From Magnetovibrio sp. (GTDB taxonomy: Bacteria > Pseudomonadota > Alphaproteobacteria > Rhodospirillales > Casp-alpha2): a stretch of DNA of 64,000 bases. Shown in pieces: positions 1-64,000 of the stretch (position 1 is the stretch's first letter; each line of letters begins with the position of its first letter). A model generated the notes under the pieces. The model worked only from the letters and a program-made list of their open reading frames with translations. It had not been told where the DNA came from and ran no database searches. The position numbers were made by a program, and so were the translations under genes. The DNA is taken from the NCBI GenBank assembly GCA_002690705.1, contig NZFO01000019.1:8141-72140 (forward strand), written 5' to 3'.

Positions 1-130
1 CATCACCGCATTGCGGGCATCGGCTGGCCCGGGCCTGCCCTGCTTCCAAGGCATCGAAGTAGACCGTCAAATCGCCAATTACATGGTCATACTGCAGAGA
101 GAGGGTCATCGGAGTCGAGCGTTTGGTCAT
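1..130 (-). CDS. DUF35 / Zn-ribbon OB-fold protein, partial (N-terminus only)
   Basis: Only the first 43 codons are in the window; the gene runs off the left edge. The visible part ends in CPQCG, the start of the rubredoxin-like zinc ribbon that precedes the OB fold in DUF35 proteins. Its ATG (128-130) overlaps the TGA of the upstream thiolase-like gene in an ATGA arrangement, so the two are probably translationally coupled. DUF35 proteins usually act as non-catalytic partners of thiolase-fold enzymes encoded next to them, which is exactly the context here. The second half of the zinc ribbon and the OB fold cannot be checked. Confidence 0.8.
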   Translation of the reverse strand, partial: MTKRSTPMTLSLQYDHVIGDLTVYFDALEAGQARASRCPQCGD

Positions 131-1314
131 GACCCCACCCTTTCCAACACATGGACGGCGTTACTGGTGCAGATGCCGCCGTGGGCATCGATGATGCCGC
201 AATGAAAATCGCGATCCGTCATTGAAGAGCGACCTGTTAAAATTCGATCCATATTGACGGCTTGCATAATGCCGACGGCACCAGGCGCACCTCCTTGTCC
301 GATCAGGCCACCAGATAAATTGACAGGCAGCGGGCCATCCGCATTGTAAGCGCCGTCAATCATCGCTGGTCCGGCTAAGCCGGCTTTCGCCAATCCTAAT
401 GCTTCAAGCCCTTGTAATTCGGCACCACTAAATGCGTCATATACCTCTGCGACCTGAATTTGCTGACCGGCATCGCTGATGCCTGCCATGGCGTACGCGT
501 CACGCGCGGCGCGGACTTTTGCATCGAAAACATGCGGTGCGGCACGGTCACCGAGCCGTGCGTGGTCTGTCGCTGCTCCGCTGCCGGTAATCTGCGAGCG
601 CAGGCGGTCCGACGCGGGTGCATGGTCGGGATGGGCAAGGACGATCGCAGCCGCACCATCGCTGAGCAAGCTGCAATCCAAGCGTCTATAGGGTGTTGAG
701 ATACTGGGGGACATAAGAACATCGTCTATGGTTAGGTCCATGGGCTTGTGTGCATTTGGATTGAGCTTGGCATTCGCATGGTTTTTCACGGAGACCGCAG
801 CCATCTGTGCCGACGTCGTGCCTAACGCCATCATGTGCATGGAGATCGATAAGGCATAGAGGTTCACTGCCGTGGCGCCGGCCATGCCGTCTACATCCGC
901 ATCAAAGGACAGACTGTAAATGAGCTGTAGATCTTTCGCCGAAAGATGACTGGCGCTGGCTTCAAATCCCAATACCAGAACACGTTTCGCCATGCCGCTC
1001 ATGATTTGGGCGAAGGCTGTGCGCAAGGCTGCGCCACCGCTACCGCCACCGGCTTCGACCCGGACCGTGGCGACACCGCTCATGCCCAACTCATCTGCGA
1101 TAACGGGCCCCGGGTTGACCTGCAAGGAGGTAAAATCCGACTCGTTGGCGACGACCAACGAGTCAATTTTAGATGGCGTCAGAGCTGCATCACGGAGTGC
1201 TTCGCGCCCGGCTGTACGCACCCAGTCGCGCCAATGGCTACCATCTTTGTAGCGTCGGAAAGGCACCGCGCCGGTGCCGACAATGATGGGGCCGGGTTTG
1301 TTTTGTGCTGTCAT
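127..1314 (-). CDS. Thiolase-fold protein lacking the thiolase catalytic residues (possible Ltp2-like aldolase)
   Basis: This 395-residue protein has the length and layout of the SCP2-thiolase/acetyl-CoA acetyltransferase family. The normal nucleophile motif (a CxSG-type sequence) reads VEAGGGSGG at about residues 86-94, so the Cys is replaced by Gly. The usual HDCF block reads EVYDAF (290-295), and the usual GHP block reads GQGGAPGAVG (339-348). True thiolase chemistry is therefore unlikely. The Tyr-for-His change and the adjacent DUF35 gene resemble the steroid side-chain retro-aldolases (Ltp2 with a DUF35 partner), but the substrate here is unknown. It is the fourth gene of a TRAP-transporter operon, 3 bp after dctM. 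An inferred role is processing the imported acid as a CoA ester. Confidence 0.8.
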   Translation of the reverse strand: MTAQNKPGPIIVGTGAVPFRRYKDGSHWRDWVRTAGREALRDAALTPSKIDSLVVANESDFTSLQVNPGPVIADELGMSGVATVRVEAGGGSGGAALRTAFAQIMSGMAKRVLVLGFEASASHLSAKDLQLIYSLSFDADVDGMAGATAVNLYALSISMHMMALGTTSAQMAAVSVKNHANAKLNPNAHKPMDLTIDDVLMSPSISTPYRRLDCSLLSDGAAAIVLAHPDHAPASDRLRSQITGSGAATDHARLGDRAAPHVFDAKVRAARDAYAMAGISDAGQQIQVAEVYDAFSGAELQGLEALGLAKAGLAGPAMIDGAYNADGPLPVNLSGGLIGQGGAPGAVGIMQAVNMDRILTGRSSMTDRDFHCGIIDAHGGICTSNAVHVLERVGS

Positions 1315-1317
1315 CCA

Positions 1318-2634
1318 CTACCCCGCAATCATTTTTTTGGGCAGCCAGGTGGCTAGCTCAGGGAAGATGATTAACAAGGCCAGGACAATCAAATCGAGCA
1401 CGATGAACGGAATCACGCCGATGCAGACATCCTTGAACGAAGCCTGTTTACCGACAGCCCCCATGACGGCGAACAAATTGATCCCGACTGGGGGCGTTAC
1501 CACCGATATCTCTATCAATTTGACCAACACGATACCGAACCAAATGGGGTCGATATTTAGGGCCACGACGACGGGGAAAAGGAATGGCAGCGTGACCACC
1601 ATCATAGACGTTGTATCGAGGAAACAGCCCAACACAATGTACAGGATCGACGCCATAATCATGAACATCACAGGTGTCGACGCGATGGCGGTGATTTGTA
1701 AAACCATGTCATCGATGACGCCGACCACGGCCAGCATTCGGGATAACAGCAGTCCGCCGATCAGAATGACGAAGATAACGCAGCTGATGGAAGCCGCATC
1801 CTGCAGTGCCGGCACCAACCACCCACCACCGATGCCGCGTTTCTTATAGATCGCCAGACAGAACGCTCCGAACGCTCCAGCGGCACCTGCTGCCGAAGGC
1901 GGAAACAAGCCCGTGTAAATGCCGCCTAAAACCAACAGCATCAAGATGAGGATCGGCCAAACTTGTCCAGCTGCCTGCCAACGTTCCTGCCACGTCACAC
2001 GAGAATCGATAGGCGGAGCAAGGCTTGGCTTGAAGCGGACAATGACGACAATGCCGATGAGATAGACGGCGGCGGTGATGAGGCCAGGAATGACACCGGC
2101 AATAAGAAGCTGCCCAACGGATTGTTCGGTCATGATAGCGTAAATAACCATTGTGATGGAAGGCGGTATCATCGCCGCAAAACTGCCGGCGCCGGCAATC
2201 GCGCCGATGGAGAGACTTTTCGAATACCCGAATTTGACCATCTGCGGAAATGCGATGCGGGTAAACACCACGGCGTTGACAATAGTCGAACCGGAGATGG
2301 CGGCAAAAACGGCAGACCCGACAATCACAGCTTGATATAATCCACCTCGGAAACGACGCAACCATAAGTCTGCGGCTCGGAAAACCTGCGCGGTAATCCC
2401 GGACGTCTCCGCCAACACGCCCATGAGCACAAACATGGGCAAGACCGCGAAAGCGTAATTGTTGACCACCCAAAACGGCAGCACGCGTAATTGCCCCAAG
2501 GTCAACAACGGCCCTGCCCCCAACAGCATGCCGCCGATACCGATGACCCCCATGGATACGGCCACAGGAATCCCGGCAGCAAGGAACACGAACAACAATC
2601 CGGCGCCCAAATATCCGATGGTGAGAGGTTCCAT
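1318..2634 (-). CDS. dctM: TRAP transporter large permease (DctM family)
   Basis: At 438 residues this matches the size of DctM large membrane subunits. It is strongly hydrophobic throughout, with about a dozen predicted membrane segments and the family's typical glycine-rich stretches (for example GAGSFAAMIPPS near residues 145-160). DctM forms the sodium-coupled channel of the tripartite transporter. It lies 14 bp downstream of the small-subunit gene and 3 bp upstream of the thiolase-like gene, so all are surely cotranscribed. The cargo cannot be read from this subunit; TRAP systems mainly carry organic acids and related carboxylates. Confidence 0.93.
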   Translation of the reverse strand: MEPLTIGYLGAGLLFVFLAAGIPVAVSMGVIGIGGMLLGAGPLLTLGQLRVLPFWVVNNYAFAVLPMFVLMGVLAETSGITAQVFRAADLWLRRFRGGLYQAVIVGSAVFAAISGSTIVNAVVFTRIAFPQMVKFGYSKSLSIGAIAGAGSFAAMIPPSITMVIYAIMTEQSVGQLLIAGVIPGLITAAVYLIGIVVIVRFKPSLAPPIDSRVTWQERWQAAGQVWPILILMLLVLGGIYTGLFPPSAAGAAGAFGAFCLAIYKKRGIGGGWLVPALQDAASISCVIFVILIGGLLLSRMLAVVGVIDDMVLQITAIASTPVMFMIMASILYIVLGCFLDTTSMMVVTLPFLFPVVVALNIDPIWFGIVLVKLIEISVVTPPVGINLFAVMGAVGKQASFKDVCIGVIPFIVLDLIVLALLIIFPELATWLPKKMIAG

Positions 2635-2648
2635 GTGCGTACCGCCCC

Positions 2649-3203
2649 TCAGGAAATAGTTAAGTCGTGAGTGGTTTCATCGTCGGTAACCCGAAAATTT
2701 GAAAAATAGACGCCAGCCATATCGAACAGGCATTGAACCGTCATCAGGCTGGCACCGAATCCAAGGATCAGCCGTGCCGGCCAGACGGGAAAATTGATTA
2801 ATCCTGGCGCATATTCACCGACCGCAGTTGCATGGAATCCGGACTTCCACCCGTACCACGCAATTAATCCCCACATGAGCGCGCTGAGACTGTGTTGGAT
2901 AAATTCCATGAACTTTCGGCCACCCGACGGCAACCGGTTGACGATGACCTCAACACGAATGTGGTTGCGCCGGGCCTGCCCCAAGGCGGTGCCAAGAAAA
3001 ACCGTGACTACCATCATCGTTGCCATGAATTCAAACACGGCCGGTATGGGTGAGCTCGGTAATCCGACCATATCGAGATTGGTGCCGATGACATCCGATG
3101 CGCCCGCGACCATCATCAACAGTAGGGCGACACCGGATAAGAATGCACAGGCACGGCTTATCCGTAAAACCAATTTACCGACGGGATGCCGGATCTCAGT
3201 CAT
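2649..3203 (-). CDS. dctQ: TRAP transporter small permease (DctQ family)
   Basis: This 184-residue membrane protein has four hydrophobic segments (roughly residues 15-35, 55-75, 100-120 and 140-160), the DctQ topology. The sequence GQARRNHIRVEV after the second segment matches the conserved cytoplasmic loop of the family. It sits between the periplasmic binding protein gene and dctM. It is separated from dctP by 93 bp containing a hairpin and from dctM by only 14 bp. The small subunit is needed for transport and contacts the large subunit. Confidence 0.9.
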   Translation of the reverse strand: MTEIRHPVGKLVLRISRACAFLSGVALLLMMVAGASDVIGTNLDMVGLPSSPIPAVFEFMATMMVVTVFLGTALGQARRNHIRVEVIVNRLPSGGRKFMEFIQHSLSALMWGLIAWYGWKSGFHATAVGEYAPGLINFPVWPARLILGFGASLMTVQCLFDMAGVYFSNFRVTDDETTHDLTIS

Positions 3204-3241
3204 GGTTCCACCTCGCGCTCATGGTTGTTCGGCGAATAAGT

Positions 3242-3272
3242 GCCCGGTCCGGCACCATACACCGCACCGGGC
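3242..3272 (-). terminator. Intercistronic hairpin between dctP and dctQ
   Basis: GCCCGGT (3242-3248) pairs with ACCGGGC (3266-3272), and further GC pairing is possible inside the loop. No T-run follows on the minus strand. It is better read as an mRNA-stabilising or attenuating hairpin that raises binding-protein output over the membrane subunits than as a full terminator. That role is inferred from its position. Confidence 0.5.
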
Positions 3273-3296
3273 CACAGGGAGAAGACGTTAGTTCGC

Positions 3297-4316
3297 CTAT
3301 TTGACGACTTCACGCCAAATCATGATGGTTTTCCTAGCAGCGTCGCCGCGGCCTTTGGACTCCTGGTCTTTGATGAAGTCACCAAAGAAGTCGGGATTAG
3401 CGGCTTTCCAGGCTTTCTTGTCGGCCTCCGGGAATTTCCGGAAATTGACGCCTTTGGCTTTCAACGTACCGATGGCTTCCTTGCCAGCGGCGATGACGGC
3501 ATCACGGTCGCGATTGGCGGCTTCGAAGGAAACCTGCTGGACGATTTTCTGGTTTGCAGGTGACATCGAATCCCAGGATTTGCGGCCGATCCAGACAGCG
3601 TTTGTCGGGCCTTCCCATAAGGTAATGTCGTGGATGTTCTTGGCGACTTCATAAATCTTATAATTGACCATCAAGTCAACGGAGAAAGGGATGCAATCCA
3701 CGGTGCCGCGGCTCAAGCCTTCGTAGAGTTGGGCCAGACCCAAGGTTACCGGCACGCCACCCGCGGCTTGAACCATGCGCGGCATGTCTTTGCCCCAGGT
3801 CCGCACCTTCTTGCCCTTCATGTCCGCAAGGCTCTTGATGTGATCTTTGCAAACCAGCTGGTAAGGATTGAGGTGATGCATGAACAAAGCCTTCATGCCG
3901 TTGCGCTTAGCTTCCATATCAAATTCCGGCACTTCCGTCAGCAAGCGTTCCATCAATGCTGTTGCTTGATCAACCCGTGACATGGCCATCGGAATGGAGT
4001 TGGGTGCTGCATGGAACGGCAGTTCGGCAGGGAAATATCCCGGCGACATGGCGGCTAATTCGATGGCGCCTTGCTGGATGAGGCCGAGATTTTCTTTGGC
4101 CTTACCAAGTACGCCGGCCCAGAAAATTTTGATTTTTACTCCACCGTTGGTACGCTTCTCAATTTCACTGGCCCACCATTTGTCGACCTTTGCGCCGGCG
4201 GTGTTTTCGGTCCACTGGCTGCTCATGCGCAGCGGCGCTGCGGATGCGGCAGTAGTTAAGCCCGCCACCAAAATGGCAGCTGCAGAAACAATCATTGTTT
4301 TACGGATTATCGACAT
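3297..4316 (-). CDS. dctP: TRAP transporter substrate-binding protein (DctP family)
   Basis: The 339-residue protein starts with a clear Sec signal peptide (basic start, hydrophobic core, cleavage around ASAA at residues 24-27) and continues as a DctP-type periplasmic receptor. The segment GKKVRTWG near residue 165 contains the Arg that normally salt-bridges a carboxylate ligand in this family, followed by typical blocks such as LSRGTVDC. It is the promoter-proximal gene of the operon and diverges from the LysR gene at 4588, its likely regulator. The ligand is probably a carboxylate, but I cannot name it. Confidence 0.93.
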   Translation of the reverse strand: MSIIRKTMIVSAAAILVAGLTTAASAAPLRMSSQWTENTAGAKVDKWWASEIEKRTNGGVKIKIFWAGVLGKAKENLGLIQQGAIELAAMSPGYFPAELPFHAAPNSIPMAMSRVDQATALMERLLTEVPEFDMEAKRNGMKALFMHHLNPYQLVCKDHIKSLADMKGKKVRTWGKDMPRMVQAAGGVPVTLGLAQLYEGLSRGTVDCIPFSVDLMVNYKIYEVAKNIHDITLWEGPTNAVWIGRKSWDSMSPANQKIVQQVSFEAANRDRDAVIAAGKEAIGTLKAKGVNFRKFPEADKKAWKAANPDFFGDFIKDQESKGRGDAARKTIMIWREVVK

Positions 4317-4534
4317 TCTTTCCTCCCAAAAATAAGTTCAACTGGCGCGTATGCTCACAGCTATGGGAGAAATGGTCTGGATCTGATCTCTCTTTTAGAG
4401 CCTTATCATTATGACGTGGCGACTGATCCATGTGGCATTGTTTAAATAGCGGCATTGAACAGAACGGTTTGTCTCCCGTATGCATTATGTATCGATTCAA
4501 TGCATCAGTACAAATTATATAATCTTATAGGAAT

Positions 4535-4553
4535 ATATCAGAATTACTGATAT
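4535..4553. promoter_or_regulatory. Candidate LysR-type operator (T-N11-A box) in the dctP/lysR divergent region
   Basis: A perfect inverted repeat, ATATCAG-AATTA-CTGATAT, lies 35 bp upstream of the LysR start and about 220 bp upstream of dctP. Its core from T4538 to A4550 fits the T-N11-A rule for LysR-family binding sites. Position and symmetry make it a good candidate for autoregulation and control of the TRAP operon. The rest of the 270 bp divergent region (4317-4587) is AT-rich and shows no other clear signal. Confidence 0.55.
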
Positions 4554-4587
4554 TAATAATCTCGTAAATGCCGAGGTCTTTTCACTG

Positions 4588-5487
4588 ATGAACATCAAAC
4601 AAATCGAAGCCTTCGTTCATGCGGCTCGGTCCGGCGGCATTAGTGCAGCGGCACGCAAGCTGAACGCGACACAACCGGCAATTTCCATGCGGGTTAAAGA
4701 ATTAGAGCGCAGCCTCGGCGCGCCGCTTTTGGATCGTTCGCGGCGCCAGGTGCGGTTAACGCCGCGCGGCCGTGAGTTCCTGGAATCAGCGGAACATATT
4801 TTATCCATTACCAGAGATGCGCAACGCCGCTTTGGCGGCGGTCAGCCGATGACCGGGCGCATTCGATTGGGGGTGACGGAAACGGTGGCTTTGACGTGGC
4901 TACCGGAACTGGTCAGCCGCATCAATTCGGAATACCCAAGTGTTGTCGTGGAATTGGATGTCGATCTGACGGCCGGCGTTTGGAACAAGTTGAATGCCGG
5001 CGACTTGGAGGTCGGGTTCATGCCTGGTCCGGCCCAAGGCCCGGGATTAGAAACAGCGTCTCTCGGTTTTATCCGCTATGACTGGATGGCTAGCACGACA
5101 CTCGATATTCCAGATCGGGAACTCCAACCCAAGGACTTGGCTGCTTGGCCGATTATTACCCTGGGTCACGAGTCCAATCTTCATGATGTTATAGATATTT
5201 GGTTTCGCCACTATGGGCTTCGTCCTCGGCGTATTGATGTTTGTAATAGTCTTGGAGTCGTTGCGTCGTTGACCAAGGCAGGCCTCGGCATCAGTTTACT
5301 GCCACCCTCGATCCTACGTGACGAACGCGATCGTGGGGAACTACGTCTTTTGGAAACCGCGCCTCGACTTGATGATCTTGAATTTCAGGCGGTCTATCCG
5401 CATAATGCGGAATCGCCCCTCGTCAAGTTCGTCACTGAAATGGCCCGTCACGTGAGTACATTCAGGTTGGAACCCTCCACTGGCTGA
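4588..5487 (+). CDS. LysR-family transcriptional regulator
   Basis: At 299 residues it has standard LTTR architecture. The N-terminal winged helix-turn-helix (residues 1-60) contains AARKLNATQPAISMRVKELE, the classic recognition-helix region, and is followed by a linker helix and a two-lobed effector domain (about 90-290). It is divergent from the TRAP/thiolase-like operon and followed 60 bp downstream by the DMSP lyase gene. It may therefore control the transporter operon, dddQ or both; a TRAP substrate or an acrylate/DMSP-derived acid are possible co-inducers. That last step is inference. Confidence 0.95.
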   Translation: MNIKQIEAFVHAARSGGISAAARKLNATQPAISMRVKELERSLGAPLLDRSRRQVRLTPRGREFLESAEHILSITRDAQRRFGGGQPMTGRIRLGVTETVALTWLPELVSRINSEYPSVVVELDVDLTAGVWNKLNAGDLEVGFMPGPAQGPGLETASLGFIRYDWMASTTLDIPDRELQPKDLAAWPIITLGHESNLHDVIDIWFRHYGLRPRRIDVCNSLGVVASLTKAGLGISLLPPSILRDERDRGELRLLETAPRLDDLEFQAVYPHNAESPLVKFVTEMARHVSTFRLEPSTG

Positions 5488-5547
5488 AAAAACATGGTAA
5501 AATATCTGAATCTCGGAAATCGGTGTTAGAGAAATAGGCAACCTGAA

Positions 5548-6162
5548 ATGAGTCTGGGAAACAGCATAACCACATTTAAAAATGCGCTGGCTGATGCACT
5601 TGTTGGCGCCCGAGGTGCGCCGGGAATAAAAGTGGAGGCTGTTGATCAAATTACTTCCAACCTGCGGCGGGTGACAGATGGTGGCAGCGAATTGGTTTGT
5701 GGTGACTCCCAATTCCCAAGTTCCGTTGCCCAGCATTTGGAGCGCGCCATCGAGCTTGCGTCGTTGTCGGATACAGATGGAAGTAAGGCCGTACTCATTG
5801 ATGCTTTTCAACGAATGGTTCCGTGGCTACCTTGGTACAGCCGCAAAAACGCTAGACAACAATGTTTCGAAGATGGTCACGCTAATGCTGAAATTCTCGG
5901 CGGCCAAGGCATCGAAAGGCGTTCGGATGTGACGGTTGGTGTGACTGTCATAGCCCCAAACCTGACCTATCCCGATCACCATCATCCGCCTGAAGAGGTT
6001 TACCTAGTTCTCAGTCAAGGGTCTTGGCGGCAAGATGCAAACCCTTGGCAAGCGCCTGGGTTCGCTGGCTATATCTACAATCCGCCGAATATCGTGCATG
6101 CTATGAAATCGGCGGAAACGCCGCTGCTTGCAATTTGGTGCCTGAATCCGATGGCCGCATAA
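5548..6162 (+). CDS. dddQ: Dimethylsulfoniopropionate lyase, DddQ type (cupin)
   Basis: This 204-residue cupin matches the DddQ family, which cleaves DMSP to acrylate and dimethyl sulfide. The metal-site spacing agrees exactly: H146, E150, Y152 and H184 here reproduce the H-x3-E-x-Y plus later His pattern of Ruegeria DddQ (H125, E129, Y131, H163). Y141 sits at the position of its catalytic Tyr120. The motif HHHPPEEVYLVLS and the C-terminal HAMKS block are typical. No signal peptide is seen. It follows the LysR gene on the same strand; no acrylate-degradation gene is adjacent. A related cupin with another substrate remains possible but less likely. Confidence 0.85.
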   Translation: MSLGNSITTFKNALADALVGARGAPGIKVEAVDQITSNLRRVTDGGSELVCGDSQFPSSVAQHLERAIELASLSDTDGSKAVLIDAFQRMVPWLPWYSRKNARQQCFEDGHANAEILGGQGIERRSDVTVGVTVIAPNLTYPDHHHPPEEVYLVLSQGSWRQDANPWQAPGFAGYIYNPPNIVHAMKSAETPLLAIWCLNPMAA

Positions 6163-6390
6163 TGCAGAGAAAATTATTTGACCAAACAAAAAAAGGCAGG
6201 GTCAGGGGAATTCGAGCGGGCGTCGAACAGTGATGAGATATGGTTTATAATGCGTCGGAGATGGGGTGGCATTGAAGTAGGGGTTTGAAGTTATGCTGCA
6301 AAAGATACCACTGGAAACTGAGGTGTTTGGGGACTTGATGAACAATACTGCAGGAAAACAGCCGTTCCACCTTCATCATGTATTAGAGCT

Positions 6391-8166
6391 ATGACAAATC
6401 GGATGTCCCAGAAAACCAATCCACCCATCCCGACGATCAACGATCTTGCAAAGTTAGCAAACTACTCGCTCGTAGACACTCTCAACCGCGATCCTGACGC
6501 AAAAGAAAACGGTGCTGACCATGCACCGCGACAAGTCTTTACGGGCCACTATGTCCCCGTCAAACCCACGCCAATCCAGAACCCCGAGTACGTCGTCCAC
6601 AGCAAAATTTTTTTTCATGAACTTGGCTTCGCAGGCGACATGGCACAGTTAGCCGACTTCGCTCGGATATTCTCCGGCGACATCTCGCGCGTCCCGGAGC
6701 CGATGCGCAAGGTCGGTTGGGCGTGTGGGTACGCACTTTCGATCTTCGGCACCGAGTATGATCAGCAGTGCCCATTTCAAACTGGCAATGGATATGGCGA
6801 CGGTCGCGCAATTTCCGTGCTTGAAGCTGTCATCAACGGTCGGCGCTGGGAAATGCAGCTGAAAGGCGGTGGCCGGACGCCATACTGCCGTGGCGCGGAT
6901 GGCCGCGCCGTCCTGCGGTCGAGTGTTCGGGAATTTCTGGCACAGGAGCACATGCACGCGCTCGGTGTGCCAACGTCACGGTCTCTAAGTTTGTACGTTT
7001 CGAAAACGGAGAAGGTTAAGCGGCCATGGTACTCGGAGGGCTCACGCTCGAAGGATCCCGACATGCTTATATTGGAGCCAGTCGCTATCTCGACACGCGT
7101 CGCGCCTTCGTTCATTAGGGTCGGCCAACTGGAGCTCTTTGGTCGCCGCGCCCGAAAAAAGGAACACCCGGGAGCGATGCAAGAGCTCGAGAAGATTGTG
7201 TTGCACTTGATCGATCGTGAGTACGGTGACGTGATCGACCAGAAACTAACCACCGCCGAAAAAGTGGTGCTGCTCGCGCGTTCGTTCCGCAGCCGCCTTG
7301 CCTCGCTTGTGGCAAATTGGATCCGTATCGGCTACTGCCAGGGCAACTTCAATAGCGATAACTGCGCGGTCGGTGGCTTCACACTCGACTATGGCCCATT
7401 TGGATTTTGCGATGAGTTTAACCCGCACTACCAGCCATGGATAGGTGGCGGACCTCACTTCTCGTTCCTTAACCAACCAGCGGCAGCGGAAGGTAACTTT
7501 CACATGTTTTGTATAGCGCTGAGGCCTTTGCTGTTGACGCATAAGGACTGTCTGCAAAAGCTTGAGGAGGTCCGAAATGGCTTTTCGAAAGTTATGCAAG
7601 AGGAAATTGAGAAGATGTGGGCTTCCAAACTTGGAATTGGTACGTTTCAACCGAAGTTGTTCAGTGAACTTGAAACGCTTATGGTGCAAACTCCTGTGGA
7701 TTACACCATCTTCTTCCGTGAGCTCTCGACGGTACCTAACGACATTGGTCCACTTAAAAAGAGCTTTTACACAAACTTAAAGCGCGCAATACCCTCAATG
7801 TACCCATCGCACGAGACAGACCCCGACGGGATGGACAGGCGCTGGGCAGAGTGGTTAACAAAATGGAAATCACTTATCAGCAGCGCCAGCCCGACCGACG
7901 TGAATATTGCTACCCCTAGCTCCCGTGAGGAGCTCTCTAGGCAGATGAAACTCGTCAACCCAAAATACATTTTGCGAGAGCGGTTCGTGGCGCCTGCATA
8001 TCAGCAAGCGGCCTTGGGTAACTACGCTTTGATTCGAGAACTGCAGGAAGTCATGACGCAGCCATATGCTGAGCAGTCGAAGGACGTGGAAGGTAAATTC
8101 TATCGGCGAAAGCCGTTAGAGCTCTTTGATGCTGGTGGGATATCGTATTATAGCTGCTCGTCGTGA
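6391..8166 (+). CDS. selO: Protein adenylyltransferase SelO (YdiU family), long form with Cys
   Basis: A pseudokinase-fold AMPylase. The ATP-binding Lys is in [20 protein letters not shown] (K158), the paired Glu in SSVREF (E181), and the catalytic Asp-Asn and metal Asp in NSDN (323-324) and LDYGPFGF (D333). All key residues are kept. The protein ends in SCSS, where eukaryotic SelO carries Sec; here it is Cys. At 591 residues it is over 100 longer than the E. coli protein (478), with extra sequence at the N-terminus and before the active-site loop, resembling longer divergent forms. It stands alone, with no close operon partner; the known family role is redox-linked AMPylation. The selenium genes lie about 15 kb away. 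Confidence 0.9.
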
Positions 8167-8272
8167 ATTTACGAAAACTGATCGGTACAGCGCTCTGGGA
8201 ACAGACACAAGGTTTGGCAACATTCACGCCGGCTTTATGAACGGGCCATTTGGAGATAAAATTGGATTACCG

Positions 8273-9406
8273 CTAAAATTGTTTTGCATAAAACGGTGTC
8301 GCCTTCAAGCCGGTACCCGTGAGGATGACAACGGTTTCGTCACCCGGATCAATTCGATTTTCAGATGATAGCTGGGTGAATGCTGCTGCTGCGTGAGCAC
8401 AGGTCGGCTCGACGTAGATTCCCTTGGCGGCCAGCTTTAGGCTAGCATCAACGATCTCTTGTTCAGTGATGGCCACTGTGCCACCATTCGTATTTCGAAG
8501 GGCTTGAAGCATATCGGTCAATCGGATCGGGCGCTTGATCGCCGTCCCCTCTGCGATAGTCGGCCTGAATTCTGTCTCGACATAATCCGAGGCGCCGGCT
8601 TGGAAACTTGCATGAAGCGGTGCGCAATTGGCAGGTTGCGACACGAAAAGCCTTGGCAACCGGTCGATTTCACCCGAGTTTATCAACTCCTTGAACGCTA
8701 TATAACATCCAAGGAGATTGCTGCCCGCTGACGCCGGAATGATGATGTTGTCTGGCGCATTGTAACCAAGATCTTCCCAGATTTCGTATCCAAGCGTTTT
8801 AGTACCTTGCAAAAAGAAGGGGTGCCAGTTGTGGCTGGCATAGAATGTTTCTGAAGCCTGCTCAATGGCCGCAGCTTCAGTGGCTTCCCTTGGCCCGGGA
8901 ATTAGTTCTATCTCGGCGCCGTAGGCCCGTGCTTGGGTTATTTTCGCTGGCGAGGTAGAGGCGGGGACGAGGACTTTGACGGCCATTCCGGCGGCAGCGC
9001 CATACCCGGCGATCGCCGCACCACCATTTCCCGAACTGTCTTCAAGGATGCTGTCGATGCCCTGTTGCTTAAGACAAGATATCAACACGGATGCCCCACG
9101 GTCCTTAAAAGACCCGGTTGGTGAAAACCATTCCAATTTGAAGCTACATTCTTTGCCGTCAAAGCTGCCACGGTGCAGAGGTGTACACCCTTCCCCCATG
9201 CTTACAGGGTTAGTGATTTTTATGGGGAAGGCTGCTTGGTAGCGCCAAAGGGAACGCGTGCCTTTGTCAATATCCTGCCGCCGAATACCTTGCAACTCAG
9301 TCAACATTAGTGGACCGCCATCAGGCGATCGCCAAATGGGTGGGTTGAGGGGATACCTGGTCTGAGAAACGGGATCGAAGTAGGCCACGTCAATTGATGA
9401 TCGCAT
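8273..9406 (-). CDS. Threonine-synthase-like PLP enzyme
   Basis: A fold-type II PLP enzyme of 377 residues. The cofactor lysine is K101 in FSPTGSFKDRGA. A phosphate-binding and substrate loop is seen at SSGNGGAAIAGYGA (about 144-157), and GTGLKA near the C-terminus contacts the cofactor ring. The layout fits threonine synthase (O-phosphohomoserine to threonine), and the N-terminus (DPVSQTRYPLNPPIWRSP) resembles the short zinc-less class. The related threonine/serine dehydratase or cystathionine-type enzymes are less likely. No hom or thrB is nearby, so a specialised role is possible. It is monocistronic on the minus strand. Confidence 0.8.
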   Translation of the reverse strand: MRSSIDVAYFDPVSQTRYPLNPPIWRSPDGGPLMLTELQGIRRQDIDKGTRSLWRYQAAFPIKITNPVSMGEGCTPLHRGSFDGKECSFKLEWFSPTGSFKDRGASVLISCLKQQGIDSILEDSSGNGGAAIAGYGAAAGMAVKVLVPASTSPAKITQARAYGAEIELIPGPREATEAAAIEQASETFYASHNWHPFFLQGTKTLGYEIWEDLGYNAPDNIIIPASAGSNLLGCYIAFKELINSGEIDRLPRLFVSQPANCAPLHASFQAGASDYVETEFRPTIAEGTAIKRPIRLTDMLQALRNTNGGTVAITEQEIVDASLKLAAKGIYVEPTCAHAAAAFTQLSSENRIDPGDETVVILTGTGLKATPFYAKQF

Positions 9407-9751
9407 ATGGTGCCTCGTTATTTAGTGAAATACTAAAATACATCAAACCACCATGGCTTGCCACTGGGTTATTTACGTTTGTGTTCCACGCTCCTGGGGC
9501 CCGGGTGCGTGCCCTAAGAGCTAAGCCCAATTGACTTTGAGGCCGGCGACTCGGTTTATCAGGGTGGTTCCCCAGATCGGTGTTTGGGATGATGGGAATA
9601 CGGCCGTGGGGTTGTGAGAGAACTCTACTCGATGGGCTATTCCGCAGGTTCTGTTCTAGCCGATCCTCATTAGAACGAATAAATAAAAACTAATCTTGAT
9701 TACACAGGACAGTTATAACTTTAGAGCTAGCAGCCCTCGCTGTATCAGTTT
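9407..9751. other. Non-coding gap upstream of the threonine-synthase-like gene
   Basis: About 345 bp. The part nearest 9407 should hold the promoter of the minus-strand PLP enzyme gene. The stretch around 9490-9600 is more GC-rich than its surroundings and may be a gene remnant, but no reading frame there is long enough to identify. No hairpin or operator stands out. Confidence 0.4.
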
Positions 9752-10184
9752 TTAAATAGTTTTTATCTGTTCATTGGTATTATAACCGATGTTTATGCTA
9801 TCCAGAAAAATTATTACAATATCTGTTTGTAAACTGAAGGTAACATTCTGAGGAATATCCCCTTTCATTCGAGCTGCCCTAATCGCGTTGAGTTTTGAAG
9901 TGGCTAACCCGATTACGTTTTCACTCCCATCCAAAATAGGTTCCCCAAAAGCCGCCACCCATGACATACATAACCGCTTTACCTGTGGCCGCCGTGTATC
10001 CACCCACCCGGCATTAATACGTGAAAAAGGAGATCGAGTTATCATAGTAACCGCTGAGAGTATTGGTAAATTTCTCCGTGTATGATTTTCTCGTTTGATC
10101 CGCAGAAGCGACACTGCAGCTGGATGTCATGACCATAACACTTACAAGAAATAGAATATGAGCAGTAAATCTATTCAATTGCAT
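9752..10184 (-). pseudogene. Small secreted or lipoprotein gene split by a one-base frameshift
   Basis: The start at 10184 gives a signal peptide with a lipobox-like MTSSC near residue 20, and the frame stops at 10014 after about 56 residues. A second frame picks up without a break: the run of five T at about 10025-10030 needs only four for NSISF to continue into SRINAGWVDTRRPQ. It then continues through FGEPILDGSENVIGLATSK to a stop at 9752. The joined product would be about 143 residues with a hydrophobic leader. I do not recognise the family. Either a real frameshift or a homopolymer error explains it. Confidence 0.5.
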
Positions 10185-10256
10185 AGAGGCATTATGCACA
10201 ATACTGATAACTTTATTTAATATAGCAATTTATGAAAGACTGGGACGTAAATACAA

Positions 10257-10280
10257 AAGGGCCGCCCGGATACAGCCCTT
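10257..10280. terminator. Possible bidirectional terminator hairpin
   Basis: AAGGGC (10257-10262) pairs with GCCCTT (10275-10280). On the plus strand it is followed by CGATTTTT, and on the minus strand by TTGTATTT. The stem is only 6 bp with a 12-nt loop, so strength is modest. It lies downstream of the broken racemase gene on the minus strand. Confidence 0.4.
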
Positions 10281-10434
10281 CGATTTTTGTGGGAAACTCA
10301 CTTTCTAACCATAGGCCCCTCAACCACCAGAGTGTTTTAGTGCTGGCAAGGTTTTAAAGACTCAAAATGAAAAGTATCAGACGAGCTTCGGCTGTAAATC
10401 CATTTGGGCCTCACGACGGCCTTGTTTAAATGCA

Positions 10435-11175
10435 CTATGTTTTCAACAATATCGATTTAAATTTTGCAACCGTAGTGTGAGGGCTGGTCAGCACTGTCCC
10501 GTGCACTGTTGGTTCAATTTTTACGGCGAGTGGCGCTATAGAGAATTGTCCTAGCAAGACCCCATCGCATGCGGCGAGTTGCTGTGCCGCCGCGATAACT
10601 TTCTGGTCATGGGTGGTCATGCGGCCAGCTTAAGGATCATCCCATGCGCCCTTGACGAGTTACAGACGCACGTCGATGGTGCGACCGCGCTCATAGGTGA
10701 GGTCCTTCAATTGCTGCTCAATCATCGGAAGCGCGATTGGATGGCTCGCGAGCAAACCGATCTCCATGCCTACTGCCAATGCGGTCTCGAGAAGTGGGTC
10801 GTTGGGTTTGATTACTGGAATGGAAAAATTACGTTGGCCTTCCTCCATGACTGGACCGAACGCTGTGAAGGTAAAAAGAATGGCATCGACGTCAGTGTCT
10901 GCAGCGTATTCAGCGAGTCGAACGAAGCGCTTGGAGATCGCGGCGGTCAATTCACCAACCTGGTCGATAGCCTGTGCAAGACCCTCATCCATAAGACTCC
11001 GGTGATTCGCCTCAGGCCAAATTTCGTGGAAAGCCAGTTCCACGGGCGACACTGATGCCCGCGTCGCGTGAATCATTGCGATACGCTTGAGCTCCAGATC
11101 GTTACTGCTGCAACCGCCTCTGCTATTAATTTGGTACGTCCTGCGCCTTTCAGATCCATGTCCGTTTTTTATCAC
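10435..11175 (-). pseudogene. Asp/Glu/hydantoin racemase-family gene with two in-frame stops
   Basis: The upstream part encodes a racemase-like start (RIAMIHATRASVSPVELAF) and continues to residue 171. It then meets TAA at 10660-10662 and, 10 codons later, a second TAA. The same frame continues as AGRMTTHDQKVIAAAQQLA, then VLLGQFSIAPL and VLTSPHTTVAKF, which are the expected C-terminal blocks of the family. Both stops are in one frame, so this is nonsense mutation rather than an indel. The likely original start is near 11076 or slightly upstream. With two stops, the gene is almost certainly non-functional. A different, intact racemase lies at 37223-37993. Confidence 0.75.
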
Positions 11176-11523
11176 TCAGTAACACTCTATCGACAGTTGC
11201 CTCGATGATCTTGGCAGCGCCATGACATGCACGCCAATTATATTTCCTAAATGGCCAAGCTATCAGCATTGAAACGGACAGAATCATAGATATCTGATTG
11301 ATAGCATTCTTTCGGCCAGTAACGGGGGATGAGTCTTGTCGGGACTGTACGGTGCAAAGTTCGTCTCCCTCCATCATATGGAAGCTTTTGGCCTTGTGAT
11401 TGGCTATGATCTTCTTTTGTCTATTTATGTCCAAACCGAACCCATGACGCGCGTCCGATCAGAGCAGTGGTGTGTGATTTTTTGGTTTTAAATGGCGATA
11501 TCGGGGATGAGCATTACCTCATC

Positions 11524-11811
11524 TCAACCCTTGAAGGACTTAAGGTTGGGATAAGAGCTCTCCGTGGTTTCTTGCACGATAACTAAGCCGAGCCCAGATT
11601 CCGTTGAAACGACGTTTTCGAGGATCGTTTCTGGTCGAAGATTAACGCTTAACTTTTTAAGGCTTTTAAAGCCAACCATATCGTGTTCGATTTTTCGGGT
11701 GAGTCCAAGCCAGCAGCCGGCAGCCTGAGGGATGTCTCGGGAATATTTATAAATTTTTTGACCAATTTTATTAGTGGCAAGACACGCAGTTTTATCTTTT
11801 AATGTTACAAG
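11524..11811 (-). pseudogene. Unidentified coding remnant without a start codon
   Basis: On the minus strand a frame of about 93 codons is open from just after a TAA at 11812-11814 down to a TGA at 11524-11526. It has protein-like content, for example AAGCWLGLTRKIEHDMVG and ENVVSTESGLGLVIVQETTE. There is no ATG, GTG or TTG near its upstream end. The same frame is also open upstream of the TAA (to 12051), so a single in-frame stop may have split a longer gene. I do not recognise the product. The flanking stretches 11176-11523 and 12052-12257 show nothing I can support. Confidence 0.35.
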
Positions 11812-12257
11812 TTAAGTTAGATTACGCAAAAATGCGGCCTTAAAGTAGAGGAATAATAAATACGATGTTATAGTTTTAAACTTGAAACTGGTATTTTCCG
11901 GGTTGTTGTTTGAACTAACAGTGAAAGTGACTGTGCGGCAATTAGAGTATAGTCTCTGAAAAAGCTCTCGCCTCGTTGAGGTGGGGTATTCACTATTCAC
12001 TCTGACCAGCTCAGGTATCTCGTGACCTGACAGGGGCCGGATATCAAACACGTATTAACTAAGATCGTGGAACTTTTTTGTTAGGGCGTAAATAAACGGC
12101 AGGTCATCGATATAACATTAACTCCTGCATTTAATTGCACCAATCAATCAGTTACTCTCGTGGGCGGTAGTTTTTTACAATGAAACGTCAACCAGAGAGG
12201 CTTTTGACGCTTTTTGAGCTGTTAAGCGCGCACCCAGAGAATTGTGTAAAAAGTTTT

Positions 12258-12602
12258 TCACGGTTGAAAATAGTAAGTTTTGAATAGATTAAAGGATGGA
12301 AGCCTGTGAAGGCCATCGGGTCCAATACGCCAATACACGCGATATTTTATAAAACATATGTCGATCGCGCTAATCGTTTCCGTCTCGGTCGACATTGGAC
12401 TGTCACCTGAAACTCGGACGTTGCCATATTTATTTATCGATTGTATCCGTTTAATTATGTTTCCAAAATGGGGATGGTGGATGACCGCAATGTCTCCGCA
12501 GACAAGACCTTTTCTATATTTTTGTGCAATTACATAATCCCCATTACCTAACGTTGGAGCCATACTCGCTCCAGAAACGCGGAAGATCCTCCAATTAAAA
12601 AT
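12258..12602 (-). CDS. sodX: Nickel-SOD maturation protease (S26 family), apparent ATT start
   Basis: A small signal-peptidase-like serine protease that removes the N-terminal extension of nickel superoxide dismutase so that His1 is exposed. The first ATG (12563) lies just after the catalytic Ser, so starting there would delete the nucleophile. Starting at ATT (12600-12602) gives FNWRIFRVSGASMAPTL with Ser13 in place, preceded by GAGG at 8-nt spacing and by an in-frame TAA. The general-base Lys is K51 in NIIKRI, and VSGDSPMSTE follows. It is directly downstream of sodN (10 bp). The ATT start is inferred; an indel is the alternative. Confidence 0.8.
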   Translation of the reverse strand: MFNWRIFRVSGASMAPTLGNGDYVIAQKYRKGLVCGDIAVIHHPHFGNIIKRIQSINKYGNVRVSGDSPMSTETETISAIDICFIKYRVYWRIGPDGLHRLPSFNLFKTYYFQP

Positions 12603-12612
12603 TTACAAAGCC

Positions 12613-13116
12613 TCACAATTTTGGATAGACGACAGCAAGGCTTGGGGGGTACGGGGATATTTTCCTATCTGTCTCTATATCCTTTGTTGCCCAAAAGATC
12701 TCGGCAAAGTGATTTACAAGTTCCAACAGTTTTTCTCCATCTTCACGGGTCACATTTTGTTTACACGTGCTGGCGACCATCATGATTTGGTGGGTCACAT
12801 TATGGATCTCTGGAAAAGCTTCAAATTGAGGTGCCTTAAAATAATCTCCCCAGATTACTCGTATCTCGTGCTTAAGCTTTTCGCTCTCCTCCTCTTTTCT
12901 TAGAATGCACCTTGCAATAGTATTTTCATATTCGGCAGACGAGTGGTCTCCGTGATCCCTAGTTTCATTTATTATGTCGATTAAGCGAATAACCGACAAA
13001 ACTGCGATTAATGCAGTTGCGGGATCATATATCTTACAAGGGATATCACAGTGAGCGTGCACATCTTTAAACGATATTATTCTATTAAGTAATTCTAATT
13101 TTTTGTGAAGCATCAA
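12613..13116 (-). CDS. sodN: Nickel-containing superoxide dismutase
   Basis: The 167-residue precursor has a 21-residue extension ending in VHA, then the nickel hook HCDIPCKIYDP. His22, Cys23 and Cys27 become His1, Cys2 and Cys6 of the mature enzyme. The family usually has Gly where Lys28 sits. The rest is the four-helix bundle expected for Ni-SOD, which dismutates superoxide in the cytoplasm. It is followed by the matching protease gene and preceded by a HupE-like gene on the same strand. Together with the Fur box at 13756, this suggests expression when iron is short. Confidence 0.93.
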   Translation of the reverse strand: MMLHKKLELLNRIISFKDVHAHCDIPCKIYDPATALIAVLSVIRLIDIINETRDHGDHSSAEYENTIARCILRKEEESEKLKHEIRVIWGDYFKAPQFEAFPEIHNVTHQIMMVASTCKQNVTREDGEKLLELVNHFAEIFWATKDIETDRKISPYPPSLAVVYPKL

Positions 13117-13230
13117 ACTTTACCCATTCTCAAATTAATGTTTATACAAGGACTTTCATAATTGTAATTAAAGCATCAGTATTGAATCGATATGCACGTG
13201 GGCTGACACCTGTTCCGTGTTTGGATCGTT

Positions 13231-13686
13231 TTAAGTACTTTTCGAATTGTTTAATCTGCCAGGCTTGGATGATTTTAATAGAGATTGTAGACTGTGATCT
13301 TTAAACTTGGTCGTAAGAGTCGTAAGAAATGTGAAGGTCAAATAAATTATCCGCCACCCCATTAATGAGACAAGCGCAATCCCTACAAAAAACTCTAGTC
13401 CGAATAGCACGGAGGTTTCGAGGCCGTGACAAATTACTTCATATAAAAAAGCGAGGATGAGCGAGCTATTGGCCAAAAACATGGCATACGGTTTTCTCGT
13501 TAACATCAAAAGACCTGCTAAAATTCCGATAGCTAAAAATAGTAGGACGTGCTCTACATTTGTTAGTGCATGGGACATGCCGAATTCGTCAGTACCACCT
13601 GTATGAGCAAAGGCTTGGTCGTTGGCATAGACAAGGGAACCAAAAAAGAAGCATATCAGTTTTTTTCCGTGAGATAATTTAATCAT
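13231..13686 (-). CDS. HupE/UreJ-like small membrane protein (candidate metal permease)
   Basis: 151 residues. A signal sequence ends near FAHTGG, followed by a His-containing periplasmic start and three hydrophobic segments (about residues 45-65, 70-90 and 95-120), one starting with NVEHVLLFLAIGILAGLL. It is clearly paralogous to the gene at 20892-21356, sharing RKP, LANxxL, LYE and LEFFVG blocks. It most resembles the C-terminal half of HupE/UreJ proteins, which move nickel or cobalt. It lies 115 bp upstream of sodN on the same strand, which makes nickel supply for Ni-SOD a reasonable inference. A Fur-box candidate lies about 70 bp upstream. Confidence 0.6.
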   Translation of the reverse strand: MIKLSHGKKLICFFFGSLVYANDQAFAHTGGTDEFGMSHALTNVEHVLLFLAIGILAGLLMLTRKPYAMFLANSSLILAFLYEVICHGLETSVLFGLEFFVGIALVSLMGWRIIYLTFTFLTTLTTKFKDHSLQSLLKSSKPGRLNNSKST

Positions 13687-13755
13687 TTAGCGTTACCTAA
13701 AGACATGTTCGAAATCATTTGAAAATTTGGCTAATTCACATTAGCAATACAACAT

Positions 13756-13774
13756 AATGAGAATGATTCGCATT
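13756..13774. promoter_or_regulatory. Fur-box candidate between hupE-like/sodNX and aldehyde dehydrogenase
   Basis: AATGAGAAT-G-ATTCGCATT is a 9-1-9 palindrome with one mismatch and close to the Fur/Irr-type consensus. It lies 33 bp upstream of the plus-strand aldehyde dehydrogenase start and 70 bp upstream of the minus-strand HupE-like gene, so it could control both divergent units. The neighbouring TTGCAAT is shared with the candidate site at 17577. Confidence 0.65.
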
Positions 13775-13806
13775 TGCAATATATTTAGAGCTTTTAGGAG
13801 ACAAAA

Positions 13807-15252
13807 ATGTTGCGCAAAACAAACTTTTATATAAATGGCGATTGGATAGCGCCGACGATGCCCAATGATTACGAAGTAATTAATCCTGCGAACGAAAAGC
13901 CATTTGCGATTATCTCTCTCGGCTCTAAAACCGATGTAGATAAGGCTGTTGATGCCGCAAACGCAGCTTTCGAGACTTGGCGCACAGTTCCGCATGGAGA
14001 TCGCGTTGCAAAATTAAAGCTATTAGCTAAAATTTACGATGCAAGATCAGATGAGATGGCCGAAGCTATTTCCTCAGAGATGGGTGCTCCGATTAAACTT
14101 GCTGTCAAAGCACAGACTGCGTCAGGTCTTGGGCACATCAAAGCCTTTGTCAGAGCGCTAGAAGAGTTTAAGTTTGAAAATCAACTCCGTGATGACACGC
14201 CGGATGAATATATCATTCATGAACCCATCGGTGTTTGTGGTCTCATTACACCGTGGAACTGGCCAATGAACCAAGTGGCACTTAAAGTTATTCCGGCAAT
14301 TGGGGTTGGGTGTACGGTTATCCTCAAACCAGCTGAAATCGCACCAATGTCCTCAATTTTATTCGCCGAGTTTATGGATGAAGCGGAATTCCCTCGAGGT
14401 GTCTTTAACCTTTTAAATGGGGACGGTCCGGGCGTAGGGGAGGCTATGAGTGCCCATCCTGACATTGACATGTTGAGTTTCACTGGATCAACCAGAGCCG
14501 GCAAGTTGGTCACTAAGGCTGGCGCAGACAATGTAAAAAGAGTTGTGCTTGAGCTTGGGGGAAAAGGTGCGAACATAATTTTCGCGGATACTGATGTTCC
14601 GAGAGCGGTGAGGAGAGGGGTGTCACATTGTTTCAACAATAGCGGCCAGTCATGTAACGCGCCGACACGAATGTTAGTAGAAAGAGCAGTCTATGATAAA
14701 GCCGTTGAAATCGCGAGAGAAGCTGCCGAAGCAACGCTGGTAGGTATGCCCGAAAAAGAGGGGAGTCACATAGGGCCATTAGTCTCTAAAATCCAATTTG
14801 ACAAAGTTCAGGATTTGATTGGGGTTGGGGTCGCGGAGGGAGCTCGCCTTATAGCAGGTGGATTGGGAAGACCCGAAGGCTTTAATAAAGGCTATTTCGT
14901 TCGACCCACGGTATTTGCCGATGTAACCAACGAGATGCGTATCGCACGCGAAGAAATATTTGGTCCTGTACTCTCGATTATTCCCTTTGAAACAGAGGAC
15001 GAGGCAGTGAAGATTTCTAATGATACGAGTTACGGTTTGACTGATTATGTCCAGACTGGAGACAATAACCGACTTCAAAGGGTAGCGCGCCAACTAAGAG
15101 CGGGAATGGTACAAGCAAACGGTGCCGCCCGCGCGTCAGGTAGTCCATTTGGGGGTTACAAGCAGTCAGGAAATGGAAGAGAGGGGGGAATTCATGGGTT
15201 TATGGAGTACCTCGAAGTAAAGGCAATATCAGGTTGGAGTTCTGAATATTAG
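13807..15252 (+). CDS. NAD(P)-dependent aldehyde dehydrogenase
   Basis: 481 residues, full length for the family. The substrate-channel motif TPWNWPMNQ (149-157), cofactor Lys K174, catalytic Glu E249 in LELGGK and nucleophile C283 in SGQSCNAPTR are all present. Residues toward the C-terminus (EEIFGPVLS, SPFGGYKQSGNGREGG) are standard. It oxidises an aldehyde to the acid; the substrate cannot be told. A strong RBS (AGGAG) sits 6 nt before the ATG. The Fur-box candidate upstream implies iron or metal control, unusual for this family. No downstream gene on the same strand is attached. Confidence 0.92.
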   Translation: MLRKTNFYINGDWIAPTMPNDYEVINPANEKPFAIISLGSKTDVDKAVDAANAAFETWRTVPHGDRVAKLKLLAKIYDARSDEMAEAISSEMGAPIKLAVKAQTASGLGHIKAFVRALEEFKFENQLRDDTPDEYIIHEPIGVCGLITPWNWPMNQVALKVIPAIGVGCTVILKPAEIAPMSSILFAEFMDEAEFPRGVFNLLNGDGPGVGEAMSAHPDIDMLSFTGSTRAGKLVTKAGADNVKRVVLELGGKGANIIFADTDVPRAVRRGVSHCFNNSGQSCNAPTRMLVERAVYDKAVEIAREAAEATLVGMPEKEGSHIGPLVSKIQFDKVQDLIGVGVAEGARLIAGGLGRPEGFNKGYFVRPTVFADVTNEMRIAREEIFGPVLSIIPFETEDEAVKISNDTSYGLTDYVQTGDNNRLQRVARQLRAGMVQANGAARASGSPFGGYKQSGNGREGGIHGFMEYLEVKAISGWSSEY

Positions 15253-15756
15253 AATCTTTTTGTTAAAAATTCCATTTATCGTCAAGTCTTAAGGTTTGCA
15301 TTAACGTTATTTTAAGTGTGTCTTTGAGATTTGTGTGTAGAGGGACCGGCTGAGAGCAATGTGCGGCAAATAGCTGCTCATTTATTTTTCAATTTTTGGA
15401 GGAGAGACATCTTACCAAGATTAAGTAAGGTCTCGGTGCCAACTGAGAACATCGAAGGTGCAAAAACCAGTGGTTCAAGGGACGTGCAATAGTCATGGTA
15501 AACCCGACCTCCATTATACCTATTTTAATCAGGGTTGTCATTTCCAGCAAAACCAGCCAGCATGCATATGCAATTGATAATCACTCGCATTATTCCCACT
15601 GGCTTTTTACCCTGCGATTGACGTAAAAGGCTGACGTAGATTTGTTACATTCAGAAGAAGCTGATAAACATCCCATAATAATAGAACGGCAGACATACCT
15701 AGATTTTTTGACGAAGAGCAGAATCCGTTACTTTAGCGTAGTCTGATAGGCTTTGT
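15253..15756. other. Gap downstream of aldehyde dehydrogenase with a weak Fur-like site
   Basis: About 500 bp without a supported gene. GATAATCACTCGCATTATT at 15576-15594 resembles a Fur box but is not upstream of any recognised gene, so it may be a relic of a lost promoter. No convincing terminator follows the dehydrogenase; the TCTTTTTG right after its stop has no stem. Confidence 0.35.
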
Positions 15757-15951
15757 CTAAAGCCTCGAGGAGAGCTGACTGATTTTTCCAAATAACTCAA
15801 AGACAATTTTTTTTAATGCTTGGATTGCAGTCGTTATTTTTGTGCTCAATCCTTCTTGTTTCCTCTCGGGCTCTGAAATCTCATTTTGCGCAATCTTTCG
15901 GGCGAGAGCTCGAGTGTATTCTCTAGGGGTTGGGCTATAGCGAGGCCTCAC
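15757..15951 (-). CDS. Small basic protein of unknown function (64 aa)
   Basis: It starts at GTG 15949-15951 with an excellent RBS, AAAGGAG, 7 nt upstream, which is why I keep it despite its size. The product is charged and basic (RPRYSPTPREYTRALARKIA), followed by an amphipathic segment near TTAIQALKKIVFELFGKI. There is no signal peptide or long membrane span. It lies 90 bp downstream of the ferredoxin reductase gene on the same strand and may be in its operon. I do not recognise the family. Confidence 0.5.
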   Translation of the reverse strand: MRPRYSPTPREYTRALARKIAQNEISEPERKQEGLSTKITTAIQALKKIVFELFGKISQLSSRL

Positions 15952-16041
15952 GATATATCTCCTTTCTGGGCTTAACGCCGCTTACAAAATTTTAGGACGC
16001 GTGGTTGGCTAATTCGAACGAATTAGGTTACGAGACAAAGG

Positions 16042-16851
16042 TTAGTCAACAAAAGCTCTCTCAACTACGAAATCAGCGGGTTTTGCAGCGGAGCCAGCTG
16101 ATAGACCTAATTTTTTTAATACCGTCGACATATCTTGGGTCATCTCAATGGATCCGCATATCATTGCTCGAGTACTGTTCTGGCTAATCGGGGGTTGCCC
16201 GATAATGTTAGACAACGTCTCATTTTCTATGAACTTGGTAATGCGTCCGACGCGTCTATAAGGCTCTTGGGTCACACTATCAAAATATAGCAGGCAATTA
16301 TTTGTGAGTTCGCCTACCAATGGATCGGTTTTTAAAGCAGTTAATATACTTTTCCCGAATGCCAGTTCATCTACAGCTCTACAAGTATGGGTAAGAATAA
16401 CTCTCTCAAATTTATCGTATGTCTCTGGGTCCCGAATTAAACTAGCAAAAGGAGCGAACCCGGTGCCTGTTGAAAATAAGTAAAGGCTCTTGCTCGGGGT
16501 TAATGAATCCAATGATAAAGTTCCAGTTGCTTTTTTTCCAAGTAATAACTTATCCCCGGGCTTTATATGTTGCAATTGAGAGGTGAGAGGTCCGTGTGGT
16601 ACTTTTATCGAGTAGAATTCAAGTGTGTCATCCCAAGAGGGGCTTGTCATTGAGTAGGCGCGGAGCAAGGGGACCCCTTCTGCAAATAATCCAAGCATAA
16701 CAAATTCTCCAGATCGAAAACGAAATGCTTGAGGGCGGCTAATCCGAAAGGAAAATAGCTTATCGGTCCAGTGATGAACGGATAGAACAGTTTCGTGAGT
16801 TAAAGAAGCCGGAATGGGTTTGTCCTGATTGGTCAATACCGGACTTTTCAT
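16042..16851 (-). CDS. fpr: Ferredoxin/flavodoxin-NADP+ reductase
   Basis: 269 residues of the compact bacterial Fpr class. The FAD-binding motif LLRAYSMTSP (RxYS type) is at about residues 65-75. GTGFAPFASLIRDPETY begins the NADP-binding half, and CGSIEMTQDM gives the second nicotinamide contact. The C-terminus ends in FVVERAFVD, typical of the class that stacks or stabilises NADP at the end. It balances electrons between NADPH and ferredoxin or flavodoxin in the cytoplasm. It is downstream of the pseudoazurin gene on the same strand, separated by a strong hairpin. Confidence 0.92.
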   Translation of the reverse strand: MKSPVLTNQDKPIPASLTHETVLSVHHWTDKLFSFRISRPQAFRFRSGEFVMLGLFAEGVPLLRAYSMTSPSWDDTLEFYSIKVPHGPLTSQLQHIKPGDKLLLGKKATGTLSLDSLTPSKSLYLFSTGTGFAPFASLIRDPETYDKFERVILTHTCRAVDELAFGKSILTALKTDPLVGELTNNCLLYFDSVTQEPYRRVGRITKFIENETLSNIIGQPPISQNSTRAMICGSIEMTQDMSTVLKKLGLSAGSAAKPADFVVERAFVD

Positions 16852-16960
16852 ATCATTAACACTTTTTTGAATTATGCAATCTGCAATGTGAAAAATGAGT
16901 TAACCCTAAAAGCTCTGTGCTTCAAGGTAATACTACAGAATATCGCTCCACATTTACCCT

Positions 16961-16989
16961 ATCATCCGGGCTCTCGGTGCCCGGATGAT
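16961..16989 (-). terminator. Strong hairpin between pseudoazurin and fpr
   Basis: ATCATCCGGGC (16961-16971) pairs perfectly with GCCCGGATGAT (16979-16989), an 11-bp stem with a 7-nt loop. No T-run follows on the minus strand. It may partly terminate or stabilise the pseudoazurin transcript and lower fpr expression. It lies 27 bp after the pseudoazurin stop. Confidence 0.65.
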
Positions 16990-17015
16990 ACAAAACCAAG
17001 GTTTTTCCAAAAGGT

Positions 17016-17495
17016 TTAATTAGGTACCCCTAATTCAGCCCAAATTTGTTTAAAGATCTTTTTAGCCTTCCCGACTTTTCTAGCTTTTTTGGCCTGTGAG
17101 AGATTAGACTTCCAATTATCTCCCTCGACTACAATGAGACCTACCATTCCTATTGCGAAGTGAGGCGTGCACTTATACCCATAAACACCGGGAACTTTCA
17201 ATGTCAGTTCAAAGTCCTTGCTGATTTTACTTCGCCATTTTTCTGAGCCATCCGGAATCATTCCCTTAATACTCTGCGTGTTGTGACCTTTTTGAGCTGA
17301 TACAAATTTAACCGTGTCGCCCGGTTTAATCTTCAAAACACGAGGTATGAAAACCATTCGGTTTTTCTTATTTTGAGGATCTTTGTTGTACATCTTCACC
17401 TCGTGCATCGCAGCATACGATGGAGACGCTAACACCACACAGGTAAATATCAATATTAGGGGGGCTAGTGCTTTACTATAATGATAGATTTTCAT
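17016..17495 (-). CDS. Pseudoazurin (blue copper protein)
   Basis: A periplasmic type-1 copper electron carrier. The ATG at 17495 is preferred because GAGG lies 8 nt upstream; an upstream TTG is possible. The signal peptide (residues 1-28) ends in SYA. Copper ligands are H71 in QKGHNTQS and C109, H112 and M117 in YKCTPHFAIGMVGL, the exact pseudoazurin pattern. About 159 residues fits the family. Pseudoazurin usually passes electrons to copper nitrite reductase or nitrous oxide reductase, or replaces cytochrome c; no such reductase is in the window. The Fur-box candidate upstream suggests use under iron limitation. Confidence 0.95.
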   Translation of the reverse strand: MKIYHYSKALAPLILIFTCVVLASPSYAAMHEVKMYNKDPQNKKNRMVFIPRVLKIKPGDTVKFVSAQKGHNTQSIKGMIPDGSEKWRSKISKDFELTLKVPGVYGYKCTPHFAIGMVGLIVVEGDNWKSNLSQAKKARKVGKAKKIFKQIWAELGVPN

Positions 17496-17576
17496 TCTAA
17501 TTACCTCAAACAAGTGGTTGGAAATAGGTTCTTACCCGTGGGTTACTGCCACTTCCACTATGTAGGTAATTTATTT

Positions 17577-17595
17577 AATGAGAATAGTATTCATT
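17577..17595. promoter_or_regulatory. Fur-box candidate upstream of pseudoazurin
   Basis: AATGAGAATAGTATTCATT lies about 80 bp upstream of the pseudoazurin ATG and shares AATGAGAAT and the flanking TTGCAA with the site at 13756. The right half is less symmetric than at 13756. The neighbouring 17600-17903 is AT-rich and shows no gene. Confidence 0.5.
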
Positions 17596-17903
17596 TGCAA
17601 TAAATAATACCGACACAAAGATCTTAAAAACAATATCTTATGTCGTAAAGGTGTGTCATCAAAATTTTCTAATCTCAATAATGTTGAAAATTATAAAGAA
17701 TTAAGTACGCAGTTAAATTGAACGGGAGATAAATTTACGACATGAAAACTAGTTAAGTTGCTGGTAGATGGAATAAAAGCAGCCCTGTGCGTAAGTTGGT
17801 TCTCGCGTTTAGTTCCAACTAAAAGGTCTCTTATAAAACCGACTTAAATTCCATGCTGTTAACAACAAGTAAACTCGCAACAAAGACATAAAAGTGGCAC
17901 GGT

Positions 17904-19724
17904 TCACGATAGTTGCTCTGTTAATGATACTGGTAAAGTGGGTTCAACTTTCGTGTCAAACTGCAACGCGGCGAGGTGGGCATAAAGGTTGCTGCGTTTG
18001 AGTAATTCGGAATGACTGCCGCTCGCTACGAGGCGTCCATTGTCGATTACCGCGATCCGATCTGCATTGATGACGGTGGCTAAGCGATGCGCAATGACCA
18101 AGGTTGTTCTGCCAGCCTTTAATCTCTCCAAAGCTAATTGTACAAAACGCTCGTTTTCGGAATCTAGGGCGCTTGTGGCCTCATCCAGCAGCAATACCGA
18201 TGGATTACGCAGGATAGCCCGTGCTAAAGAAATGCGCTGGCGTTGTCCACCTGACAAACGCACGCCCTTCTCGCCGAGAAATGTAGCATACCCATCTGGA
18301 AGTTGATCAAGGAATTGAGCTGCAGCTGCGGCCTCTGCGGAGTCTACAACATCTCGGTCATCGGCCGTTGGGAGGCCGTAACGAATATTATTCCACCCGT
18401 CCGTGCTGAAAACTACCGGATCTTGGGGCACAAATGCAAAACGTTTGCGCACAGCCGTTACATCGGCACCACGTATGTCAACTCCATCGAATTGGATGCT
18501 TCCTGAATCTGGATCATAGAAACGGAGTAATAATTGGAACACCGTAGATTTTCCTGCACCTGAGAGTCCCACGAGGGCCACAGTCTCGCCGCTTTTTACC
18601 TCGAGTGAAAAATCCTGCAATGCTGCTGTATTTGGTCTAGAGGGGTAGTGAAATGTGACGTTTTTGAAGCTGACCTCTCCTCGCGCTGGGAGGGGCATGG
18701 TAACAGGGTTTGCTGGAGTAATAATCTCTGGCGCCGTATCTAGCAATTCTATTAGTCTTTCTGTTGCTCCCGCAGCACGCTGGAGTTCTCCGAACACTTC
18801 ACTAATAACACCAACGGAAAACGCCACAATAGTTGCGTAATACACAAAGGCTGCGAGCTCTCCACCACTAATGTTGCCTGATAACATATCGCGACCACCT
18901 ACCCACAGAACCGCGCTGATGGCGCTAAAAACCAGCAAAATTACTACTGCGGTCAGTAGGGTGCGCATCCGAATACGTGATACGGCGACCTGCAAGGCGT
19001 TATTCACTTGGACAACAAATCGATGGTAGTCTTCGGCCTCGTTGGTGAAGGCCTGCACAGTACGGATGGCATTGATGCTCTCCTCTGCAAAAGCACCAAT
19101 ATTCGCAACTTGGTCTTGGCTGGCGCGCGATAGCGTCCTAACTTTCCGTCCAAATATCATGATTGGTACGACAACGATTGGAACTACTAATAATACCAAG
19201 GCAGCTAGGTAGGCATTGGTGATGAATAACATTATAATGCCACCGATAAGATTAAGCGCATTGCGAAGGGCGATAGAGGCAGAAGAACCTATGACCGATT
19301 GGAGCAATGTCGTATCGGTCGTCAACCTGGATAATATCTCGCCAGTCTTAGTGGTCTCAAAAAAACCCATATGTAAAGCCAACACGCGTTCAAACACGGC
19401 TTTGCGAAGGTCTGCAACGACTCTCTCACCAAGCCATGATACGAAATAAAACCTCGCAGATGTGCCGACAGCTAAGATCATGGCCAATGCAAGAAGTGTG
19501 AGAAGAGCGCGATCTAGGGCACCTGCATTATTATCGGTAAACCCAGAATCTATCAACTGACGCAGTCCTTGGCCTAAGCCCAATACAGCCAATGCAGTTA
19601 AAGTTAGCGCAAAAGCCGCACACACGGCATATTGCCAATAGGGTCTCAGAAAGCCGGCAGTCCGGGATAGATAACGCAAATTCTCTCCCTTCGGGCGGTC
19701 AAATGAGGTTGTAGCTGTTTTCAA
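17904..19724 (-). CDS. ABC exporter, fused permease-ATPase (MsbA/LmrA-like)
   Basis: 606 residues: an ABC transmembrane type-1 domain (about residues 30-320, six hydrophobic segments) followed by an ATPase domain. Walker A GLSGAGKST, the signature LSGGQRQRISLARAIL and Walker B VLLLDEATSALDSE are intact, and the H-loop His is in VIAHRL. It is a half-transporter that works as a homodimer. The family exports lipids, drugs or peptides; the substrate is not readable here. It is monocistronic, and only a half Fur-like site lies far upstream (about 19870). Confidence 0.92.
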   Translation of the reverse strand: MKTATTSFDRPKGENLRYLSRTAGFLRPYWQYAVCAAFALTLTALAVLGLGQGLRQLIDSGFTDNNAGALDRALLTLLALAMILAVGTSARFYFVSWLGERVVADLRKAVFERVLALHMGFFETTKTGEILSRLTTDTTLLQSVIGSSASIALRNALNLIGGIIMLFITNAYLAALVLLVVPIVVVPIMIFGRKVRTLSRASQDQVANIGAFAEESINAIRTVQAFTNEAEDYHRFVVQVNNALQVAVSRIRMRTLLTAVVILLVFSAISAVLWVGGRDMLSGNISGGELAAFVYYATIVAFSVGVISEVFGELQRAAGATERLIELLDTAPEIITPANPVTMPLPARGEVSFKNVTFHYPSRPNTAALQDFSLEVKSGETVALVGLSGAGKSTVFQLLLRFYDPDSGSIQFDGVDIRGADVTAVRKRFAFVPQDPVVFSTDGWNNIRYGLPTADDRDVVDSAEAAAAAQFLDQLPDGYATFLGEKGVRLSGGQRQRISLARAILRNPSVLLLDEATSALDSENERFVQLALERLKAGRTTLVIAHRLATVINADRIAVIDNGRLVASGSHSELLKRSNLYAHLAALQFDTKVEPTLPVSLTEQLS

Positions 19725-19988
19725 AGTTATTTCCGATTAAAAAAAATAGAGTGACAGGTTACATTGACGTGTATTTGTTAATGGGCAACTGAAATCTTTT
19801 AGCATTAGGTCTGACATTCGGGCAGGTACGATAGGCAGTTATCCTCAGTATATCGCGAAAAGTCCATAATTGAGAATGATAAGACCGCGCTTCTAAAGCC
19901 AACAAACTGTGAGGGACGCAACTCCTCAGTTCTCAAAAATGTTCGTGATGGCATAAAAAAGCCTCGACCGAAGTGCGGAGAACATGGA

Positions 19989-20578
19989 TCAGGTGAACAT
20001 GGTGTTTGAGCTCCTTCCTGTTATCGATTTCTGCCGATTGGACCATGCTAAAAGTACATTTTGACCCTTGAATTGCAACGCCTCCTTAGCATGCTGATGG
20101 CTTTCGGAGGTTGGTGCAGATAGCTCAATTACGTAGCCGTTAGGGTCATGAAAATAGATAGAATGAATGACCCCATGATCGATCGGCTTGCGTACGTACT
20201 TGCCAGCCCTAATCCCTTTGGCATTCATTGCCCTCAAATGTTTCAACTCTACTTCTAACGCAATGTGCAGATCGAAATCCGGCTGCTTTTTAAAAACGAA
20301 ATCAGTTCTTGGAGGGTCAAGGAACGTTATATAAGAGTCATCCCCCATCCCGAAAAAAATATGTAAAACATCAGTCTGACGGCCTGTTTCGGTAGTCTTA
20401 ATTTCAAAAGCGTCGACTAAGGTAATCCCAAAAAGTACTCGTAAAATTGAGTTGTTTCTTCGGCATCGCCGCAACGATAGGGACTATGATCCAGTCCTTT
20501 GATGGCTATATCAGTCAGGATCTCTCCCGAAATAAATGGTGGCCTCGAATGAGACCTTAAGATTACCGTTCTCATCAT
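19989..20578 (-). pseudogene. Glyoxalase/VOC-family gene with a one-base frameshift
   Basis: From ATG 20576-20578 the frame encodes an N-terminal VOC half (IAIKGLDHSPYRCGDAEET, then FYEYFLGLP) and stops at a TAG near 20415. A frame shifted by one base continues immediately as LVDAFEIKTTETGRQTDV, then FHDPNGYVIELSAPT, ending at 19989. The fused product would be about 195 residues, a complete VOC domain with the His/Glu metal ligands plus a C-terminal tail. One extra base near CCTTAG would restore it. Whether the break is real cannot be told from one sequence. Confidence 0.7.
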
Positions 20579-20891
20579 TTAAAAAGCAATACTCGTGGTC
20601 TAGCCTAAATACTATGGATTTATAGTTAGGCATTTGGGGGGAGGCCAATACAGTTTGCTGAAAAATTGATGTTAAGATTTTGCAAATGTCAAAATCAACT
20701 CTGTGTAAGCTATAAGGGATTATACTTTGAATAAATTAAATTTTATTGAAAAAACAGATTAGTATCAGAATGAGTAGATTAAAATAGCTTTGAAACTTCC
20801 AATTCAGTTCAGATGAAAACCATGATTACCAGCGTCCAACATGGAGTTGGTATTGATCTATAAAACAAGTTTATTCCGGAGCTTACACTCG
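20579..20891. other. AT-rich gap
   Basis: 313 bp between the VOC pseudogene and the second HupE-like gene. No reading frame, hairpin or operator that I can support; only scattered AT-rich tracts are visible. Confidence 0.4.
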
Positions 20892-21356
20892 TCATCGAAT
20901 GGGGGTGGATTTATTTTTTGACGAAGAAAAGCTTTTTGCTTTAAGCGGCTGAGGGGATAAATGAGGTTGATACGTTACAATACGGACGTAAAAACATTTG
21001 TTAACCAAATATGTTATACGCCATGCAATTAGTACGAGAAATGCGGCACCTACAAAAAATTCTAACCTGACCAAAAAAGTTTGATTAACGCTGTGAAGGA
21101 ATATCTCGTAAAGTAAAGCGATGAGCAGTGCGCCATTCGCTAAAATGACAATGGGGACTGGTTTTCTGACTGCCAGCAATAGAGCGACTAAAATACCTAT
21201 GCTTAAAAACGATATCAAGTGGTCTGCATTAAGAACAGCATGATAAGCTTCGAGTGTTTGATTTTCGTGCATATGGGCGCATGTGGGTGTTGCCGGGTTA
21301 AGAATGGTAATGACCAAAAACACAATCCAGAATAGTTTTATAAATTTACTGACCAT
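20892..21356 (-). CDS. HupE/UreJ-like small membrane protein, second copy
   Basis: A 154-residue paralogue of the gene at 13231-13686. The ATG at 21356 is preferred because GGGAG sits 7 nt upstream; another ATG lies at 21374. It has a signal-like start (FWIVFLVITILN), a periplasmic segment rich in His (CAHMHENQTLEAYHAVLNADH), three hydrophobic segments with RKP, LANGALL, LLYE and LEFFVG, then a basic tail. The His-rich start suggests metal handling. It is directly downstream of the palindromic Fur box. The exact metal is unknown; iron regulation but HupE-like shape could mean nickel, cobalt or copper. Confidence 0.6.
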   Translation of the reverse strand: MVSKFIKLFWIVFLVITILNPATPTCAHMHENQTLEAYHAVLNADHLISFLSIGILVALLLAVRKPVPIVILANGALLIALLYEIFLHSVNQTFLVRLEFFVGAAFLVLIAWRITYLVNKCFYVRIVTYQPHLSPQPLKAKSFSSSKNKSTPIR

Positions 21357-21394
21357 ATCACAGCTCCCAATCATTTTATATTCTGCTCAAGAAG

Positions 21395-21437
21395 GCGCAT
21401 CTATATGAGAATGATTATCATTATCATATAGATGCGC
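21395..21437. promoter_or_regulatory. Fur box embedded in a 43-bp near-perfect palindrome
   Basis: The outer arms (21395-21408 and 21424-21437) are perfect reverse complements, and the inner 15 bp has one mismatch. The centre, GAGAATGATTATCATTATC (21407-21425), agrees with 17 of 19 positions of the classical Fur consensus. It lies 38 bp upstream of the second HupE-like start. The extra arms could bind further Fur dimers or form an mRNA hairpin. The following gap, 21438-21849, has a short coding-like stretch near 21550-21640 but no supportable gene. Confidence 0.75.
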
Positions 21438-21849
21438 GACGAAATAAAGAAAATAAAAAGAGTCATTAGAAAGGAGGCTGTTTTAATTAGTTCAAATAGT
21501 CCGATATCCTCTTTCGCGAGCCTTTATTCCCTTTACCGACAAGGTTAAGGGGCGTCGTAGATGCAGAACGAAAGTTCAAACTATCTGCTTTTGCTGCCTA
21601 CGGTGGCAACTTCATTGAATTAAATGGCAATTAATCGTAAGTGTGGGGAATAATTTTGCAGACAGGCAGACAGCAAGTTAGGCGTTATTCGAACAAATAA
21701 TTTGTGATTAAAGTGGTCTCACCAGTCATTCCAAGCTGCGGCTATTAGGTTCTTTCCGTTGATGCCGTGTAACTTATTCAATGTATGGCAACCGTGGTAA
21801 ACCAATTAAAATTAAATTCAAAACTAATGAAACTATTTGAAGACAATTT

Positions 21850-22647
21850 TTAATTAGCGCCTAGGTTATCGGGGTTGGTGCCTCTTGTTTCGGCTATCAA
21901 ACAACTCAGATTTTGAAATGTAAGGCTCTCAAGAAATTTTTGTAAGTCAACTTTTTCTTTTTTTGATAAATTTAGGGGATGTATTCTTTCATCTTGTAAT
22001 CGATGTTTGCCGCCACCTCGGTCATAAAAATCTATAACCTCCTCTAGCGACGACAATCCCCCGTCGTGCATATACGGCGATGTGATAGCTATGTTTCGCA
22101 ATGAGCTTGTTCTAAACCTCCCTCGGTCTGCAGGTTTTTCAGTCACTTCGTACCGGCTTAAATCTGCTTCTAAAGGTAAACCGACGGACGAAATAATTTT
22201 TTGATCAATTTCCAATGTTAAATCTGATGTTACAGTAATCTTAGAAATGGCGGGTGGTGTCTGACGTAAGTTTTCTCTCATCCAGCCATATCCGATATCA
22301 TGAAATTTATTATCTGAAAAAAAAGCGGAATCAGGCCCGATGGTGTGGCATGATACGCAATCACCTTTATTTAAAAAAATTTTAAAACCACTTCTTTCGG
22401 ATGGACCCAGAGCGGTTTGATCTTCTCCATAGTACCATTGGTCAAACGGTGAGTTACTTGCAACCAAGGAACGTTGATATGATGCTCGGGCCCTACCAAC
22501 GTTATCGAATGTTGCTTCTGCTTTAAAAGCGTCGAAGAATAGTCTCTGATATTCAGGTAAGTCGCGTAATAGCGTAATGACTATTCCTACGGAAGGATTA
22601 GACATTTCATTGCGTGCAGTAAGAGGGCCGATCAGGTATTTTTGCAT
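21850..22647 (-). pseudogene. MauG/di-heme cytochrome c peroxidase, N-terminally truncated
   Basis: 265 residues cover only the second half of the family. A heme-binding CVSCH is at about residue 116, with later conserved blocks RTSSLRNIAITSPYMHDG (distal Met) and SLEEVIDFYDRGGG. The N-terminal domain with the first CxxCH and any signal peptide is missing, and the upstream 140 bp shows no in-frame remnant. Without the high-potential heme and export signal it is unlikely to work as a peroxidase, so I treat it as a remnant. It lies downstream of senA on the same strand. Confidence 0.65.
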
Positions 22648-22792
22648 AGAAAATCAGAACGCATCAACGATTTGGTTGCGTTTTGGCATCTGATTTATCT
22701 AGCTACATGGCGGGGAATCTTGTAAATATTGATGGGGGTAGCTTTAAAATACACGGGAAATTATCAAAAAAATAATTCGTTTATTCGTGTTC

Positions 22793-24097
22793 TTAACTTT
22801 TACATAAGCGGAAGCCACTGAATATGTCCCAACGCTCAGGCTCAAAATAGTTGCGGTAAGTGCCGTGAAGCATTCGGCTTCGAGTTGTCCAAGCCCCGCC
22901 ACGCAGAACTTTTGTTTTGCCAAACAGGGACTGCGAGTACTCCTGATAAGAATCCGCTTTAAATGCTGGGTAGGGGCCAAAAGTGTCAGAGCACCACTCC
23001 CAAACATTACCTAGCATTTGTCGGCAACCGAATGCACTGTCGCCAGCAGCGAAAGCGGCAACGTCGACCGGGCCCATAGAAAAGCCATCTAAATTTGCAT
23101 GGTTGCCCTCATTCATACTATCGCCCCATGGATAGCGGCGCTTATTGGGCGATAGACTGCCGTTTGTTGTTGGGATCCCCAAGGCGGCAACTTCCCATTC
23201 CGCTTCGCTTGGCAAGCGAGCTTCAGCCCATAAAGCATAGGCATTGGCCTCATACCAGCTGATATGGATGACTGGCTCGTTATCAGCAAGTGGTATAATT
23301 TTATCGAATTGTCGCACTTCCCAGCCATAAAAATTATTTTTGCGCCAATAGCCCGGATGCATAAGACGTCGTTGATCTCGCCAGTGAATGCCGCGCGTAG
23401 TCCAAAAACGGTTGTCCTGATACCCACCAGAGTCCACAAAGTCTGCGAACTCAGCATTTGTGACAGGGGCCTTAGCAATCGAAAAAGGTTGAATATCAAC
23501 AAAGTGATTACCTCTTTCATTATCGAATGAGAACGGCGCGTCTTTGGATGCTCCTATCTCAAAATAACCGCCTTTAATATTAACATAGCCTGGATGCGCC
23601 CCGGGATAGCCGACGCTTGCTCGCCCAATTGAACTTTTTAAATTTGGCGTTGGATAGCTGAGAGTTTGGCGGGTCCAAAAAAAAGCTTCCGTGTGCATAT
23701 CTTCGTGGAATACGCCAAATTGCGCCATAAAGTAAGCTTTTTCATCCAAGTGTTCCTGCTCAATTGCTCCAATTACTGCTTCTTTAGTCTCCGCCATGTA
23801 TCGAAGTGTGGCGTCCATTCCAAGCAGTGGTAAGTCCCAGCGGTCAGAGTGACTTATGGCTATAGAGTCATAGATCTGATCTGCGAGATCACCTAGTAAA
23901 CTATCTCTCTTTAAATGTGCCCGCAGGACAAAAAATTCGTAGAAATAGGCTACATGACCAATTTCCCAGCGAAGTGGGTTGACAGTATTAAGCTTGGGAC
24001 CGATCAATTGATCATCGTTTAAATCGCGAATAAGTTCGAGCGTACGAATGCGCGCATCACGAATCATCGATACCAGCCATAAAGTATTTGTTTGCAT
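22793..24097 (-). CDS. senA: Selenoneine synthase SenA (EgtB-like, DinB + FGE-sulfatase)
   Basis: About 434 residues. The N-terminal DinB-like domain carries an iron-binding His triad: one in WEIGHVAYFYE and two in HEDMHTE, with spacings 83 and 4 that equal those of EgtB. A formylglycine-generating-enzyme-like domain (about 170-430) ends with GNVWEWCSDTFGPYP and FSGFRLCK. EgtB makes ergothioneine; here the divergent senB-like gene and SelD-type gene argue for SenA, which joins a selenosugar to hercynine. ATG 24097 is chosen; a GTG at 24103 is possible. No egtD (hercynine synthesis) lies nearby. EgtB function cannot be excluded. Confidence 0.8.
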   Translation of the reverse strand: MQTNTLWLVSMIRDARIRTLELIRDLNDDQLIGPKLNTVNPLRWEIGHVAYFYEFFVLRAHLKRDSLLGDLADQIYDSIAISHSDRWDLPLLGMDATLRYMAETKEAVIGAIEQEHLDEKAYFMAQFGVFHEDMHTEAFFWTRQTLSYPTPNLKSSIGRASVGYPGAHPGYVNIKGGYFEIGASKDAPFSFDNERGNHFVDIQPFSIAKAPVTNAEFADFVDSGGYQDNRFWTTRGIHWRDQRRLMHPGYWRKNNFYGWEVRQFDKIIPLADNEPVIHISWYEANAYALWAEARLPSEAEWEVAALGIPTTNGSLSPNKRRYPWGDSMNEGNHANLDGFSMGPVDVAAFAAGDSAFGCRQMLGNVWEWCSDTFGPYPAFKADSYQEYSQSLFGKTKVLRGGAWTTRSRMLHGTYRNYFEPERWDIFSGFRLCKS

Positions 24098-24136
24098 ACT
24101 CACGTTTCTCTTTTAACACTCAAGGGTCACCATAAT

Positions 24137-25105
24137 TTGAAAATTACTCTGATTACGCCAGCAAATAAATACTCGAAGAGTGGAAACAGGACCACGGCGG
24201 TAAGGTGGGGTCGTATGTTGCGTTCTCAAGGGCATTCAGTTTCAATTGCTGAAATCTATGATGGAACTGACTGCGACTTGATGATAGCCATCCATGCGTG
24301 GCGAAGCGCCCTTTCTATTGCAGCGTATCGAGACAAATTTCCTCTAGGTCCATTAGTTGTGGCGCTGAGTGGGACTGACGTGAACACTTTTTTAAAAACC
24401 GAACCCCAAAAAACACTGCATGCCATGCGTGTTGCGGATACCCTGATCTGTTTGCACAGCTTGATCAAAGACGAATTGCCCTCAGACCTTCAATGTAAAT
24501 TACATTTAGTGTATCAGTCTGCCCGGCCTTTACTAATCCCACGTAAACCGCGAACGCAAACATTTGGTGTTTCTGTCATCGGACATCTTCGTGAAGAGAA
24601 AGATCCATTTCGTGCTGCATTGGCCGCGCGGCTAATGCCGGCTGAGTCTCGTCTTCGCGTCTATCATTTTGGCAAAGCGCATACGGATAAATGGGCGCGC
24701 CAAGCAAAGCGTGAAGCTGCAAATCAAGCGCGTTATGTGTGGAAGGGTGAAGTTTCTGCTTGGCAGGTCCGGCGTGAATTGGCTAGGACTCATGTAATGG
24801 TAATCAGTTCTAACCAAGAAGGTGGTGCAAATATTGTATCCGAGTCGATTGCCGCGGGCGTGCCAATCATTGCTTCGTCCATTCCCGGGAATGTGGGCTT
24901 ATTAGGGAGGAATTATCCCGGTTATTATCCGGTTCGAGACGAGCGAGCACTAGCTGATATTTTTTGGCTTGCCGAAGACGACCCAACATTTTTGCCAAAA
25001 TTGCTTCATCACGTTGACAAGTTACGTCCAAAATTTTCTCCTGCAGGTGAGGCAAGAGCTCTGGCAGGGGTAATAGAACATGCTACAAAAGCACCTACCA
25101 AGTGA
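24137..25105 (+). CDS. senB: Selenosugar synthase SenB (TIGR04348-type glycosyltransferase)
   Basis: A GT4-like glycosyltransferase of about 323 residues. Marks include NRTTAVRWGRMLRSQGHSV, LIAIHAWRSA-type text and VVALSGTDVNTFL, characteristic of the SenB family. SenB couples selenophosphate with a UDP-sugar to form a selenosugar. A TTG start at 24137 is preferred because AAGGG precedes it and the downstream sequence begins LKITLITPAN; an upstream ATG at 24092 would overlap senA. It is divergent from senA and converges with selD, with an 11-bp overlap at the 3' end. The function rests on family resemblance and context. Confidence 0.82.
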   Translation: MKITLITPANKYSKSGNRTTAVRWGRMLRSQGHSVSIAEIYDGTDCDLMIAIHAWRSALSIAAYRDKFPLGPLVVALSGTDVNTFLKTEPQKTLHAMRVADTLICLHSLIKDELPSDLQCKLHLVYQSARPLLIPRKPRTQTFGVSVIGHLREEKDPFRAALAARLMPAESRLRVYHFGKAHTDKWARQAKREAANQARYVWKGEVSAWQVRRELARTHVMVISSNQEGGANIVSESIAAGVPIIASSIPGNVGLLGRNYPGYYPVRDERALADIFWLAEDDPTFLPKLLHHVDKLRPKFSPAGEARALAGVIEHATKAPTK

Positions 25106-27374
25106 GAGTAACCGGTTCAAGGTGTTCGGTCTTATCCATGACTGACCCGATAATCGCGGCACGGAAATAGCCGAGTCGGTGGAGTTCTCTCAAGCAAGCT
25201 TCTGACTGGTCGGATGAGAGTGCTACCAGCAAACCCCCTGACGTTTGCGGGTCAAATATTAATGGGTATCGCTCGTTTTCTGCAGCGATTTTCATGTTCC
25301 GGATAGCGCGGCGGAGTCGCACATTAGCTGGCTGTAACGAGCTTACAATGCCTGCCCGGAGAGTTTCTAGTGCGCCATCCATTATAGGCAATGTGTTTAA
25401 GTCGATGCTTATATCAACGCCTGAAGTGTCTTCAGAGCTCTTGATCATTTCAATCATGTGGCCGAGAAGTCCAAATCCAGTTATGTCAGTGCATGCTTTT
25501 GCACCATACCGGTACACGCATTTTGCTGCCTCATAATTTGATAAAATCATAGATTCTAAGGCCGCATCGATCCACCGACCTCTGGCTTTCTTTTGCATGT
25601 CAGCGGCAAACAGCGTACCTGTGCCAAGTGGCTTTGTAAGCAACAAAACATCACCGGGCTTCATGCCGCTTTTACGCAAAATATCTTTACGTTCCGCCAA
25701 TCCATTTATTGAAAATCCTAATGCCAGTTCTGCTCCCTCGCTCGTATGACCGCCGACGAGCGTTGCCCCCGCCTGATTAAGGACTTCTATGGCACCAATC
25801 ATCATTTGCTTGACTGTGTCCTCTACTTTAGCCTCTACCCCATAGGGCACTGTAGCGATGGCGAGCGCAGTTTGTGCTTCACCACCCATAGCGAATATGT
25901 CGCTGAGTGAATGATTGGCAGCGATTTTACCAAAGATATAAGGATCGTCGATAAATGAACGGAAGTAGTCTACAGTATGCAGCATCACTTTACCCTGGGG
26001 GACCTCGACCACCGCAGCATCGTCAGGCTCATGTAGTCCAACAAGAACATCTTTTCGGGACACTGGGGACAATTCCTGCAGTGCTCGCGAGAGAACATTC
26101 GCACCAACCTTCGCACCACAGCCCCCGCAACGCATGGCAATTGCGGAAATCTCTTTCAGAGTTTCTTGGTTTGTGAGACCTCTATCATAGCTAGCTTTTT
26201 CTTCATTAACCATTACAGGTAAAGAAGTATATTTCCCCATCCAGCGCCGATCTATCCAATCCTTCCACCTCCAAATTAATTTGCCTTCCACCACGATACC
26301 GGCGCGGGCAGCAATGGCGTATTTGTCACCCGTACTAATGAGCGCCAGCGCAGATTTTTGCGGTTTGAAAGACCGCAAGGGACGGCCGAGCAGCGCACGG
26401 CGCAGGTTATCCGCCAGTGGCTTTCCTTGGCGTACCGCGAATACTCCGGCCTTTTCACGCGGATATTTGAGTACGTTAGCAACGTCACCCGCTGCAAATA
26501 TATGCTCATGCGACGTAGAACAAAGACTATCGTGAACTGTTATAAAACCTCGATTATCCACATCTAAACCGGACATGCGAAGCCAATCAGGGGCACTGGC
26601 ACCAGTCACCAGCAATACGTCATCCAACTCAAGTTGTTTACCATTGGATAACGTCAAACAGCCTTTTTTGACGGTGCTCGCTTCGACCCCCACATGAACT
26701 TGCACACCACGTGAAAATAATACGCGTTCAAAACGGTTGGCAATAGCTGTTGAGAACGACGGAAGAATGCGTTTAGAGCGGCTGACCAAGTGGAAATCTA
26801 TCTTGTCGCTATCACGACCAGCAGCATTTAACAGATTCTGGAGGTGGAACTGTATTGCTAGTAATATTTCAACCCCAGCTGCCCCGGCGCCCACCACGCC
26901 GATGCGATATTTACCTGATTGCGCCATGACGCGTTCACTTAAGTGATGCCACTTATCAACAAAACGGTTAATCGGCTTGACTGGCGTTGCGAATAGATCA
27001 GCGCCTATGACCCCTTTTAACTCTGGTTTTGAGCCGATATTGACCGACAAAATATCGTATGGCACGGCCGGTCGACTTGCACATAAAACAGTTTTTTTCG
27101 TCGGATCGATCTTAATCGCCTCATCGTGGAATAACCGGGCCCCAGCAAACTGACACAATGGACGAAGATCGACGTGCGAGGCATCGAAGTCATAATGACC
27201 GGCAACATAGCCGGGGAGCATGCCCGAATATGGCGTATGTATATCCCGTGCAATTAGTGTTAAGCGCACTCCGGGCTGCGGGTTCATGCCGAAATTTTTT
27301 AAAACTGCGACATGAGTATGTCCCCCGCCAATAAGCACCAAATCTTTTAGAATCATGTTTGCGTTCGATTTCAT
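25095..27374 (-). CDS. selD: NADH dehydrogenase-like/selenide, water dikinase fusion (SelD; SenC role)
   Basis: 759 residues in two parts. Residues 10-390 are a pyridine nucleotide-disulfide oxidoreductase (FAD motif IGGGHTHVAV; NAD motif VGAGAAGVEI at 161-170; FAAGDVAN near 293-300). Residues 405-755 are selenophosphate synthetase, with the catalytic Cys region CGGCGAKVG (C416/C419), GPDDAAVV-like text (HEPDDAAVV) and VGGHTSEGAEL. No Sec is encoded. SelD makes selenophosphate from selenide and ATP. The reductase may reduce selenium compounds for it. It can feed both senB and mnmH next door. The fusion is known in other bacteria. Confidence 0.93.
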   Translation of the reverse strand: MKSNANMILKDLVLIGGGHTHVAVLKNFGMNPQPGVRLTLIARDIHTPYSGMLPGYVAGHYDFDASHVDLRPLCQFAGARLFHDEAIKIDPTKKTVLCASRPAVPYDILSVNIGSKPELKGVIGADLFATPVKPINRFVDKWHHLSERVMAQSGKYRIGVVGAGAAGVEILLAIQFHLQNLLNAAGRDSDKIDFHLVSRSKRILPSFSTAIANRFERVLFSRGVQVHVGVEASTVKKGCLTLSNGKQLELDDVLLVTGASAPDWLRMSGLDVDNRGFITVHDSLCSTSHEHIFAAGDVANVLKYPREKAGVFAVRQGKPLADNLRRALLGRPLRSFKPQKSALALISTGDKYAIAARAGIVVEGKLIWRWKDWIDRRWMGKYTSLPVMVNEEKASYDRGLTNQETLKEISAIAMRCGGCGAKVGANVLSRALQELSPVSRKDVLVGLHEPDDAAVVEVPQGKVMLHTVDYFRSFIDDPYIFGKIAANHSLSDIFAMGGEAQTALAIATVPYGVEAKVEDTVKQMMIGAIEVLNQAGATLVGGHTSEGAELALGFSINGLAERKDILRKSGMKPGDVLLLTKPLGTGTLFAADMQKKARGRWIDAALESMILSNYEAAKCVYRYGAKACTDITGFGLLGHMIEMIKSSEDTSGVDISIDLNTLPIMDGALETLRAGIVSSLQPANVRLRRAIRNMKIAAENERYPLIFDPQTSGGLLVALSSDQSEACLRELHRLGYFRAAIIGSVMDKTEHLEPVTLTW

Positions 27375-27806
27375 ATAGTGAGTTTCCGTGTATTTTTAAG
27401 TTGGTGTTACGAATATCAAAAATAGGCGCCTAGCTGCACGCATTTATGAGGCCGTTCTTTTGATGAAAAACACTCATGTTGCAACATTAAAAGCCTCAAG
27501 ATCCAAGTTTCGGGTATGATAATTTCTCGTTTAAAAGATAACCATGTGGAAGATAGCCCATTTTTACGCGGTAATATTTCGTAGGTAGGTGGCATGATAT
27601 AGCTCATGTGACCCGGCTGCAGCAACACGTGGTGGGCAAAACGAATCATCAGGTGTAATCTTGCCCCACAATTGTGCAGTAAAAGGTCGACAAACTTTGG
27701 CAGCATAGATGGCCCATCAAATTACGAAAAAAAGGGAGCCCAACAAAACTCGGGGTTTGAGTGGAATACGATTAGTTCGCGATGCATATCGAATTAAGAC
27801 TTTAGT
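27375..27806. promoter_or_regulatory. Divergent region between selD and mnmH
   Basis: 432 bp that must hold both promoters. A minus-strand frame of 96 codons (27416-27706) lacks a plausible RBS or recognisable content, so I do not call it a gene. No operator or riboswitch-like fold is evident. Confidence 0.4.
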
Positions 27807-28949
27807 TTGGGAATTTATGAGCAATCATGGAACAATGATTTGACCGCGAGGGAAACGAAATTGATAAATAACATGATCACCGGAACTGAAATGTGGGATC
27901 CAAAGCATTATGACATGGTCATTGATGTCCGTGCGCCCGGAGAGTTTGCTCATGATCATATCCCGGGTGCTGTAAATCTGCCGGTGTTGTCTGATGAAGA
28001 ACGTTCCATTGTGGGCCGTTTGTACACGCAGGACTCGCCTTTCGTAGCCCGAAAACACGGTGCAGCTCTTGTAGCCCGAAATATTGCTGGGCATATCGAG
28101 GGAGTTTTGAGCGAAATGCCCAGCAATTTTAGTCCTCTGATCCATTGCTGGCGGGGAGGACAACGCTCGCAGTCCTTCGCGCAAATTTGTAGCGCTATCG
28201 GATGGCGAAGTTTTGTGCTTAAAGGTGGTTATAAATTTTACCGTCGAGAGGTGCGATCATATCTGGATCGCATACCCTCGACACTTAAATTGATTATCAT
28301 CGCCGGACGCACCGGCTCGGGCAAAACAGATATATTAAAGGCACTCTCTGAGAAAGGCGCGCAGGTTCTTGACCTAGAGGGGCTTGCATCGCATCGCGGG
28401 TCGCTATTAGGGCGTGTTAAAAATGTCGCGCAGCCGAGCCAACGCATGTTCGAAACCTTGTTGCATTCGCAGCTACAACGGTTTCATCCAGATCAGCCAG
28501 TGTATATAGAATCGGAGAGTTCCCGGATTGGCGACGTTCAGGTGCCAGCAGAGCTTTGGAAGCGGATTTTGGTCTCCCCGCAGATACCAATTTCCACGCC
28601 TCGCTCTGCTCGCGCGGAATATTTGCTCGGGGAATACTCTCATCTTACACGGGAGATTGATGATTTGAACACTTTAGTAGCGGGCATGACACGACGACAC
28701 GGAAGTGAACGAACTAACCACTGGCAGTCATTGATAGATACTCGTGCATGGAGCGCGTTGGCCTATGAGCTATTGAAAGCTCACTACGACCCAGCATATG
28801 ATAACACTCTTCAGCGTCATAAACGACCCATACTTGGTGAAATCATGCAAAAAGACTGCAGTAATGCCTCCCTTGAAAGTTCAGTAGAAGCCATTTTGAA
28901 AATGCAAAGCCTTGGCCTGAAGGTCAGTGCAATTCAGAGATCGGGCTGA
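27807..28949 (+). CDS. mnmH: tRNA 2-selenouridine synthase
   Basis: About 380 residues from a TTG start; the true start could be up to 20 codons further in. Rhodanese domain first, with active Cys C114 in IHCWRGGQRS. A P-loop GRTGSGKT (167-174) introduces the ATPase-like second domain. MnmH (SelU) turns 2-thiouridine at the wobble position of some tRNAs into 2-selenouridine using selenophosphate and geranylation. Its divergent position next to selD fits. Together with senA/senB it shows that selenium goes to tRNA and a small molecule; no selA or selB is in the window. Confidence 0.92.
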   Translation: MGIYEQSWNNDLTARETKLINNMITGTEMWDPKHYDMVIDVRAPGEFAHDHIPGAVNLPVLSDEERSIVGRLYTQDSPFVARKHGAALVARNIAGHIEGVLSEMPSNFSPLIHCWRGGQRSQSFAQICSAIGWRSFVLKGGYKFYRREVRSYLDRIPSTLKLIIIAGRTGSGKTDILKALSEKGAQVLDLEGLASHRGSLLGRVKNVAQPSQRMFETLLHSQLQRFHPDQPVYIESESSRIGDVQVPAELWKRILVSPQIPISTPRSARAEYLLGEYSHLTREIDDLNTLVAGMTRRHGSERTNHWQSLIDTRAWSALAYELLKAHYDPAYDNTLQRHKRPILGEIMQKDCSNASLESSVEAILKMQSLGLKVSAIQRSG

Positions 28950-29287
28950 CGGGGATGCTGCCGTGAGTTTAGAATAATTTGGTACCGGGCATGATTTCAT
29001 TCTTAAACGTTGAAGCAAGCACGACAGTGACGGCTAAAAATCATGTAAAGACAGTTCAGGCAAGGACTTTTGACACTGTATCTAACAGCCTAAAAACAGT
29101 GTCTATGAGAATTATTTTAGGTAAAACTGATCTTATTCGTCACACTTGCCCTGAGATGCGATTAAGAGCATTCTTACTGTGGATTTTACGCTCTTCTCCC
29201 ATAGCCTTTTCCAAAAAAAATTAAGGGAAAGCGGATCTGAGAGCGTCAAAATAACCGCTAAACAACATAATATAAATGGAGAGAACC
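28950..29287. other. Gap between mnmH and the ABC transporter
   Basis: 338 bp, AT-rich. It should carry the promoter of the downstream binding-protein gene, whose RBS GGAGAG is at 29278-29283. No terminator hairpin with a T-run is clear after mnmH, and no gene is supported. Confidence 0.4.
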
Positions 29288-30259
29288 ATGACAATTGTGA
29301 GAAAAATAGGAGCATTAGCTGCAGCTAGCGCGATCTTCTTAATGGCCTCATCGGCCGTCTATGCCGCCGATAAGTTAAATGCCGCGTTTTTTCTAGAATG
29401 GGCGACGCCAAACCAAATAGCGAAAGTTGAAAAGACTTATGACAAGGCGTTGGGGGTCCCTGTGACGTGGACGGATTTTAAAACCGGCGTAGCCATGACT
29501 GAAGCAATGTTATCCGGTGATATAGACATCTCGTATTCTCAAGGCTTGGCGCCCTTTGTAACGGCTATTCAGCAAGGTGCCCCTCTGAAAATGGTTGGAA
29601 TCGCTGTAGTTTATGAAGCTAATGATTGCTTTGTAAAAAATGGTCTCGGGATAGATGCGTCGAATGCATCCGAATTGGAGGGTAAAACCGTTGCGGTACC
29701 TTTGAATACGATGGCCGACTATGCATTCCGACGCTACATGACAACGCTACAAGTTGATATTAGTAAGTTGAAGATTGTCGATCAAGCTCCGGCTGACGGC
29801 GCGCAATCGCTCGCTGACGGGCTTGTGCAAATGGCGTGTATATTCGGTGGTTCATCCTCCAAGGCAGCCAGAGAAGTGGGGACGCCGATCATGAATAAAC
29901 AACAAAAAATTAGGGCGGGTATTGGCTCTTTTGATGTTATTTCAGTTACGGAAAAATTTGCTACTGAAAACCCAGAATTAGTGCGTGCGTTCTTGGAGGT
30001 CACAGAAGAAGCTAATCAAGCTTGGACGGCCTCTGATGTGCAGGTGGCAAAAGTCGCAGCGGATGCTGGTATGAAATTAGATACTACAAAGGCTCAAATG
30101 GCAGATTTCATTTTTCCTACGGCTAAAGAGCAACTTGAACAGTACTTCGGCAAAGGTGGGCTTGCTGCCTCTGCTGCGGCTTCGTTGGGCATGGTATTCT
30201 CAGGTGATTCTGATGGATCTAAGATTGCTAAAACTATAGATGGCTCGTTTCTCAAATAA
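29288..30259 (+). CDS. Taurine/sulfonate-type ABC substrate-binding protein
   Basis: About 323 residues with a Sec signal peptide ending in VYAAD near residue 27. It belongs to the TauA/SsuA/NMT1-like group, with TPNQIAKVEKTYDKALGVPV and the hinge text ALSGDIDISYSQGLAPFV-like (EAMLSGDIDISYSQG). The ATG at 29288 follows GGAGAG; a slightly earlier ATG is possible. It heads the operon with the ATPase and permease genes. The ligand is likely a taurine-like or other small sulfonate, though this superfamily also binds nitrate, bicarbonate and thiamine precursors. Confidence 0.85.
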   Translation: MTIVRKIGALAAASAIFLMASSAVYAADKLNAAFFLEWATPNQIAKVEKTYDKALGVPVTWTDFKTGVAMTEAMLSGDIDISYSQGLAPFVTAIQQGAPLKMVGIAVVYEANDCFVKNGLGIDASNASELEGKTVAVPLNTMADYAFRRYMTTLQVDISKLKIVDQAPADGAQSLADGLVQMACIFGGSSSKAAREVGTPIMNKQQKIRAGIGSFDVISVTEKFATENPELVRAFLEVTEEANQAWTASDVQVAKVAADAGMKLDTTKAQMADFIFPTAKEQLEQYFGKGGLAASAAASLGMVFSGDSDGSKIAKTIDGSFLK

Positions 30260-30282
30260 CGGATGCTAGGGTTATCGAGGGG

Positions 30283-30303
30283 GAGACTGCGAACTGCAGT
30301 CTC
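30283..30303 (+). terminator. Hairpin between binding-protein and ATPase genes
   Basis: GAGACTGC (30283-30290) and GCAGTCTC (30296-30303) form a perfect 8-bp stem with a 5-nt loop, followed by TCTTGTT. It starts 23 bp after the binding-protein stop. It probably terminates or protects part of the transcripts, giving excess receptor over membrane parts. Confidence 0.6.
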
Positions 30304-30464
30304 TCTTGTTGATCAGACATGCCCTTGTTTTAATTAATTGCCGCAAACTTGAAACTTTAGGCCATCCATATGCCTAGCTGTGCGGGCGCGGCTGCTTATA
30401 AGGCATTTAAGAGAGCATATTTTACTCATAGCATGTTCACTGCCTAACTAGGATCATAACTATA

Positions 30465-31262
30465 ATGACTGACCTTGTTTGCGAAGACTTGAGCATGACT
30501 TTTGTCAATCCATCGACCGGTTTCGAGGTTGAAGCCCTAAAAGATATAAATTTTACATTAAAAAAGGGTGAGTTGTTGACCGTGCTTGGTCCCTCGGGGT
30601 GCGGAAAAACGACACTTTTAAATATGATCGCAGGTTTTTTGAGACCTACCTCAGGAAAAGCATCTTTGGGAGGCAGGATGATTGATGCCCCCGGGGTAGA
30701 GCGCGGGATGGTTTTCCAACAAGGGGCACTTTTTGAATGGTTAACTGTCTCGAAAAATGTTGATTTTGGACTGCGGATGAAGAAAGCTGATCCCGAGAAA
30801 ATCAAGAAACTTGTTGAAAAATGGCTCGATATCGTGGGCTTACAAGGCTTTGGTGATACTCCGACCTATCAATTGTCAGGCGGCATGCAGCAGCGGGTTG
30901 CGTTGGCACGGTGTTTGGTCAACGATCCATCAGTTATTTTAATGGATGAACCGCTTGGTGCTCTGGACGCACTGACACGCGAGAAAATGCAGTCTTTAAT
31001 TCTTACGCTTTGGAAAGAGACGGGAAAGACAATACTTTTTATCACACACTCAGTGGAGGAGGCTCTCTTGCTGGGTGAGCGTCTTTTTGTTATGGCGCCC
31101 CGACCGGGCCGTATTTATAAAGAATATCATTTACCTTTTGCCGAGCGAGGCCTCTCGGAATCACTTCGCGATATAAAGCAAGATGTGGTTTTCACCGAGG
31201 TCAGGGAAGAAATCCTGACCATGATTTGGGACATGGAAGAGGAGATCATGGGTCGTGGTTGA
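30465..31262 (+). CDS. ABC transporter ATPase (TauB/SsuB-like)
   Basis: 265 residues. Walker A GPSGCGKTT (about residues 44-52), signature LSGGMQQRVALARCLV and Walker B VILMDEPLGALDA are all intact, followed by the His switch FITHSVEEA. The sequence class matches nitrate/sulfonate/taurine importers. It overlaps the permease gene by 8 bp, so they are translationally coupled. It supplies ATP hydrolysis for the importer on the cytoplasmic face. Confidence 0.93.
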   Translation: MTDLVCEDLSMTFVNPSTGFEVEALKDINFTLKKGELLTVLGPSGCGKTTLLNMIAGFLRPTSGKASLGGRMIDAPGVERGMVFQQGALFEWLTVSKNVDFGLRMKKADPEKIKKLVEKWLDIVGLQGFGDTPTYQLSGGMQQRVALARCLVNDPSVILMDEPLGALDALTREKMQSLILTLWKETGKTILFITHSVEEALLLGERLFVMAPRPGRIYKEYHLPFAERGLSESLRDIKQDVVFTEVREEILTMIWDMEEEIMGRG

Positions 31263-33183
31263 CTGGTTTTCAGACAACCGCGGATTGGTAGCCGCTTTAA
31301 TGATTTTTTCCCTTGTGGTCCTGTTTATGTGGGCTCTATTTGTTGGTTGGAGAGACACGGTACTAACTTCTAAGAATCAAGTGTTCGGCGATCCACAGAG
31401 GACTAGTGGAGGCTGGTACTGGACTATATGTGGTGCGTCAACCTTGATGCTAGTTTGGTTTTATTTTTCGTGGGGTATAGGCCGGGCTTACATGCCCAGC
31501 GCGGCTAACGATATGTGCCAGGTGGCCAAGCTTGACGAGGCCCTGTCCCCGATCAAGGCTGCGCTCCCCGGGGGCGCGCGTTATTATAAATCGACTTTAC
31601 TGGTAGCACGCAATACCGCTCAACTAAACTCCATCCAAAAAGAGCTTCTTTCTAGCGCATTCTCGCAAGCTGAGCAGAAATTGCTAAACGAGTTGATCGA
31701 AAAAATAAGAAGCTTAATGGTTATTTCGTCTAACCCGAAAAACCTTAGCGTGGAAACTATCGAGAAAATTGACAAGTTAGTTCTTAAGCTCGATGCGGTG
31801 AGTGCGGAACTGCTATCAGGCACGCAGGGCTTGACCCCTACCGCCATAGCATTGGCTCAGCCCAAGTGGGGTACCACGCATGTTGAAATTCCAATTGCAC
31901 CAATTACTCCACTCGGCATTTTATTCGATAAGGGATCCGTTCTGGCCTCAAAAGCCGCAAGCTTATTCCAAACAATAAAAAACCACGCCCCTGCAAGTAA
32001 AGTGGTTATTGAAGAGTTAAAGTCTGATATTACCGTTCTGAAGAATGCGAATGAGATTGGAGAGTTCAACGGGGGCATAAAAGCTCAACGCGTCGCTTAT
32101 GTAAAATCTTTGGAAAGAATTTTTAGACGGTTGGATGATGGGACTATTTTTCCAGCAAATTCCCTTGAGGGCATCAATGCCGCGATTGCCCGGTTAGATG
32201 GTGCGCGAGAGATCGCACAGGGAAATTTTCAATTGATGCAAGCTCTTTTCTTCCCCGGGCCGGGTGTAGTCAAGTCGCGCACACAATGCAGTGAGCAAGG
32301 CTCGGCGAGATGGCTGCCGAAACCAACGGACGTCATCGCAACTTTCTTGAAATTAGCAAATCCCGATATCAACTCTGGGGGTGGATACAAAGGCGTTCCT
32401 TTATTATGGTGGGAATGGAAGCCAATCGCAGGGTTTGTTGGTTTTTTTGTGCCGAACTGGATTGCGGACTTTTGGCCAGGGGATTATGCCCGTCATCGCG
32501 TGGACGGTTCGATTGAACTTAATTTAAAAGACAAAATACTTCAATTCGCGACTGGAAAAATCCATTTGGGCTCAGTCCCCGCCCTTCATGGCCACCTATG
32601 GGACTCGGTGTTCCGGGTGTTAGTAGCGATGATACTCGGTGTTGTTCTCGGCGTGCCCCTAGGATTGTTTATGGGTGTTTCGCGGTTTTTTAAGTCGTTT
32701 TTTGATCCCTTAATAGAGATCTATCGGCCGGTACCTCCGCTAGCCTGGGCACCACTAATCCTCACGATTTTCGGTATAACCGATGATGGAAAAGTTTTTC
32801 TCCTATTCATGGTTGCTTTTGCCATAATGGTAATCTCGGCTCGGACGGGAGCATCTGGAACCCAGTTGTCCAAGATCCGCGCGTCCCACTCCCTCGGCGC
32901 TTCAGATCGGCAGATAATGTGGAATGTCATTTTCCCTAATGCTTTGCCGGAGATACTCACGGGTATTCGTATCGCGATAGGCGTTTGTTGGGGAACTCTT
33001 GTTGCAGCTGAGATTTTAGCAGGAACAACGGGTGTTGGATTTATTGAGAATATTGCTCGGACAGTATCTGATTACGAATTAATTTGGGTAACAATTTTAA
33101 TTATGGGGATTTTAGGTTTGCTTTTTGATGTATTTATGCGGCTCTTGATTAAAAGAACAATTCCATGGCGTGGACAAGGCTAA
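31255..33183 (+). CDS. ABC permease (TauC/SsuC-like) with a large N-terminal extension
   Basis: 642 residues, over twice the usual 250-280. The permease domain lies near residues 455-640, with the EAA loop ASHSLGASDRQIMWNVIFPNALP-type signature around 545. Ahead of it are two membrane segments (about 9-31 and 54-76) and a roughly 350-residue, mostly hydrophilic region with helical, coiled-coil-like stretches around 110-190 and 250-330. That region is probably periplasmic. It starts with GTG inside the ATPase gene (overlap 8 bp). I do not recognise the extension; it may help capture or gate substrate. Confidence 0.85.
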   Translation: MVDWFSDNRGLVAALMIFSLVVLFMWALFVGWRDTVLTSKNQVFGDPQRTSGGWYWTICGASTLMLVWFYFSWGIGRAYMPSAANDMCQVAKLDEALSPIKAALPGGARYYKSTLLVARNTAQLNSIQKELLSSAFSQAEQKLLNELIEKIRSLMVISSNPKNLSVETIEKIDKLVLKLDAVSAELLSGTQGLTPTAIALAQPKWGTTHVEIPIAPITPLGILFDKGSVLASKAASLFQTIKNHAPASKVVIEELKSDITVLKNANEIGEFNGGIKAQRVAYVKSLERIFRRLDDGTIFPANSLEGINAAIARLDGAREIAQGNFQLMQALFFPGPGVVKSRTQCSEQGSARWLPKPTDVIATFLKLANPDINSGGGYKGVPLLWWEWKPIAGFVGFFVPNWIADFWPGDYARHRVDGSIELNLKDKILQFATGKIHLGSVPALHGHLWDSVFRVLVAMILGVVLGVPLGLFMGVSRFFKSFFDPLIEIYRPVPPLAWAPLILTIFGITDDGKVFLLFMVAFAIMVISARTGASGTQLSKIRASHSLGASDRQIMWNVIFPNALPEILTGIRIAIGVCWGTLVAAEILAGTTGVGFIENIARTVSDYELIWVTILIMGILGLLFDVFMRLLIKRTIPWRGQG

Positions 33184-33292
33184 TACTTTTCTGAGGTGCC
33201 TCGTGGCCACTGGGTATACGGTAATATTACTCTGGTGGTAAATAGGATTCAGTATATCAAAGTGAACACTTCTCTTATTCGCTAGGCGCCAA

Positions 33293-34120
33293 TTAAGCAG
33301 GGATTTCGCCCCTCGACGTGCACCGATGTAACTTGCGCGGCATTTCCTCAGTATAATCTCGTACTGCATAATGCATTGAACGACGATTATCCCACACCAA
33401 GACGTCGCCAATACACCATTGATGACGGTAGATATTTTCTGGTTTGGTCGCGATGTGGTACAAGTGGTTTAGCATCCAAGTTCCCTCCTCTACCGTCATG
33501 TCCTCCACTCCAATTGTGAAGTGCGGATTCACAAAAAGTGCTCTCTGATTTGTACCTTTTGGATTACGCACGATGGGGTGCGCTCGAGGGGGCTTGATCT
33601 CAGATGAGTCAATTAACCTCGCATCAGAGTTACCTCCTATGCTTCGCTTGAAGGTTGCGATTCCACTATGGAGTGCCTTTTGGTCCCGTAACATCTCGCG
33701 CATACAGTCGGAGAGACTCTCATAAGCGCGTACCATGCTACATATCATGGTGTCACCATAGCCTTGAGGGACAGTAAGTGCGTGAAGGGTCGTTGCTGAC
33801 GGTGGTTGGTCAGCATGAGAAATATCAGAGTGCCAATAATTATTTGGTGCTCCCGGACGCCCCGGTTTGTTCTCGAGAATTAAAACTTCAGGAACATCTT
33901 GGACACTCGCACGAGTTTTAAGAGGGTGGGCATAAACAGGACCAAAAATCTCAGAGAAAATTCGATGGTTATCGGGGGTTAGATTTTGATCGCGGAATAC
34001 CAAAACGATATGTTCATTGTATAAGTCCAGCAAATCAGACTTTGCCAGACTGGTAATATTATTGAGGTCTAAATTACAAACCTCGATGCCTAATGCGCCA
34101 TTAATGGCTTTGATTTTCAC
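33293..34120 (-). CDS. TauD/TfdA-family Fe(II)/2-oxoglutarate dioxygenase (copy 1)
   Basis: 275 residues from a GTG start. The iron site is H97-x-D99 in NYWHSDISH plus a distal His in RRSMHYAVRDY, and the Arg that binds 2-oxoglutarate follows near the C-terminus. Oxygenates a substrate and often releases sulfite from taurine or related sulfonates; other members attack carnitine-like, phosphonate or herbicide substrates. It converges with the sulfonate-type ABC operon 110 bp away, consistent with shared use of the cargo. Substrate is inferred only from this context. Confidence 0.85.
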   Translation of the reverse strand: MKIKAINGALGIEVCNLDLNNITSLAKSDLLDLYNEHIVLVFRDQNLTPDNHRIFSEIFGPVYAHPLKTRASVQDVPEVLILENKPGRPGAPNNYWHSDISHADQPPSATTLHALTVPQGYGDTMICSMVRAYESLSDCMREMLRDQKALHSGIATFKRSIGGNSDARLIDSSEIKPPRAHPIVRNPKGTNQRALFVNPHFTIGVEDMTVEEGTWMLNHLYHIATKPENIYRHQWCIGDVLVWDNRRSMHYAVRDYTEEMPRKLHRCTSRGEIPA

Positions 34121-34288
34121 TTTTTTCTCTGGGTTTGATAATGTGTACGCATCGGTTCTTTAGCTTTATGTATCCGAATAAATGTGTGTCGAACTTGAAA
34201 AATTATAACCTGCGATGAGACAGAGAAAAAGAGTTCTCTAGGATAAAAAAGTAATGTGCACCGGGGAAAAAGCAAACAACGTCAAACG

Positions 34289-35899
34289 TTATTGAGCGGA
34301 AAAGCTCTCAGCTTTCACTTTTCCCCAATACACTTCTAGTCTTGGATCATCGCATCGGCCGCCATGGATTAATGAGCCTGCAGTCACTTTAGGGTAAATT
34401 TGATCTGCAAGTAATATTTCGCTAGCTGATACCCTCCTAACGATGTTTCGTCTTGTAAGTTCAGAAGGATCGCGCAATCCAGAGGCTTGGATCATTTCTT
34501 TAACGACATGCAGAGTATTTTTGTGGAAATTGGCCACTCGCGTCGCTCTATCCTTAACATTAAGTACGCGATGACGCTTGGGGTTCATTGTAGCTACGCC
34601 AGTTGGGCAATTCCCGGTAGAGCAGGTCAAGGCTTGGATACATCCCAGAGAAAACATAAATGGTCGCGCCATGTTGCACCAATCAGCGCCTAAAGCGATG
34701 TAACGAATGATATCGTACGCGCTGACAATTTTGCCGGATACGGCGATTTTCACCCGATCCCGTATGCCGGCACCAATAAGGGCGTTATCTACATATATTA
34801 GCGCATCGGTTAGTGGACATCCGAGCCGGTCTGTAAATTCAAGAGGAGCCGCGCCCGTACCCCCCTCAGAGCCGTCAACGGTTATGAAATCTAAAAACAT
34901 TTTTTTCTCCACCATTGCCTTGACGATAGACGCCAATTCCCAAGGGTGCCCGAGGCAAAGCTTTATGCCCACGGGTTTGCCGCCGGACATTTCTCTTAAC
35001 TTCGATGAAAAATCAATCAACCCCGATGGAGTCGAAAATTCTGAGTGATAAGATGGAGAGATGCAGTCCGTGCCTGCTTGGACCCCGCGGATAAGGGCAA
35101 TTTCTTCGGTTACCTTAGAACCAAGGAGCATGCCCCCGTGACCCGGCTTTGCTCCTTGACTAAGTTTGATTTCGATCATTTTAATTTGGTCTTGAGTCGC
35201 TTTCTCCTGAAACAATACGGGATCAAAATGTCCATCTTGGTCCCTGCAGCCAAAATACCCTGTAGAAACTTGCCATATAAGGTCGCCTTTTCCCCGCATG
35301 TGGTAAGGTGATATTCCACCTTCGCCTGTATTGTGCGCAAAGCTGCCAATTTTTGCTCCCGTATTTAAGGCTTGAATAGCCGGCGGTGATAATGCGCCGA
35401 AAGATGTCCCGGAAATATTTAAGAGTGATACATTATAGGCGTTTACGCCCTCTCCGACCTTTACACGAAAGTCTTGTGAATCTATTTGAGTGGGGAAAAC
35501 AGAGTGGTTTAGCCACTCGTGGTGCTCATTGTACATATCAGCCTGCGAACCAAATGATCGCACGCTAGATTGGGATTTTGATCTTTGATAAACGAGCGAT
35601 CGTTGAATACGGGAGTATGGTAGTTCGTCGCTATCAGACTCCCAAAAATACTGTCGTAATTCGGGGCGAATGTTCTCAAATAGAAAACGAAAGTAAGCAA
35701 GAATCGGATAGTTGGCGAGCACATTCGATTTGTTTTGAAAAAAGTTTGCAAACCCGATTGTCGTTAAGATTAAAAAAAACAAAGCTGCGCCGAAAAGTGG
35801 AAAAAATGAAAAGCCTGCCACTCCAAAGATCAGAGTTAAAGCACCAGAGTAAAATAGTGCGGCGTATCGTCCCCAAATCCATTCGATAATGTTGGCCAT
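34289..35899 (-). CDS. FMN-binding glutamate synthase-like protein (GltB domain, membrane-anchored)
   Basis: 536 residues. Two N-terminal hydrophobic segments (about 10-50) are followed by a glutamate synthase FMN/2-oxoglutarate barrel. The iron-sulfur Cys pattern C-x5-C-x4-C is seen in GCIQALTCSTGNCPTGVA (about residues 430-445), and GAKPGHGGMLLG and DGSEGGTGAAP are FMN/barrel motifs. It lacks the glutaminase domain of full GltB, so ammonia or another amine donor must be used. Related proteins often accompany methylamine or sulfonate genes. It lies 170 bp upstream of tauD copy 1, same strand. Confidence 0.85.
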   Translation of the reverse strand: MANIIEWIWGRYAALFYSGALTLIFGVAGFSFFPLFGAALFFLILTTIGFANFFQNKSNVLANYPILAYFRFLFENIRPELRQYFWESDSDELPYSRIQRSLVYQRSKSQSSVRSFGSQADMYNEHHEWLNHSVFPTQIDSQDFRVKVGEGVNAYNVSLLNISGTSFGALSPPAIQALNTGAKIGSFAHNTGEGGISPYHMRGKGDLIWQVSTGYFGCRDQDGHFDPVLFQEKATQDQIKMIEIKLSQGAKPGHGGMLLGSKVTEEIALIRGVQAGTDCISPSYHSEFSTPSGLIDFSSKLREMSGGKPVGIKLCLGHPWELASIVKAMVEKKMFLDFITVDGSEGGTGAAPLEFTDRLGCPLTDALIYVDNALIGAGIRDRVKIAVSGKIVSAYDIIRYIALGADWCNMARPFMFSLGCIQALTCSTGNCPTGVATMNPKRHRVLNVKDRATRVANFHKNTLHVVKEMIQASGLRDPSELTRRNIVRRVSASEILLADQIYPKVTAGSLIHGGRCDDPRLEVYWGKVKAESFSAQ

Positions 35900-36399
35900 T
35901 ATGATAACCTCGTTATTTGAAGATAGCGTTTGGATTTTTGCAATTTTAACTTCATTATCTAATCATAAAATATGATGTCTAGCCTCCAACGTTTTTTTGT
36001 GCATTGTTCAGACGGTTGTTGCCAAAAATCCTGCTCTCTAATCCTTTTTATTAACTGGGGAAACATCAAACTTACAAATAAAAACATACAACATTTTCAA
36101 TGTTTGATACATGTTCGTTAAGATAACACTCAAACTAGGTTCAGGTTTTTGGTATGTGCGTTTTCAATCAGGATTATGTTTGCCTCTGCAATAAGTTAAA
36201 AGCCAGTTTAAAATTTCAAATGAGAATCTTATAAAATTAAGTGATCCAAGATCTTAACTCTTAAACAAAATTGAATTTAATTAGTTAGGCGAAATTCTGA
36301 AACTAATGTTTTAACCTCAAGTTTAGACAGTATAAAAATGTCTGGATACCTCAAGCCTAGGTAACAGATCCAAAAGGACCTTAATACCGTACACTAATA
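35900..36399. other. AT-rich intergenic region
   Basis: About 500 bp, very AT-rich, between divergent genes. It should hold promoters for the glutamate synthase-like gene (minus) and the membrane protein gene (plus). No reading frame or clear operator was found; the sequence has TTAA-rich tracts typical of leaderless promoter regions. Confidence 0.4.
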
Positions 36400-36825
36400 A
36401 TGATGGACATCTTTTTTACTTTTAGCCTTCTTTTTGTTGCCATACTTGTTGGGTCAATGATTTTTTTTTCGGGCGTGATGGCGCCTTTAATTTTTACAAA
36501 GTTAGACGAGGTGACAGCGGGGAAATTTATTCGCACTGTATTTCCATGGTATTATCTAGTGATCATATTCTTCGCTGCTCTTGGCGCAGGATGCCTATTT
36601 GTAAGTCATGAGATTGAATGTGGAATTTTACTAATAATAGCGATAGGTGGGATATTTGCGCGTCAGGTTCTGATGCCAAAGATTAATCATTACAGGGACT
36701 TGATGATCCAGGGGGAAGAGGCGGCTGAGCGCACCTTCAAACGCTTACATTCGTTCTCAGTATGGATAAACAGTGCGCAACTTTTAGCTGGAATAGCCAC
36801 CCTTACTCTTTTGAGTTGGCAGTAA
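36400..36825 (+). CDS. DUF4149-like membrane protein
   Basis: About 141 residues with four hydrophobic segments (roughly 5-30, 50-70, 75-90 and 118-138). Motifs such as FFSGVMAPLIF near residue 25 and the charged loop LMPKINHYRDLMIQGEEA are typical of the DUF4149/TMEM205-like family. The function of this family is not established. ATG repeats at 36400 and 36403; either may start it. The next gene begins 19 bp after its stop. Confidence 0.7.
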   Translation: MMDIFFTFSLLFVAILVGSMIFFSGVMAPLIFTKLDEVTAGKFIRTVFPWYYLVIIFFAALGAGCLFVSHEIECGILLIIAIGGIFARQVLMPKINHYRDLMIQGEEAAERTFKRLHSFSVWINSAQLLAGIATLTLLSWQ

Positions 36826-36843
36826 GCTAACAGAGGTCCGCGA

Positions 36844-37170
36844 TTGAAACAATTACCTTTCAAAGTTAAAACCGCGACCGGTGATCTCTTCGAGATCGTA
36901 TTTCCGCTGCATCGTGATACGGGAGACCCCATCAAGGTCGAACAGCTCGTATCGGTTATTTTGAGAGCAGTTGACGCAGAAATGTCCGTTACTGGCCCGA
37001 CAAGCAATGGAGACGTCTTGCAAGCTGTTGCAATGACTTTGGCAATCCGAACAGCTATGATCCACGCCCCACTGGGAACAAGCGTTTTGCTGACTAATGA
37101 ACTCATCAGGGATGCTCTAAAAGCTATCGGTAGTGCAGAGATTAGCAGGGCGCATTCAGGCAGAGCGTGA
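36844..37170 (+). CDS. Hypothetical protein of 108 residues
   Basis: TTG start at 36844 with GAGG 7 nt upstream. The product is soluble, with a possible short beta-hairpin start (LPFKVKTATGDLFEIVFPLHR) and a helical C-terminal half. It follows the DUF4149-like gene by 19 bp, so the two probably share a transcript. I do not recognise a family. Confidence 0.5.
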   Translation: MKQLPFKVKTATGDLFEIVFPLHRDTGDPIKVEQLVSVILRAVDAEMSVTGPTSNGDVLQAVAMTLAIRTAMIHAPLGTSVLLTNELIRDALKAIGSAEISRAHSGRA

Positions 37171-37222
37171 AAGTCTCAACCTTTTTAAAAACAAAAATGA
37201 TATGTCCACCTTAACCTTCATA

Positions 37223-37993
37223 CTAGTCTAACCTGACTTTGGGCTTGCTTGGGTAAGTGTTTGAATTAACCGGCAACCGTGTTTTCCCTTTTGACTGAAG
37301 GTGAGAGGTTACCGCCGCACGAGCTAGAGCCTCTGTGGCGTCCAAATACGCGTTGCCTTTTAAGACAATTGGAATCTCCGTGCATCCAAGCATAATTATT
37401 TCACATCCGGAGGTAACGAGATATTTTGCGGCTTTTTCGAGGAGATGTTGGGCAATGCCATAATTACCAGCTTTAACTTCAGCAATTCCGGTCATCACTG
37501 CTTCCTTTTGAAGCCGCGGACTTGGCAGAATACAAGAGTACCCCAACTTGCTTAAACGTTCTTGGTATATGTTAGCCTTAATAGTGCCGGTTGTTGCCAG
37601 TAGGCCGATTCTTCCTGAACATATACCCCGGCTCACAAGCGCATTAGCAGCAGCATCGACAATGTGCAAAATGGGTATATCGCAGTGTTTCTGCAGCGGG
37701 GTGTACCAGAAATGTGCGGTGTTGCAGGGGATTGCGATGCTTTGGGCACCACTATCTCGCAGTATATTAACACCTGTTACCAGCCATTCTAGGGGGGCAT
37801 CATTTGCTTCTGCGATGCACTGGGAACGGTCTGGAATCTGAGGAACAGAATAAATCACGAGTGGGATATGGTCTTGATCACATTCCGCAGGGGTCTGTTC
37901 GATAATTTTTTTTACAAAATCTACAGTAGCCATAGGACCCATGCCGCCTAAAATTCCCAGAACACCATTAATTTTATCCGAAGTCACCTTCAT
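37223..37993 (-). CDS. Aspartate/glutamate racemase family protein
   Basis: 256 residues. The two catalytic cysteines are in IPCNTAHFW (about residue 89) and MLGCTEIPIV (about 205), the standard pair for cofactor-independent amino-acid racemases. The N-terminus GILGGMGPMATVDF is the typical start. It likely interconverts D- and L-aspartate or glutamate in the cytoplasm, and may act on another acid. It overlaps a small upstream frame by ATGA. The broken racemase at 10435 is from a different subgroup. Confidence 0.88.
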   Translation of the reverse strand: MKVTSDKINGVLGILGGMGPMATVDFVKKIIEQTPAECDQDHIPLVIYSVPQIPDRSQCIAEANDAPLEWLVTGVNILRDSGAQSIAIPCNTAHFWYTPLQKHCDIPILHIVDAAANALVSRGICSGRIGLLATTGTIKANIYQERLSKLGYSCILPSPRLQKEAVMTGIAEVKAGNYGIAQHLLEKAAKYLVTSGCEIIMLGCTEIPIVLKGNAYLDATEALARAAVTSHLQSKGKTRLPVNSNTYPSKPKVRLD

Positions 37994-38208
37994 CTTGGCG
38001 GCCCTCTGAACACGACTATCCTATGCCCACGGCACCGATTATCCCGGCAATAATGGATGGTAGAGTATGCAGCCCAAGGATTATTCCATATCACTTGTTG
38101 CGCATCGTTCCCACTTAGACCGGAGAAAATTTGTAAAAGTCCCGCACCGGGATCCATTGCGGAATTCTGGTTAAAAGTTGGTGTCGTATCCGTCATTCGA
38201 TAATCCAT
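37990..38208 (-). CDS. Possible small protein upstream of the racemase (72 aa)
   Basis: It ends in an ATGA overlap with the racemase start, which hints at coupling. The product begins with a plausible acidic stretch (MTDTTPTFNQNSAMDPGAG) and has a WNNPWAAY block but no known family. No strong RBS is seen. It could equally be chance. Confidence 0.25.
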   Translation of the reverse strand: MDYRMTDTTPTFNQNSAMDPGAGLLQIFSGLSGNDAQQVIWNNPWAAYSTIHYCRDNRCRGHRIVVFRGPPR

Positions 38209-38284
38209 GATTAGTATTTGTGTTGAATACTTCCAAATGTCTACTGCACCGAGTGTTGAGGGGCGTTTAGTTTGGAGCGTAAAA

Positions 38285-39340
38285 TTACTGACTATGGGCT
38301 GTGAGTGCTAGCTCCCGATTTTGCTCAAACCAATCAATGGTGTTGGAGAGCCCCGCTTTAAATGAGATATTACATTTAAAACCTATTGCAGCTTTAAGTT
38401 TTGTAGTATCGCAATTCCTTCGAGGTTGGCCGGTTAAGTGCACTGGGTTAAAAACAGGTTTGATTGTCATCCCTCTCCTTTTTCCCACCTCATCAGCAAT
38501 CATTCTGGCAGCCTCACCAATTAAGATTTCCTCATCTGACCCCACATTAATCGGCTCCGATACCGCATAACGCGCTGTAACTTCTAAAAGGCCGCGGGCG
38601 AAATCGTCAACATAAAGAAACGAGCGACTTTGGCGACCATCACCCCAAACGGACAAGGTCCCATCGTTATTCTCAAAGGCTTTTAAAATTAATGCTGGCA
38701 GAACATGGGAGCTCCTTGGGTTGTAGTTATCACGCGGACCGTATGCATTATAGGGGCGAGCGATGGCAACTTCCAACCCATACTCATTCGCGCAGCATTG
38801 CCCGAGAAATTCCTCCATGCGTTTGGCCCAACCATAGCCTGAGTTAGTGGCCTCAGGGCTATCGACAAAGCCCTCACTTTCCGGGGTGGGAATTGTGCAA
38901 TAACGAGGGTATATACACGCAGAGCTCGTTACTAGAAGCCGTTCGACGTAGCTCTCTTGGGCGGCCTCAACTACGTTAAGAAAAGTGCGCAGATTAGCCT
39001 GGAATACAGTCGCTGGATGACTTGAATTATAGGAGATTCCGCCAACGCTAGCCGCAAGGTTGAGTATGACTGACGAACCTTTTATAGCCTTACATAGGCT
39101 ACCCCTATCGGTCAAATCTACGTGTCTGATGACAATACGATCATAAAGGTGGCTTAAAAACGGCGGAGTCTCATTTCGAGTGGGAATGACTGGAGTTGCA
39201 TCAAGTTCCAGCAACTGCTCTACAATATGAGATCCAATGAATCCGCTACCACCTGCTACACATACCTCCCGGCCTTTGAAGTAAGCTTGTGTGTCAGGAT
39301 GGAAATCTTCCAGACGGACTGTGGTTTTATAAGCGGGCAT
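38285..39340 (-). CDS. NAD-dependent epimerase/dehydratase (extended SDR)
   Basis: About 351 residues. The Rossmann motif GGSGFIGSHI lies near residue 31-40. The active-site Ser is in VTSSACIYP and Tyr-x3-Lys in YGWAKRMEEF, and the sugar-binding text NAYGPRDNYNPRSSHVLPALI is typical of GDP-fucose/GDP-mannose-type epimerases. The ATG at 39340 has AGAGG just upstream. It probably modifies a nucleotide sugar for surface polysaccharide. The APS kinase gene lies 740 bp further on, divergent. The exact substrate cannot be read. Confidence 0.88.
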   Translation of the reverse strand: MPAYKTTVRLEDFHPDTQAYFKGREVCVAGGSGFIGSHIVEQLLELDATPVIPTRNETPPFLSHLYDRIVIRHVDLTDRGSLCKAIKGSSVILNLAASVGGISYNSSHPATVFQANLRTFLNVVEAAQESYVERLLVTSSACIYPRYCTIPTPESEGFVDSPEATNSGYGWAKRMEEFLGQCCANEYGLEVAIARPYNAYGPRDNYNPRSSHVLPALILKAFENNDGTLSVWGDGRQSRSFLYVDDFARGLLEVTARYAVSEPINVGSDEEILIGEAARMIADEVGKRRGMTIKPVFNPVHLTGQPRRNCDTTKLKAAIGFKCNISFKAGLSNTIDWFEQNRELALTAHSQ

Positions 39341-40077
39341 CAAAACCTCTTAACGTACACCCAACATCCAAAACTGGTTTTGGTAAGGGATCAAGTCAGA
39401 TGTTGTAGATCGGGGCAAATTTTTTCAAAATGTTATGCTTTGTTAATATGAAGAGGGCAAATTTTCATAATCAAAGCGGACTATGAATCATTAACATCAT
39501 GGGAATTACGAATCGACCGCCGCCGATAATGTGTCCCAAGCTATTTTGCTGGTCGTCGAACGTGCACACCGGACTCTAAGGGTATTTTGTGAGCGCTAAT
39601 GGAGAGTTCGTAACGTTCAAACATCTGATCCCATCGCAATGCAAAATACTTTTAACGAATCTGAAATGGCACTTTGGTCTAGTCCCCTCAAACTAATGCC
39701 TGCACACGCTGATCTTTGGAGAGGTAATGGCGGAAATGGAGGATGGTATTCACGCGATTGGGTGGGAGGATTGGGGAGATAGATCACTAAATTTGCTATT
39801 AGTAATTTGGCTGACCGCGGGCGTGGATGCAGTAAATTTAAGCCGATCAAGGAAGCCCCGGGTTTTGTCAAAAATAGATTGAAGCGACTAAGTAAGTAGA
39901 TGATCAGTGACCTGACTCAAGAAACTGGTAAAATTTATTGAGTTAATAGACAGTTTAGTCGCTACATAGGTAACAAGGTATTTTAGATCAGTCGCTCTGT
40001 CAGAATAAGCTGGAACGGTATCAGGTAATATGTGCACGCTATCTCCAAGGGTAATAACTTTGTTCCAGTTTTAGAAC
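39341..40077. other. Gap between epimerase and APS kinase
   Basis: About 735 bp. It should include promoters for the epimerase (minus) and APS kinase (plus). Coding potential in the more GC-rich part near 39600-39900 is not good enough to call a gene, and no repeat or operator was recognised. Confidence 0.4.
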
Positions 40078-40674
40078 GTGAATTTTTACATGATAAAATC
40101 CTTAAATAATATTCCCCTTGAAGCGCGTTGGAATCGATATGGCCACCGGTCGGGTGTCCTGTGGTTTACGGGACTATCTGGCTCTGGAAAATCATCACTC
40201 GCAATTGGTTTGGAGCGAATTCTTTTTGATCAAGGTAAACGCGTCTTTGTATTGGATGGCGACAATCTGCGTCATGGTCTTAATGGGGATTTGGGGTTTT
40301 CTATGGAGGACCGCCGTGAGAATATCCGTCGGGTAACTGAAGTTGCTGCCGCTTATGTTGAGGCGGGGTTTATTGTAATATCGGCTTTTATCTCGCCGTT
40401 TCGTATTGATAGAGAAATCGCACACCAAATAATTGGTGAGAATTTCCATGAAGTTTTTATCAATGCAACTATTGACATTTGTGAGCAGCGAGATCCTAAA
40501 GGTTTATACGCAAAAGCCCGGGCCGGTGAAATAGTTGATTTCACGGGGATATCATCGCCGTATGAAGTCCCTGACAATCCAAATCTCGTTGTACATACGG
40601 GCACGCAAGAATTTTCACATTCATTGAAAAAACTCACCAAATATGCAGAAACAGCATTTATACTGGATAGGTAA
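40078..40674 (+). CDS. cysC: Adenylylsulfate kinase
   Basis: About 198 residues (GTG at 40078, or ATG at 40090). P-loop GLSGSGKSS at 32-40; FVLDGDNLRHGLN binds APS; AFISPFRIDRE carries the family's active-site Ser. It phosphorylates adenosine 5'-phosphosulfate to PAPS, the sulfate donor for sulfotransferases. No ATP sulfurylase (cysND) is beside it in the window. PAPS could serve assimilation or the sulfotransferase at 61014, which uses such a donor. That link is inference. Confidence 0.95.
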   Translation: MNFYMIKSLNNIPLEARWNRYGHRSGVLWFTGLSGSGKSSLAIGLERILFDQGKRVFVLDGDNLRHGLNGDLGFSMEDRRENIRRVTEVAAAYVEAGFIVISAFISPFRIDREIAHQIIGENFHEVFINATIDICEQRDPKGLYAKARAGEIVDFTGISSPYEVPDNPNLVVHTGTQEFSHSLKKLTKYAETAFILDR

Positions 40675-40684
40675 ACTTGGGCAT

Positions 40685-40945
40685 TCACATACCAAGGACA
40701 CGTTTATAAATATCGAGTATTGCCTCCATCTCGCTGCGATCAGATGAGTCCATTTTCCTCAGCAGAATGATCTGGCGCAGTACTTTAATATCAAAACCTG
40801 TACCCTTAGCCTCTGAATAGACTTCACGGATATCATCGCTAAGTGCTTTTTTTTCCTCTTCGAGACATTCAATACGCTCAACGAAAGAGCGCAACCTTTC
40901 CTCCGGCACACCGTCAACTTCATTCATCTTTTGCGATTCTTTCAT
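40685..40945 (-). CDS. gapR: GapR-like nucleoid protein (DUF2312)
   Basis: 86 residues; ATG at 40945 is preferred because AGGA sits about 6 nt upstream. The coiled-coil-forming segment FVERIECLEEEKKALSDDIR and the following GTGFDIKVLRQIILLRK are diagnostic of DUF2312. GapR binds overtwisted DNA ahead of replication and transcription forks and is widely conserved in alphaproteobacteria. It lies downstream of the broken N-formylglutamate amidohydrolase, a synteny common in the class. Confidence 0.9.
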   Translation of the reverse strand: MKESQKMNEVDGVPEERLRSFVERIECLEEEKKALSDDIREVYSEAKGTGFDIKVLRQIILLRKMDSSDRSEMEAILDIYKRVLGM

Positions 40946-41043
40946 TTGTTTCCTAACAGCCCCATGCGCTGTCTCCGCATGGGTGATAGTCTGGCTGGTG
41001 GCTCGGCGCAAGCTCAGAACTGTTTGACTTTGCGCAGAGTAGA

Positions 41044-41747
41044 TCAGCGTAGGATGTTTCTAAATACTCTCCCTAAAAGAATTGACCATCGGTTAATTCC
41101 TCTGTCATCACGGACTTGATCTTGATTAATCTCGATCACGCAATTAGCCAATCCCTTGGTGCCCGCATGTAAATCGATGGTGTAAGCCTGATCTCGTCCA
41201 GAATACGGCTTGTTGTCGCCCCTTTAGCTTCAAGAAGCTCAATGAGCGGCAGGGCAATACGTGTATCATGATTCCATAAAACTCCAACATCCCATGGCCG
41301 CGGGGTTTTTCCAAAAAAGGGCGAAAAGCTGTGAATTGAAAGTAATACAGGTGGTCGTCCGCTCTTCCAAAGATTATTAAGACAGCGACCGACCGCTTTA
41401 TGATAAGGTCTAAAAATCGTATTTATGCGGCGACCCTTTTCTGCATCATTCAAATTCTGATTGCCCGGGATTATGACGCCATCACTTTTTTCTAAGATCG
41501 ATTCGGGGTTGCGGAGGGGGCGATTAAGGTCAATGACTAATCTCGAATATCCAGCAAAAATTAACGGGGCATCGAGGATCTGAGACAACCGACCAGCAAC
41601 ACGCGCTGCACCGATGTCGTATGCAATATGACTTTGTAGACTTTTTTGTGAAATGCCTAAGCGGTCGAGCGCAATCGGCACGGCATTACTAGCATGATCA
41701 CAGACTAAAAGGATTGGAGCCTTGCGACCTCGACGGACGACATGCAA
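41044..41747 (-). pseudogene. N-formylglutamate amidohydrolase gene, frameshifted near its 3' end
   Basis: From 41747 the frame encodes the zinc-hydrolase core (LLVCDHASNAVP, then YDIGAARVAGRLSQ, then LLSIHSFSPF) but ends early at 41136. In the next frame the missing C-terminus follows without a break: GDNKPYSGRDQAYTIDLHAG, then ANCVIEINQDQVRDD, ending at TGA 41044-41046. The switch is at AAAGGGGCGAC near 41219, a run of G, so an indel in the homopolymer is likely. The true product would be about 235 residues. It is either a recent pseudogene or an assembly error. Confidence 0.8.
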
Positions 41748-41954
41748 GGGGTAAGAATTTCCTTTCGTGAGGAACGGCGTGTAAAATTGCCTGTATATGA
41801 TATACTTCTTGCTGGTTACAATTCAAACAACTCATCAAATTAAATTTAACAGCATAGAAGCTGTTGGCCTTTATTCGTAATCTGTTAAATTTGGATAGTG
41901 CTGCATTGCTCGGAGCGAATGCAAGCTTGTTGAACATTTAAAGGATAACAGTTA

Positions 41955-42455
41955 ATGAATGTGGGACGTACTGGTTTTCTGGAGGGCATGAGCCGTGCGG
42001 CAACAAGCGTAACTATTGTAACGACGAGGGGCCCAGCTGGAAAAGATGGGGTAACGGTTAGCTCGATGACATCAGTATCCGCTGATCCACCTACAATCTT
42101 AGTCTGCATCCATCACGAGTCACCCCTAGCGGATATGATTATAAGAAACGGTACTTTTTGCATAAATTTATTGCGTGACGACCAAGTAGGATTGTCGAAT
42201 CTGTTTGCTGGATTTGGCAAGGCTCCGAGAGGAGATAAGTTCGCGACTGGAGATTGGTCGTCGCCTGGCGAGTTGGCGCCGCGTCTCCGAGAAGGGCTTG
42301 CTGTATTCGATTGTAAATTAGTCGATAACCATCGTTCTGGCTCGCATTTTATTTTTATTGGAGAAGTTTCAGATACGGTAGTTAGCTATGGGAAGCCATT
42401 AATTTATGGGAGCCGTTCGTATGGTATTCCTACTTACCATGAAGAAAATTTATGA
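41955..42455 (+). CDS. Flavin reductase family protein (HpaC-like)
   Basis: 166 residues, single FMN-binding split-barrel domain. Text such as VTIVTTRGPAGKDGVTVSSM and SPLADMIIRNGTFCINLLRDDQ is the standard start of the family. It reduces free flavin with NAD(P)H and hands it to a partner monooxygenase. RBS AGGAT is present. No monooxygenase is adjacent; the downstream TauD-like enzyme does not use flavin, so its partner is unknown. Confidence 0.9.
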   Translation: MNVGRTGFLEGMSRAATSVTIVTTRGPAGKDGVTVSSMTSVSADPPTILVCIHHESPLADMIIRNGTFCINLLRDDQVGLSNLFAGFGKAPRGDKFATGDWSSPGELAPRLREGLAVFDCKLVDNHRSGSHFIFIGEVSDTVVSYGKPLIYGSRSYGIPTYHEENL

Positions 42456-42702
42456 ATCCAGCCGTTTTTCTTGACTGTATTGATTGGCATAAAAAGCTGG
42501 GAAAAGCCGATTAAGGTCAAAATTTACACATATGCCGCTACTCCAAAAATGTTCGTGTTACTCAAAAACCGGAGAACTGGGGGCTTGCGGTCAGGGAGGG
42601 TAAGCTGGGGCATAAGGTTATGCATAGCTCTTAAACCTAATTGAAATCATCAATGGTTCGTTTTAACATATGGTTATAAATTTGGCTTTTGAGAAAATTG
42701 AC

Positions 42703-43554
42703 ATGGATTATCAATCAATAAAAGTTAACCCCTTAACGGGGGCCTTGGGTGCAGAAATCGCTGGGGTAGACCTCTCTAAAAAACTTACTAACCAGCAGCA
42801 AGAAGAGGTTCACAGAGCTTTTCTCGACTTTCAAGTAATATACTTCCGGGACCAGACATTAAATGCTGAACAGCAGGTTTCAATGGCTCGATTGTTTGGA
42901 AATCCTATCACTTACCCCTACCTATCCGGTGTCGATGGAGTGCCTGAGGCCCATGAAATTGTTAAAACGCCAGATGATGAAGTTAATTTTGGAGGGGTAT
43001 GGCATTCTGATACGAGCTATAAACCCAAGCCCGATATGGGAACGGTGCTGTTTGCTGTAGAGGTTCCAGAAGCGGGGGGTGATACACTGTTTGCCAATAC
43101 CTATCTGGCATACAACGCGTTGTCGAACGGCATGAAAGCAGTGGTAGAAGATCTTATCGGAATTAATGACTCGGAAAAACTTTACCCCGGAGGACGTGCC
43201 AATAGAATCAGTAAACTATCAAAAATGAAGGATTCCTACACGGATGGTTCACAGCCCATGCAATCAGAGCATCCGATTGTGCGCACACACCCTGAAACTG
43301 GACAAAAAGGTTTGTATGTGAGCGAGGCACATACATTAAGTTTTAAAGACATGACCGTTGAGGAGAGCAAGCCGTTAATTGCGTTTCTCGGTGAGCACAT
43401 ATCCAGACCGGAATTTACTTGCCGTCTTCGCTGGCAGAAGAATACCCTAGCAGTATGGGATAACAGATGCACGCAGCACTTCGCTGTCAATGACTATAGA
43501 AATTCTTACAGGCACATGCGCCGTGTTACACTCCAAGGCGAAGTTCCAGTCTAG
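42703..43554 (+). CDS. TauD/TfdA-family Fe(II)/2-oxoglutarate dioxygenase (copy 2)
   Basis: About 283 residues. The ATG at 42703 gives the normal family start (IKVNPLTGALGAEIAGVDLS); an upstream ATG at 42670 is possible. Iron ligands are in VWHSDTSY (H-x-D) and WDNRCTQHFAVNDY, with the 2-oxoglutarate Arg in RRVTLQGE. It resembles taurine dioxygenase more closely than copies 1 and 3. It overlaps the GST gene tail-to-tail by 4 bp. The specific substrate is unknown. Confidence 0.88.
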   Translation: MDYQSIKVNPLTGALGAEIAGVDLSKKLTNQQQEEVHRAFLDFQVIYFRDQTLNAEQQVSMARLFGNPITYPYLSGVDGVPEAHEIVKTPDDEVNFGGVWHSDTSYKPKPDMGTVLFAVEVPEAGGDTLFANTYLAYNALSNGMKAVVEDLIGINDSEKLYPGGRANRISKLSKMKDSYTDGSQPMQSEHPIVRTHPETGQKGLYVSEAHTLSFKDMTVEESKPLIAFLGEHISRPEFTCRLRWQKNTLAVWDNRCTQHFAVNDYRNSYRHMRRVTLQGEVPV

Positions 43555-44159
43555 ACTTCCAAAACAATGGGATTCGCTAAAACAGAAGGTCGCTCGCATT
43601 GTTTCAAGTGCCATGAAACAAGTGCGCAGCGGTCTTTCTGCCAATCTTGCATTAATTCGCGATGGTGCAGAAAAGAGATCGCGACAGTCAGAACAATATG
43701 TGGAAAATCCCAGAGCGTACTGATCGACATAATGCCTGGACTCCGACTAAACCAGTCCAAGCAGCGAGCCGCTCGGTCTCGCTCCACTTCACAAAGCCAA
43801 GCTGATTGCTTGTGATTTGGGCGTCGGTGCTCGCGAGCCCAAAGGGCACAACCGTCTAAAAAGCTCAGAGCTATACCTTCTATCTGTTGGGTTTTCCAAT
43901 CGCCTGAGGTGTTAAAGAGCTTCGTGCCATCGCCTTTTGCTTCGAGATATCGGCAAATAGTGCCAGTTTCTGTGACAATGATCTCGTTATCTACCAGCGT
44001 TGGCACCCTGCCTGTACAATTGTATTTTAGAACCGAATTTTCATTGGTTCGTAATTCGTTATGTTTCAAGCATACCGGCTCATACTGGACATTACATGTG
44101 TGTGCAGCAATTCGAGCAATTCGAGCGAAGGGCGAGTTCGCTGTGTAAAAAATTTTCAT
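43551..44159 (-). CDS. Glutathione S-transferase family protein
   Basis: About 202 residues from ATG 44159; an upstream start at 44204 exists. The thioredoxin-like half carries SPFARIARIAAHTCNVQYEP, with the likely active Ser at SPFAR, and VPTLVDNEIIVTETGTICRYLE for GSH binding. The helical half ends in DWQKDRCALVSWHLKQCERPS. It probably conjugates or reduces with glutathione. It converges with TauD copy 2. The substrate is unknown. Confidence 0.85.
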   Translation of the reverse strand: MKIFYTANSPFARIARIAAHTCNVQYEPVCLKHNELRTNENSVLKYNCTGRVPTLVDNEIIVTETGTICRYLEAKGDGTKLFNTSGDWKTQQIEGIALSFLDGCALWAREHRRPNHKQSAWLCEVERDRAARCLDWFSRSPGIMSISTLWDFPHIVLTVAISFLHHRELMQDWQKDRCALVSWHLKQCERPSVLANPIVLEV

Positions 44160-44257
44160 AATCGTATGGTAATAACCACTAGCTTTCTGGGCAAGCCTGC
44201 TCACGCGCTTTACTCTCGTTCGCTTATATTTATATAGTTTTACATGATTCTCAGGTT

Positions 44258-45229
44258 ATGTTGGAGGTAATAGATATAAGTTTACCAATTTCGGTTTAGT
44301 GGGTTTGGGTTTTTGGCAGCGCGCCAGAAACGGCTCAGAGAGTCTGGAATCGATAGTCTCTCGTCATTTGTGTTTAACTTTGCTACTAGCGGGTTCTTGT
44401 CCAGATCGATGGCGAGGTAAGTTTTCCCCTACCCCATCGAATGGATTTTTTTTTTGCTTATTTTGGTAGCGGTTATATTGCCTAGTTTACTGGAGAGTTA
44501 ATCTCGCGCCAATACTTTAAGCGAGACTGGGCTTCAGCCTCTATGGCGGGCATGACGGGTGGTTTTGGCAATGCTATTTTGCTTGGAATCCCTGTGATAA
44601 GTCTTTGGCCCGACTATTAGCATTTATTGCCAGTTTTTCTAATCATTTCACTCCACTCTTGGCAACTTTACTTTGTGGTGACCATTATGCCGGAGGGCGC
44701 ACAGGTCCGGCACGGAGCCTCAGTAAAATTCACGATGAATACTCTGCGCTCTTTGGTGGCAAACTTAATTTTAATCCGTCTGGTTTGCGGAATAACATGG
44801 AATGGCGCCTACCTTTTAATACCGATAGCTGTCGACGATTCGCTATCTATGCTTGAACGCTGAAGCATTCTGGGGTCACGTTTTTGCCCCGGCGCTTCTA
44901 TTGGCCAGTGTAAAGTCAGGATCGGTCTACACGAATCTAGTGTTGGATCATTTTTAAAGTAATTTTTGCATCCTTTGGCGGTTTATGTTGTGGGAACCTA
45001 TGTGTGTAAAATGCCAAATCCTTGGCTATTGGTCGCTGTTATCGTTTCTGTCACGCCCGTGAGCACACATGTTTATCTGTTGGGCTTACGTTATGGATCA
45101 GCTGCTCAAGCGGCTGCTATGAAAATCATGGTCTGAACATTCCTCTCTATTCCCAGTTTAGCTTTTATTAGGTGGTTGATTAGAGTCTGGCGCAAAACCC
45201 ACATAATAGCTGAAGTAAATATGCCCTAA
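44258..45229 (+). pseudogene. AEC-family (auxin efflux carrier-like) permease pseudogene
   Basis: Fragments in several frames line up with an AEC permease. At 44258 the N-terminus MLEVIDISLPI is followed, out of frame, by GIDSLSSFVFNFATS. Near 44550, GMTGGFGNAILLGIPVIS; near 44970, HPLAVYVVGTYVCKMPNPW, then TPVSTHVYLLGLRYGSA; then an in-frame TGA followed by TFLSIPSLAF, ending at 45229. Several frameshifts and stops are present, so this is a decayed gene and not a single base error. Intact members move carboxylates. Confidence 0.75.
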
Positions 45230-45421
45230 ATATGTATAAATTCCTGTGGGTTGACGCTAGACTTTTATGGATTGAGTATGGTGATTTACTAGTGAGTTTT
45301 GCATACGCCAGATTGTGCTTTATTATGTGGTAAACTAATTTTGTAGGATGCACCTAAAAGATGCGAATAGTATCAAATGTGTATTCAATTATATATTGGG
45401 AGAGGATTTCGAGGTCTCAAG

Positions 45422-46270
45422 ATGGCAGTTTCTACCCGACCACTGACACCACGGTTTGGTGTCGAAATTAAAGGTATTGATATAAGAAAACCAATAAATG
45501 ATCGAGATTTTGCTGAAATTGAGAGACTTTGGTACGAAAATGGGATTGTATTATTTCGCAAACAACAGTTCGATGAAGGTGACATCGTCAATTTTTCTCG
45601 TCGATTTGGTGATTTAGAGGTTCATGTTCGAAAAGAATTTCTCGACCCTATGTTTCCAGAGCTTCTGCAGGTTTCAAACATCACGCAAAATGGACGTGAC
45701 GTCGGAATTTTAAAAGATAAGGAACTCGGTTGGCATCATGACCAAAGCTACATGCTAGAACCAGCGATAGGCTCTATGCTATGTGCCTTCGATTTGCCAA
45801 AAAAAGGGGGCGATACTTCTTTTGCCAATTTAGCCGTCGCATACGAGGAACTATCGCCAGATATGAAACTTAAGCTAGAGGGGCTTTGGGCCACTCACTC
45901 CTACGCTTACTTTAATGGCACTTGGAGCGTTCCTACGAATGAAGCTCAGACAAATCGAACACCGCCAGTGCTCCAACCTGTTGTTCGGACTCATCCCATA
46001 ACCAGCCGAAAAGCCCTTTACATTAATCAAGGGATGGTGCCAATGATCGATGGAATATCTGAAATTGAAAGCCGTAATCTGTTGGATTACCTATTTGAAT
46101 GGATGGTAAGGCCAAGTTTTGTATATCGTCATAAATGGGAATTGGGCGATGCGATTATGTGGGATAATGCCGCAACTATTCATCGAAGAGAGGCCTTTGA
46201 TCCAGCGTCGCGTCGTTTGATGAAACGAACGACTATTAGGCCCAAGGATGGGCTCGGAGTGCCCTTCTGA
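45422..46270 (+). CDS. TauD/TfdA-family Fe(II)/2-oxoglutarate dioxygenase (copy 3)
   Basis: About 282 residues; the ATG at 45422 is chosen over an upstream one at 45377 because the family sequence begins there (TPRFGVEIKGIDIRKPI). Iron site LGWHHDQSY (H-x-D), distal His in AATIHRREAFD, and Arg in RRLMKRTTI. It is quite divergent from copies 1 and 2. It precedes the betaine-homocysteine methyltransferase gene by 76 bp, same strand, possibly an operon. The substrate might be a methylated amine, but this is a guess. Confidence 0.85.
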   Translation: MAVSTRPLTPRFGVEIKGIDIRKPINDRDFAEIERLWYENGIVLFRKQQFDEGDIVNFSRRFGDLEVHVRKEFLDPMFPELLQVSNITQNGRDVGILKDKELGWHHDQSYMLEPAIGSMLCAFDLPKKGGDTSFANLAVAYEELSPDMKLKLEGLWATHSYAYFNGTWSVPTNEAQTNRTPPVLQPVVRTHPITSRKALYINQGMVPMIDGISEIESRNLLDYLFEWMVRPSFVYRHKWELGDAIMWDNAATIHRREAFDPASRRLMKRTTIRPKDGLGVPF

Positions 46271-46346
46271 TCAAGCAGTTTTTTATTTTGCAGGATGTTA
46301 CAGTAGTTGACGAACAATGTCATAAAAGTGCGAGGTAGCTGAGGGA

Positions 46347-47345
46347 ATGCCCGTAGAGTTCGGAGATAAAATCGTGAAAAATATTATCAGTAACCTTCTA
46401 TTTGACCGTGATTATCTCATTGCTGACGGTGGAACCGGAACTAATATGATGCTGCGGGGGTTGCCAGCCGGACGTCCCCCTGATCTCTGGAATTTAGACG
46501 GTCAAGAACATGTAATGTGGTTGCACAAAAGCTTCATCGATGCTGGAGCTGATATAATTTTGACCAATACGTTTGGTTCAAATACTTGTCGTTTAACCCT
46601 CGATAAGGTGCAGGATAAGACTCAAGAACTCAATGTTGCGGGGGCACAACTGGCGCGAGCCGCTTCTAACGCTGCAAATAAAACGATCATTGTAGCAGGT
46701 TCAATAGGTCCGACAGGCGAAATGATGGAACCGTTTGGTACGTTAACGGTTGATAACGCTGAAGCTGTATTTTATGAGCAAATGGTTGCTCTAAAAGAGG
46801 GCGGTGTCGATGTAATTTGGATTGAAACAATTTTTGCTTTTGACGAATTACGTGCGGCGGTCCAAGCCGCTCACAGAACTAACTTACCTGTAATTTCAAC
46901 TATGACTTTTGACACGGCAAGCCGCACGATGATGGGCGATACTCCGGAGAAAGCTGTGCAATTCACACACGGTTTCGAGCCCCGTTTGACGGCATTTGGT
47001 GCGAATTGCGGCGCAGGTCCATCCATGCTGATCGATACAATTTTAGGCTTGTGTGAGGGAGCGGACGATCAAGATATCATCATTGCCAAGGGAAATTGTG
47101 GTATTCCACAGATGGTTGATGGTGAAATCGTATACTCTGGTACTAACGAGGTTATGGCGGATTATGCGCGACTAGCTCGTGATTGTGGCGCGAGAATTAT
47201 CGGGGGCTGTTGTGGCACTACACCCGAACGTTTGAGTGCAATTGTTGAAGCGTTGAGTAATTATGACCCAAAGCCCCCCCCTACTAGGGACCGTATTATT
47301 GAGATTTTGGGACCTATCAAAGTGGCTGCACCGGGTGCCACATAA
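46347..47345 (+). CDS. Betaine-homocysteine S-methyltransferase-like enzyme
   Basis: 332 residues. TIM-barrel homocysteine methyltransferase with N-terminal ADGGTGTNMMLRGLP and DIILTNTFGSN. The zinc ligands are the Cys in FGANCGAGP (about 218) and the pair in GGCCGTTPERL (about 291-292). It transfers a methyl group from glycine betaine or a related donor (possibly DMSP) to homocysteine to make methionine. DMSP use is inference, from the DMSP lyase found elsewhere in the window. It is preceded by tauD copy 3 on the same strand. Confidence 0.85.
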   Translation: MPVEFGDKIVKNIISNLLFDRDYLIADGGTGTNMMLRGLPAGRPPDLWNLDGQEHVMWLHKSFIDAGADIILTNTFGSNTCRLTLDKVQDKTQELNVAGAQLARAASNAANKTIIVAGSIGPTGEMMEPFGTLTVDNAEAVFYEQMVALKEGGVDVIWIETIFAFDELRAAVQAAHRTNLPVISTMTFDTASRTMMGDTPEKAVQFTHGFEPRLTAFGANCGAGPSMLIDTILGLCEGADDQDIIIAKGNCGIPQMVDGEIVYSGTNEVMADYARLARDCGARIIGGCCGTTPERLSAIVEALSNYDPKPPPTRDRIIEILGPIKVAAPGAT

Positions 47346-47383
47346 GATGCAGCCGTAAATGTTGAATGAACCCCGATAAGACT

Positions 47384-47803
47384 TTACCAGCTCCCGATAT
47401 TATTCATCGACACCCAAGGTTCAGCATGCTGAAGAGATTCACCCTCTTGCAATAGTTCGATTGATATACCGTCCGGTGATTTAATAAAAGCCATTCTACC
47501 GTCACGCGGTGGCCGATTTATGGTAACGCCCCCATCCATAAGTTTTTGACAACACTCATAAATATTTTCTACGCGGAACGCAAGATGGCCAAAATTTCGT
47601 CCACCTTCCAATATTTCCGGGTCATGATTAAAGGTCAACTCGATTTCAGAATCTAGCGTTTGCTCTGCGGCAACGAACACCAATGAATAGCCGTGTTCTG
47701 GTCGGTCTATTCGTCGCGTCTCTTTGAGGCCCAGCAGATCACAAAAAAAATATAATGATGCGTCGATGTTGGTAATACGCAACATAGTATGCAAGTATCT
47801 CAT
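47384..47803 (-). CDS. Glyoxalase I-like VOC protein
   Basis: 139 residues. ATG at 47803 is strongly supported by AAGGAG 8 nt upstream. The pattern MLRITNIDASLYFFCDLLGL then GHLAFRVENIYECCQKL and SPDGISIELLQEG matches lactoylglutathione lyase (GloA), with His and Glu metal ligands. It would detoxify methylglyoxal with glutathione. It diverges from the plus-strand gene at 47840 with 36 bp between starts, so the promoters overlap. Confidence 0.85.
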   Translation of the reverse strand: MRYLHTMLRITNIDASLYFFCDLLGLKETRRIDRPEHGYSLVFVAAEQTLDSEIELTFNHDPEILEGGRNFGHLAFRVENIYECCQKLMDGGVTINRPPRDGRMAFIKSPDGISIELLQEGESLQHAEPWVSMNNIGSW

Positions 47804-47839
47804 TTTCAGGAGCTCCTTCAAATTGAACGGAACGGTATC

Positions 47840-48853
47840 ATGTCACATATGACTTGGCGAGAGGCTGATATATCGTTGACGGAGGATGTATTGTCACAAG
47901 CAATAGTACGGCCTGATACCGGATGGAGTCTAGGCACCTTAGGGGCGCTCGCGGAATTTCACCGCGGCTCAGATGAGCCGGCCTCGATTAATGAGATTAA
48001 AAATGGATGGGTGGTGATCACGCCTCGTGGTGCGATCCAAGTTAAACGCCACCCATTACTGAGACTTTTTCCCTATGAAATGCTGTCAAAAAACCCAAGA
48101 GCGTGGACACATGGAGTGATGATTTGTCTGCGAGATACTGAAGCATATTGTGCAGGGGCGAGGGGGCTCTCTGACCTTGGGCAAGATGTTGGTGCCCTAG
48201 TAGATGATAATCATGCTCATAATCTGATCGATATTGGACTGGGCATAGGGCACGTAAAGCCATGTCTCCGGACCGGGAATCAACGACTTCTAAAAGAGTT
48301 GCGAGCAAATTTAGGTAAACCGTTTTTGAGCCTTTCGAGAGGAATAGTTGGGGCGATCAAAGCCGCGCAACCCTCGCGGGTGTTTATGTCACAGCTCGGC
48401 CGGATTGAGGTAAGTCAAGACATACCGGAGAGTGGCGGGGAGACCCCACTGGGACCTCACACCCATATTTTTCCAAAACTTCTATTAAAACAAAAAAATA
48501 AGTCCACAAATATTATAATTCCAAATGGGTGGGTTTCATCAATGACTTTTTATCCACCAAGTTCTATCCACACTGCTCACGGCCAACTCATGCATTTTGA
48601 CTGTGCCGCTCATGACCAATTCCAATTATTGCATGACCAATTTGCGCCTGACGAACTAGTTGCTGCTAAACACATGACTTGGGACGCACTCACAGCAAGT
48701 CAGGGGCCGAATGGTTTTGGGTTGAAAACTGACCGTGGAATCCGAAGAGCTATTAGGATCGCATTGCGTCAATGGTATCATTTAAGGGGGGTATCAAAGG
48801 CTTGGCGGGCGTGGCAGGCAGAATGGGAGCCAAATCCAATCCAAGAGTGTTAA
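47840..48853 (+). CDS. Conserved-looking protein of unknown function (about 337 aa)
   Basis: ATG at 47840 (another at 47849). No domain that I recognise. It is soluble, with HTHIFPKLLLK and many His, Asp and Trp (for example MTFYPPSSIHTAHGQLMHFD and WRAWQAEWEP), which could fit a metal enzyme. No signal peptide or membrane segment. It diverges from the glyoxalase-like gene with 36 bp between starts. The segment 48854-49165 downstream holds only a weak terminator. Confidence 0.75.
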   Translation: MSHMTWREADISLTEDVLSQAIVRPDTGWSLGTLGALAEFHRGSDEPASINEIKNGWVVITPRGAIQVKRHPLLRLFPYEMLSKNPRAWTHGVMICLRDTEAYCAGARGLSDLGQDVGALVDDNHAHNLIDIGLGIGHVKPCLRTGNQRLLKELRANLGKPFLSLSRGIVGAIKAAQPSRVFMSQLGRIEVSQDIPESGGETPLGPHTHIFPKLLLKQKNKSTNIIIPNGWVSSMTFYPPSSIHTAHGQLMHFDCAAHDQFQLLHDQFAPDELVAAKHMTWDALTASQGPNGFGLKTDRGIRRAIRIALRQWYHLRGVSKAWRAWQAEWEPNPIQEC

Positions 48854-49120
48854 AAGCATTGGGGTTAGCCGGTTAACCACACATGTTGAATACTTTATTC
48901 AAACTTTCTCCGGCTCGTATTCCTTTCCCCTAGTTTTGCGGGTGTTTACTCTCTACCACCCCCATTTCCTGCAAGGCGCGAGTTTGTTTAGTGGGCTAAT
49001 TTACGGTTACATTTGGAATTTCGATTGAAACCGATTGCACTCAATTAGCCATAAATGTATCGGTATTTAAAACACCTGACATAGGGGTAAACAGACTTAA
49101 AAGGTCTAGATGAAGGCAGT

Positions 49121-49147
49121 AGATCTGGCTTAACGGATCTTTTTTTA
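49121..49147 (+). terminator. Weak Rho-independent-type terminator
   Basis: AGATC (49121-49125) pairs with GATCT (49136-49140), and T7 follows at 49140-49146. The stem is only 5 bp, so strength is doubtful. It would end the plus-strand gene of unknown function and converges with the MFS gene. Confidence 0.4.
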
Positions 49148-49165
49148 TCCGCGCTGATAATGCCG

Positions 49166-50431
49166 TTATACATTTGCATCGAGTTGTTTTGCATGGGTCT
49201 CTTTCACACATAAGGCTAAAATCAGCGCAAGGAAAGCGCTAGAAGGTAGGGTAATAAATGCGCTTTGAAATGTCTCGGGAGAATATATTCTGGCACCCTC
49301 GAACATGGTGCTCGACCACCCAATATCGAGCAACCAACCTGTTATCGGCTGCATGATAGCACCTGCTGCGATGACAGACAGATTTACGAGAGCTAATGTA
49401 GTTCCCGTACTCGCTGTATCATTATGCTCACGGGCTGCGGTAAAACATACAGCCATTCCGCTAATAGAGATCCCGTTCATTAATAATAGAGTTTTAATTG
49501 TGAAAGGCTCAAGCTCAGGCACGTACACTGCCGGTGTAATGGTTGCAAACGAACCTAGTGCGGAAATAACCAATGCTGGTTTTCTCCTTCGAAACCGGTC
49601 TGAGAGCCACCCCATTAATGGGGCCATTAGTCCCCATCCGATTAATATAAGGGAGGCGGAAAAGGCGGCTTCTGGCAGACTAAACTTGTGTATCTGAACT
49701 AAATAAGGAACACCCCACAAACCACTAAATACGAACATCGTTGTTACAATGAAAAAGCCGTAACCAGCGATGATCCATGTTTGTGTTTTTATAAGTGCGC
49801 GTGTCAACACTTTGGATATCCTTGGCGATTGGATTTTACCCCCGGTAAATTCTAGCTTTTGATCATCTGCCAGCAACCATATAAGACAGGCGACAAAAAC
49901 GGAAAAAGTAGCAACGCCTACCATTGTTGTCCGCCAACCATTATTCGCAACCAATATGGCAAGTGGAGCTTGGCCGATAACTCCGCCAGCCATTCCCATC
50001 ATCATGGTCATACCGCTCAATAATGCCATTCGTTCTGCTGGAAAAAAAACTGCTGCGAATCTGAGCGTAGAGACGAATCCAAAACCGGCACCTGTGCCAA
50101 CTAATAATTTACCGATGATGGCAATGAAAAAACTGTCTGCGGTGGCAAAAATAAAGCCACCAGCTGCGGAGAGTAACGCCGCGGTGCTTAATAGCCGCCC
50201 GGGGCCCCAATAACTTGCTAGAATTCCGGTTGGCAGTTGAACAGCCATGTATGCGTAAAAATAGATTGCGGATAAACCACCTAACGCAGATGCGCCAACA
50301 TCGAACGCGGCCATTAAATCAGGAACCATGACGCTTGTTGCTACCCTTTGTAAAAACGCATACAAAAAAAAGGTCGCACCAAGACCCCATATAGCCCAAA
50401 CCCGCCACGGGATTTTGGAGGAACTATTCAT
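49166..50431 (-). CDS. MFS transporter
   Basis: 421 residues with about twelve hydrophobic segments. The family signature between segments 2 and 3 is recognisable at LASYWGPGRLL, and the second half has WLSDRFRRRKPALV (RxGRR-like). It is a secondary transporter of the ordinary MFS class, possibly a nitrate/nitrite-like or organic-anion carrier; the substrate cannot be inferred. It lies 70 bp downstream of the DUF3422 remnant on the same strand. Confidence 0.9.
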   Translation of the reverse strand: MNSSSKIPWRVWAIWGLGATFFLYAFLQRVATSVMVPDLMAAFDVGASALGGLSAIYFYAYMAVQLPTGILASYWGPGRLLSTAALLSAAGGFIFATADSFFIAIIGKLLVGTGAGFGFVSTLRFAAVFFPAERMALLSGMTMMMGMAGGVIGQAPLAILVANNGWRTTMVGVATFSVFVACLIWLLADDQKLEFTGGKIQSPRISKVLTRALIKTQTWIIAGYGFFIVTTMFVFSGLWGVPYLVQIHKFSLPEAAFSASLILIGWGLMAPLMGWLSDRFRRRKPALVISALGSFATITPAVYVPELEPFTIKTLLLMNGISISGMAVCFTAAREHNDTASTGTTLALVNLSVIAAGAIMQPITGWLLDIGWSSTMFEGARIYSPETFQSAFITLPSSAFLALILALCVKETHAKQLDANV

Positions 50432-50501
50432 TCATATTGATACTTTTATGGAGAATAATGAGACTCACTCTGCTGTAAAACTATTCAGGATGGCGTTGAA
50501 C

Positions 50502-51792
50502 TCAGTCTTTGTGAGTGGAGCGCCCCGGCTCTTTCAAAAGTCGTTTTCTCAATCTGCGAACTGCTATCCAAAGGCCACCCACTACAAAGGGCAGAATGCA
50601 CATTCCTGCCAGATAAGGGTCAATAGGGATGCCCAATCTCTCAAGTTCCTCGCCCAAGTAAACAATTAGGCTTATGACATAATAACTGATGGCTACCACA
50701 GATAGGCCCTTAACAGTTTCTTGTAACCTTAATTGCAGTTGAGCACGTTTGTTCATGGAACTTAAAAGATCACGATTTTGCTCCTCTAAAGCAACATCTA
50801 CTCTGGTACGAAGAAGATTTGAGGCACGTGCAATTCGTGCCCCCAACGCCTCAAGCCGACGGGATAGGTTATCGCAGGTTTCCATAGCAGGCTCAAAGCG
50901 CGTCAGTAGAGAGTCTCCAGCTCGCTGCATGTTTTCGACACGCCTTTCTCGCAGAGCGCCGACTCGTTGGCGAACGATCTCGGCGTAAGCCCGACTAGCG
51001 GAAAATCTATATGTCAAAGTGCCAGAAATGCGTTCGCCTTCCAGCGGCGAGGTCCGTCAATTGCCTCAATAAAGCGCGCTCATTAGACGTCGCATCTTGT
51101 CCGGCCAAAGATTGTAGGATACCGGTTAATGTGGTTTCTGCACGTGCCACTAAGGGGCGTGCGTCTCGCGCACAAGGCAGAGCCAGCATCCTGTAAGTTT
51201 CCATCCCGGCTAAGCGCTGAGACATTCGGCCCAACATAGTGGCACGAAGATCGAAGCCATGCACCAAAAAACGACTGAACTGATCGCCATGCAATTTAAA
51301 ATCAGTCCATAATCGGGCCTTGCCATCGGCCAAGACCCCGCCGACTAGACGATTATTGTCAAAAAAACCTGAGAGGTTTTGAGCGCGTAAGTCTTGGGTT
51401 TCTGCGATTTCTGCAGCTATGTGCAGTGCTGCTACTACCTGACCGGGAAGTTTGGCTAGCCAATCATTTGGCACCGCTGAGATTGCAGGATTCTTAAACG
51501 GTATCTCAAAAGTGCCTTCTGCGACGAAGGTGTAGGTCGAAAACTCCGTGTGGCGTTCCCATGTCAGCCGAAACGCCCCGAGATTTGCCGAATACAACGC
51601 CGTACCCTCAGGCGGAGGGGCAACCTGAAAATGGCTACACAGGGATTTAAGATGCGTGACTTCGGCATCAGACCCAATTTAACCAGTGACCAGCGCAATA
51701 TGGGAGATCTGCGCAGGTGCAGTGATTTCTCCATATGGTCTTGCGTGAAGTTCTTCAGCCAAAGTGCGGCGTAATATATGTTCCTCAAACAT
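50502..51792 (-). pseudogene. DUF3422 family gene with an in-frame stop and a frameshift
   Basis: From ATG 51792 the frame reads the family start (LRRTLAEELHARPYGEITAP) and meets a TAA after ALVTG near 51675. The same frame then continues through VAPPPEGTALYSANLG, then WERHTEFSTYTFVAEG, to 51007. Near 51050 one extra base shifts it into the frame holding GTLTYRFSASRAYAEIV, then VDVALEEQNRDLLSSMN, with C-terminal membrane segments and a stop at 50502. The reconstructed product, about 430 residues, has full DUF3422 length. The nonsense plus the frameshift argue for real inactivation. Confidence 0.8.
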
Positions 51793-51888
51793 CTCAGTCT
51801 CGTCTTTCCCTTAATCATCCCCTATATATAGCATAATTACGCGTTTAATAGCGTAAGTGCTGCATAAATGATTTTGAGGAAAAACCCC

Positions 51889-53328
51889 ATGACAGATTTG
51901 GCTGTGACTGATAATTTATTCTATTCCCACTCCCACTCCGCTATGGATCGGTCCCGTGTAGAAAGGATCGTTGACGATGCTCTTAATGGTGCCGATGATG
52001 GGGAACTATTCCTCGAATATTGTCAATCTGAGAGTGTTGTGTTCGATGATGGGAAAATAAAAAATGCTGCTTTCGACACGACACAGGGTTTTGGACTTCG
52101 CGCTGTTTTAGGACAAGCAACAAGTTACGCCCATGCGTCTGAACTTAGTGAGGAAGCTCTAAAACGCGCGACGAAAACTGTGAAAGCCGTCCACCGAGGT
52201 AAAGATGGCGTAATGGCTATTGAACCCGCTGGTACCAATTCATCTCTTTACGGAGATAAAAATCCATTAGGCGAAGCGTCTTTTGAGACCAAAGTCGATC
52301 TATTATCGGAAATTGACACTTATGCACGTAGTTGCGATGAGCGAGTAAAACAGGTATCGGCATCGCTTAGTGGTGAGTGGCAAGCGGTACAAATTCTTCG
52401 CGCAGGAGGCTTTCGCGTTGCAGACATACGTCCTCTTGTTCGTCTGAACGTTACCGTTGTCGTGGAGCATGATGGAAGAATGGAGACCGGTAGTTTTGGT
52501 GCAGGTGGCCGCACTGGCTATGGAATTTACCTTGATGCGAAAACTTGGAAGAGCGCTGTTGATGAAGCGCTCCGCCAAGCTTTGGTCAATCTTGAGGCAG
52601 TGCCTGCGCCTGCGGGAGAAATGCCAGTGGTATTAGGTCCCGGATGGCCGGGTATTTTACTTCACGAAGCGATTGGACATGGATTAGAGGGCGACTTTAA
52701 TCGCAAAAAAACATCGGCGTTTGCCGGACTTTTAGGCGAGAGGGTAGCGTCGCATGGTGTGACCGTAATCGATGATGGAACGATTGCCGAGAGACGCGGT
52801 TCATTGAGTATTGATGACGAGGGGACGCCGACCTTGCCTACTACTTTAATTGAGGACGGTATCCTTAAGAGTTACATGCAAGACCGCATGAACGCCCGCC
52901 TGATGGGAGTTAGCGCTACCGGTAACGGCCGTCGTGAAAGTTTTGCTCATAGTCCTATGCCGCGAATGACTAACACTTATATGTTGAGTGGAAATCACAC
53001 ACCGGAAGAGGTTTTAGGCTCAGCAAAAAATGGTGTCTATGCAGTTGCGTTTGGCGGTGGCCAAGTCGATATTACGTCTGGGAAATTCGTGTTCTCGTGT
53101 ACAGAGGCCTACATGATCGAAAATGGGAAGATTGGTGCCCCGGTGAAAGGCGCCATGCTCATTGGCAATGGGCCAGATATCTTAACGAGAGTTTCCATGA
53201 TCGGAGATGATATGAAACTCGATCCCGGTGTTGGCACCTGCGGAAAAGAAGGGCAAGGGGTTCCTGTTGGCGTCGGGCAGCCAACATTGAAGATTGATAA
53301 TTTAACGGTAGGCGGCACGTCACTGTGA
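51889..53328 (+). CDS. tldD: Metalloprotease TldD
   Basis: About 479 residues; ATG at 51889 is supported by GAGG 8 nt upstream. The zinc-binding HEAIGH (HExxxH type) is near residue 264. Text such as FDTTQGFGLRAVLGQATSYAHAS (N-terminal) and SGKFVFSCTEAYMIENG (C-terminal) is diagnostic. TldD with TldE forms a cytoplasmic protease that processes small peptides such as microcins and the gyrase-toxin antidote CcdA. No tldE is in the window. It lies upstream of nadE. Confidence 0.93.
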   Translation: MTDLAVTDNLFYSHSHSAMDRSRVERIVDDALNGADDGELFLEYCQSESVVFDDGKIKNAAFDTTQGFGLRAVLGQATSYAHASELSEEALKRATKTVKAVHRGKDGVMAIEPAGTNSSLYGDKNPLGEASFETKVDLLSEIDTYARSCDERVKQVSASLSGEWQAVQILRAGGFRVADIRPLVRLNVTVVVEHDGRMETGSFGAGGRTGYGIYLDAKTWKSAVDEALRQALVNLEAVPAPAGEMPVVLGPGWPGILLHEAIGHGLEGDFNRKKTSAFAGLLGERVASHGVTVIDDGTIAERRGSLSIDDEGTPTLPTTLIEDGILKSYMQDRMNARLMGVSATGNGRRESFAHSPMPRMTNTYMLSGNHTPEEVLGSAKNGVYAVAFGGGQVDITSGKFVFSCTEAYMIENGKIGAPVKGAMLIGNGPDILTRVSMIGDDMKLDPGVGTCGKEGQGVPVGVGQPTLKIDNLTVGGTSL

Positions 53329-53421
53329 ATAGGATGGGGTCTTTTGAATTTAGGATAGAACAGACTAGCCCCAGTAACAATACGTTGTTGAGGAAACGAT
53401 CTAGCGCAGACTATAGGGGCG

Positions 53422-53443
53422 GCGTTGACAGCGCCGTCAACGC
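53422..53443. terminator. Hairpin upstream of nadE
   Basis: GCGTTGAC (53422-53429) pairs with GTCAACGC (53436-53443), 8 bp with a 6-nt loop, 17 bp before the nadE ATG. It may be a 5' leader structure or a partial terminator after tldD. There is no T-run. Confidence 0.45.
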
Positions 53444-53459
53444 TCGCTAAACCCGGCGT

Positions 53460-55133
53460 ATGGTCGACAAAATTTCCATTGCGCTGGCGCAAATCAATCC
53501 AAAGGTAGGCGCAATATTGGCTGCTGCGGATGAGATTCGTCGCGCTAGATCAGAAGCAGCAAACGCTGGTGCTGATTTAGTCGTATTCGGTGAATTAGTG
53601 CTTTGCGGGTATCCGCCCGAAGATCTTGTCCGCAAGCCTGTCTTTCAAAATCAAATCGAAGTTGCAACCCGTCAACTCGCTGCAGAAACCGGCGATGGGG
53701 GGCCGGCTATCCTGATTGGAGCTCCATGGCGCGTTGACGGATATTTATACAATGCCGCTTTACTTTTGGATGGGGGGGAGATCTCTCAAATTCGTTTAAA
53801 ACACGAATTACCCAATTACGGTGTCTTTGATGAAAAGCGAGTTTTCGCAGAGGGTCCGCTACCCGGACCTATCTCTTTTCGCGGGCTTCGATTAGGAGTT
53901 ATGATTTGCGAAGATATGTGGTTTGAGGACGTTACCGAATGTCTGAATGAGTCGGGAGCAGAAATACTTGTGATTCTGAATGGTTCACCCTACGAGGTAA
54001 ACAAGTATGATACGCGCCTAAATCATTCTGTAGCGCGAGTAAGCGAATCAAACCTTCCTCTTATTTACGTTAACTTGGTAGGTGGCCAAGATGAACTCGT
54101 CTTTGACGGAGGTTCATATGTGATTGGTGCGGATTGCAGCTTGCGAGCGAGAGCACCGCAATTTGAGAAGAAGGTATTGATTACTGATTGGCAACGGTTG
54201 GAAGATAGTTGGGTGTGTGAAGAGGGGCCAATTGCTGAATCTCTCGAAGAGTCGGATGCCACTTATCGCGCAATGGTGTTGGGACTTCGTGACTACGTTG
54301 GTAAAAATAATTTTCCGGGAATATTGTTAGGACTATCAGGCGGGATTGACAGCGCCTTATCGGCGGCTGTGGCAGTTGATGCTATTGGACCTGAGCGAGT
54401 GCATTGTGTCATGATGCCCTCGCCCTACACGTCTCAAGAAAGCCTCGAAGACGCCGCGACCTGCGCCGCGCTCTTGGGAGCTGAGCTCGATACAATAAAC
54501 ATTACACCCGCACTGAAAGTTTTCGATAAACTACTTGCTAAACAGTTTACAGATAAAACCCCAGATACAACAGAAGAAAATATTCAGGCGAGGTCACGCG
54601 GTCTGACTTTAATGGCGTTATCCAATAAATTAGGATACATGGTATTATCTACCGGTAATAAATCTGAGATGTCGGTTGGCTACTCAACACTCTACGGAGA
54701 TATGTGTGGTGGCTATTCAGTTTTGAAGGATGTGTATAAAACGACTGTTTATGACTTAAGTCGCAGAAGAAATGCGTCTAAACCTGAGGATTGTTTGGGG
54801 CCTGTTGGTATTGTGATGCCGGAGAATATAATTAATAAACCACCCACAGCGGAGTTGAAACCCGATCAAAAAGATCAGGATACTCTGCCACCGTATGATG
54901 AACTCGATGCCGTCCTCATTATGCTTATTGAGGACGATATGGCGGTAGATGATATCGTTGCAAAAGGCCACGACCAAGAATTAGTTCATCGGGTTTGGCG
55001 GATGCTAGATTTAGCTGAATACAAGCGCCGACAGGCTCCGCCCGGTGTGAAAATCACACGACGAGCATTTGGCCGGGATCGCCGCTACCCCATCACTAAT
55101 GGATTCAAGGACGACGGGTACAGGCTTTTATGA
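53460..55133 (+). CDS. nadE: NAD+ synthase, glutamine-hydrolysing
   Basis: 557 residues with two domains. N-terminal nitrilase-type glutaminase: Glu in VFGELVLCGYPPEDL, Lys in KHELPNYGVFDEKRVF, Cys in MICEDMWF. C-terminal synthase: P-loop LSGGIDSALSAAVA near residue 290, then STGNKSEMSVGYSTLYGDM. It converts nicotinic acid adenine dinucleotide to NAD with glutamine as nitrogen source. It overlaps cysS by ATGA, so both are coupled. Confidence 0.95.
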   Translation: MVDKISIALAQINPKVGAILAAADEIRRARSEAANAGADLVVFGELVLCGYPPEDLVRKPVFQNQIEVATRQLAAETGDGGPAILIGAPWRVDGYLYNAALLLDGGEISQIRLKHELPNYGVFDEKRVFAEGPLPGPISFRGLRLGVMICEDMWFEDVTECLNESGAEILVILNGSPYEVNKYDTRLNHSVARVSESNLPLIYVNLVGGQDELVFDGGSYVIGADCSLRARAPQFEKKVLITDWQRLEDSWVCEEGPIAESLEESDATYRAMVLGLRDYVGKNNFPGILLGLSGGIDSALSAAVAVDAIGPERVHCVMMPSPYTSQESLEDAATCAALLGAELDTINITPALKVFDKLLAKQFTDKTPDTTEENIQARSRGLTLMALSNKLGYMVLSTGNKSEMSVGYSTLYGDMCGGYSVLKDVYKTTVYDLSRRRNASKPEDCLGPVGIVMPENIINKPPTAELKPDQKDQDTLPPYDELDAVLIMLIEDDMAVDDIVAKGHDQELVHRVWRMLDLAEYKRRQAPPGVKITRRAFGRDRRYPITNGFKDDGYRLL

Positions 55134-56476
55134 CTCTTTGGATCCACGATACGATTAGACGAAAAAAAGTAGTATTCGAACCAATAAATCCCTCGCATAT
55201 CCGGATCTATGTTTGCGGTCCGACGGTATATGATTACGCACACGTCGGCAATGCGCGGCCAGTCGTAATTTTTGATGTCTTGGTGCGTTTGTTGCGTCAC
55301 CTCTATCCAAAAGTCACCTACGTAAGAAACATCACCGACGTTGACGATAAAATTAATGCTAGATCCCTCGAAACAGGGGAAGATATCCGCCAGATTACAG
55401 AACGCACCGCTAGGGCGTTCCGCGATGATATGGCTGAACTAGGGGCTTGCGTGCCCGACGTTGAACCTCGTGCGACTGAGCATATCTCTCAAATGATTGT
55501 GATGATTGAAACGTTAATTAAGAAAAAGCATGCTTATGTTGCTGACGGCCATGTTCTGTTTAGTGTCCCAAGTATGCCTGATTATGGTTCTTTATCACAT
55601 CTACATGAACGGGAGATAGTTGCAGGTGCACGTGTTGATACAGCGCCTTACAAACGTGATTTAGCAGATTTTGTTCTCTGGAAGCCATCCGAGGTGGGCG
55701 TTCCGGGTTGGGAGAGTCCATGGGGATATGGACGGCCAGGGTGGCATATAGAATGCTCCGCGATGAGCTTGGAGTACCTTGGTGAGAGCTTTGATATACA
55801 TGGGGGTGGCCAAGATTTGATATTCCCACACCATGAAAATGAAATTGCGCAAAGTACATGCGCATTGGGAGAAGGTAGCTTCGCACGCTATTGGATGCAT
55901 AATGGGTATTTGATGAGCGAAGGTGAAAAAATGTCTAAATCCCTCGGTAATTTTTATACTGCAAACAGTTTATTGCGAGAGTTTCCTGGCGAGTCTATTC
56001 GTTTGCTATTGCTCCAAACTCACTACCGAAAGCCTCTCGATTTCACCCGCGCCGGCATTGTGGAGGCTCGTCATATATTGGACAAGTGGTATAGGCTTAT
56101 TGATGGTTCTACTGAGAGTAAAGTTGAACTACCGGAAGCGTTTTTTGAGGCACTATGTGATGATTTGAACACACCGCAAGCTCTTGCTGAACTGCACAAG
56201 CTTGCGTCAATCGGTGAGATCGCGGCACTTTCCTCAGGCGCTAAATTTTTAGGCTTGTTGGGGGAGAACCCAGAAAAGTGGTTTAAGTGGCAACCGGCGG
56301 GCGACCCTAGTAACTCTAAATTGAATGACGATAAGGTAAACGAGTTAATTGCTGAGCGTGACGCGGCCCGCTCAGTGCGGGATTTTAAGCGTTCTGATAA
56401 AATTCGCGATATACTATCTGAACACAAAATTGTGTTAGAGGACAGTGCAGATAAAACAACCTGGCGCCGGACATAA
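55130..56476 (+). CDS. cysS: Cysteinyl-tRNA synthetase
   Basis: 448 residues. Class I signature: HVGN (the HIGH variant) in YAHVGNARPVVIFD; zinc-site Cys in YVCGPTVYDY; KMSKS in GEKMSKSLGNFYT near residue 270. Domain order is standard, with the anticodon-binding region near the C-terminus. It attaches cysteine to its tRNA. The start overlaps the nadE stop (ATGA). Confidence 0.96.
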   Translation: MTLWIHDTIRRKKVVFEPINPSHIRIYVCGPTVYDYAHVGNARPVVIFDVLVRLLRHLYPKVTYVRNITDVDDKINARSLETGEDIRQITERTARAFRDDMAELGACVPDVEPRATEHISQMIVMIETLIKKKHAYVADGHVLFSVPSMPDYGSLSHLHEREIVAGARVDTAPYKRDLADFVLWKPSEVGVPGWESPWGYGRPGWHIECSAMSLEYLGESFDIHGGGQDLIFPHHENEIAQSTCALGEGSFARYWMHNGYLMSEGEKMSKSLGNFYTANSLLREFPGESIRLLLLQTHYRKPLDFTRAGIVEARHILDKWYRLIDGSTESKVELPEAFFEALCDDLNTPQALAELHKLASIGEIAALSSGAKFLGLLGENPEKWFKWQPAGDPSNSKLNDDKVNELIAERDAARSVRDFKRSDKIRDILSEHKIVLEDSADKTTWRRT

Positions 56477-56652
56477 CTAGATATACCGTAACCCTTGGAA
56501 TTGGGTTTTATCCTTTGCCATGCTAAGTAAAAAGAATTATGCGAAAATTCTAACATCGTGAAACAAGAGCGTACCAAATATTATCAATTCGATAGCGATG
56601 GTTTGGAATTATACTGGTGCGTCAGGCTCATGACTTGCCAAATACGAGATAG

Positions 56653-57261
56653 CTATCCGAATGCCCTGAAACGAAGAGTGATTTCACCCTCATCCATTTC
56701 TGCCGTCACCTCTCGCATACGGTTAAAATCCTCTCGCGTATTAGTTTTTCCGCTCCAAGTTTCCCCACTTGGGAGAAGTGGTGTAGGGTTTTTGGCCAAA
56801 CGCTCGCTCATACGTTGGAATACTGAGAGTAAAACCTTATAGGCATCCATTTCTAACTCTGAAAAACGGATTTTGTCTCTTACTTTGAACCACTCGGTGG
56901 CGACGATTGTTCCGGAATCGATAGTGCTAGTTATTTCATGCACCGTCACCCCATATTGATCAACTTGGTGGTAAATTGCAAAGCTAGCGGGATGGGCGCC
57001 TGGATAGTTTGGAGGGCCTGGATGAAAATTATAAGCCGGACCCCCAAGATGGTTTAAGACAGCTGTTGGAACAATTACAGATGAACAAAAGGCTATCATC
57101 CGTCGCCAATTATTCGCATGGCTGCCCGCTAATACGACTTTCTCAAGTTCAGCTCGTTTTTGCACCGCTATTATAGATAGTTCAGGGTTGTGCTTATGTA
57201 AAATCGAGGCTAAGTGAGAGGCTTCCAAGTCACTTGTTAAGAGAATAATTTCGCCATTCAT
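56653..57261 (-). CDS. Formyltransferase family protein (Fmt-like catalytic domain)
   Basis: About 202 residues. The catalytic pattern is present as YNFHPGPPNYPGAHPASFAI (Asn and His of the formyl transfer site) and STIDSGTIVATE (Asp). Compared with full methionyl-tRNA formyltransferase (about 310 residues) it lacks the C-terminal tRNA-binding domain, so it may be a sugar or amine N-formyltransferase or a hydrolase. ATG at 57261 is chosen; a GTG lies at 57276. It converges with cysS. The substrate is unknown. Confidence 0.7.
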   Translation of the reverse strand: MNGEIILLTSDLEASHLASILHKHNPELSIIAVQKRAELEKVVLAGSHANNWRRMIAFCSSVIVPTAVLNHLGGPAYNFHPGPPNYPGAHPASFAIYHQVDQYGVTVHEITSTIDSGTIVATEWFKVRDKIRFSELEMDAYKVLLSVFQRMSERLAKNPTPLLPSGETWSGKTNTREDFNRMREVTAEMDEGEITLRFRAFG

Positions 57262-58271
57262 GTGATAACTTAACACGGCTTAAACGTATCCGATACCCTT
57301 AGGTGAATCATGTAAAAGTGACAGACCTGTTGAGTGAGTGTACTCAGCTAGATTCCCAAAAAGAAAAATCAGAACCGCCTCTCGTTACCTCTTTTTTGTG
57401 AAGTGATTAAATAATAGCATTCAATAGAAAAGGTTAGCTTTGTTGTGGGCTTTTAAAAATTATTAAAGAACACTAAATTATTGAATTGATCCACCACATT
57501 TTCTGTAGTGTCCTAACCGCTTAAGCTTTAGAGAAAACATTTGAGAAATAGTTACTTAGGTTGGGTAGACTTCATCGGGATGCTTCACTAGCACGCATGC
57601 AATATTATCACGATGGACTTAGCATGTCGCGTCACTCTTCAGCGTCTTTGACTTTGTAGTGAATCACAAGCTTGGTCACGAATTAAATAGTCAAGATCAT
57701 GCCGCTTCAATTTTCGGTTGACGGAGAGTGTAGCCCTAATAAATATCTGGATATGCGATCCTGAACCGTTAACCAATCTCGCTCATATCCTAGATTCGGC
57801 GTTTCTTGGGCGGGCGCAAAATCAAAGTGTTGTCCTTAATGCCGTCGGCAAAGGCTGAATTGCAGGTCAACTTGATCAGGCACATTTGGACTATATCGCG
57901 GATTGTTGGTTTGGTACATTATTTGCTGGTCGGCCCGAAATGGAGCGAGCGCTGGTTTAAGTCTTTGGCATGCCCCGAAGCCAAGGGTAAAACGTTATGA
58001 ATGCCCCCCGTCTTGCTGCAATGGGTAAAGTGTAGTTCAATCAGTTGCTTTTGCTCGCTAGCCTAAAGTTAAACGACTACAAGGTTTCGATTTTGACGCC
58101 AAGCGATGGAATTCGGGAAATAATGCTTATCATAATTAAATCGATGGACTGTACGGGTCAGAATTGGTCAGAAATCAATATATCAGAAAATAGTAATGAC
58201 GTGTCGTATAACTTCCCTTGTAATAATTTTATCCTTATGTTGTTGCGGCACGGTATGGCGCCTTTTGGTAA
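57262..58271. other. Long gap with a degraded coding remnant
   Basis: About 1 kb. On the plus strand 57691-58035 one frame shows protein-like text (DPEPLTNLAHILDSAFLG, then AGQLDQAHLDYIADCWFG, then LFAGRPEMERALV) interrupted by several in-frame stops, so it looks like an old pseudogene. I cannot name the family. The AT-rich stretch 57300-57690 shows nothing I can support. Confidence 0.4.
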
Positions 58272-59057
58272 GTGAGTGGCAATGATGAAATTAGGCTGCG
58301 AGACTTAGGCCTGACTGCTGGGGCGTTCGCCGTGATTCTTGTAGAGCCTCAATTGGGAGAAAATATTGGCATGGTAGCCCGCGCCATGGCCAATTGCGGT
58401 GTGGGAGAATTAAGGTTGGTCAATCCGCGTAATGGTTGGCCGAATTCATCGGCCTTTGCCGCTGCATCGGGGGCCGACAGTATACTTAATGAGGCTTCAG
58501 TGTACACCTCAACCGCGGATTCTATCGCAGATTTGCATACTGTTTTGGCAACGACTGCTCGCCACCGTGACATGACGCAAGACGTATACACTGCGGCTGA
58601 CGCCGCAAACTTTTTGCGTGTTGGCGCGTCCAAGGGCCATAAGGCGGGTGTAATGTTTGGTAAAGAGTCTATGGGGCTAAAGAACGAGGATGTTTCAATG
58701 GCAAATGGGATCATAACTGTGCCACTAAACCCAGTGTTTACATCATTAAACCTAGCCCAAGCCGTCTTTGTCGTAGCCTATGAGTGGTATCAAGCTGGCG
58801 ACATAACTCCGGCTAAAAGCCTAGCCATTCCAAAGGAAACACGGTTAGCAAATAGTGCTGAAATGCAGGGTTTGTTTGATCATTTAGAGGCCGAGTTGAC
58901 CACGACAGGTTTCCTCCGCGTTAAAGAAAAGCGTTCTATCATGATCCGGAATTTAAGAAATCTATTGAATCGTGCTCGCTTGACCGAGCAAGAGGTGCGC
59001 ACGCTTAGGGGGGTAATCAAAAGTTTGGCAAGATTTTCTGATCAAGGTAATAATTAG
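58272..59057 (+). CDS. trmJ: tRNA (cytidine/uridine-2'-O-)-methyltransferase TrmJ
   Basis: 261 residues, GTG start at 58272. SPOUT-family methyltransferase: FAVILVEPQLGENIGMVARA at the start, LRLVNPRNGWPN, then VMFGKESMGLKNEDVSMA and IITVPLNPVFTSLNLAQAV (the trefoil-knot SAM site). It methylates the 2'-OH of position 32 in several tRNAs. It converges with coq7. It stands alone on the plus strand. Confidence 0.92.
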   Translation: MSGNDEIRLRDLGLTAGAFAVILVEPQLGENIGMVARAMANCGVGELRLVNPRNGWPNSSAFAAASGADSILNEASVYTSTADSIADLHTVLATTARHRDMTQDVYTAADAANFLRVGASKGHKAGVMFGKESMGLKNEDVSMANGIITVPLNPVFTSLNLAQAVFVVAYEWYQAGDITPAKSLAIPKETRLANSAEMQGLFDHLEAELTTTGFLRVKEKRSIMIRNLRNLLNRARLTEQEVRTLRGVIKSLARFSDQGNN

Positions 59058-59078
59058 TCGTGTTCATTGGGGGGAGGC

Positions 59079-59660
59079 TCAGATGCGGGTGGAGAGCCAG
59101 ATAGCGATTTTTGATCCGGTTTTGATGGCACCTTTCATAAAGGCAAAGCCCGGTGTCTTCTCAGCACCGTGTTCCAGTCCAACATCACGGTGTTCCAACT
59201 CTTCTTGACGAAATTTAATGCAGGTTTCTCTCAAGGTGACCTCGTCTTCAAACGGCTCTAACGCCTTTATTTGAGAGGCGTAATGTTCGTCAATTGCTTC
59301 CTCAACAGCTACGGTGCATGCCATCGCAGCTTTGTCGCCTAAAAATGCGGTAGTTAAACCCAGAGCATAGCCCGCCGCATGCCAAATAGGTAGAAGCGCG
59401 GTGGGCCTTACCTTGCGTTTACTGATTTGCTCACTGAACGTTTTTAGATGGATTTTCTCCTGATCTCGCATGTGTTCAATCAAGATACGCTTTGAACTTT
59501 TACTTAGGACCGCTAATTGGCCTTCATAGATCCGCACGGCGCCGTACTCTCCGGCATGATCGACCCGCACGATACGCTCCACAATTTGCTTTGCGGTCGG
59601 GTCCCCTGGGAGGCGGGCCGGGCTTTTCATAGACTTTTTCTGAAATTTGCTTGTTGTCAT
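59079..59660 (-). CDS. coq7: 2-nonaprenyl-3-methyl-6-methoxy-1,4-benzoquinol hydroxylase (Coq7)
   Basis: About 193 residues. The carboxylate-bridged di-iron site is covered by RVDHAGEYGAVRIYEGQ, HMRDQEKIHL, AVEEAIDEHYASQI and QEELEHRD (ExxH-type motifs). It hydroxylates a ubiquinone precursor in the membrane, indicating ubiquinone biosynthesis. ATG at 59660 overlaps the dsbB stop (ATGA), so they are coupled. Confidence 0.94.
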   Translation of the reverse strand: MTTSKFQKKSMKSPARLPGDPTAKQIVERIVRVDHAGEYGAVRIYEGQLAVLSKSSKRILIEHMRDQEKIHLKTFSEQISKRKVRPTALLPIWHAAGYALGLTTAFLGDKAAMACTVAVEEAIDEHYASQIKALEPFEDEVTLRETCIKFRQEELEHRDVGLEHGAEKTPGFAFMKGAIKTGSKIAIWLSTRI

Positions 59661-60160
59661 GATGTCACCCAAATTCTGCGAGCTGTGTTGAAGGTAATTC
59701 CTGCAAGAACAAGTGATAAAAATGCATTATACGTTGCCATGGAAACTCCTAAAAATGTCCAGTCAATATCATCGCAAGCCTTAGGCGGTTCAAGTTCAAG
59801 TGCGGCTTGCAGTGTTTCAACCGTGAAGATTTGGCCGACTTTGCCGCCGCAATTGGTTGCTGACTCCCATAAATTTTGTTCCACACCCACGTGATAGATG
59901 GCAATGATACCACCGATTAAAAAAACAAAACTTGCGGCAGCGGCTAAGTTACCTGATGAGATCCATCTCGGTCTCCGCAAGCCCGTCCAGCCGATGACAG
60001 CAATAGCAACATAAGGTACTCTTTGAGCGATGCAAAGATTACACGCTTTAAGTCCGTACACTATCTCCGCCGAGTATGCCACGACTAGTGCTCCTACGCC
60101 AATAGAGGCTAGGGCAGCTGGAAGAAATCGTTGCAGCGTTGTTGGGGTTGGTTCAATCAT
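59657..60160 (-). CDS. dsbB: Disulfide bond formation protein DsbB
   Basis: 167 residues, four membrane segments. The redox pairs are C40-x-x-C43 in KACNLCIAQRVPY and C104 and C129 in the second periplasmic loop. DsbB reoxidises DsbA with ubiquinone, so proximity to coq7 fits functionally. It sits between yqaA and coq7 on the same strand. Confidence 0.93.
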   Translation of the reverse strand: MIEPTPTTLQRFLPAALASIGVGALVVAYSAEIVYGLKACNLCIAQRVPYVAIAVIGWTGLRRPRWISSGNLAAAASFVFLIGGIIAIYHVGVEQNLWESATNCGGKVGQIFTVETLQAALELEPPKACDDIDWTFLGVSMATYNAFLSLVLAGITFNTARRIWVTS

Positions 60161-60218
60161 GGCTTAGGTATACTCGAGGCCGAGACGCCACTCCAGCGTA
60201 AATTCAGGATTAAACAAC

Positions 60219-60800
60219 TTAAAATAAAAATTTAAACGCAAGAAAACCGCCGATTAAAACGATGCAGAACAGGATTGAGATTAAACCTAATCGCACCTCT
60301 ATGAACCCTCTAATAGCGGGACCGAATGTTTTTAATAGAGCGGCCACAACAAAGAACCGAAGTCCGCGGGCCATTATCGACGCTGTTACGAAGACTGTCG
60401 GATCAAGAGCTGTTGCGCCAGACAAAATTGTAACTACTTTGTAAGGAAACGGTGTTACGCCTGCGACAAATACAGCCCATGCTCCCCATTCGTTATAAGT
60501 AGCCTGAAAGTGGGTAAACTTTGAATGATAACCATAGATCTGAAGTACAGGGTTGCCTACTTCTTCAAACATTAAAAACCCGATACCGTAGCCAGTAATT
60601 CCGCCCAGTACTGAGGCGAGGGTGCAGGTTAAAGCAATCTTCCAAGCTTTTGATGGTGCAGCCAGAACCATGGGGATTAGTAGTATATCTGGTGGGATTG
60701 GAAAAAATGAGCTTTCGACGAAAGCGACAACTGCTAATATCCAGATCGCATGTCGGTGATTTCCAAGCTTTAAAGTCCAGTAATACAGCGAACGCAGCAT
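60219..60800 (-). CDS. YqaA/DedA-family membrane protein
   Basis: 193 residues with about five hydrophobic segments. ESSFFPIPPDILLIPMVLA and the FVAGVTPFPYKVVTILSGA block are the conserved re-entrant-loop regions of the DedA/YqaA (SNARE-associated) family, which contains lipid flippases. The gene order yqaA-dsbB-coq7 is common in alphaproteobacteria. It is the first gene of this minus-strand unit. Confidence 0.9.
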   Translation of the reverse strand: MLRSLYYWTLKLGNHRHAIWILAVVAFVESSFFPIPPDILLIPMVLAAPSKAWKIALTCTLASVLGGITGYGIGFLMFEEVGNPVLQIYGYHSKFTHFQATYNEWGAWAVFVAGVTPFPYKVVTILSGATALDPTVFVTASIMARGLRFFVVAALLKTFGPAIRGFIEVRLGLISILFCIVLIGGFLAFKFLF

Positions 60801-61013
60801 TGGTGTTCCTTTGTAAGGGTATTTTGTCTATTGGTCGCCTTGTGACAAGCGGATCATTATATCGCAACACGCGGTGGAACTGGGCTCTTATCAGAGTTAT
60901 GAGAGTAGTGGTAAAGTTTTTAATGTCGGTTTTTTGTACAAATATTAACTTTTAAAAAAATGAAGTTTTAAACTCATGATTCCCTAAAATGCTTAGCGCT
61001 TTAAACGTCTCTA

Positions 61014-61907
61014 TCACATGATAACATCGTGTTTGAATTGGACTTGTTCGGGGTTGATTTCCAAAATTTCCTGAATGCGCCTCCAGCCCGGATGACCAGG
61101 AAATAAATTCCCAGAGGCGGGACGGATGGCTGAGAAGTCGAAATTTGGGCGGCTGACCCCGAGCCGGTCGTAAATTTCCTTAACATATGGATCGGGCGCT
61201 TTGGTAAAGTCCTCGAAAGGAATTTGAATGTAATTTTCCCCGAATAATCGCCGCCCGTCCTGCTGGGCGACCATAAAATTTAGGTTCCAAAAAGCGGTAA
61301 GACGAGTTGCTGCATTTGCAGTATAGATAGCCTTTACATTAAAACCGTGGTTTTTAAATATTTCTCCGCAGTAAGATAAATTACTTCTTCCGATTACGGT
61401 CTCTAGCCCCCAGTGGTCGTATTTTTTGTAGATTTCCCAAAATTGCTGCTTCTTCCTGAGATACTTAAAATACCTATTTTGTTTCCATACACTTGGTAAA
61501 ATATGAGAAACCGAGAATGAGGCAGGCGAACGGTGAATATGTATAAGTAAAGCCTCAGGTGCCAATGTATGAAGGTCTTCAATTTTAAAATTCATCCTCG
61601 TGAAATCCATAAAAATATTTGGAGACGACTCTAAAAGGTAAGACGCCCAAGCGGATTGCTGGAGGGTTAGTTGGTCCCGGAGCTCGTCTAGACCGTTGAT
61701 ATATGCGTATTTTTTCCAAAATAGCTTTGGCGCAGAGTTATAAAGGTCTATAAATTCGGCCTTTGAACCCCATTCGTCGCGGGTTGGAATATCTCGGATC
61801 ATGTGATTGAAAGGTTCATCGAAGCAGACAAACCTTGCGTCTTGTCGAAATAATTCAAATAAAACCGTCGTGCCCGACCGCCTAAGCCCAATAAGGAACA
61901 CCCTCAT
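61014..61907 (-). CDS. Sulfotransferase family protein
   Basis: About 297 residues. The 5'-phosphosulfate-binding loop is RRSGTTVLFELFR near the N-terminus (about residue 9-21), and HRSPASFSVSH is the likely 3'-phosphate region. It transfers sulfate from PAPS, which the cysC product would make, to an alcohol or amine acceptor; the acceptor is unknown. ATG at 61907 is preferred over GTG at 61916. It lies alone between yqaA and tRNA-Leu, a position where genes are often acquired. Confidence 0.85.
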   Translation of the reverse strand: MRVFLIGLRRSGTTVLFELFRQDARFVCFDEPFNHMIRDIPTRDEWGSKAEFIDLYNSAPKLFWKKYAYINGLDELRDQLTLQQSAWASYLLESSPNIFMDFTRMNFKIEDLHTLAPEALLIHIHRSPASFSVSHILPSVWKQNRYFKYLRKKQQFWEIYKKYDHWGLETVIGRSNLSYCGEIFKNHGFNVKAIYTANAATRLTAFWNLNFMVAQQDGRRLFGENYIQIPFEDFTKAPDPYVKEIYDRLGVSRPNFDFSAIRPASGNLFPGHPGWRRIQEILEINPEQVQFKHDVIM

Positions 61908-62154
61908 GATTTCCACCGTGATGTTAAAGTGTCAAAAGATAAATTCGGCGAATAACCCCGTAATTAAAAGAATTATCTTATTCACAACCCACCACACATT
62001 TTATTAAATATCAAAAGCCGAGTAATCTAAAACACGCTTTTCCTTGACCATGTAGTTCCCCCAACTACCTATAACTAGGCTCGGACCCAGCATATATTCT
62101 TCATTTAATTGAGCAGTTGGATCAAGCGTGCTAAACTCTCAAACGAAGAAGGTT

Positions 62155-62241
62155 GCCCCTCTGGCGGAATTGGTAGACGCGCTGGATTCAAAATCCAGTT
62201 CCTTTACAGGAGTGCCGGTTCGATTCCGGCGGGGGGCACCA
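62155..62241 (+). tRNA. tRNA-Leu (CAA anticodon)
   Basis: 87 nt with a 7-bp acceptor stem (GCCCCTC with GGGGGGC, one G-T pair), a long variable arm typical of leucine tRNA, and the T-arm GCCGG-TTCGATT-CCGGC. The anticodon stem CTGGA/TCCAG encloses the loop TTCAAAA, giving anticodon CAA for TTG codons. The 3' CCA is encoded (62239-62241). Confidence 0.97.
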
Positions 62242-62269
62242 ATCTGACAAAGTAAGAAAAAAAATCTCC

Positions 62270-63607
62270 TTATCCTCCACCTATTTCTTTTGCCAATTGG
62301 ACTAAACATTGTTGCCGCGTTGCTGAGTATCCACCGGCTTCCCACCAGGATTCAACGCGCTTAAGAATCTGCCCAACTTGTGGTCCGGCCGGAATACCTA
62401 GTGCGAGCAAATCGCCGCCTGTTACAGAAAAATCTGGGCAATTCCATTCAGAGCACAACTCGAGTATATCCAAGTAACTCTTCGTGCGCTCATAGCTGAG
62501 GCTGGAAGACGTTAACAATTCATTGGCCCAATTCAAGATGGCAACATCGCGCGTTTGGCTGGAACCAAGTCTCCGAATAGTCCGTTTAATTTCCATATTT
62601 TTGGAATCTGCAGAGATATAACCAGCTGACATGGATAACTGTGTTAAATATGCTCGCTCTTTTTTTGTGAATTTTAATCGATCTATTACATTTTTCATAT
62701 TCATTTCTGGTTGATTAATTAATGCAGTTAAGCGGCGAAATCCGTTTGGTGTTACACCCTTAACTTTAATGCCATCCGTCTCGAGCCAATGGATGAGCTG
62801 TAGTTTAGCTATGTTGCCCGCGTTTGGGAGAATAACGTCCAGAGTAGCGGTTTCTTGCATGTAAAGAAGAATTTCTGCTGGTTCTGGCACCAAGAGGATT
62901 TTCATAAACTCTTGGCGAACTCTCTCCCCCGGTAAATATTTTAACTGGTCTTTATAATAGCGGCAGGCGTCCAAAGCTTCTTGATTAGGCGGGAGCTTGC
63001 CGAACATGCCTTGAAAGCGAAAAAACCTTAAAATTCGTAAATAATCTTCCTTAATCCTTTTGTTAGCTTGACCGATGAACTGCACCCGGCCTTGTGTAAG
63101 ATCGGTGATACCATTGTTATAATCGTAAACTTCACCATTACGCGTAGCGCTCATGGCATTGATCGTTAGATCTCGCCTTTGCGAATCAATACCCCAATTA
63201 TCGGTGAAGGCTATTTCTGCGCGGCGACCATCAGTATTCTTGTCTTGTCTAAGTGTAGTGATTTGATAGCCTTTGTCGCCTGATACCGCAGTCACAGTCC
63301 CGTGGGCAAGATTAGTTGGAACAGCTCGAATTCCTGCACTTTCTAAAAGTTTAAGAACTACCCTTGGGTGATCAGGAGTTGCGATATCAATATCGTTGAC
63401 TGACCGTTTGGCCAACGCATCTCGGACACAACCACCTATAAAGCGAACTTGGGTTCCGTCCGCTTGCAATGCTGCTATGACGCTTTGGGTAGCTGGTGCA
63501 GTTATCCAGGTTTGTGATTCTAACTGGGCTTGAGGTTCGTCGCTTACTCCAGACGAGACCATCTCACTGCTCGTTTTATTTAAATTTTGGCGCAACGATA
63601 CGACCAT
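62270..63607 (-). CDS. cca: CCA tRNA nucleotidyltransferase
   Basis: About 445 residues (ATG 63607; 63562 is an alternative). Class II: FIGGCVRDALAKRSVNDIDIATPDHP holds the DxD metal site, followed by RRDLTINAM and RILRFFRFQGMFG. It adds or repairs the tRNA 3' CCA end. It overlaps the DUF6111 gene by 32 bp at its start, a common order in alphaproteobacteria (NUDIX - DUF6111 - cca). Confidence 0.94.
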   Translation of the reverse strand: MVVSLRQNLNKTSSEMVSSGVSDEPQAQLESQTWITAPATQSVIAALQADGTQVRFIGGCVRDALAKRSVNDIDIATPDHPRVVLKLLESAGIRAVPTNLAHGTVTAVSGDKGYQITTLRQDKNTDGRRAEIAFTDNWGIDSQRRDLTINAMSATRNGEVYDYNNGITDLTQGRVQFIGQANKRIKEDYLRILRFFRFQGMFGKLPPNQEALDACRYYKDQLKYLPGERVRQEFMKILLVPEPAEILLYMQETATLDVILPNAGNIAKLQLIHWLETDGIKVKGVTPNGFRRLTALINQPEMNMKNVIDRLKFTKKERAYLTQLSMSAGYISADSKNMEIKRTIRRLGSSQTRDVAILNWANELLTSSSLSYERTKSYLDILELCSEWNCPDFSVTGGDLLALGIPAGPQVGQILKRVESWWEAGGYSATRQQCLVQLAKEIGGG

Positions 63608-63854
63608 CTTGTACTCTTGGCGATTGATAGCTTCCCTCGCCGGGTATTTTGCCGTCAGAAAATGCCCAGAAAATCAGCCCTGCCACCATCAAAAAAAAAC
63701 CGAGGATAACGGAATAAAAAATATATGTGTTATCGACCGGGGGACGTTCATTACCAAATTTAGCTGCTCGGCGACGCATAATTGCCACATAGATGAGATA
63801 CAAGACCAGTGGCCCAATCAATGGTAACAAATATTGCAGAAGTACTCGGCTCAT
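63576..63854 (-). CDS. DUF6111 family membrane protein
   Basis: 92 residues with two hydrophobic segments (about 8-26 and 48-68). The layout matches the small DUF6111 family found beside cca in alphaproteobacteria; the function is unknown. It lies between the NUDIX gene and cca on the same strand; the starts and stops are within a few bases or overlap. Confidence 0.85.
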   Translation of the reverse strand: MSRVLLQYLLPLIGPLVLYLIYVAIMRRRAAKFGNERPPVDNTYIFYSVILGFFLMVAGLIFWAFSDGKIPGEGSYQSPRVQDGRIVAPKFK

Positions 63855-63857
63855 TTT

Positions 63858-64000
63858 CTACTTTTCCTTTAGTACGCTGTAGAGTTCCATAAGTATACCC
63901 GCAGTCGCGCCCCAAATATAAAAATCTTTGTACAACATAGCATGAAATTGACGATAGGTGCCTTTATAATCACTGCGATGGAGCTTATGATTTTTTGGAT
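63858..64000 (-). CDS. CoA pyrophosphatase-like NUDIX hydrolase, partial (C-terminus)
   Basis: The gene runs off the right edge and only its last 46 codons are visible, ending with TAG at 63858-63860. The text YKDFYIWGATAGILMELY matches the C-terminal part of the CoA-pyrophosphatase NUDIX proteins. Position before DUF6111 and cca agrees with the usual alphaproteobacterial order. The NUDIX box itself is outside the window. Confidence 0.75.
   Translation of the reverse strand, partial: PKNHKLHRSDYKGTYRQFHAMLYKDFYIWGATAGILMELYSVLKEK

Follow-up and report, generated by a model that had tools for sequence, protein, structure and literature searches.

The window, a 64,000-nucleotide stretch of Magnetovibrio sp. 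DNA, contains at positions 22793-28949 four genes for selenium metabolism, senA, senB, a gene encoding a fused Ndh-SelD protein, and mnmH. All four had been placed there by the original prediction, and in a profile scan each of the encoded proteins exceeds its NCBIfam cut-off (Table 1). The genes lie on alternating strands and are not one simple operon. For senA the start is a GTG at 24103, giving a protein of 436 amino acids, with an ATG at 24097 as a possible alternative. Comparison with relatives indicates that senB most likely starts at the TTG at 24137 rather than at 24092, which places 33 bases between this TTG and the GTG of senA, and the 3' ends of senB and the Ndh-SelD gene overlap by 11 bases. 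The start of mnmH is likely the ATG at 27873, because the alignment of the protein from the nearest relative, locus L092, begins there. At the Rfam gathering threshold, the window contains a single tRNA (62155-62238) and no known structured RNA near the cluster. Scans for promoters and terminators were no richer than shuffled sequence (10 versus 10.4 and 3 versus 7.6, respectively), and neither was used.

Table 1. Features of the selenium locus in window coordinates.
Feature	Position	Strand	Evidence
senA, DinB_2 + FGE-sulfatase enzyme, selenoneine synthase type	22793..24103	-	NF041186, Pfam, tree, residues
senB, selenosugar synthase (Se-glycosyltransferase)	24137..25105	+	TIGR04348, PDB match, residues
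Ndh-SelD fusion (SenC/SelD role)	25095..27374	-	TIGR03169 + TIGR00476, Cys/Lys, CGGC
Decayed permease remnant, putative selenate ABC transporter	27467..27784	-	tblastn with L092 permease
mnmH (selU/ybbB), tRNA 2-selenouridine synthase	27807..28949, likely real start 27873	+	NF008752, TIGR03167

The layout is shared by relatives, in which senB runs opposite to its flanking genes selD and senA and hardly any spacer separates the three, the start gaps being extrapolated from tblastn ends. A divergent senA lies less than 400 bp from senB in 87 of 95 loci. The 80 loci first sampled are the best of 575 confirmed, picked for their similarity to SenB of the window, and many contigs are short. In this survey 128 sequences were compared, and 99 were left after merging loci where one SenB contained another.

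The window SenB scores 363 bits against TIGR04348 (cut-off 300), and its best match in the PDB is the SenB structure 8fbx (E=2.2e-44). Residues N18, T21, K156, and E229 are the counterparts of N20, T23, K158, and E231 of Variovorax paradoxus SenB, which are named in PMC10891094; N18, K156, and E229 are invariant among the 20 SenBs compared. By alignment, the catalytic residues of SenB are retained. The Ndh-SelD protein combines an N-terminal pyridine nucleotide-disulphide oxidoreductase domain (TIGR03169, 477; cut-off 310) with a C-terminal selenide, water dikinase (TIGR00476, 302; cut-off 125). It stays short of TIGR04369, the "fusion_not_SelD" model (488 versus 700). The SelD cysteine and lysine are kept, with C419 and K422 aligning with positions 17 and 20 of E. 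coli SelD, and a CGGC motif corresponds to the CxxC of the SelD active site. The reductase domain that the original prediction had singled out is present, but it is not special to this locus: a 2008 paper already described Ndh-SelD fusions carrying a CxxC motif (PMC2398784), and in 2015 this type was named as by far the most common fusion of SelD.

Within the genome, the fusion is the only SelD above cut-off, and MnmH is a single match that scores 434 against NF008752 (cut-off 266) and 349 against TIGR03167 (cut-off 220). With SelD and MnmH each found in a single copy, the SenB and MnmH branches should draw on one selenophosphate source, in agreement with the original proposal of a common source for a small molecule and a tRNA modification. 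No selA match was obtained at E <= 0.001 in the genome, and no EgtB besides SenA was found there; since the assembly is 96.5% complete, such absences are not absolute. Nineteen matches to tRNA-Sec all fell under the gathering score (the best, at 44.7 versus 47, just below) and were not accepted as tRNA-Sec, although a genuine one could lie just under the threshold. Neither egtD nor selA occurs in the window, as first noted, and the proposed genome-wide search for egtD returned one match, on another contig (C3). Instead of requiring uptake, hercynine can, on this predicted gene content, be made at home, because C3 carries egtD and the search revealed no EgtB that would compete for hercynine.

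The proximity of selD and mnmH appears to be secondary. In L092, a three-gene putative selenate ABC transporter, whose binding protein scores 383 bits against TIGR04553 (cut-off 250), lies between the two genes. The window keeps only a decayed piece of the permease, covering approximately residues 336-434 of 491 and carrying an in-frame stop and a frame change; in tblastn, the L092 permease matches the window in two frames (42% over 99 amino acids, E=6e-20). The presence of the transporter in L092 and of a permease remnant alone in the window indicates that a deletion apparently made selD and mnmH neighbors, the direction of the change, a loss, being the one that we infer. These data suggest that a larger selenium island, whose back-to-back gene order is oddly conserved, has shrunk to what the window now holds. 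According to a 2022 review, no system for high-affinity selenium transport has been identified (PMC9312934). In the relatives, selD and senB are associated with a putative selenate ABC transporter; since the window is a reduced version of the island, the strongest biology is to be sought in those relatives.

Of the 18 sampled genomes that carry both senB and mnmH, 4 have the two genes no more than 10 kb apart, compared to 0.11 expected, a value computed without regard to contig breaks or to the possibility that the window genome (G000) and G201 inherited their linkage from one ancestor. Upon exclusion of the window, the linkage stands at 3 of 17 (P about 2e-4). Linkage of senB and mnmH above chance is new here, and it recurs in other genomes more than expected. 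Hence, the original observation that the sen genes sit directly beside mnmH holds as regards the recurring link, whereas the close adjacency of selD and mnmH looks secondary. The linked cases show mnmH in differing positions and comprise two MnmH subtypes, and L101 and L109 (the latter with a putative MnmH) show yet another arrangement. L234 (G265) was scored as unlinked, though it is on a 4.9-kb contig and its mnmH is nearly identical to the linked mnmH of L092. Clustering of the linkage label on the MnmH tree was not significant (60 of 500 shuffles were as low), and MnmH above cut-off is absent from 28 of the 46 SenB-containing genomes. Alternatively, mnmH could be a chance neighbor with no functional connection to the sen genes. 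Its separate strand, its distance of 432-498 bp from the Ndh-SelD gene, the apparent origin of the adjacency by deletion, and the lack of linkage within 10 kb in 14 of the 18 genomes that encode both proteins, on contigs that are often short, would fit such a view. The excess of linkage over expectation, its different positions, the two MnmH subtypes, and the arrangement in L101 and L109 speak against it, and we consider it unlikely, albeit with a weight that deserves mention.

Assigning a function to the window SenA required comparison with two related enzymes, OvsA and EgtB. SenA scores 452 bits against NF041186 (cut-off 420), a model that also passes OvsA of Vreelandella utahensis (422) and is therefore not decisive. 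Against the EgtB model TIGR03440 it reaches 329, under the cut-off of 360. When the PDB was searched with SenA, OvsA was the best match (294 bits), followed by EgtB (262; chain 4x8b, M. thermoresistibile-type) and Variovorax SenA (191). In a tree of the window SenA, two PDB chains, and 51 of 179 extracted sequences (147 + 32), EgtB and the SenB-linked enzymes are separated with 99/97 support. The window SenA is on the non-EgtB side and outside the OvsA clade (four rows, support 100/100); the phylogenetic test put forward with the original prediction, whether SenA falls inside EgtB, thus placed it outside. Relative to the free tree, constraining the alphaproteobacterial SenA with OvsA changed the score by +10.3 log units, the best of the trees compared, and constraining it with Variovorax SenA by only +0.7. 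Approximately unbiased (AU) tests rejected neither grouping (p 0.70 and 0.51, respectively). Judged by sequence, the lineage of the window SenA is separate from both characterized lineages, Variovorax SenA and OvsA.

The position of OvsA as the best match in the PDB search, the failure of NF041186 to part SenA from OvsA, and a tree that permits their grouping raise the question of whether the enzyme acts as OvsA, converting histidine to selenohistidine in the ovoselenol pathway, rather than hercynine to selenoneine. Specific residues argue otherwise. The window SenA has Y389, N418, and Y419, where all four OvsA rows have M, Q, and A; Y389 and N418 are also found as EgtB residues and so argue against OvsA only. 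PDB chains 8ux5 and 8u41 differ at exactly the counterparts of these positions in the printed alignments, a difference from which it appears that the three sites were probably studied as determinants. In addition, of the 46 SenB-containing genomes in the order, 41 have an EgtD above cut-off and 7 have an EgtB, and 14 of 82 loci have egtD downstream of senA at a distance within 600 bp. The OvsA pathway requires a methyltransferase, and none was found among the neighbors scanned. An OvsA activity is accordingly improbable, and OvsA was discarded as the best name on the basis of the three residues and the co-occurrence with EgtD, despite the best PDB match and the permissive tree.

H50, H133, and H137, which we take to be iron-binding, are present in the window SenA, which also carries the non-EgtB residue at 16 of the 17 columns parting EgtB from the SenB-linked enzymes, columns that were chosen with the window included among the 39 seleno rows. 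Order-wide, EgtB exceeds its cut-off in 80 genomes, 73 of which score at least 472, compared to 314-352 for the senB-adjacent enzymes and 244 for one whose gene is cut by a contig end. That SenA is an EgtB-like sulfur enzyme of ergothioneine synthesis, with senB and selD nearby by accident, is very improbable: EgtB is the parent family, with a TIGR03440 score of 329 for the window SenA and a structure ahead of Variovorax SenA, but the sub-threshold score, the score gap across the order, the supported split in the tree, and the conserved divergent pairing with senB stand against it. The name EgtB was rejected on the cut-off and the clade.

Based on these data, the locus is probably a selenium-use island that serves selenoneine and tRNA selenouridine synthesis from a shared SelD and was reduced from a larger island. 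The gene identities and copy numbers, an EgtD without a recognizable EgtB, the lack of a SelA match in the genome, the remnant, and the layout, all read from DNA, point to this model; the reactions would be those of characterized homologs. The Ndh-SelD fusion would produce selenophosphate, whose selenium SenB would place onto a UDP-sugar. The lone EgtD, encoded elsewhere in the genome, would convert histidine to hercynine, and SenA would couple the selenosugar with hercynine, with elimination and reduction leading to selenoneine. MnmH would draw on what is presumably the same selenophosphate pool to convert tRNA 2-thiouridine to 2-selenouridine. In the ancestral island, the three-gene transporter would have been located upstream of selD, and its deletion would have left mnmH beside selD. 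The genes themselves are of known kinds. The analysis found just two predicted selenium uses in this genome, a small molecule and a tRNA base, both fed by one SelD, which makes the sharing of selenophosphate directly testable.

The inverted, tightly packed senB suggests overlapping transcription, and the overlapping ends offer a testable regulatory idea. More tentatively, and with the odds against it, the island could be a noncontiguous operon, in which the transporter, Ndh-SelD, and senA, in some relatives joined by egtD and mnmH, would be carried on one long message with senB antisense inside it, overlapping selD at the 3' end and starting approximately 30 bases from the senA start. SenB expression could then be coupled to the rest of the pathway through antisense pairing or colliding polymerases, and such coupling might allow the cell to decide whether selenophosphate goes into selenoneine or is kept for selenouridine in tRNA. 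The gene layout has the corresponding anatomy, an opposite-strand gene between genes of one unit, the transporter part of which would have been lost in the window.

Compared to known systems, the window shares SenB, a SenA-type enzyme, and a selenophosphate synthetase with the senA-senB-senC cluster of V. paradoxus, and the Variovorax-type loci (L203, L204, L205, L208, L209, and L210) have senA and senB head-to-head, as in the window. It differs from the V. paradoxus cluster in the Ndh-fused SelD, the other SenA lineage, the adjoining mnmH, and the transporter remnant. The ovoselenol locus of V. utahensis (L155, L156) likewise has SenB, an Ndh-SelD fusion, and a putative selenate ABC transporter, whereas its OvsA is encoded on the same strand as senB, is 37% identical to the window SenA, and has M/Q/A at the three sites. 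The window fusion shares the N-terminal NADH-dehydrogenase-like domain and active-site CxxC of the fusions in PMC2398784. With the MnmH/SelU/YbbB subtype NF008752, the window protein has in common a rhodanese domain and a near full-length match above cut-off, and it differs in genomic location only. Finally, menE-menC-MW1733-ytkD of S. aureus is a noncontiguous operon (PMC7154746) with an opposite-strand gene similarly lodged within the unit; in the selenium island, where this arrangement is known from gene layout, the inverted gene acts in the pathway of its neighbors.

The four genes of the original prediction are all present at their predicted places and score above their NCBIfam cut-offs, and the reductase domain ascribed to SelD is an Ndh-like N-terminal domain fused to it. 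The window does contain a genuine selenoneine-type locus; its kind is known, its arrangement new. The start of senB is likely the TTG at 24137, 33 bases from the GTG of senA, and the convergent genes senB and selD share 11 bases at their ends. The MauG-like ORF just downstream of senA is perhaps a gene remnant. Beyond mnmH, the permease domain of the taurine-type transporter belongs to a protein of 642 aa and is preceded by a long N-terminal extension.

Features of the selenium locus and its flanks in the window
Feature	Position	Strand	Match (cut-off)
MauG/di-haem peroxidase-like ORF	21850-22647	minus	CCP_MauG, positions 77-148 of 149 only
senA	22793-24103	minus	SenA, 452 bits (420)
senB	24137-25105	plus	SenB, 363 (300)
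Ndh-SelD fusion gene	25095-27374	minus	Ndh-like domain, 477 (310); SelD, 302 (125)
mnmH	27807-28949	plus	MnmH, 434 (266)
Taurine-type ABC transporter genes and TauD-like dioxygenase gene	29276-34120		

Placement of SenA inside EgtB, the outcome that the original prediction itself set against the assignment, was not found: a tree of 54 rows splits EgtB from the SenB-linked enzymes with support of 99/97, and the window enzyme lies on the SenB-linked side. In the same tree, L221, a locus labelled EgtB beforehand, groups with Variovorax-type SenAs, on a long branch. Three groups make up the seleno side: Variovorax-type SenA, the ovoselenol enzyme OvsA, and a mainly alphaproteobacterial group that includes the window (weak, 81/54), in which the closest rows are the nearest relative locus, L092 (73% identity), L093, and L066. 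The free tree pairs Variovorax SenA with OvsA at 64/53 only, and constrained trees that join the alphaproteobacterial group to Variovorax SenA (+0.7 log units relative to the free tree; AU test, p 0.51) or to OvsA (+10.3 log units; p 0.70) both survive.

The NCBIfam SenA model is not decisive between SenA and OvsA, because OvsA of Vreelandella utahensis passes it too (422). Against a SenA assignment, a PDB search scores OvsA at 294, EgtB at 262, and Variovorax SenA at 191 for the window enzyme, and in the 29 alignment columns distinguishing Variovorax-type SenA from OvsA, the window agrees with SenA in 10, with OvsA in 6, and with neither in 13. Single residues are more informative: at window positions 389, 418, and 419, the four OvsA rows carry M, Q, and A, the window Y, N, and Y, and Variovorax-type SenAs Y, N, and F or Y; the alphaproteobacterial rows have Y389 in 27/27 and N418 in 26/27, the exception being L202, which has an unrelated end. 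Since EgtBs also carry Y389 and N418, these sites count against OvsA but do not favour SenA over EgtB. PDB chain 8ux5 differs from chain 8u41 at the counterparts of these positions, where the OvsA encoded in the V. utahensis genome agrees with 8u41, and 8ux5 thus looks like a designed variant. L202 lies on the small Methylorubrum populi plasmid pMPOP01, which carries senA and senB; its senA abuts an IS6-family transposase gene and has a C-terminal end unlike other SenAs. At four loci of genus g2 in the window's family (L172, L173, L174, and L178), EgtB has about 735-745 aa, ~300 of them not covered by the EgtB model.

Contig C16, which contains the window, belongs to a 3.03 Mb genome that is 96.5% complete. 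The expectation that hercynine has a source elsewhere was borne out by a genome-wide check, which located egtD on contig C3 (365 bits, cut-off 291) with no EgtB-like ORF beside it. The EgtB model (E <= 1e-60) matches senA alone in this genome, and the three FGE-sulfatase matches are senA and two ORFs of 286 and 349 aa, shorter than EgtB. SenA is thus the only hercynine user found. One SelD passes its cut-off (three weaker matches score 24-48 bits), as does one MnmH; with no selA match and no tRNA-Sec above the gathering score in this genome, SenB and MnmH are the only selenophosphate users found in searches that covered selA, tRNA-Sec, SenB, and MnmH. The two other sampled genomes of the genus have no SenB over cut-off.

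In the order as a whole, SenB is over cut-off in 46 of 297 sampled genomes, the window's included. EgtD passes in 41 of these 46, lies below cut-off in 2 more, and is matched in 21/21 of good quality; EgtB passes in 7/46, and in 80/297 of the whole sample. Among the compared loci, 14/82 have egtD downstream of senA and no more than 600 bp from it. The same 46 genomes have SelA over cut-off in 22, MnmH in 18, and SelD in 42, and SelD contains one in-frame TGA, presumably encoding selenocysteine, in 15. In four genomes (G108, G081, G040, and G056; loci L065, L076, L080, and L081), the TGA-bearing SelD is encoded downstream of senA, at most about 1.5 kb away.

The proposed link between mnmH and the sen genes extends beyond the window: of the 18 genomes with both mnmH and senB, 4 (the window's own, G000, and G201, G153, and G139) have the two genes no more than 10 kb apart, against a chance expectation of 0.11 (P about 7e-6), or 3/17 with the window left out (P about 2e-4). 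The position of mnmH varies: in L092 it diverges from the transporter, in L066 it directly follows senA, in L098 it follows senA-egtD, and in L101 and L109 it converges with senA; the MnmH subtype of L098 differs from that of L066, L092, and L101. On the MnmH tree the linkage state needs four changes, at least three of them across well-supported branches, which would suggest repeated gain, repeated loss, or both. Among the titles listed by literature searches, with most subscription papers outside their coverage, none concerned sen genes beside mnmH, and mnmH was not mentioned in the 30 listed of 1,105 papers from one of these searches; this is weak evidence of novelty.

How mnmH came to adjoin selD in the window is suggested by L092, where senA, senB, and the SelD fusion gene are followed by the genes for a permease, an ATPase, and a binding protein, and then by mnmH. 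The L092 binding protein scores 383 bits (cut-off 250) against TIGR04553, 'putative selenate ABC transporter substrate-binding protein', and those of L066, L155 (404 bits), and L170 likewise exceed the cut-off. Of 35 sufficiently long loci, 19 have a homologue (>=45% identity) upstream of the fusion, on its strand and no more than 4.5 kb away; the window belongs to the other 16. Between its selD and mnmH, a fragment of the permease survives (residues 336-434, 42% identical, E=6e-20), interrupted by an in-frame stop and a shift of frame. This is most simply read as a loss of the transporter in the window's lineage, through which mnmH came to adjoin selD. The window appears to be a cut-down version of a wider selenium island. 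The V. utahensis OvsA locus (L155 and L156) has the same kind of putative selenate transporter and an Ndh-SelD fusion.

Five loci (L129, L144, L153, L157, and L170) each have SenB, Ndh-SelD, and a putative selenate transporter, and a search of their 17-21 kb at E <= 1e-12 gave neither a SenA-like nor an OvsA-like gene. Upstream of senB they share an amidohydrolase, then a molybdenum hydroxylase large subunit and an AllG-like protein, which in the first four are 68-92% identical to those of L170. The selenosugar is possibly put to a different use in these loci. Some SenA-bearing loci also have distant molybdenum hydroxylases (28-31%) near senA, and L163 also lacks SenA, with other neighbours.

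The more interesting questions concern the sharing of selenophosphate and the reason for the inversion of senB, and the relatives are the best place to pursue both. Among the compared loci, which include the best 80 of 575 confirmed, senA is divergent from senB within 400 bp in 87 of the 95 with enough sequence; the other eight are the two V. utahensis loci, with OvsA on the senB strand, and six without a SenA-like gene. A median of 33 bp separates the starts of senA and senB (<=60 bp in 86/89 loci measured), 50/83 loci have a SelD (>=45% identity) that is convergent with senB and no more than 1.5 kb from it, and the senB and selD ends overlap in 39/58 measured. Given this tight spacing, at least one promoter is likely to lie inside a neighbouring gene, with overlapping messages. 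By gene layout, the senA-senB-selD arrangement is a candidate noncontiguous operon as defined in PMC7154746.
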